This document shows, piece after piece, positions 1 through 25,279 of a stretch of DNA of 25,279 bases; positions within the stretch are counted from its first letter, which is position 1, and the number at the start of each line of letters is the position of its first letter. Origin of the DNA: a bacterium (lineage in GTDB: Bacteria; Actinomycetota; Acidimicrobiia; Acidimicrobiales; UBA8592); contig PATL01000033.1 in the NCBI GenBank assembly GCA_002713605.1, positions 1 to 25,279 on the forward strand, written 5' to 3'. A program made the translations under genes and the position numbers. The notes under the pieces are model-generated. The model was not told the origin of the DNA. It searched no databases and saw only the letters and a program-made list of their open reading frames with translations.

Positions 1-672
1 ATAGCCAACTGATTTCCAATAGTTACGATAGTTTGGAAGACCAACATACATGCTTAGCGTCTTTCGATTGACCGACGCAGCTGCTTCTCTATCCGTGGAA
101 ATGCAGGTTGGAATCATGCCGCCGATAAAGAAATCACTTTGAGGTTTTTGACTCTGGTTCATTCGCTGCAAGGATCCTGCAATAGCGCTTCTCGCAGCAT
201 TTGCGAAGACAATTCCATCAGATTCTTGAGCACCTAACGTCATCATTTTGTCTCTCATAGCAGCGATAATTATGGGAGGTAAGTCTCCTACGCGTTTTGC
301 CTCTTTATATGCGTGAATAAATTTTTTGGTGTCTTGAAGGGGTCTACCCGTTGAAACTGAAAGCCGTTCATTCATTGGTGCATGACTAACCCCTACTCCA
401 AAGCGAAATCGTCCACCTGATATCTCATGTATATATGAGGCCGATGCAGCGTAATCTTGAGCGTGGCGAGTGTAAATATTTACGATTGAGGTCCCAAACG
501 CAATACTGTTGGTATTTTCTGCAATGCTCTGACATAGACCCATTGCATCACCAAAGCTAGGGCAGTAAATACCTGAGAATCCTCTTTTCTCTATTTCCAC
601 TGCCAGGTCAAGCGTGGTTCTTCGCCGAGATGGTACAGCTGATAATGAAACTGCTGGAAGTGTATTATTCAA
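1..672 (-). CDS. Luciferase-like (LLM class) flavin/F420-dependent oxidoreductase, 3' end beyond the window
   Basis: An open frame of 224 codons reads leftward off the window edge, so the C-terminus is missing. The translation has the bacterial-luciferase TIM-barrel look: an N-terminal stretch LAVEIEKRGFSGIY, then IAFGTSIVNIYTRHA, then the block ISGGRFRFGVGVSHAP. The last block matches the family pattern 'sgGRf.lGlG.sh' that lines the flavin or F420 pocket. Members reduce or oxidise small organic substrates with FMN or F420; the substrate cannot be told. The proposed start is a TTG at 672-670 lying inside the last codons of the upstream acyl-CoA dehydrogenase gene (8-base overlap), which implies translational coupling. 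No ATG is available in this frame near the N-terminus, and another TTG lies slightly upstream. Family assignment is firm; start and cofactor are inferred. Confidence 0.8.
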   Translation of the reverse strand, partial: MNNTLPAVSLSAVPSRRRTTLDLAVEIEKRGFSGIYCPSFGDAMGLCQSIAENTNSIAFGTSIVNIYTRHAQDYAASASYIHEISGGRFRFGVGVSHAPMNERLSVSTGRPLQDTKKFIHAYKEAKRVGDLPPIIIAAMRDKMMTLGAQESDGIVFANAARSAIAGSLQRMNQSQKPQSDFFIGGMIPTCISTDREAAASVNRKTLSMYVGLPNYRNYWKSVGY

Positions 673-1879
673 TACGCATCCCAGAGATTGCCCTACTGAC
701 AACTAGTTGTTGAATTTGCTCTGTTCCTTCAAAAATGTCATGTATTTTTGCGTCTCGATGCCATCGCTCAACTGGGTATTCCCTTGTGTAGCCATAGCCG
801 CCCAATATTTGTATTGCTCGTTCGGTTACCCAGGTAGCGACCCTTCCGGCCTTTAATTTAGCCATAGAACCCTCAGCATTTTCAAATTGCCCATTCTTTC
901 CAAGCCATGCTGCACGCCAAGCTAACATCCTTGCAGCATCGATTTCCGTGGCCATATCAGCGAGCATAAAAGCAATTCCCTGATTTTGAATTATTGGTCT
1001 ACCAAATGCGTAACGTTCTTTGGCATATTCGAGAGAATATTCATATGCTGCACGAGCTACACCGATGGCCTGCGCAGCAACTGCTGGCCTCGTAGCTTCA
1101 AACGTTTGCATAGCTGCTTGGGCGTTGCCTCGTTTACCCTCTCTCACACGCGCAAGTCGTTCATCAAGCTTTTCTTTTCCACCTAATAAACATCTTCCAG
1201 GCACCCTGACATTGTCCAATACAACCTCAGCTGTATGGCTAGCACGGATACCATGCTTCTTATACTTTTGTCCTTGAGAAAGCCCTGGAGTGTTTGGGGG
1301 AACGACAAAACTAGCATGCCCCTTAGAACCTAGTTCTGGATCTACAACCCCTATAACCACATGTATATCAGCTATTCCGCCATTAGTAATCCAAGCCTTG
1401 GTCCCATTGAGGATCCACTCATCCGCAGCTTCATCGTATTTTGCGGAAAGTCTGTAGCCTCCGACATCTGAACCGGCATCTGGCTCTGAAGCACAGAATG
1501 CTCCAATCTTTAAGTTTTGTGCGTCACCATAGCATTGCGGGACCCATTCTATTACCTGATCTCCCGAGCCCGAAGCAAGGATGCCTGCTGCCGCTAAACC
1601 TGACCCCATAATTGCCATTCCAATTCCCGCATCACCCCAAAAGAGTTCTTCTATTGCGACTGGCATTGTTAGTCCGGTGGGGTCATTAGACATCATTTCG
1701 GCCATAAATTCCCATCCGTATAGACCTATCTCAGCAGCTTGTTGAACGATTGGGTAAGGAAATTCTTCCTTCTCGTCCCATTCTTCAGCAGCAGGTCTTA
1801 CAACATCTTCGGCAAACCCATGCACCCAACTCTGAATGCCTATTTGGTCATCGTTTAACTTTAAGGAAAAATCGCTCAT
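665..1879 (-). CDS. Acyl-CoA dehydrogenase
   Basis: This is a 404-residue FAD-dependent acyl-CoA dehydrogenase, the usual length for the family, which catalyses alpha-beta desaturation of acyl-CoA thioesters in beta-oxidation or branched-chain degradation. Visible features are the flavin/substrate signature GAFCASEPDAGSD (about residues 126-138), the WITNGG stretch that follows, YAFGRPI, and the C-terminal ILGGYGYTREYPVERW. It ends with IFEGTEQIQ, where Glu384 sits at the catalytic-base position of medium-chain enzymes. The ATG at 1879 is preferred: GAGAGG lies 5 bases upstream. A GTG two codons earlier (1885) is also open. It is transcribed divergently from valS, and its 3' end overlaps the start of the luciferase-like gene by 8 bases, so the two are probably one operon. 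Substrate chain length cannot be read from the sequence. Confidence 0.93.
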   Translation of the reverse strand: MSDFSLKLNDDQIGIQSWVHGFAEDVVRPAAEEWDEKEEFPYPIVQQAAEIGLYGWEFMAEMMSNDPTGLTMPVAIEELFWGDAGIGMAIMGSGLAAAGILASGSGDQVIEWVPQCYGDAQNLKIGAFCASEPDAGSDVGGYRLSAKYDEAADEWILNGTKAWITNGGIADIHVVIGVVDPELGSKGHASFVVPPNTPGLSQGQKYKKHGIRASHTAEVVLDNVRVPGRCLLGGKEKLDERLARVREGKRGNAQAAMQTFEATRPAVAAQAIGVARAAYEYSLEYAKERYAFGRPIIQNQGIAFMLADMATEIDAARMLAWRAAWLGKNGQFENAEGSMAKLKAGRVATWVTERAIQILGGYGYTREYPVERWHRDAKIHDIFEGTEQIQQLVVSRAISGMRIE

Positions 1880-2009
1880 CTGCACCTCTCAGATCATTCT
1901 TTAATTCTAGGGTGTCTGAGTGAAAATAAATAGTGATATACGTCTCATTGTTTCTGGAAGTCTACGCGATAATGGAAATTCGCCATTAACATTCCATAAG
2001 AATGCAGAT
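1880..2009. promoter_or_regulatory. Divergent intergenic region between acyl-CoA dehydrogenase and valS, with a small hairpin
   Basis: These 130 bases must carry the promoters of both divergent genes if valS starts at 2010. A 6-bp inverted repeat TAATGG / CCATTA with a 7-base loop lies at 1970-1988, about 20 bases before the valS ATG. No convincing T-box specifier or antiterminator sequence was recognised, and no confident -35/-10 pair was found. The alternative GTG start of valS at 1920 would place the hairpin inside coding sequence and leave only 40 bases between the genes. Confidence 0.35.
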
Positions 2010-5000
2010 ATGAATAACCAAAAGAAACTTGAGAAATCCTATAAACCCCTAGAGGTTGAAGAAGCAATTAGTAACCTATGGAAAGAAACTGGATCATTTG
2101 ATGCTATTGCGGGGTCATCAAGCGACACTGCTTTCTCCATAGTCATCCCACCGCCTAACGTGACCGCAGCTCTTCATCTAGGTCATGCTCTAAATAACAC
2201 CTTGCAAGATGTTCTTATCAGATTCCATCGCATGGCAGGATTTCCGACCTTGTGGATGCCAGGAACAGACCATGCCGGAATCGCCACGCAGACTGTTGTA
2301 GAGAAAAGGCTAATTAATGACGGAACGTCACGACTTGAAATAGGAAGAAATGCCTTTGTTCAGAGAACTCAAGAGTGGAAGGACGAATACGAAAAAATAA
2401 TCATTGATCAGCTAATCGCAATGGGGGCATCGTGTGATTTTGATCGCACTCGATTCACGATGGATGATCTCTGCGCTACAGCCGTCAGGCACGCATTTTT
2501 TATTTTATTTCAAGATGGATTGATCTACAGAGGGAAAAGGCTGGTCAATTGGGATCCTGTTACTATGACAGCTTTAGCTGATGACGAAGTGGAGATGGAA
2601 GAGATTGAAGGGTCTATGTGGTATCTCAAGTATCCTTTGGAAGACGATACAGGGTATGTGACTGTTGCTACCACTCGACCTGAAACGATGTTGGGTGACA
2701 CAGCTGTGGCGGTGAACCCAAATGATCCTCGTGCCTCAGAACTCGTTGGCAAAATGATTCGTCTTCCAATTGTTGGAAGATTGATTCCTATCATTGCGGA
2801 CGACTACGTAATCATGGCAGATTCTGATAGCAACGATCCAAAAGCGCAATTTGCCTCAGGATTTCTCAAAGTAACACCTGCCCATGATCCCAATGACTGG
2901 GAGATAGGTCTTAGACATAATTTGGCTGTTATTAATGTCATGGCCCCAGACGCAACAATCTCCGAGAGTTACGGATGGGATGATACTTCGGAGGAAGCTA
3001 AAAAGTTTGTTGGTCTTAGTAGAGATGAAGCCCGCAACGCAATCGTTGATTGGTTTAGCGAAAATAAACTACTTGCTGACGTAAAGCCCTACGCTCATTC
3101 TGTTGGGCATTCGTATAGAAGCCACGTACCTATAGAACCATGGCTGAGTTCACAATGGTACGTTGCAGTCACAGATGATAAATTACGCGGCTCTGCTTTG
3201 AGGGCGCAGGACCCCTCTCAGAGTCCTATTCTCCCTTCGGATGTTGAAGCCCGCAGCAAAGATGATGGAGACGGGGGGTTAACTTTTTTCCCTGAGAGAT
3301 ATGCCAAAACATATTACTCCTGGCACGAGGGAATTAGAGACTGGTGTATTTCAAGACAATTATGGTGGGGGCATCAAATACCAGTATGGGTAAGAACAGT
3401 CCCAGAAAATGAAACCGAATTCGAAGCATATGAGGATGATTGTTTAGTAGCTGACAGCGAGTGGGTACGAAGAGGTGCTGCGCACAAAATACGACGAACA
3501 GAAGAGGGCCTAATAGAAGAATCTATTTGCGTACCCCCACAGAGCACCTTACAGCGACTGGAAAAACCTGAAAGTACTACAGAATCTGATTTGATCAACC
3601 TTCTTGAAAATCAAGGGTTTGAGCGAGATCCCGATGTGCTAGACACTTGGTTCTCTTCCGCCCTGTGGCCCTTATCAACCATGGGATGGCCTTGGCCTGA
3701 AGACTTCCCTGAAACTGAGGGGTTGCTAGATTTCTATAATCCCACATCTGTGCTTTCAACCGCTCGCGAAATCATTACCTTATGGGTAAGCAGGATGGTC
3801 ATGTTTAATCGCTACTTCCTCAACGGACGCCTCCCTTTCAAAGACGTTTTCATACACGCAATGGTTCAAGATGGCCATGGTCAAAAGATGTCAAAAAGCT
3901 TGGGTAATGGAGTAGACCCTCGCGACATAATTTTCAGCCATGGAGCAGATGCGATGCGATTTACCTTGGTGCAAATGACAACTGATACTCAAGATGTTCG
4001 AATGCCTGTTGAAATGGTATGCCCTCACTCAGGTGTATCTTTTGAACCAGAATTCGTGCGCACCCAAGCAGGTCATCTAGTTGCTGCCCCTATTCAGGTA
4101 TCACCACAAGATGACAGTAAACAAATGGTCAGCGCTTACGGTGCTGCTTCCGGAGTTGCTGAACCAAATAAACAGATACCACTCGCGAGGAACACCTCAT
4201 CTAAATTTGATTTAGGAAGAAATTTCACCAACAAGCTCTGGAATGCAACCCGATTTGCATTAAACAGAATCGATGAAGAGCTCGTTACGAACATCGATCT
4301 AGCAAATAGGCCGTTCATAGATAAATGGATTTTTGCACGATTAGATGAAACGACCCGAAAATTAGAGAAATCAATAAAGAAATATCAATTCAATTTTTTT
4401 GCAGACACCCTTTACGATTTTATTTGGCACGACGTATGCGATCGCTATTTGGAAGCTGTGAAACCATCTATTGATAGTGACCCTGAACAGCAAATGGTCC
4501 TAGCTAACCTTCTTAACGCTGTATTGAGAATAATGCATCCGGTTTGCCCATTTGTAACAGAAGCTCTTTGGCCACACGTTCGTCAAGCAACAACATCTAC
4601 CGTAAAAGGTGTCAAACTGTCTGATTCAGAGATACTAGCGACTGCCTCATGGCCAAAAATCGAGATAACACAAAGTATTTCGCCCTCTCTCATCAGTGAC
4701 TTCAACAGCGCTGACCAACTCGTTTCGCTTATCAGATCTACGAGGGCAGAACAAAAAGTGAAACCAAAGCAATCCATTGAACTCTACGCCCCGAGTCCGG
4801 TACTTGATCTGCTTGATAGGGTAAATGGATATGTTCAAATTCTTTCGGGTATCGGAGAAGTCAAACCCCTACAGGAAGCTCCGTCTGATGGTTCTACCGT
4901 CATTACTTTTGAAGGAACGGAAATAAAAATCTCAGGATTAAATAGTGATATTGACATAGGAGCTCAAAAAGTTCGACTTGAAAAACTGATAGCTGATAAG

Positions 5001-5153
5001 GAAAAGCAAATTAGTGGTTTCAAGGGGCGTTTGAACAACGAAGGTTATTTGTCGAATGCCAAACCGGAAATAATCGAGGAAACACGAAACATGCTTGCGT
5101 TAGCGGAAGCAGACCTTGAGGCTGCACAACGTTCTCTAGCTAACCTAGATTAG
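2010..5153 (+). CDS. valS: Valyl-tRNA synthetase with an extra insertion
   Basis: This class I aminoacyl-tRNA synthetase charges tRNA-Val in the cytoplasm. From the ATG at 2010 it has 1047 residues, longer than the roughly 860-960 typical of bacterial ValS. It carries the class I HIGH motif as HLGH (56-59), preceded by PPPNVTAAL, and KMSKS at 626-630. In between lie the CP1 editing region and the DVLDTWFSSALWP block. The anticodon-binding domain starts around GRNFTNKLWNATRF (736 on). The C-terminus is a charged helical arm (LEKLIADKEKQISGF onward), as in other ValS. About 68 extra residues (668-735) sit between KMSKS and the anticodon domain. The frame is open back to a GTG at 1920 with AGGG nearby, adding 30 residues; the start at 2010 is preferred because family homology begins just after it. 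It ends 8 bases from the convergent mscS-like gene. Confidence 0.95.
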   Translation: MNNQKKLEKSYKPLEVEEAISNLWKETGSFDAIAGSSSDTAFSIVIPPPNVTAALHLGHALNNTLQDVLIRFHRMAGFPTLWMPGTDHAGIATQTVVEKRLINDGTSRLEIGRNAFVQRTQEWKDEYEKIIIDQLIAMGASCDFDRTRFTMDDLCATAVRHAFFILFQDGLIYRGKRLVNWDPVTMTALADDEVEMEEIEGSMWYLKYPLEDDTGYVTVATTRPETMLGDTAVAVNPNDPRASELVGKMIRLPIVGRLIPIIADDYVIMADSDSNDPKAQFASGFLKVTPAHDPNDWEIGLRHNLAVINVMAPDATISESYGWDDTSEEAKKFVGLSRDEARNAIVDWFSENKLLADVKPYAHSVGHSYRSHVPIEPWLSSQWYVAVTDDKLRGSALRAQDPSQSPILPSDVEARSKDDGDGGLTFFPERYAKTYYSWHEGIRDWCISRQLWWGHQIPVWVRTVPENETEFEAYEDDCLVADSEWVRRGAAHKIRRTEEGLIEESICVPPQSTLQRLEKPESTTESDLINLLENQGFERDPDVLDTWFSSALWPLSTMGWPWPEDFPETEGLLDFYNPTSVLSTAREIITLWVSRMVMFNRYFLNGRLPFKDVFIHAMVQDGHGQKMSKSLGNGVDPRDIIFSHGADAMRFTLVQMTTDTQDVRMPVEMVCPHSGVSFEPEFVRTQAGHLVAAPIQVSPQDDSKQMVSAYGAASGVAEPNKQIPLARNTSSKFDLGRNFTNKLWNATRFALNRIDEELVTNIDLANRPFIDKWIFARLDETTRKLEKSIKKYQFNFFADTLYDFIWHDVCDRYLEAVKPSIDSDPEQQMVLANLLNAVLRIMHPVCPFVTEALWPHVRQATTSTVKGVKLSDSEILATASWPKIEITQSISPSLISDFNSADQLVSLIRSTRAEQKVKPKQSIELYAPSPVLDLLDRVNGYVQILSGIGEVKPLQEAPSDGSTVITFEGTEIKISGLNSDIDIGAQKVRLEKLIADKEKQISGFKGRLNNEGYLSNAKPEIIEETRNMLALAEADLEAAQRSLANLD

Positions 5154-5161
5154 CGTCACAT

Positions 5162-6259
5162 TTACTTTTCTTGTTTAACCCAAACCGTACGCTGTGGGAA
5201 TGGCATCTCGATACCTTCCTCATCAAAAGCTTCTTTTATACGAATTCTTAGCTCACGTGCGACAGCCCATTGCTCAGATGGGTCTGTTTTGGCAACCAGT
5301 CGAAGAGTAATACCATCAATTCCAAGATTCTGAACTCCCGTAACTTTAGGTTGCTCGATAATATCTCCATCAAGAAAGCTATCATCCTGCCAAAGACCCT
5401 CAGCGACATCTTGCATGACCTGTTGTGCTTTTCTCAAATCAGTATCATAAGCGACGTCTATATCCAGTACAGCTCTTGACCAAACCTGTGACCGATTCCC
5501 CACTCGCGCTATTTCTCCATTTGGGATATACCATACACTCCCGTTAGTATCCCTAAGTATCGTCGTTCTGAGAGTCATTCTTTCTACCGTTCCAGAGGCG
5601 AGACCAACATCAACGGAATCCCCAACTCCGTATTGATCCTCTACGAGCATGAACATTCCAGATAAGAAGTCTTTGACGATAGATTGGGCACCAAATCCAA
5701 CTGCTACACCGACAATTCCAGCACCTGCAATTAGTGGTCCAAGATTTATACCTATCTCACCAAGAGAAATGAGCACGGCTACTGTCCAAATTACTAAATT
5801 AGCGATACTTGAAAGAACGGAAGTTAAAGTCTCAGTCCTTGCTTTTGTTCTTATATCTGATTGCTCACCCTGTAGGACATTGCTGGCTAGAACTTTGTCT
5901 TTAATCTTTTCGATTCCTTTTATTTTTTGTAATTGTGCAAGTGCTCGGTTTTCTCTTTCAGCAGTGAGGCGCTCACCAAAATGGACGATGGCTCGTTTGA
6001 CGACCCTTGAGCCTATAAAGGCCGCTAGAAGAACGATAAGAATTGTCAACGGTTTATCAACAGCCCAACCGATTACTGATGAAAGGGTTGCATTTCCTGA
6101 TGCATCATAAACCCATTCGCAAATCTGGCCGGGGTCATTGCCACATGCATCAATAAGGTCATCATTCACGGATTGCAAAGGAATTAAATCAAAGGACATA
6201 GAGAAATCGTAGAGAGTCCGGTCTTCATCATTGGTGATGGTCATAAAAAAAATCATCAT
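5162..6259 (-). CDS. MscS-family mechanosensitive ion channel
   Basis: This 365-residue membrane protein is expected to open under membrane tension and release solutes during osmotic downshock. Three hydrophobic segments are visible, at about residues 60-88, 145-168 and 173-203. The last is the pore-lining helix, rich in Gly and Ala (LIAGAGIVGVAVGFGAQSIV) and followed by KDFLSGMFMLVEDQYGVGD, the hallmark of MscS. The beta domain (TLRTTILRDTNGSVWYIPNGEI) and an alpha/beta C-terminal domain follow. Cys39 and Cys47 in the short N-terminal tail before the first helix could form a disulfide; that is inference. The start is uncertain: ATGs at 6259, 6256, 6244 and 6199 are in frame and none has a good ribosome site. 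It is convergent with valS and divergent from the molybdate regulator. Confidence 0.9.
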   Translation of the reverse strand: MMIFFMTITNDEDRTLYDFSMSFDLIPLQSVNDDLIDACGNDPGQICEWVYDASGNATLSSVIGWAVDKPLTILIVLLAAFIGSRVVKRAIVHFGERLTAERENRALAQLQKIKGIEKIKDKVLASNVLQGEQSDIRTKARTETLTSVLSSIANLVIWTVAVLISLGEIGINLGPLIAGAGIVGVAVGFGAQSIVKDFLSGMFMLVEDQYGVGDSVDVGLASGTVERMTLRTTILRDTNGSVWYIPNGEIARVGNRSQVWSRAVLDIDVAYDTDLRKAQQVMQDVAEGLWQDDSFLDGDIIEQPKVTGVQNLGIDGITLRLVAKTDPSEQWAVARELRIRIKEAFDEEGIEMPFPQRTVWVKQEK

Positions 6260-6325
6260 CTAGCATAAATAAACTTATAGTTCTAGAAAACTTATTTTTT
6301 ATTATGTGATTTTCATATATTTTAT

Positions 6326-6354
6326 TAGAATAAACCTATGAATAACATAGGTTT
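6326..6354 (+). promoter_or_regulatory. Candidate -10 box and 23-bp inverted repeat upstream of the HTH-TOBE regulator
   Basis: TAGAAT at 6326-6331 matches five of six bases of the TATAAT -10 consensus; no good -35 is seen about 17 bases upstream. Directly after it, 6332-6354 is a perfect inverted repeat with arms AAACCTATG and CATAGGTTT separated by AATAA. It ends 8 bases before the ATG at 6363. The position around the expected transcription start fits an operator bound by the adjacent HTH-TOBE protein (autoregulation by molybdate). Alternatively, as RNA it would fold into a 9-bp hairpin hiding the only purine-rich stretch (ATAGG) before the start codon. Function is inferred; the repeat itself is plain in the sequence. 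Confidence 0.6.
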
Positions 6355-6362
6355 TAAAAGTT

Positions 6363-6749
6363 ATGAGTAATTTACGCATTGGACAGGTGGCCGATCTTCT
6401 TGCAGTAAGTACTGACACTATAAGATCATGGATAGATGATGGAAAGATCCCATCAAGCAGAACCAGTGGCGGGCACAGAATAATCAAGGGGGCAGATCTC
6501 GCCAGATTCTTAACAGACGCTGACAATGATCCCTCCATCACTACGCATTTATCTGCCCGTAATCGATTTTTAGGTCTCGTCACAAATGTAAAAAAAGGTA
6601 ATGTAATGGCTCAAATCGAAATACAAGCAGGCGGTCAGAGAATAGTGTCCTTGATCTCTTCAGAGGCAGCAGAAGCAATGAAACTAAAACCCGGAGTAGT
6701 TGCTGCCGCAGTTATTAAGTCAACAAATGTTGTTGTTGAACTCCCCTGA
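6363..6749 (+). CDS. HTH (MerR/excisionase-like) plus TOBE/Mop domain protein, probable molybdate-responsive regulator
   Basis: This 128-residue protein has two parts. Residues 1-50 form a MerR/excisionase-type helix-turn-helix (IGQVADLLAVSTDTIRSWID, then the wing SGGHRI). Residues about 66-128 form a single TOBE (Mop) domain (NRFLGLVTNVKKGNVMAQIE to AAVIKSTNVVVELP), the fold that binds molybdate or tungstate in ModE, ModC and molbindins. It stands 26 bases upstream of modA in the same direction, so it most likely senses cytoplasmic molybdate and controls the transporter. It differs from classical E. coli ModE, which has a LysR-like winged helix and two Mop repeats. A single Mop domain implies that oligomers form the ligand sites. 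Role is inferred from domain content and position. Confidence 0.85.
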   Translation: MSNLRIGQVADLLAVSTDTIRSWIDDGKIPSSRTSGGHRIIKGADLARFLTDADNDPSITTHLSARNRFLGLVTNVKKGNVMAQIEIQAGGQRIVSLISSEAAEAMKLKPGVVAAAVIKSTNVVVELP

Positions 6750-6775
6750 TTTCACCCTAAAGGATAATTTTTGGA

Positions 6776-7504
6776 ATGAAACTATTCGTAAGCATATGCC
6801 TAGGCGTTACTTTATTATGTTTTAATCTGTCGTGTTCTGCATCAGGTGACTCTCTCCGAGTTCTAGCAGCAGCATCGCTAACAGAAGCATTTGAAGAAGT
6901 AGCTAAAGAGTTTGAAAATAACACAGGTGTCAAAGTTACGATTTCGATTGCCGGAAGCTCATCATTAGCAACTCAGATAGAAGATGGCGCCCCCGCCGAT
7001 GTAATTGCACTTGCCGACGAAGAGACATTTGAACGAGTTAAGACATCCGGTCGCCTTACCCAGCATGATGAAACCATTTTTGCTACAAACTACTTAACCA
7101 TTATTACACCCATTGGAAATCCGGCATCAATAAAAGAAATTTCTGACTTTGAGGGCCACATCATCGCTCTTTGCCAAGAACAAGTCCCGTGCGGTCGTCT
7201 AACTAAAGAACTCACTAACTCATTATCAATTCAGATCAAACCAGCAACGTGGGAACCAAATGTAAGGTCTGTCAGAACAAAAGTGGAATTAGGAGAAGTT
7301 GATGCAGGACTCGTATATATCACTGATGTAACAAACCGAGTTGTTTCAATTCCAATCGAAGAAAGCGAACAGATAAAAACTAGATATCCAATTGCAATAG
7401 TCGATAACGCAAAACCTTCCGCTGCGGAGTTCGTTGATTTTATTCTGTCTTCCACCGGACAAGGAATCCTAAATCGCCTTGGATTCGGAGAGCCCCAGAG
7501 ATGA
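6776..7504 (+). CDS. modA: Molybdate ABC transporter substrate-binding protein
   Basis: This 242-residue extracytoplasmic binding protein captures molybdate (or tungstate) for the ModBC permease. It begins with a hydrophobic secretion signal (LFVSICLGVTLLCFNLSC). Cys20 could be lipidated, but Asn at -3 is a poor lipobox, so lipoprotein status is uncertain. ModA blocks are clear: VLAAASLTEAFEEVAKEF, AGSSSLATQIEDGAPADV with the Ser residues that bind the oxyanion, and GEVDAGLVYITDV with the conserved Tyr. It is the first transporter gene and overlaps modB by 4 bases (ATGA), so the two are translationally coupled. Tungstate (Tup/Wtp) or sulfate use cannot be fully excluded, but the signature is that of ModA. 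Confidence 0.93.
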   Translation: MKLFVSICLGVTLLCFNLSCSASGDSLRVLAAASLTEAFEEVAKEFENNTGVKVTISIAGSSSLATQIEDGAPADVIALADEETFERVKTSGRLTQHDETIFATNYLTIITPIGNPASIKEISDFEGHIIALCQEQVPCGRLTKELTNSLSIQIKPATWEPNVRSVRTKVELGEVDAGLVYITDVTNRVVSIPIEESEQIKTRYPIAIVDNAKPSAAEFVDFILSSTGQGILNRLGFGEPQR

Positions 7505-8292
7505 AAACAAAACAACGACCGGTACCCACCAGTATTTTGGTAATAGCCACTATAGGCTTTGCTTTGCTAGCGATCCCATTTATTGGCTTAGCTCAGCGCA
7601 CTCCCTGGTCTTCGTTTGCTCAAATAGCAACAGAGGAAACTGTTCTACGATCCATTAGTCTCTCAATGATTATTGCAACAAGTTCCGCTTGCATTTGTTT
7701 GATCTTGGGAATCCCACTCGGTTGGATTTTAGCTAAGGCCAAATTTAGAGGACTGAAAATAGTAAGAGCAGTTGTTCTTCTGCCGATGGTTCTTCCTCCA
7801 GTCGCAGGAGGAACCGCATTACTGTTTGCACTGGGAAGGAAAGGTTTCATAGGGGAGAAATTAAACAGCTGGCTTGGGATAACCCTTCCGTTCACAACTG
7901 CAGGAGCGATAATAGCTGCGACGTTCGTTGCGCTACCCTTCTTCGTCTTGTCCATTGAGTCGTCCGCCAGTGAACTAGATTCAAAACTAGAGGAAGCATC
8001 TCTAAATTTAGGAGCTACTCCGATAAGAACCTTTTTCACAGTGACTCTTCCTATGTTACGGAATTCGATATTAGCTGGCATCGCTCTCTCTTGGGCAAGA
8101 GCACTTGGCGAATTCGGTGCGACTATTACATTTGCAGGAGATAATCCTGAACAAACTCGAACCTTGCCGTTGCAACTATTCGTGGCATTAGAAACCAATC
8201 CCGAAAGAGCAATGGTTATAGGCATGCTTATGGTGTTGATCTCTCTGTCTGTTCTCATCACACTCCGAGGGAATTGGCTGGGTCGGCGATGA
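7501..8292 (+). CDS. modB: Molybdate ABC transporter permease
   Basis: This 263-residue inner-membrane permease of the molybdate importer has about five or six hydrophobic helices, including ILVIATIGFALLAIPFIGLA at the N-terminus, VLLPMVLPPVAGGTALLFAL in the middle and MVIGMLMVLISLSVLITL near the end. The EAA loop that docks to the ATPase reads EEASLNLGATPIRTF, followed by TLPML. The motif LPPVAGG is typical of ModB and CysT/CysW-type permeases. Its start ATG overlaps the modA stop (ATGA), and its stop codon overlaps the preferred modC ATG in the same way. This tight arrangement supports production of the three subunits from one transcript. Confidence 0.94.
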   Translation: MKTKQRPVPTSILVIATIGFALLAIPFIGLAQRTPWSSFAQIATEETVLRSISLSMIIATSSACICLILGIPLGWILAKAKFRGLKIVRAVVLLPMVLPPVAGGTALLFALGRKGFIGEKLNSWLGITLPFTTAGAIIAATFVALPFFVLSIESSASELDSKLEEASLNLGATPIRTFFTVTLPMLRNSILAGIALSWARALGEFGATITFAGDNPEQTRTLPLQLFVALETNPERAMVIGMLMVLISLSVLITLRGNWLGRR

Positions 8293-9350
8293 CAGGAATC
8301 TACCTATCCGGAGAGACAAGACTTGGAACGGAAGGATTTGAATATTCGTTCGAAACAGGAACCAATAAACGCATAGCCATCATAGGTCCAAACGGATCGG
8401 GAAAAACCACATTATTACGCTTAATTGCTGGACATGAATACCTTAACTCAGGTTCACTAAAAATTGATGAGGTCATTTACGACGAACCAATTTCAAAACT
8501 CTTTGTTCCTCCGCACCTCAGAGAACTTGTCTTACAACATCAGGGAGGAAGCGTGTTCCCCCACTTAACAGTCGAAGATAACGTTGCTTTCCCCTACCGA
8601 GCCAAAGGGTATTCAAAAAGAAATGCCCAATCGCTTGCTACTGAAACCCTTATAGATTTTGATTTATGGAAACTCAAAGACAAGTATCCAAAACAACTCT
8701 CAGGAGGGCAGACTGCACGCGTTTCCTTAGCTAGATCTCTAACTAGGCGACCAAAGCTACTCATGCTTGATGAACCTACGTCAGCACTTGACGTTGAGTC
8801 GGTAAATCAAATCCATCAGATACTTCAAAAGTTGGATACTACGCTCTTGCTTGTTTCCCATGACCCTGTTGAAGTCCTTAAACTGTCAGATTACATCGTT
8901 GCTCTTGAAAGCAACAAGGTTATCCAGTTTGGTGACTTAGAATCAATCATTCACCAGCCTGCAAGCCCATGGCTGAGCAAGTTTTTTGATTTAAACCTAA
9001 TCTCAGGAGTAGCAACTGGCCTCGAATTTAAATCTGATGGTGGCGAAATTCTTCTATTGCCTCAACATTACTCCGGAAACGTTCAAATAAGTTTCCCTAG
9101 TTCAACTGTCTCACTCCACCTTTCCCCCCCAACCGAGTCTCCACGCAACAAGTGGAAAACTACAATTACCAGCCTTGATAGGAAAGACAATCTTGTCAAA
9201 ATCAAATTGAGTGGTTCGTTTGATTGCTATGCAACAATTACGCTTGCTTCATTCCATGAAATGGAGATTGCCTTAGGAAATACGATCTGGGCTTCTATAA
9301 AAGCTACCGAATTAAACGTGCTTCCGAGCACCACCCCTGCTAAAACTTAA
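8289..9350 (+). CDS. modC: Molybdate ABC transporter ATP-binding protein with C-terminal TOBE domain
   Basis: This is the ATPase that powers molybdate import, 353 residues from the ATG at 8289. Motifs in order are Walker A GPNGSGKTT, Q-loop VLQHQGGSVFPHLT, signature LSGGQTARVSLARSL, Walker B LLMLDEPTSALD and H-loop LLVSHDP. The last ~70 residues (TTITSLDRKDNLVKIKLSG to SIKATELNVLP) look like one TOBE domain, which in ModC senses internal molybdate and can inhibit transport. A TTG five codons upstream (8274) is open, but the ATG is preferred because it overlaps the modB stop as ATGA, exactly as modB overlaps modA. The stop is 2 bases before the next gene. Confidence 0.93.
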   Translation: MTGIYLSGETRLGTEGFEYSFETGTNKRIAIIGPNGSGKTTLLRLIAGHEYLNSGSLKIDEVIYDEPISKLFVPPHLRELVLQHQGGSVFPHLTVEDNVAFPYRAKGYSKRNAQSLATETLIDFDLWKLKDKYPKQLSGGQTARVSLARSLTRRPKLLMLDEPTSALDVESVNQIHQILQKLDTTLLLVSHDPVEVLKLSDYIVALESNKVIQFGDLESIIHQPASPWLSKFFDLNLISGVATGLEFKSDGGEILLLPQHYSGNVQISFPSSTVSLHLSPPTESPRNKWKTTITSLDRKDNLVKIKLSGSFDCYATITLASFHEMEIALGNTIWASIKATELNVLPSTTPAKT

Positions 9351-9352
9351 GC

Positions 9353-9841
9353 ATGCAGTCGTTCTCAACAGCTGACCTACTTGACGAATATCCTGAGTCG
9401 ATTGTGCTTATGGAAAATTTTCTTTCCTATGGCGAAGTGTCAACATTCTTTGGCAAAGCGAAGACAATCCACGCACCGGAGGACAATTCTTTAGTTCGTC
9501 AATCACTTGAAACAAAGGGAAATAATCAAGTTCTCGTAATAGACGGAGGAGCATCCCGGGCCTGCGCTTTGGTCGGAGACCAACTAGCGCTGCTGGCAAT
9601 AGAAAATGAGTGGGCTGGTATTATTGTAAATGGATATATCAGAGACTCGGCAGTCATCGCTGAAATGCCTATAGGAATAAAGGCTCTGGGAACAAACCCC
9701 AGAAAAAGTATCAAAAGGAATCGCGGGGAAGTTGATATCCAGCTAACTATTGCACAAATTCCGATAAAACCTGGCATCTGGATCTACTCGGATCCTGACG
9801 GGGTCATCATCTCGGAACACAATCTTCTTGTCTCTGAATAA
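9353..9841 (+). CDS. RraA-like protein (HMG/CHA aldolase fold)
   Basis: This 162-residue protein has the length and core motifs of the RraA / 4-hydroxy-4-methyl-2-oxoglutarate aldolase family. GDQLALLAIENEWAGIIVNG spans residues 75-94, and YIRDS follows with Arg97 and Asp98, the substrate- and metal-contacting pair of the aldolases. GIKALGTNPRKS matches the family 'v.A.g..P' block. The family contains both metal-dependent class II aldolases acting on HMG or oxaloacetate-like acids and the E. coli regulator that inhibits RNase E; sequence alone does not decide between them. It begins 2 bases after modC and is probably co-transcribed, an association with molybdate uptake for which no functional link is known to me. 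The AT-rich region after its stop lacks an obvious hairpin terminator. Confidence 0.85.
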   Translation: MQSFSTADLLDEYPESIVLMENFLSYGEVSTFFGKAKTIHAPEDNSLVRQSLETKGNNQVLVIDGGASRACALVGDQLALLAIENEWAGIIVNGYIRDSAVIAEMPIGIKALGTNPRKSIKRNRGEVDIQLTIAQIPIKPGIWIYSDPDGVIISEHNLLVSE

Positions 9842-9867
9842 AAAAACCAAAAAATATCCAACAACTA

Positions 9868-9898
9868 TTGACACGGGTGTAGTTACACGGCTGTAATT
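9868..9898 (+). promoter_or_regulatory. Candidate nrdAB promoter overlapping a 14-bp tandem repeat and a palindrome
   Basis: TTGACA (9868-9873) is a perfect -35 consensus. With an 18-base spacer it is followed by TGTAAT (9892-9897) as a possible -10. The spacer holds two head-to-tail 14-base units, ACACGGGTGTAGTT (9871-9884) and ACACGGCTGTAATT (9885-9898), identical at 12 of 14 positions. Across their junction is the palindrome GTGTA-GT-TACAC (9877-9888). Paired sites over the promoter are how the NrdR repressor acts on ribonucleotide reductase genes in many bacteria. However, the match to the published AT-rich NrdR box is only partial, so the binding protein is left open. Confidence 0.55.
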
Positions 9899-10031
9899 AT
9901 ATTCCAACCACTTTTTAATGAAGAAAAGCAGTTGGGTAACTGAAATCTTGAATCCATGAGTAGCGGAAAAGAATTCAGAGCAAGAACCACATAAAACTGG
10001 TTCGCTAGTTGGGGACATTTGAGGAGAAACG
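9899..10031 (+). other. nrdA 5' leader with two small hairpins and a strong ribosome site
   Basis: If transcription starts just after the candidate -10, the leader is about 125 bases. It contains a 5-bp hairpin CAGTT-GGGT-AACTG (9929-9942). Closer to the gene is a 6-bp hairpin AACTGG-TTCG-CTAGTT (9995-10010, one G-T pair), with a UUCG tetraloop. GAGGAG then lies 5 bases before the nrdA ATG. No known riboswitch was recognised. Confidence 0.4.
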
Positions 10032-12584
10032 ATGGCACTATCAGAACCATCCATTGAGAAAGAAAACAGCAAACAAACAACAGAAGAAAAACTCAATGGA
10101 ATTGACGAAGGTAACGTTCAGGTCATAGCCGGACCTACCGAAATTGAGGGGTCCGGTTCTGACAAAGAGAACGGAGCAAAAGCTAAGTCTGAACAAACTA
10201 CGACCATGCGCGTTCGTAAACGAAACGGGGACCTTGAAGAAGTAGATGTCAACAAAATCGTAAACGCTGTTGCACGTTGTGCTGAAGGGCTCATGGGAGT
10301 AGACCCTATGCGAGTCGCAACACGAACAATATCAGCCCTTGCAGATGGAGCGACTACAAGAGAACTTGATGAACTATCAATACGAACAGCTGCTGGATTA
10401 ATTGTTGAAGAGCCTCGATACTCCAGACTTGCTGGACGCCTGCTAGCGACATACATAGATAAAGAAGTACGAAACCAAAACATTCCGTGGTTTACTGAAT
10501 CAGTCATAAGAGGCCACGAGCTTGGTGTAGTAGGTGATAACGCATTGGCTTTCGTACTTGATAATGCTTCCACTCTTAATGCAGCAATAAATTCAGGCAG
10601 AGATAAGAACTTTGAATTCTTCGGGCTCCGCACAGTCTACGACCGATACCTCCTACGACACCCAGAGACTAGAGATGTAATAGAAACGCCACAGTATTTC
10701 TTTCTTCGAGTTGCGTGCGGACTTTCCCAAAATGTTGATGAAGCAGTCGCATTCTATGACTTAATGTCCTCTCTGGCCTATCTTCCTTCCAGCCCCACAC
10801 TTTTTAATTCTGGAACTACTCACCAACAACTTTCAAGCTGCTACCTTTTAGATTCCCCTGAAGATTCACTTGAAGGAATCTACAAGCGATATACAGACAT
10901 CGCTCAACTCTCAAAATTTGCTGGTGGCATCGGAGTCGCATGGCACCGGATAAGAAGTAAAGGAAGCCTTATCAAAGGCACAAACGGACTCTCAAACGGT
11001 ATAGTCCCTTGGTTAAAAACCCTGGATAGCTCAGTCGCCGCCGTGAATCAAGGGGGAAGAAGAAAAGGTGCTGCGTGTATCTACCTTGAAACATGGCATG
11101 ACGATATAGAAGAGTTCCTTGAGCTCAAACAAAATACTGGAGATCATGCAAGAAGAACTCACAATCTAAATATTGCAAATTGGGTACCCGACCTCTTCAT
11201 GAAAAGAGTTGAGAACAACTGGCAATGGAGCTTATTTGACCCTAAAAAAGTCCCTCATCTAACTGACTTATTTGGCGAGGAATTTGAAAAAGCATACATT
11301 GAGGCAGAAGAAGCAGAACTATACGAACGACAAGTAGATGCTCAAGATCTTTACCTAAAGATGATGCGAACATTAGCCGAAACTGGAAATGGCTGGATGA
11401 CGTTCAAGGATGCATCGAACCAAAAATGTAACCAAACCTCTGACAACAAATCTGAGAACGATTACGACGGTGGCACCCGTGTAGTGCACTTATCAAACCT
11501 ATGCACTGAAATAATCGAAGTAACAAACCAATCAGAAACAGCTGTATGTAACTTAGGGTCTCTGAACCTCGGATCTTTCGTCACTTCCGACGAAGTAGCA
11601 TCATTTGATTATGAAGAACTAGGAAAAACTGTAAGGCAAGTGATCCCATTCCTTGACCGTGTAATAGATATAAACTTCTACCCAATTAACGAGGCGGGTA
11701 ACTCAAATAGCCAATGGAGACCAGTCGGCTTGGGTATGATGGGACTACAAGACGTGTTCTTCAAAATGCAGATTCCTTTTGACTCTGAAGAAGCAAAAGA
11801 AATATCAGCAAGAATAAGTGAAGAAATATATTTCAACGCTCTATGGGCATCAACTGAACTCGCTGAAAAGAATGGCGCTCATGACACATTTACAATGACG
11901 CGAGCTGCCAAAGGGGATCTGCAATTTGACCTTTGGGGTGTTGAACCAACAGATCACGAACGTTGGAGTGGCCTACGCCAAAGAATTTCAGACCACGGTT
12001 TACGGAACTCACTGATGATAGCTATAGCTCCCACTGCAACAATTGCTTCAATAGCTGGGTGCTACGAGTGCATTGAACCCCAGGTTTCTAATTTATTCAA
12101 ACGCGAAACTCTTTCGGGAGAATTTATGCAAATTAATAAATACCTTGTCCATGAATTACAAGAGCGAAACCTATGGGATGAAGAAATGAGAACAGAACTA
12201 ATCCGGAATGAGGGTTCTGTACAAACAATTGAAAGAATCCCTGACGACTTGAAATCCGTATATAGAACTGCTTGGGAAATACCAATGAAATCCCTAATCG
12301 AAATGGCTGCTGACAGGGGTGCCTATATAGACCAGAGTCAATCATTAAACCTTTTCATGGAATCACCAACAATAAACAGACTTAGCTCTATGTATATGTT
12401 TGCCTGGAAGTCAGGAATTAAAACAACCTATTACCTAAGATCTCGCCCCGCTACGCGAATTAATCAAACTACAGTCAATACTTCAAGCCCGACACCATCA
12501 GGTGGAGACGGGCTAACCAATAAAACATCTGAAGAGCTCGCTTGTTCATTAGAAAACCCCGAATCATGCGACTCATGCCAATAA
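10032..12584 (+). CDS. nrdA: Ribonucleoside-diphosphate reductase, class Ia alpha (large) subunit
   Basis: This 850-residue catalytic subunit of aerobic ribonucleotide reductase makes dNDPs from NDPs together with NrdB. An acidic, polar extension of about 58 residues precedes an ATP-cone (RVRKRNGDLEEVDVNKIV onward), the allosteric activity site. Catalytic residues are visible: Cys270 (SSCYLL) and Cys506 (AVCNLGS) as the redox pair, the thiyl-radical Cys491 in SNLCTEI with Asn489 and Glu493, and the radical-relay pair Tyr800-Tyr801 (KTTYYLRSRP). The C-terminal tail ends with Cys846 and Cys849, which re-reduce the active site via thioredoxin or glutaredoxin. A strong ribosome site (GAGGAG) fixes the start. 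nrdB follows after 28 bases. Confidence 0.96.
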   Translation: MALSEPSIEKENSKQTTEEKLNGIDEGNVQVIAGPTEIEGSGSDKENGAKAKSEQTTTMRVRKRNGDLEEVDVNKIVNAVARCAEGLMGVDPMRVATRTISALADGATTRELDELSIRTAAGLIVEEPRYSRLAGRLLATYIDKEVRNQNIPWFTESVIRGHELGVVGDNALAFVLDNASTLNAAINSGRDKNFEFFGLRTVYDRYLLRHPETRDVIETPQYFFLRVACGLSQNVDEAVAFYDLMSSLAYLPSSPTLFNSGTTHQQLSSCYLLDSPEDSLEGIYKRYTDIAQLSKFAGGIGVAWHRIRSKGSLIKGTNGLSNGIVPWLKTLDSSVAAVNQGGRRKGAACIYLETWHDDIEEFLELKQNTGDHARRTHNLNIANWVPDLFMKRVENNWQWSLFDPKKVPHLTDLFGEEFEKAYIEAEEAELYERQVDAQDLYLKMMRTLAETGNGWMTFKDASNQKCNQTSDNKSENDYDGGTRVVHLSNLCTEIIEVTNQSETAVCNLGSLNLGSFVTSDEVASFDYEELGKTVRQVIPFLDRVIDINFYPINEAGNSNSQWRPVGLGMMGLQDVFFKMQIPFDSEEAKEISARISEEIYFNALWASTELAEKNGAHDTFTMTRAAKGDLQFDLWGVEPTDHERWSGLRQRISDHGLRNSLMIAIAPTATIASIAGCYECIEPQVSNLFKRETLSGEFMQINKYLVHELQERNLWDEEMRTELIRNEGSVQTIERIPDDLKSVYRTAWEIPMKSLIEMAADRGAYIDQSQSLNLFMESPTINRLSSMYMFAWKSGIKTTYYLRSRPATRINQTTVNTSSPTPSGGDGLTNKTSEELACSLENPESCDSCQ

Positions 12585-12612
12585 CCGGAAACAAGTAAAG
12601 GATATTACAGAA

Positions 12613-13707
12613 ATGGCCCTTGCCAACGAGAATAGTTACTCAGTTGACCCCAACGGGTTGCAGTCAGATCAACAGATTGATAGCGAAATAAACCCTGCAA
12701 TTCGACCAGATAATATCTTAGACCCTGGCTTCAATCTCACTCTACGACCAATGAAATACCAAGTATTTTTTGATATGTACAAAGACGCTATTAAAAATAC
12801 TTGGACTGTAGACGAGATAGATTTCTCCGATGATCATGTTGATCTAAGAAAAATGCAACCAAGCGAAAAACACCTAATCAGTCGACTAGTAGCATTTTTC
12901 GCTACAGGTGATTCAATAGTCTCTAATAACCTAGTACTGAATCTATATAAACATATCAATGCCCCTGAAGCCAGAATGTACTTAAGTAGGCAACTTTACG
13001 AAGAAGCCCTTCACGTCCAGTTCTATCTAACGCTATTGGATTCTTACATACCAGATATGAAAGAACGCGAAGAGGCCTTTGCAGCTATTCACAATATCCC
13101 TTCAATCAAGGAAAAGGGAGATTTTTGCTTTAAATGGATGGGAACAATGGAGTCGCTAGACAAGCTAACAAACGAAGACGAGCAACGCACCTTCCTAAGA
13201 AACCTAATTTGCTTTGCTGCTTGTATAGAGGGGCTCTTCTTCTTCGCCGCTTTCGCATACGTATATTTCCTAAGAGATAAAGGTTTGCTAAATGGGCTAG
13301 CAGCGGGAACAAATTGGGTCTTCAGAGATGAAAGTGCCCATATGAATTTCGCATTTGAGGTCGTCCGAACGGTTCGGAATGAACAACCAGAACTTTGGAC
13401 AACAGATTTAGTTGAAGATATTAAAAACATGTTAAGAGAAGCCGTAGATTGTGAGATGAAATTTGCAGACGATGTCCTTGGAGGCGGGATCACTGGAATG
13501 AGCCTTTCCGACACACGCGAATACCTTCAGTTTGTTGCTGACTCAAGACTCCAACAATTAGGAATTGAACCAATATACGGTTCAAAAAACCCGTTTGATT
13601 TTATGGCGTTACAAGATGTTCAAGAGCTAACAAACTTCTTTGAGAAAACTGTAACTGCCTACCAAGTCGGAGTTGAAGGAGAAGTCGAATTCTCTGACGA
13701 CTTTTAG
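12613..13707 (+). CDS. nrdB: Ribonucleoside-diphosphate reductase, class Ia beta (radical-generating) subunit
   Basis: This 364-residue ferritin-like subunit houses the dimetal centre and tyrosyl radical. The ligand set can be traced: Asp100 (TGDSI), Glu131 and His134 (EEALHVQFY), Glu206 (CIEGLFF), and Glu240 and His243 (RDESAH). Tyr138, four residues after His134, occupies the radical position, so this is a tyrosyl-radical enzyme and not a Phe-substituted class Ic form. The C-terminal acidic tail (VEGEVEFSDDF) is the type that docks into NrdA. AAAGGA lies about 10 bases before the ATG. The gene is followed by a strong terminator 28 bases after the stop. Confidence 0.96.
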   Translation: MALANENSYSVDPNGLQSDQQIDSEINPAIRPDNILDPGFNLTLRPMKYQVFFDMYKDAIKNTWTVDEIDFSDDHVDLRKMQPSEKHLISRLVAFFATGDSIVSNNLVLNLYKHINAPEARMYLSRQLYEEALHVQFYLTLLDSYIPDMKEREEAFAAIHNIPSIKEKGDFCFKWMGTMESLDKLTNEDEQRTFLRNLICFAACIEGLFFFAAFAYVYFLRDKGLLNGLAAGTNWVFRDESAHMNFAFEVVRTVRNEQPELWTTDLVEDIKNMLREAVDCEMKFADDVLGGGITGMSLSDTREYLQFVADSRLQQLGIEPIYGSKNPFDFMALQDVQELTNFFEKTVTAYQVGVEGEVEFSDDF

Positions 13708-13735
13708 TTCTCCAGTCCCCTAACTGGAATCAAGC

Positions 13736-13772
13736 CAAGCTCGGTGCGAAAGCACCGAGCTTGAGCTCTTTT
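13736..13772 (+). terminator. Rho-independent terminator of nrdAB
   Basis: A perfect 12-bp stem, CAAGCTCGGTGC / GCACCGAGCTTG, is closed by a GAAA tetraloop (13736-13763) and followed by AGCTCTTTT. The T-run touches the stop codon of the convergent meaB gene, so the same stem also lies just after the minus-strand operon and may slow read-through from that side, although there it lacks a good T-run. A second, weaker hairpin TCCAGT / ACTGGA lies just upstream at 13711-13728. Confidence 0.9.
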
Positions 13773-14757
13773 ACGATGACTCTTTAAATAACTTGAGTAT
13801 TACTTTCGCTGCTTCAGTAGCAGATAAATCACCATTTAAAACTTGCTCTTCGGTTTCAGAGACCGTTTGGGAAATAGACGCTTCATTTTTCAAATTATGT
13901 ATTAGCTGATCTTCGACCATAGACCACATCCATCGAATCTGCTGTTGTGACCTTCGTTTGCCCCAAGCACCAGTCTCTTTAGCATCTGTACAGTGATCGT
14001 TTATGTGATCCCAAATGATAGAAACTCCTTGACCAGTTAGCGCTGAACAAGTGAGGACAGATGTAGCCCAGTGGGATCCAGTATTTGATAATAATGCCAT
14101 AGCTGATTGGTAATCTCGCGCTGATTGTTTAGCGCGTAATTCATTTTCTCCATCTGCTTTATTAACAGCGATCAGGTCTGCTAACTCTAGGACTCCTTTC
14201 TTTATACCTTGAAGAGAATCTCCCGACCCTGGTAATAACAATAGAAGGAAAAAATCTACCATTTCAGATACAGTAACTTCGCTCTGCCCTACCCCTACTG
14301 TCTCGATTAAAATCACATCAAAGCCGGCTGCTTCGAGAATAAGCATAGTTTTCTGAGTTCCTCTTGAGACCCCTCCTAGAATCCCTGAAGATGGTGAAGG
14401 TCTAATAAAGGCATTTGGGTCGGTGGACAAGCGATCCATCCTCGTCTTATCACCAAGTATTGAGCCTCCAGAAATTGAACTTGATGGATCAACTGCAAGC
14501 ACAGCTACTCTGTGCCCTATTGATGTCAAATAACTTCCTAATTCATCAATAAATGTGCTTTTCCCAACTCCGGGAGAACCGGTTATCCCCACTCGAATGG
14601 CGTTCCCAGTTCGTGACGATATCGATTCAAGAAGGTTATTGGAAATCTCTATATCTGAAATACTCGAACTCTCAACAAGTGTTATTGCTTTTGATACCCA
14701 AGTTCGGTCCCTTGAAATAACACCCGTAGCGATGAGTTCGAGCTCATTATCTTGCAT
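13771..14757 (-). CDS. meaB: Methylmalonyl-CoA mutase-associated GTPase (MeaB/ArgK family)
   Basis: This 328-residue G3E-type P-loop GTPase chaperones methylmalonyl-CoA mutase: it gates delivery of adenosylcobalamin and protects the mutase from inactivation. Visible motifs are the P-loop GITGSPGVGKST (57-68), the LAVDPSSSISGGSILGDKTRM block characteristic of MeaB/ArgK, VILIETVGVGQSE (the DxxG-like switch), and NKADGE as the guanine-specificity motif. It starts 2 bases after the mutB stop, so it is the last gene of the mutA-mutB-meaB operon, the classic neighbourhood. The historical ArgK label (arginine/ornithine transport kinase) is not supported by this context. Confidence 0.95.
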   Translation of the reverse strand: MQDNELELIATGVISRDRTWVSKAITLVESSSISDIEISNNLLESISSRTGNAIRVGITGSPGVGKSTFIDELGSYLTSIGHRVAVLAVDPSSSISGGSILGDKTRMDRLSTDPNAFIRPSPSSGILGGVSRGTQKTMLILEAAGFDVILIETVGVGQSEVTVSEMVDFFLLLLLPGSGDSLQGIKKGVLELADLIAVNKADGENELRAKQSARDYQSAMALLSNTGSHWATSVLTCSALTGQGVSIIWDHINDHCTDAKETGAWGKRRSQQQIRWMWSMVEDQLIHNLKNEASISQTVSETEEQVLNGDLSATEAAKVILKLFKESS

Positions 14758-14759
14758 AA

Positions 14760-16928
14760 TTAGCCAATCGACTTTAGAAGATCAATGGCTGCATCAGATA
14801 TGACAGTTCCAGGTGGGTAGATAGCGGTTGCACCCGCATCATATAGCTCTTGAAAGTCTTGCGGTGGCACTACACCACCTACAACGATAAGAATATCGCC
14901 ACGTCCGAGAGCATCAAGTTGGGCTTTTAACTCGGGGACAAGCGTTAAGTGGCCTGCAGCAAGAGAGGAGACACCAACAACGTGGACGTCAGCTTCAACA
15001 GCTTGTTTGGCAGCTTCTTCGGGCGTCTGGAATAAAGGCCCAATATCAACATCAAAGCCTAGATCAGCAAAAGCCGTGGCTATGACTTTTTGTCCTCGAT
15101 CGTGACCATCCTGTCCTACTTTGGCAACTAGGATTCTTGGCCTGCGACCGTGATTTTTAAAGAATTCTTTAGTCTCTGATCGGACTAACTCTATTTTCTC
15201 GTTATTTTCTCCCACTTCGCTTCGATACACTCCTGAAATTATTTGTATTTGAGATTTATGTCGATCGAATACTTTTTCTAAAGCATCACTGATTTCTCCA
15301 ACGGTAGCAAACTCTCGGGCAGCATCTATGGACAGGGCAAGTAGGTTGCCGTCTTGCGTAGCTCCATTGGTTAGCCGTTCAAGTGCAGCTTGGCATGCCT
15401 GTTCATCTCTTGTATCTCTTAGCTCAACGAGTTGTTGAATTTGTTGGTACCTTACCTCGCGGTTATCGACTTGAAGTATTTCCACATCATCTTCTTTATC
15501 AAGTATGAATTTATTTACTCCAATGACCGGTTGAATTCCAGAATCAATTCTTGCCTGTGTTCTCGCAGCTGCTTCTTCAATTCTTAATTTAGGGATTCCA
15601 AGGTCAATTGCCTTTGCCATCCCTCCGGCATCTTCTATTTCCGAGATATGTTTCCATGCACGGTTAGCTAGGTCATGGGTGAGGCGCTCGATGTAGTAAG
15701 AACCTCCCCAAGGGTCAACAACTCGGGTAGTACCTGATTCATGCTGGAGGAAAAGTTGTGTATTCCTTGCAATTCTGGCTGAGAATTCTGATGGAAGAGC
15801 TAGTGCTTCATCAAATGAATTTGTGTGCAGGGATTGCGTGTGCCCCTGCGTAGCTGCCATAGCTTCAATACATGTCCTGATAATGTTCGTATAGACGTCT
15901 TGGGCAGTTAGGCTCCAGCCGGAAGTCTGGCTATGAGTCCGCAAAGATAGCGATTTAGGATTCTTAGGTTGAAATTGGCTAACAAGCTTTGTCCAAAGTA
16001 GCCGAGCTGCTCGTAATTTCGCGACCTCCATATAAAAATTCATGCCGATACACCAGAAGAAACTTAATCGAGGGGCAAAGGCATCTATATCTAAACCTGC
16101 ACCAAGCCCCGAGCGAATATATTCAACACCATCTGCTAAGGTATACGCCATTTCCAAGTCAAGAGTCGCTCCTGCCTCTTGCATGTGGTAGCCCGAGATA
16201 GAAATGGAATTAAACTTTGGCATCTCCTTTGACGTGAACGCAATGATGTCAGAAATAATTCGCATTGAGGGTTTTGGCGGATAGATAAATGTATTTCTAA
16301 CCATAAATTCTTTGAGAATGTCATTTTGAATGGTTCCAGCGAGTTGTTTTGTAGACACGCCCTGTTCTTCTGCTGCAAGGACGTAAAGAGCAAGAACTGG
16401 GAGAACAGCCCCATTCATGGTCATCGAAACGCTCATTTTATCCAAGGGAATCCCATCAAATAATTGCCTCATATCGATAATGGAATCAATAGCAACTCCC
16501 GCCATCCCAACATCTCCAGATACTCTCGGGTTGTCTGAGTCATATCCACGATGAGTTGGTAGGTCAAAAGCTACAGAAAGCCCTCTTTGTCCAGCCGCCA
16601 AGTTACGGCGATAAAAGGCATTAGATTCGGCAGCCGTAGAAAATCCAGCATATTGGCGGATTGTCCATGGCTGGTTGACATACATGGTTGGATATGGGCC
16701 TCGTAAAAAAGGAGGGAACCCAGGCAGAGTATGAACAAAGTCAAGGGACTTGAGGTCATCTTTCATATAAAGAGGCTTTATAGGAATTCCTTCAGGAGCA
16801 TGCCAAGTATATTCTTCTGTATTTATGTTCAAATAGTCAGAGCACAACTCATCCCAGTCAGGGAATTTATCATCATTAGTTATAGGAAGAGGAGAAAAAG
16901 GAATTGATTCAAAGTCAGGAACTGGCAT
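14760..16928 (-). CDS. mutB: Methylmalonyl-CoA mutase, large (catalytic) subunit
   Basis: This 722-residue adenosylcobalamin enzyme interconverts (R)-methylmalonyl-CoA and succinyl-CoA, feeding propionate-derived carbon into the TCA cycle or running in reverse. The N-terminal barrel contains [20 protein letters not shown], with Tyr93 at the known active-site tyrosine, and [18 protein letters not shown]. The C-terminal cobalamin domain has the base-off motif DGHDRG with ligand His609, then SSLAAGH and GGVVPPQDF, which complete the nucleotide-tail pocket. It is close to the Propionibacterium MutB over its length, as recalled. It overlaps mutA by one base (TAATG) behind GAGGAG, so translation is coupled. 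This is the subunit that carries the catalytic cofactor. Confidence 0.97.
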
Positions 16929-18454
16929 TACATCTCCTCAGTATCTGTGATCATGTCTGAAATCCTAAAATTCAGATACTGACTATTGTCATTGCTTTGT
17001 GATCTTGGATATGGATTCCTTTGGAGATCAGTTGCTAATTCTTCTCGAAATGAATTCACACCAATTAAAACCTTCTCGTCAGACAGCACTGCAGATTTAT
17101 AATTATCTCTTGAAAGGTGTGCCTGCTTAGTATAAGAACCCGAAACAACTTGCTGTTTGAATCCACCACTTGATTCATAATCCTGAAATCTTTTCCATGA
17201 TTTCGCGGCTATATCCTCCGTGAGCGACTCAACGTACCATGACCCTCCAGCAGGGTCTACGACCCGATGGATATTTGATTCCTCCATAAGAACAAGATGG
17301 GTGTTTCTGGCTAGTCTCAACCCAAATTCATTTGGTATCCCAAAAGCACTATCAAATGCAGGAATAGAGATGATATCAGCTCCTCCAGTAGCTGCTGAGA
17401 AGCAACCTACTGTTGTTCGTAACAGATTCACCCATGGGTCGTCTCGAGATATTAGATAATCTGAAGTTTGGGCTTGTATTTTTATTTGAAAGCTCTCTAT
17501 CCCACAAGCCTTTCCTATATTCAGCAGAAGAAGTCTCAAGGCACGTAATTTGGCAATGTCGAGGAATTGGTCAGTTCCTATTGAAACAACAATCAGGCAC
17601 TGTTTCAAAGCTATTTTCATTTCAACACCGGCTTTTTCCATAGCTCGCAAATAGACAACAAACGTTGAAAGCACTCCCGCAATTTCTGTAACTGTATCAG
17701 CACCTATTTGCGCGTATCCCAAACCATTAATTCGGAATGTAGTTGCTTGTGAAAAGTTGTTTGAAACTTGACCCGCCAGTTCAGCAGAACCAGCGAGATA
17801 TGATTCAAATTCACTAACTTCAAGTGAATTATTTAAGAGTTCCCCGAGAGGGTCAACGCCGAGATCAAAAATATTCCCAGATGATTCAGGCAGTTTATTT
17901 GATAGGTAATCAAAAAGTTCAGAAGCAGCTAAAAGGCTTTCGCTTCTACATGAGAGACCAATTCCTGCCATATCAAGCATAACCTCTTCTAGAAGCTCCT
18001 CGTACGGAATCGCCTCCGTCCTCTCAATTGCCAACTCGATGCTTCTAGCTCCTCGAGAGAGATCCTCTAAGATTAGTGAATTCGCTGAACTAGCATCTGT
18101 GATCCAGTGACGTTGGCGGATATCCCAACCATTAAGATTCCCAGCCGGATTTGAGGAACGTAAGCCAACTCCACCAGACACTAGGTCCATTAATCCCTCA
18201 GTCATCTCATCCGTATAGATAGGGTTTATATGCAAACCACCTGCCAGATCAGAGTGCAAGACTCGCTGTATATTGCCTTCTCCTACAACAGCTTCGGCTG
18301 CTTTCAACCAAGCTTCAAATTTAGGAGTTCCAGCACGGTCCCAAAACAAAATTTTATCTTCTGACATAGTTCTACAATAGGCGTTTATTGAAGTACTTTC
18401 GCACTTTTCTTTGACAGCGTTGAGCAGCTGCTGACCCATTTCAAGCTGTGACAT
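16928..18454 (-). CDS. mutA: Methylmalonyl-CoA mutase, small subunit, lacking the C-terminal cobalamin-like domain
   Basis: This is the partner of MutB in the heterodimeric mutase: a TIM-barrel homologue that stabilises but does not catalyse. Similarity to mutases is seen in [85 protein letters not shown] and GVNSFREEL. The protein has about 508 residues and stops some 45 residues after the barrel, so the degenerate cobalamin-like domain of the ~638-residue Propionibacterium MutA is absent. The start is uncertain: the frame opens at a TTG (18493), the first ATG is at 18454 directly abutting GGAGG, and another is at 18439. The next gene in the opposite direction starts about 110 bases away. 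Confidence 0.85.
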
Positions 18455-18562
18455 CCTCCATAGTGACAAAAGACACCGCCTATTGAGGAGCAATAAGTAC
18501 TTAATTAAGGCAGAATATTAATGGTCTTAATTCAAGACCACCCCCCTACCAAAGGATTAATA
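18455..18562. promoter_or_regulatory. Divergent region between mutA and the cyclic-nucleotide-binding gene
   Basis: This short region must hold the promoters for the mutA-mutB-meaB operon and the rightward genes. It contains a 10-bp perfect palindrome CTTAATTAAG at 18500-18509, next to AAGTACTT. Such AT-rich palindromes are common by chance, so this is only a possible operator. AAAGGA at 18551-18556 is the ribosome site that favours the ATG at 18563. Confidence 0.3.
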
Positions 18563-18961
18563 ATGGCAAAGAAATCATCTCACCATTTACAATACGCTGA
18601 TTTTGCCTTTGCGGCATCAGCGACTCCGCAAGAACTTGAGACACTCTGCAGGCTTACAACTCGTATAGACGTAAAGAAAGGAAGCATCCTAATGCATCAA
18701 GGCGCATTTGGAAATGAAGTGCTCTTGTTAGTTCATGGACAGCTTGTTATTGAGAAAGACGGAAAGCTGATAGCATCTATCGCCCCCGGCGCGGTTGTAG
18801 GTGAAAGAGCTGTGATTCTTAATGAACCAAGAGATGCGACCGTTCGAGCGGCTTATGGCTCAACTATATTAGCTATGTCTCGAAGCGAATTTAATACTCT
18901 CTTAGCTGAATGCCCAAGTATCGCTAGGAATATACTTGAAGAAGCACTTACCCGAGCATAG
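18563..18961 (+). CDS. Small single-domain cyclic-nucleotide-binding (Crp-like sensor) protein
   Basis: This 132-residue protein consists of little more than one cNMP-binding beta-roll. After a short lead (ATPQELETLCRLTTRIDVKKG) come the jelly-roll strands GSILMHQGAFGNEVLLLVHG and QLVIEKDGKLIASIAPGAVVG. The phosphate-binding cassette GERAVILNEPRDATV follows, keeping the Glu and Arg that contact cyclic nucleotide. No DNA-binding helix-turn-helix follows, unlike Crp/Fnr, so it may act as a stand-alone sensor or by protein contact. The start at 18563 (AAAGGA six bases upstream) is preferred over an ATG 14 codons earlier at 18521. It precedes the P450-UbiB fusion by about 97 bases on the same strand. 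Ligand binding is inferred. Confidence 0.85.
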   Translation: MAKKSSHHLQYADFAFAASATPQELETLCRLTTRIDVKKGSILMHQGAFGNEVLLLVHGQLVIEKDGKLIASIAPGAVVGERAVILNEPRDATVRAAYGSTILAMSRSEFNTLLAECPSIARNILEEALTRA

Positions 18962-18997
18962 CCAGCAGTCATTGAAATACTAAAATATCCCTAGCTC

Positions 18998-19011
18998 CAG
19001 CATTAATGCTG
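18998..19011. repeat. 14-bp perfect palindrome upstream of the P450-UbiB gene
   Basis: CAGCATTAATGCTG reads the same on both strands and lies 47 bases before the ATG at 19059, in a gap of 97 bases. TATTTT at 19022-19027 could be a -10 box, which would place the palindrome over the -35 region. It may be an operator for a dimeric regulator; no protein can be named. There is no T-run after it, so it is not a terminator. Confidence 0.4.
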
Positions 19012-19058
19012 CGGACACATGTATTTTAAAGCGTAGCAAGATTTAAGAAAGCTTAGAA

Positions 19059-21980
19059 ATGACAACGACTGAAGATAACTCAGCTTCTGCAACTGGAGTA
19101 GTTGATGTCAGTGCACCCGGCGCTGTCCCATTCGTAGAACTCTCAGCTACAAATTTCGGCGAGATATTGTCACTCACAGAATCTATGACAAATCAAGGTT
19201 GGGTTGTTACTACACCTGCTGGCCCGATGGTACTAGGCTACAAGCAGGTCAAATCTATTCTTAGAAATCCCGAGTGGATATCACTTCTATCAAGCTTCTC
19301 CGCTTTAGATCAAATGGAAAATGGGATTTCTGATTTGAACGTCATGCTTGAACAAGCTCAGCGAATTGTTCCCGAAATTCCTTCAACAGTCAAAATGCGC
19401 CCAAATGTCTTATCCGTAGAAGGAGAAGACCATAAACGGCTACGACGACTGGTTAATTCTTCATTCACCTCTGGCAATACAAATAAACATCGTGAATTCA
19501 TGAAAAATCATGCAGACAGCTTGGTCTCAAGCATAGTTGGAAATGGTGGAGGAGAACTTGTCTCTGAATTCTGTCGCCCTTTCCCTGTTCCAGTGATTTG
19601 CCGCATCCTCGGGGTTGATGATAATGACTGGAAACTTTTTGACGAATGGGCAGACATAATATTCTCTGCCCTCGACGCAGATATTGAGTCCGTTATTGGA
19701 CGTTTAGGTGAAATATCAAAAGCTCAAAAAGATCTTGACGCCTATATCCAGAACCTAATCGTTAAGAGGATCAGTTCCCCAGAAGATGATTTACTAACTG
19801 AGCTAGTTCAAAGTCACTACAACGATGACCGCCTCTCACATGATGAATTGAGCGCGATGGTTGAAGCTATATTACTCGCTGGGACTGACACTACCCGAAA
19901 CCAGTTAGGAGCAACAATTGCGGTGCTAGCAGACCACCCAGAGCAGTACCAAGCATTAAGAAATGACCCTTCTCTCATTCCTGCAGCTGTAGAAGAATCA
20001 CTTCGGTATATAAGCGCTGTTAGAACAACCGGTCGCTTAGCTACTACTGATCAAGTAATAGACGGGATTCTCTTTCCTGCGGGAACAACAGTCCTTCTGG
20101 GGCTTCACGCTGGGGGACTTTCTGAAGCACAAGAAAAGGGGTTCGAATTTAATATCTTTAGAGAAAGTGGCTGTCCTCATCTAGCTTTTGGGTCCGGAGC
20201 TCATCACTGCCTCGGCGCCTCACTTGCTCGCGCTGAGTTACAAGAAGCCTTGACATCTTTTGTTGAGAAGGTTTCATCATATGAGCTTATTTCTCCAGTT
20301 GAGTGGAAACCTCTGTCAATGGGAATCTGGGGTCCAGCAAAACTTAAAATCAAAATTTTAGGTGACCATAAAAGCGATATATCCCAGAATCAAACAAACT
20401 TTAAGACCACAGTCAAGGCAGAGTCAAAACTTGAAGAAAACCAAACATCTGAAATCATCAATCAGTGGATCCGGGAGGCAGATAAGAAGAGGCGAACACT
20501 GCGCCTATCAATACCTGATCTGATAAGGAAGCCAAAATTTCCACCGTTAATTCGTTTGCTAGTTACAGTCTTCCGATTCGGGAAAGCTTTCATATTGTGG
20601 AAAGTCCGAGACCGCAAAGCCTCAGCATCAGAGAAACAAGGGCTCCTTTATGAAAGGCTTCGCCATGTTGCTGAACTTCAAGGACCCACCTACGTCAAGC
20701 TCGCTCAACTAATTTCTGCAGCGGAAGGCGTCTTCCCTGAAGCTCTGGTTGCTGAATGTAAAAAATGTAGAGATCAAGTATCTCCAGAACCATGGAAAGA
20801 AGTTTCAAAAGTTCTCAATGATGAATTAGATAACAGAAGGTCAGATATTGTTTCAGTGAATCAGGTTCCTATTGCTGCTGCTTCAATTGCTCAAGTGCAT
20901 GAAGCGGTTCTTAGTAACGGTTCAGATGTTGTAATAAAAATACAACGACCGGGAATACGAAAAAAGGTAATTGATGATCTGAAAGTGATGGCATGGGTCG
21001 CTCCGAAACTTGTAGGTAAAATACCAGTCGCTGCTCTTGCCAACCCTCCTGCCCTCGTCGAGCTTTTCGCAGAAACAATCTGTGAGGAGTTAGATTTCAA
21101 ACTGGAAGTAGCTAACTTATTTGAGATCAGAAGAGTTCTTTATTCAAATTTGAAGCAAGAGTGGGAAATTCCCGACCCTGAGCTCGGACTTGTTACCGAG
21201 CGAGTGATAGTTATGACTAAGATTTCTGGCGTATCACTTGGTGATTCAATAGCTATGGGAATTGATAGTGAGAGTAGTTCTGCCGTCTTCCGACAGATGG
21301 TTGAAGGCCTGTTAGAGGGCGCTGTTATCCATGGTATTTTCCATGGAGACTTTCATGCAGGAAACGTTTTTCTTAACCAATCAGAAAAAATAGGTCTTGT
21401 AGATTTTGGAATAACGGGTCGACTTGATGGTGCTCGGCGTCAGGCATTTCTCAGATACGTAGTCGGTCTAATGACCGGAGACGTTGAATCTCAAGTCGTT
21501 GGAATAAAAGACCTAGGGGCTTTCCCTGAAGATGCTGACATAGGTCTGTTGATAAACGAATTCCAACTTGAGCGCAACAACTTTGACCCTCTCGAGCTAT
21601 CAGAGGAAGAATTTATTGATGAATTTCGAGGTCTTATCAAGGGCCTCCTCGCTGAAGGTGCGCGCATTCCAAAAGAACTTATGCTCTTTGTAAAGAACTT
21701 TGCTTACCTATCGTCAGTCATGCAGGAACTAGATCCTGAAATGGATTTACTTAATGAATTCTTGGAAGTTGCGTCTGCTTTTTTTGGCAGAAACGGGGTA
21801 CGAGTTGCGACCGAAATAGGGTTTTCACTAAGTGCTGATGATGTGAATGATATAACCTTTAGAAGGGTTGCTGGTATTCGAGAGAGTGTTCCTTCCTTAA
21901 CATGGAAAGAGCTTGGAGAGCGAAGAAATTCTTTAATGGACAGAATGGATAGACGGTCCATTAAGCAAATTATTGAATGA
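19059..21980 (+). CDS. Cytochrome P450 fused to an ABC1/UbiB (AarF)-type kinase-like domain
   Basis: One uninterrupted frame of 973 residues joins two enzymes. Residues about 30-435 are a soluble bacterial P450: I-helix AGTDTT (274-279), K-helix E313xxR316, and heme loop FGSGAHHCLG with Cys384 as thiolate ligand. A polar linker (about 436-480) leads to an ABC1/UbiB domain. There GPTYVKLAQ (Lys547, Gln550) replaces the usual KxGQ, and the Ala-rich loop AAASIAQVH (606-614), IK at 626-627 as probable ATP lysine, ELDFKLEVAN, HGDFHAGN (762-769) and DFG (782-784) follow. No C-terminal membrane segment is evident, unlike classical UbiB. UbiB proteins are ATPases needed for quinone and other lipid metabolism; P450s oxygenate hydrophobic compounds. 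A role in lipid or isoprenoid oxidation is inference. The ribosome site is weak. FKBP and SDR genes follow. Confidence 0.92.
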   Translation: MTTTEDNSASATGVVDVSAPGAVPFVELSATNFGEILSLTESMTNQGWVVTTPAGPMVLGYKQVKSILRNPEWISLLSSFSALDQMENGISDLNVMLEQAQRIVPEIPSTVKMRPNVLSVEGEDHKRLRRLVNSSFTSGNTNKHREFMKNHADSLVSSIVGNGGGELVSEFCRPFPVPVICRILGVDDNDWKLFDEWADIIFSALDADIESVIGRLGEISKAQKDLDAYIQNLIVKRISSPEDDLLTELVQSHYNDDRLSHDELSAMVEAILLAGTDTTRNQLGATIAVLADHPEQYQALRNDPSLIPAAVEESLRYISAVRTTGRLATTDQVIDGILFPAGTTVLLGLHAGGLSEAQEKGFEFNIFRESGCPHLAFGSGAHHCLGASLARAELQEALTSFVEKVSSYELISPVEWKPLSMGIWGPAKLKIKILGDHKSDISQNQTNFKTTVKAESKLEENQTSEIINQWIREADKKRRTLRLSIPDLIRKPKFPPLIRLLVTVFRFGKAFILWKVRDRKASASEKQGLLYERLRHVAELQGPTYVKLAQLISAAEGVFPEALVAECKKCRDQVSPEPWKEVSKVLNDELDNRRSDIVSVNQVPIAAASIAQVHEAVLSNGSDVVIKIQRPGIRKKVIDDLKVMAWVAPKLVGKIPVAALANPPALVELFAETICEELDFKLEVANLFEIRRVLYSNLKQEWEIPDPELGLVTERVIVMTKISGVSLGDSIAMGIDSESSSAVFRQMVEGLLEGAVIHGIFHGDFHAGNVFLNQSEKIGLVDFGITGRLDGARRQAFLRYVVGLMTGDVESQVVGIKDLGAFPEDADIGLLINEFQLERNNFDPLELSEEEFIDEFRGLIKGLLAEGARIPKELMLFVKNFAYLSSVMQELDPEMDLLNEFLEVASAFFGRNGVRVATEIGFSLSADDVNDITFRRVAGIRESVPSLTWKELGERRNSLMDRMDRRSIKQIIE

Positions 21981-22037
21981 GATAAGATCGTCTTTTGGGT
22001 TTCTACTAGCCAAAGAAATCAAGGCCAAGGAGTTGTT

Positions 22038-22418
22038 ATGAATTCATTTGAAAAACCAGCAGTTGATGGACTCTTTGAGGGCAACCCGCCAACTGAATTA
22101 GTTCTAGAGGACCTAATCATCGGTGATGGGGCAGAGTGTGAGTCCGGACAAATTGTCAGTGTGGATTACGTCGGTATCTCATGGTCTACAGGTGTCGAAT
22201 TTGATTCATCGTGGTCTCGTAACGAAGTTTTTGCTTTTCATCTGGGAGGAGGACAAGTTATTTCAGGATGGGATGAAGGCTGCAAGGGTATGAGAATTGG
22301 AGGACGCCGGAAACTCATAATCCCTCCAGAGAAGGGGTATGGGTCCCAAGGCGCCGGTGGCGTTATAGCCCCTAACGAAACGCTTGTTTTTATAGTTGAT
22401 CTAAGAAGCATCGGTTAG
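22038..22418 (+). CDS. FKBP-type peptidyl-prolyl cis-trans isomerase
   Basis: This 126-residue single-domain FKBP lacks a signal peptide, so it should act in the cytoplasm. It keeps the pocket residues of FKBP12: Tyr in SVDYVG, Asp in EFDSSW, Phe in FAFHLG, the Val-Ile-x-x-Trp core VISGW, Tyr in KGYGSQG, and the final APNETLVFIVDL strand. It catalyses proline isomerisation or acts as a folding helper. AAGGAG five bases before the ATG fixes the start. It lies 57 bases after the P450-UbiB gene and 12 bases before the SDR gene in the same direction, so co-transcription is likely. Confidence 0.93.
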   Translation: MNSFEKPAVDGLFEGNPPTELVLEDLIIGDGAECESGQIVSVDYVGISWSTGVEFDSSWSRNEVFAFHLGGGQVISGWDEGCKGMRIGGRRKLIIPPEKGYGSQGAGGVIAPNETLVFIVDLRSIG

Positions 22419-22430
22419 CTAGGAGGATAA

Positions 22431-23273
22431 ATGCAAGAAGATGAACTCAGAGGAAAAGTAGCGGTAGTAACAGGCTCTAGTCGAGGAATCGGTAGAGGTA
22501 TCGCTGTGGGGCTGGGAGAAAAAGGAGCAACTGTTTACATAACAGGGAGATCAAAAGGAGATGGCCCTTTAACAATCGATGAAACTGCCAAGATGGTTAA
22601 TGATGCTGGAGGCGTAGGGGTGCCCGTGTCGGTGGATCTCGGAGACGATGAACAAATAGTGAGGTTGTATCAACAAATAGAAAGTGATCACGGCAGACTA
22701 GATATTCACGTTAACAACGCTTTCAAGATCCCTAACCCACCTGTATGGGGGGGTAAATTCTGGGAGCACCCTATTCAAGTGTGGGATGACCAAGTCGGAA
22801 TTGGCCTCCGTGCAGCATACGTAGCCAGTGTTCATGCAACGAAACTGATGATGTCAGGCACCGATTCTCTGAAATTTATTGCGAATATCTCCTCGAGCGG
22901 ATCGGAACGCTACGCCCTAAGCGCAAGTTATGGAATCGCTAAGATGGGAACAGACCGCCTCACTCGTGATTTTGCAGTTGAAGGTAAAGAAGATGGACTT
23001 TGCGTTATAGGTCTTTGGCCGAGCCAAGTATTAACGGAATTCATTATAGAAAGTATTGAAAAGGGAGACATAGAATTAGATGAAGAGAACTCCGAAACCC
23101 CACTCTATACGGGACGAGTTATAGCTAAACTTGCCACAGATGATCAGAGGTTCGAGCGAAATGGGCAAGTTTTAACAACAGCTGAATTAGCAGTACATTA
23201 TGACATCAAAGATGAGCGTGGCAAACAACCAAGAGGTAAGCGCAATCCTACGCTATTCAGAGAAATAATTTAG
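22431..23273 (+). CDS. Short-chain dehydrogenase/reductase, DHRS1-like
   Basis: This 280-residue Rossmann-fold oxidoreductase has the NAD(P)-binding motif VVTGSSRGIGRGIA near the N-terminus, GRS after the second strand, VNNAF for the NNA motif, and SSSGSERYALSASYGIAK with the catalytic Ser, Tyr and Lys. The segments around GRSKGDGPLTIDETAKMVNDAG and the long insertion after VNNAF (PNPPVWGGKFWEHP) resemble the DHRS1 subgroup, whose bacterial members have no agreed substrate. An Arg after GRG and GRS suggests NADP(H), but this is not certain. AGGAGG five bases before the ATG gives a strong start. It ends 8 bases from the convergent thioesterase gene. Confidence 0.92.
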   Translation: MQEDELRGKVAVVTGSSRGIGRGIAVGLGEKGATVYITGRSKGDGPLTIDETAKMVNDAGGVGVPVSVDLGDDEQIVRLYQQIESDHGRLDIHVNNAFKIPNPPVWGGKFWEHPIQVWDDQVGIGLRAAYVASVHATKLMMSGTDSLKFIANISSSGSERYALSASYGIAKMGTDRLTRDFAVEGKEDGLCVIGLWPSQVLTEFIIESIEKGDIELDEENSETPLYTGRVIAKLATDDQRFERNGQVLTTAELAVHYDIKDERGKQPRGKRNPTLFREII

Positions 23274-23281
23274 CCATCAAC

Positions 23282-24127
23282 TTATTCAGATGTATTAGGT
23301 GACTCAACAAGACGTTTTGGAGGAGAGTGAGAGCCAGGTTCTCTGCTTCGCACAATGCAAGATTGACTTCCGATCGCACACAGAGTTCCGTCTTCTGACC
23401 AAATATGGATAACACCATGCCCAAACCCGCTAGCTATCGCATCGACTCTAATGTCAAGTAAGTACCAGTCACTGGGAACCAGATCAATTACTCTCAAAGT
23501 GTTATCAAGGCTTGTTGATCCTGCTTTTCCCTGTTGTATGAAGCTGATACCCATAGGTACATAATCACCCAATACAGCAAATGTAGCTGCTGATGGTTCC
23601 AAGAGCTCTGGCATTCGACTCCAAACTGCTATTCTGCCCGGTTCAATTTCAGTTGGTTCTTCAGCTCCTACGGGTAGAGCCCATCTTTGTTCAATTCGCG
23701 AATCAAGAGAATCATTAACATTTGAAAATCGTTCTCTTACCGGACATGTTTCTGGCTTTTGAACTTCTGGGGGCAGACAGTAGGTTCTTTCTTCAGGGTA
23801 TAAGCGAGTACCTAAAGCAGCATTGACCGTAATGATTTCTGTTCCGCCGACATGTCCAACAGCTCGTGCTTGTGTTGTCTTTTTTCCATGAACGGCTAGG
23901 GTAACGTCGAAATCTACGACAGTGCCAACTTTAGCGAACAGGAGGTATTGAGCTGTCGCCCAAACAACAGGTCGGTCGCTTGTACCCTCCATGGCTGCTA
24001 TTGCTGCTCCAAGACCACTACCACCAAACATTGCACGATGGCCAGTAGAGATACCTTTAGAGACTGGTAGATGCCAACGGTGCGGGTTATGTGATGGTTC
24101 TAAACCTAACCATGTTCGTGCGTCCAT
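23282..24127 (-). CDS. TesB-like acyl-CoA thioesterase family protein (double hotdog)
   Basis: This 281-residue protein fits the acyl-CoA thioesterase II layout, two tandem hotdog folds. The first half contains FGGSGLGAAIAAMEGTSDRP, WATAQYLLFAKVGTVVDFDV and QARAVGHVGGTEIITVNAALG. The second half contains WALPVGAEEPTEI, the FAVLGDYVPMG block and the conserved final strands around DWYLLDIRVDAIASGFGHG. TesB-type enzymes hydrolyse acyl-CoA to free acid and CoA; chain length cannot be predicted. It starts 24 bases after the stop of the alpha/beta hydrolase gene and is probably in one operon with it. It could also be a hotdog dehydratase-like protein, which is less likely. Confidence 0.8.
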   Translation of the reverse strand: MDARTWLGLEPSHNPHRWHLPVSKGISTGHRAMFGGSGLGAAIAAMEGTSDRPVVWATAQYLLFAKVGTVVDFDVTLAVHGKKTTQARAVGHVGGTEIITVNAALGTRLYPEERTYCLPPEVQKPETCPVRERFSNVNDSLDSRIEQRWALPVGAEEPTEIEPGRIAVWSRMPELLEPSAATFAVLGDYVPMGISFIQQGKAGSTSLDNTLRVIDLVPSDWYLLDIRVDAIASGFGHGVIHIWSEDGTLCAIGSQSCIVRSREPGSHSPPKRLVESPNTSE

Positions 24128-24151
24128 GTTTTGACGATACCTTAGAATTTG

Positions 24152-25009
24152 CTAAAGAGTTTCAATTAGCTCATTACGTATTTCTGTAGCAAAAAAATTT
24201 GGATTCTCCATTGGGGCAAAATGAGTGTATTCAGTAAACGAGCGGAATCGGCCATTAGGTAATTCACCAGCAATTATGGGTGCTATTTGTGCTGGACCTT
24301 CTTCATCTCCCCCTGCGGCCACACTCACTGAAGTCTCTACAGATGCTAAATTTTCGAAGATAGTAGTTACAGAGCTCTCAAATACCTGGGCTTCGATTTC
24401 GCCTCTGCATTTAAGAATCACACCTTCATTGTGGTCACTAAATCCATAATTGACGTACGCCCATAATGCATCTGAATCTACTCCGGAAAATGGTGGCCTT
24501 GAGGCGTAGCGTTCGTATGCTTCTTCGCGAGATGCAAATATCTCTTTTCTTTTCCTTGCTGAAGCTGCAAGAGACCCACCCTTTGAGTTCTTTTCAGTAA
24601 AAGTCGTTGGAGAAATAACTATAGGCTCGAATAACCATGCAGCTTTAAAAGTTGAAGGTCGAATTTGTTCAGCAAGAAGTATGCTACTTGCCCCCATGCT
24701 GTGACCCACAGCGAGTGCTGGGTCAAGATTGAGTTGGTCGATAACACATAAGAGATCCTCGGCCATTCCGACCCAACTCATGGAGGTGCCTAACGGCATA
24801 GAACTATTACCATGACCCCGAAAATCTAGAGAGACGCAATGGAAATTATTGCAGAGTTGTTTACAGATTGGATCCCAGTATCGCCCATGGAAACCAGTCG
24901 CATGGCAGAAAACAATCGATGGGCCTCCTCCGCCATAATCATGGGCGGAGATGAGAACCCCATCACTTGAACCGTGAATGCTAGTTGCTGGACCGACGTG
25001 TTCGTTCAT
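24152..25009 (-). CDS. Alpha/beta hydrolase
   Basis: This 285-residue protein shows the alpha/beta-hydrolase order: CHATGFHGRYW (oxyanion region), LDFRGHGNS, the nucleophile elbow VGHSMGAS with Ser104, and His263 in EYTHFAPMENP as the likely catalytic histidine. The acid is not certain; an Asp in AAGGDEEG is a candidate. No signal peptide is present. Substrates of such proteins range from esters to carbon-carbon cleavage intermediates and cannot be told here. It is the first gene of a minus-strand pair with the thioesterase and lies 53 bases after the end of the WhiB-like gene, with a 15-bp inverted repeat in between. Confidence 0.9.
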   Translation of the reverse strand: MNEHVGPATSIHGSSDGVLISAHDYGGGGPSIVFCHATGFHGRYWDPICKQLCNNFHCVSLDFRGHGNSSMPLGTSMSWVGMAEDLLCVIDQLNLDPALAVGHSMGASSILLAEQIRPSTFKAAWLFEPIVISPTTFTEKNSKGGSLAASARKRKEIFASREEAYERYASRPPFSGVDSDALWAYVNYGFSDHNEGVILKCRGEIEAQVFESSVTTIFENLASVETSVSVAAGGDEEGPAQIAPIIAGELPNGRFRSFTEYTHFAPMENPNFFATEIRNELIETL

Positions 25010-25037
25010 GTTGGTAGCCTAGCGGTAATACTGGTTT

Positions 25038-25052
25038 CTAATATGGTATTAG
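25038..25052. promoter_or_regulatory. 15-bp inverted repeat upstream of the alpha/beta hydrolase
   Basis: CTAATA-TGG-TATTAG has perfect 6-bp arms and lies 28 bases before the hydrolase ATG at 25009. An overlapping pair TAATAC (25026-25031) and GTATTA (25046-25051) repeats the same half-site. This size and place suit a TetR/GntR-type operator, but the AT content allows chance. There is no T-run, so a terminator for whiB is unlikely. Confidence 0.35.
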
Positions 25053-25062
25053 TTATGGGGCT

Positions 25063-25279
25063 TTAACTTGCGGCTGTTCTGTGCCTTCGTAAGCCAATTA
25101 CGGGGGTTGTGGGTGCAAATCCAGCTTCAGCACGTTCTATCTCTGATTCGCCTCCCCAGAAGCCAAGTTCTTTTTGCTGGCGTGCATAGGTTTGGCAGTC
25201 AGCAAGAACTTCGCACTCAAAGCAAACTTTTCGAGCACGATTCTCACGTCGTTCTCTAGCAGCCGGCCTTTCGCCTGGA
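25063..25279 (-). CDS. WhiB-family iron-sulfur transcriptional regulator, 5' end beyond the window
   Basis: Seventy-one codons plus stop are visible; the start and the first Fe-S cysteine lie past the right edge. The translation begins PGERPAARERRENRARKVC and continues CEVLADCQTYARQQKELGF, then WGGESEIERAE. This gives three of the four cluster cysteines as C-x2-C-x5-C, followed by the G-[IVFL]-W-G-G turn that contacts sigma factor. The basic tail (GLRRHRTAAS) is the expected DNA-binding end. WhiB proteins bind a 4Fe-4S cluster and tune transcription with the primary sigma factor; they are confined to Actinobacteria and their phages. The paralogue type cannot be set from this fragment. Confidence 0.92.
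   Translation of the reverse strand, partial: PGERPAARERRENRARKVCFECEVLADCQTYARQQKELGFWGGESEIERAEAGFAPTTPVIGLRRHRTAAS

Follow-up and report, generated by a model that had tools for sequence, protein, structure and literature searches.

A single-chain fusion of a cytochrome P450 and an ABC1/UbiB kinase-like domain in marine and sponge-associated actinobacteria

The fusion gene and its two halves

The window analyzed here is a 25,279-nt stretch of contig PATL01000033.1, and the coordinates below are positions within it, all on the + strand. The gene at 19059..21980 starts with ATG and contains no internal stop, and its product of 973 amino acids, to which residue numbers refer, combines a cytochrome P450 with an ABC1/UbiB domain. 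Pfam places p450 at residues 116 to 404 (E = 5.7e-26) and ABC1 at residues 570 to 810 (E = 1.8e-47), which bears out the initial annotation in joining these families within one chain; the motifs that it named (AGTDTT, ExxR, FGSGAHHCLG, AAAS, Lys627, HGDFHAGN, and DFG) are all present between residues 274 and 784. Comparisons drew on 99 fused proteins (that of the window, 86 database clusters of at least 930 aa, and 12 locus proteins, with one identical pair) and on a conservation alignment of 38 rows of fused relatives.

The P450 domain, delimited by alignment to P450BioI, spans residues 28 to 434 (19140..20360). Its I-helix AGTDTT (residues 274 to 279; 19878..19895), ExxR (Glu313 to Arg316; 19995..20006), and heme-binding loop FGSGAHHCLG (residues 377 to 386; 20187..20216) correspond to the (A/G)Gx(D/E)T, ExxR, and FxxGxxxCxG signatures of PF00067, and the model shows a P450 fold. 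Gly275, Thr278, Thr279, Glu313, Arg316, and Cys384 are invariant in 38/38 rows, Asp277 is conserved in at least 90%, and all three motifs occur in 98 of the 99 fused proteins, the exception being P0091. With its catalytic motifs intact, this half is a predicted monooxygenase. The fold and motifs are common to P450BioI, OleP, and similar bacterial P450s, which share 20 to 32% identity with the fusion and carry no ATPase domain. The closest P450s found are standalone sister proteins of Acidimicrobiia (L111 to L124 and L128 to L130; 38 to 45% identity), encoded by separate genes; two genomes, G643 and G444, hold one each besides the fusion. These sister P450s mostly retain an ANRD-like (AANRD-like) meander motif, from which the fused P450 has diverged to HAGGLSEAQEK (residues 350 to 360; 20106..20138). 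The meander lies on the side of a P450 where redox partners usually bind.

The second half opens with a long helix in the model (residues 459 to 488; 20433..20522), followed by a hydrophobic-basic helix, LIRLLVTVFRFGKAFILWKVR (residues 497 to 517; 20547..20609), which is a candidate for membrane contact. The 19-residue segment starting at residue 496 has a mean hydropathy of 1.38, the third-highest start in the fusion, and the hydropathy scan detected no clear transmembrane span. The ABC1 atypical kinase-like domain itself (residues 570 to 810; 20766..21488) contains the Ala-rich loop AAAS (606 to 609; 20874..20885), the ATP lysine Lys627 (20937..20939), the catalytic loop HGDFHAGN (762 to 769; 21342..21365), and the DFG of the Mg site (782 to 784; 21402..21410). 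Residues 606, 608, and 609, Lys627 (38/38), all of 762 to 769 including Asp764 and Asn769, and Asp782 and Gly784 are invariant, and residue 607 is conserved in at least 90%.

The PF03109 score (162 bits) lies above the curated Pfam cut-off of 22.9, and the Ala-rich loop, ATP lysine, HGDxHxGN, DFG, and a COQ8-like fold with an N-terminal helical extension are all found. As the score against the UbiB equivalog TIGR01982 (230 bits) falls below its cut-off of 487.55, we do not file the fusion as UbiB itself. At the position of KxGQ, the strict UbiB motif, all 99 fused proteins have KLAQ (547 to 550; 20697..20708). A loss of KxGQ specific to the fusion can be rejected, as 21 of the 45 standalone relatives likewise have KLAQ (23 have KLGQ and 1 has no match). 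Compared with COQ8A and the mycobacterial ABC1 proteins MSMEG_1954 and Rv3197, all members of PF03109 with chains of 313 to 401 residues and no P450, the fusion shows only about 19 to 23% identity, replaces KxGQ with KLAQ, and has no clear transmembrane span. The full-length model is of moderate quality (pLDDT 75.2, pTM 0.74) and predicts the arrangement of the two domains with only moderate reliability. Since a PDB comparison of the whole model reached no further than the P450, the kinase part was folded alone; the predicted models show a COQ8A fold and a P450 fold.

A continuous chain of probable single origin

The P450-UbiB single chain is carried by marine and sponge-associated actinobacteria; viral carriers were sought and none was confirmed. 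Both domains occur together in 93 of 120 relatives among the matches listed, and the architecture is kept across about 47 to 93% identity. No stop or frameshift interrupts residues 435 to 480, and all 99 fused proteins are continuous from the anchor before the linker to the anchor after it; L014 is the only locus that seems to be interrupted, and there the interruption is a run of N. The sources range from a record titled 'isolate AG-410-G14' (L007) to contigs of megabase size (P0006 and P0063), so that a single misassembly is ruled out as the cause. The fusion is thus confirmed, from its sequence, as a true single-chain protein with both halves intact. The literature searched yielded no paper describing a P450-UbiB fusion, and the initial annotation likewise named no characterized protein of this architecture.

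The polar linker, at about residues 435 to 458 (20361..20432), is modeled without helix or strand, with pLDDT below 50 at residues 438 to 446. The distance between its anchors ranges from 108 to 211 aa in the 99 fused proteins (median 115), a variability that suits a loose tether and not a fixed channel. Just before the linker lies an in-frame ATG at codon 421 (20319..20321), a possible but unsupported internal start. As 25 of 26 loci share this ATG, a free kinase may arise through initiation there as a side product, and three relatives (P0085, P0097, and P0098) are called from this Met, with a length about that of standalone kinases. Across the fused proteins, the residue is Met in 80/99 and Leu or Gln in 19/99, and none of seven Shine-Dalgarno-like words tested was found upstream of the codon in the 26 loci. 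Within the linker, no start codon is common to all 26 loci at the DNA level; several of them share a TTG near position 73, two contain no start codon at all, and Shine-Dalgarno-like words precede one linker codon in two loci.

Trees are compatible with one origin of the fusion, and the P450 and ABC1 halves diverge in step. Nine genomes encode no full-length ABC1 protein other than the fusion. Relatives also carry the P450 and ABC1 parts as separate, unlinked genes. Standalone AarF/UbiB proteins of other Acidimicrobiales (P0099 to P0120 and L016 to L041) share 40 to 44% identity with the fusion over about 500 residues (26 aligned); a conserved D-x-x-x-G-x-F-S-D-x-x-P-W-like segment opens most of them and is missing from the fusion. 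A P450 gene neighboring these kinases was rejected, since a phmmer search with the P450 half of the window against the open reading frames (ORFs) of L016 to L041 gave no match at E = 1e-5. Five listed relatives (P0085 and P0095 to P0098; 53 to 82% identity) are missing the P450 largely or entirely and are either fragments or true splits, and four genomes of the window's family (G409, G410, G412, and G413), in which the fusion was not found, either lack it or are incomplete.

A B12-binding regulator in sister lineages

The surroundings of the gene in sister clades add a new element. Of 12 fused loci from outside the window's family, 8 have as their next gene one for a CarH-like light-sensor regulator that binds B12, and these loci often also hold a photolyase (5/12), a CrtI/HpnE-like flavoprotein, and a DUF1295 protein. 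The regulator was absent from all 13 genomes of the window's family tested, from G589, and from 3/3 Poriferisodalis-like genomes. This light-operon context is not visible from the window alone.

The likeness to CarH/LitR operons lies in the photolyase and in the regulator, as all eight regulators contain Wx9EH, described as a defining motif of CarH (PMC9304148). The motif for the B12 lower ligand, D/ExHx2G/P, fits six of the eight (L160 to L165), with L157 and L158 having EEHGLV there. Unlike in CarH/LitR systems, the WERRY of the DNA-recognition helix RxWERRY is missing in 8/8, the one regulator scanned (L161) scores 66.3 bits against the NCBIfam CarH equivalog cut-off of 400, no phytoene synthase was found in the 19 genomes searched, and no tandem 11-bp operator (nAnnTnnACAn) was found upstream of the sister-clade operons. 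The best operator candidates, scoring 10 to 12 of 15, lie mostly inside genes and are no better than those of control loci; as the DNA-binding helix differs from that of CarH, a different operator is possible. In the sister lineages, light probably induces the fusion gene, with a B12-dependent repressor of the CarH type as mediator.

A split version of this operon in unfused relatives is not supported. Among 16 loci around CarH-like regulators, from genomes taken as unfused, only L179 (genome G602) keeps the operon core, and there the regulator is preceded by genes for heliorhodopsin and fasciclin; matched to the fusion, G602 gave 15 P450 matches and 0 ABC1 matches. Four of the 16 loci (L182, L183, L186, and L190) contain another, distant ABC1-like ORF (25 to 27% identity) elsewhere in the stretch, which was not counted as linkage because the ORFs between it and the regulator in L186 are what we take to be biotin-synthesis-like. 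At L177 (genome G166), no ORF matched the window fusion or the operon proteins of L158, L161, and L163; the comparison missed the regulator too, probably since a longer overlapping ORF was retained, and this result says little.

Possible substrates, mechanism, and meaning

The initial annotation had suggested an isoprenoid or quinone as the substrate, a guess that stands in part. Both genomes examined encode MenA, so menaquinone is available as an isoprenoid quinone, and menaquinone or a precursor would be the most likely substrate. Carotenoids, squalene, and hopanoids look excluded, with squalene/phytoene synthase (PF00494) absent from 19/19 genomes, which may be incomplete; a control search was positive in 7 of 14 known genomes. 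No recognizable quinone or isoprenoid cluster lies beside the window gene, and a scan of neighboring genes, in the window and at other loci, identified no quinone gene. A comparison by proposed role, and not by sequence, can be made with CYP128A1, for which hydroxylation of an actinobacterial menaquinone is proposed (PMC6469627 and PMC7404182).

It can be hypothesized, at a probability of roughly 45%, that the fusion works at the membrane periphery as an ATP-driven presenter of lipids, tethered to its own monooxygenase. The ABC1 domain would rest on the membrane face via helix 497-517, where ATP binding and hydrolysis would serve to lift out or expose a strongly hydrophobic lipid for transfer to the P450 kept close by the linker; a separate ferredoxin system would supply the electrons with which the P450 hydroxylates this lipid, and in sister lineages the gene would be induced by light. 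Such a hand-over would fit the ATP-dependent lipid extraction or presentation proposed for COQ8 (PMC10376127 and PMC7615680). Points against lipid presentation are the missing quinone gene nearby, KLAQ in place of KxGQ, the pTM of 0.74, the variable linker, the absence of the regulator from the window's family, and the missing CarH operator; moreover, in PMC7615680, COQ8B with ATP had no effect on COQ3 or COQ6 alone, and COQ8B acted on COQ3 as a kinase.

The same tethered presenter could instead serve a fatty-acyl or phospholipid chain, oxidized when the membrane responds to light or singlet oxygen, much as in the formation of furan fatty acids. This is conceivable if rather unlikely, as the operon genes scanned included no UfaM-type methylase, a P450 acting on acyl chains has no obvious need for UbiB, and known UbiB partners are prenylated lipids. 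Unlikely as a whole, too, is the full chain of a light-inducible lipid oxygenase, in which the UbiB part draws menaquinone or another prenyl lipid from the membrane and feeds the P450 in cis, the hydroxylated product gives photo-oxidative protection, and a B12 photoreceptor controls the gene in part of the family.

The ABC1 half might also regulate or mature the P450, by a nucleotide-dependent conformational switch, phosphorylation, or loading of heme or the redox partner, with no lipid delivery. The diverged meander would suit such a role; the conserved Ala-rich loop, held to disfavor protein-kinase activity in UbiB proteins, speaks against it, and we consider it improbable. Protein kinase activity in the family is nevertheless possible, because COQ8B is reported to phosphorylate COQ3 (PMC7615680). 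It is distinctly improbable that the fusion merely equalizes the expression of two independent proteins of one pathway: the variable linker and the separate, unlinked genes of relatives would allow this, but the one-origin trees, the halves diverging in step, and the nine genomes with no other full-length ABC1 protein argue otherwise. This evidence is not clean, given the five relatives without most or all of the P450. Finally, two proteins, whether through an assembly or reading artifact or with free kinase as the main product of internal initiation, are exceedingly improbable despite the mostly metagenomic sources, the recurrent ATG at codon 421, and the three relatives called from it, given the 93 of 120 listed relatives that are fused, in many assemblies including megabase contigs, the frame open through the linker in 99 proteins, and a codon 421 that lacks a Shine-Dalgarno-like word and encodes Leu or Gln in 19 of them.

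How UbiB/COQ8 proteins, presumed to act on membrane lipids, use ATP is a long-standing question, and its study is hampered by partners and lipids that are scattered in membranes. If ATP-driven presentation to the tethered P450 is correct, the fusion would be, to our knowledge, the first known UbiB-family protein covalently wired to the enzyme that it serves. The single chain identifies a partner class for a UbiB-type domain, an O2-dependent hydroxylase, and offers a direct route to test the role of the ATPase, as the P450 gives a spectral read-out by which its binding and turnover can be compared in the presence and absence of ATP. Through the B12-dependent regulator of the sister lineages, its neighborhood also hints at a link between the UbiB family and the light response outside plants and cyanobacteria.

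Reality and spread of the fused protein

The initial annotation read the window gene at 19059 to 21980 (forward strand, 973 residues) as one chain joining a cytochrome P450 to a UbiB/ABC1 kinase-like domain, and this single-chain protein is confirmed here, with both Pfam domains found in 93 of 120 listed database relatives. Identity of these fused relatives to the window protein runs from 93% down to 47%, and one fused cluster, P0001, represents 501 sequences. The P450 call is absent in 27 of the 120, of which 22 (P0099-P0120) are standalone kinases of ~540 residues. The remaining five (P0085 and P0095-P0098), at 53-82% identity, show no alignment to the window before residue 337, 345, or 421 (three are called from Met421) and could be either fragments or true splits.

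No stop or frameshift separates the halves, as the anchors flanking the linker are present in all 99 fused proteins compared, at a distance of 108 to 211 residues (median, 115). In the DNA of 26 loci, the linker contains no start codon common to all, and two loci lack any there; several have an in-linker TTG near position 73, and in L012 and L164 a single in-linker codon has a Shine-Dalgarno-like word before it. Codon 421, just 5' of the linker, is ATG in 25 of the 26 loci, none of which has a Shine-Dalgarno-like word before it; of the 99 proteins, 80 have Met at residue 421, 14 have Leu, and 5 have Gln. The fused chain is the plain reading of these sequences, and an additional free kinase started at codon 421 is possible.

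A genome collection yielded 15 loci that combine P450 and kinase parts, alongside standalone kinases; L011 ends at a contig end and L014 is interrupted by an N gap. Order-wide, 29 of 397 genomes carry the fusion, broken by an N gap and a contig end in G406 and G407. Of the 29, 13 belong to the family containing the closest relatives of the window, 7 are Poriferisodalis-like (84-87% identity between their fusion protein and one named Candidatus Poriferisodalis), and 9 are others. In the window's family, the fusion occurs in 14 of 20 genomes; of the other six, two are larger genomes with an unfused kinase and four gave no full-length ABC1 match. Across the class, the fusion is rare: in a sample of 395 genomes, with two candidates scored per genome, separate kinases were many and G004 was the sole genome with the fusion among the matches listed. 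Two standalone kinase matches (G199:C1:1106472-1107971 and G308:C2:94649-96148) contain one internal TGA each.

Catalytic motifs and origin of the two halves

In 38 aligned fused proteins, Gly275, Thr278, and Thr279 of the I-helix, Glu313, Arg316, and Cys384 are invariant in the P450 half, as are Lys627, HGDFHAGN, and Asp782 in the kinase half. The full set of three P450 motifs occurs in 98 of the 99 fused proteins, the exception being P0091. The KxGQ position reads KLAQ in 99/99 fused proteins; as a mark of the fusion, KLAQ is ruled out, since 21 of 45 standalone kinases share it (23 have KLGQ and 1 has no match). The ANRD-like meander motif, mostly kept in sister P450s, is replaced by a derived sequence in fused P450s. 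Because P450cam likewise lacks this motif, we regard the derived meander as variation and no defect. The fused P450s of three Poriferisodalis-like loci (L154, L155, L156), P0059, and P0063 have a meander insertion of variable length just before the haem loop.

Unrooted trees were built for each half from 37 fused rows, with 17 standalone rows added for the P450 and 45 for the kinase, the latter tree by the quick method. Each places the fused rows on one side of one branch, with support of 100/100 (P450) and 100 (kinase). Over 666 pairs, identity in one half correlates with identity in the other (r of 0.88). This pattern fits one origin of the fusion, with halves that co-evolve. In the P450 tree, fused and sister P450s are grouped apart from L131 only weakly (82/13). 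The closest standalone P450s are 38-45% identical and located elsewhere in the genomes; as G643 and G444 carry one in addition to the fusion, they form a sister group rather than a direct ancestor. Several of these sister P450s (L138-L153) have neighbours that, read from sequence, resemble an aldehyde dehydrogenase and a polyamine-type substrate-binding protein. Standalone kinases are 40-44% identical to the fusion across ~500 residues; most of those aligned from Acidimicrobiales (L016-L041) have a conserved N-terminal D-x-x-x-G-x-F-S-D-x-x-P-W-like segment that is missing from the fusion.

Genomic neighbourhoods

In the window, a small cyclic-nucleotide-binding protein (18521-18961) ends 97 bp before the fusion, an FKBP isomerase (22038-22418) begins 57 bp after it, and an SDR (22431-23273) follows. 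Among 16 loci (L001-L015 and L033), several truncated by contig ends, these neighbours are kept in 13, 15, and 15, respectively, and with order largely fixed in close relatives, a shared operon is possible. Elsewhere in the window, 6363-9350 probably encodes an ABC importer of the molybdate type: a MerR/TOBE regulator comes first, then a solute-binding protein, a permease, and an ATPase with a TOBE domain.

Twelve fused loci outside the window's family cover all nine other lineages and three of the seven Poriferisodalis-like genomes. Directly 3' of the fusion, eight of the 12 encode an HTH and B12-binding protein (8/9 other lineages, 0/3 Poriferisodalis-like), with gene overlaps of 4 bp in five loci and 11 bp in one. 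All eight contain Wx9EH, given in PMC9304148 as marking the CarH photoreceptor, and six fit the B12 lower-ligand motif. Counting against a light-operon reading, the eight lack WERRY, the one scanned (L161) scored below the CarH equivalog cut-off (66.3 vs 400 bits), and no 11-bp tandem CarH operator (consensus from PMC8156234) was found at the sister-clade operons. Genes around the regulator encode DUF1295 (seven loci), acyltransferase (seven), HpnE/CrtI-like FAD oxidoreductase (six), NmrA/DUF2867 (six), and photolyase (five) proteins.

An unfused relative, G602, supports the light-operon reading: in L179 (5568-12008), heliorhodopsin (293.6 bits) and fasciclin genes lie upstream of the regulator, and NmrA/DUF2867, DUF1295, and a photolyase read in two ORFs come after it. 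Of 397 genomes of the order, 114 have a CarH-like regulator (E 1e-15), and most of these lack the fusion; 4 of 16 unfused regulator loci (L182, L183, L186, L190) have a distant ABC1-like ORF (25-27% identity) in the same stretch. As the regulator is absent from 13/13 window-family genomes, G589, and three Poriferisodalis-like genomes, light control appears to be a property of some lineages, and nothing in the window's own family points to it.

Candidate function of the tethered domains

Nine fused genomes checked each have no full-length ABC1 protein besides the fusion; G001 has one partial match (75.7 bits) at a contig edge, and the remaining matches cover part of the profile and score no higher than 35 bits. 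G008 carries two different fused copies (L009 and L013) on two contigs, either a true duplicate or a mixed MAG. With 9 to 25 P450 matches per genome, the fusion is not the sole P450. Squalene/phytoene synthase (PF00494) was found in 0 of 19 possibly incomplete genomes (17 fused, 2 unfused), a control search being positive in 7 of 14 known genomes. UbiA-family members occur in all 19. G003 and G004 each have one that is MenA, above the curated cut-off, and menaquinone is therefore an available isoprenoid quinone; another in each has decaprenyl-phosphate phosphoribosyltransferase as its nearest match, at a score under the cut-off, and one in G003 is haem O synthase.

COQ8 may couple its ATPase activity to extracting hydrophobic CoQ intermediates so that they can be processed (PMC10376127), and PMC7615680 reports that a COQ6:COQ3 pair raises COQ8B ATPase tenfold, although COQ8B plus ATP brought no speed-up of COQ3 or COQ6 alone and COQ3 was phosphorylated by COQ8B. 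The fusion would be a similar pairing of a membrane lipid handler with an O2-dependent hydroxylase, in one chain. From this analogy, and as the actinobacterial P450 CYP128A1 is hypothesised to hydroxylate menaquinone (PMC6469627), we rank first, at a probability of roughly 0.45, that the UbiB-type domain handles membrane lipid and presents a prenyl lipid, most likely menaquinone, in an ATP-dependent manner to the tethered P450, which would hydroxylate it. A fatty-acyl chain as P450 substrate, in place of that quinone, is unlikely, if the best of the alternatives. A regulatory role of the ABC1 domain is improbable. Mere co-expression of both parts, to be set beside their correlated identities, is more doubtful still, and two products instead of one chain, against an unbroken linker, would be very surprising.

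Searches of the open-licence literature listed no paper describing a P450-UbiB fusion, and one may exist elsewhere; these proteins already appear in public records under the name "cytochrome P450" or "ubiquinone biosynthesis protein." The protein is a new domain architecture assembled from two known families. The lipid-presentation role suggested in the initial annotation is plausible and partly supported, and the light-response neighbourhood in relatives extends beyond what could be seen there.
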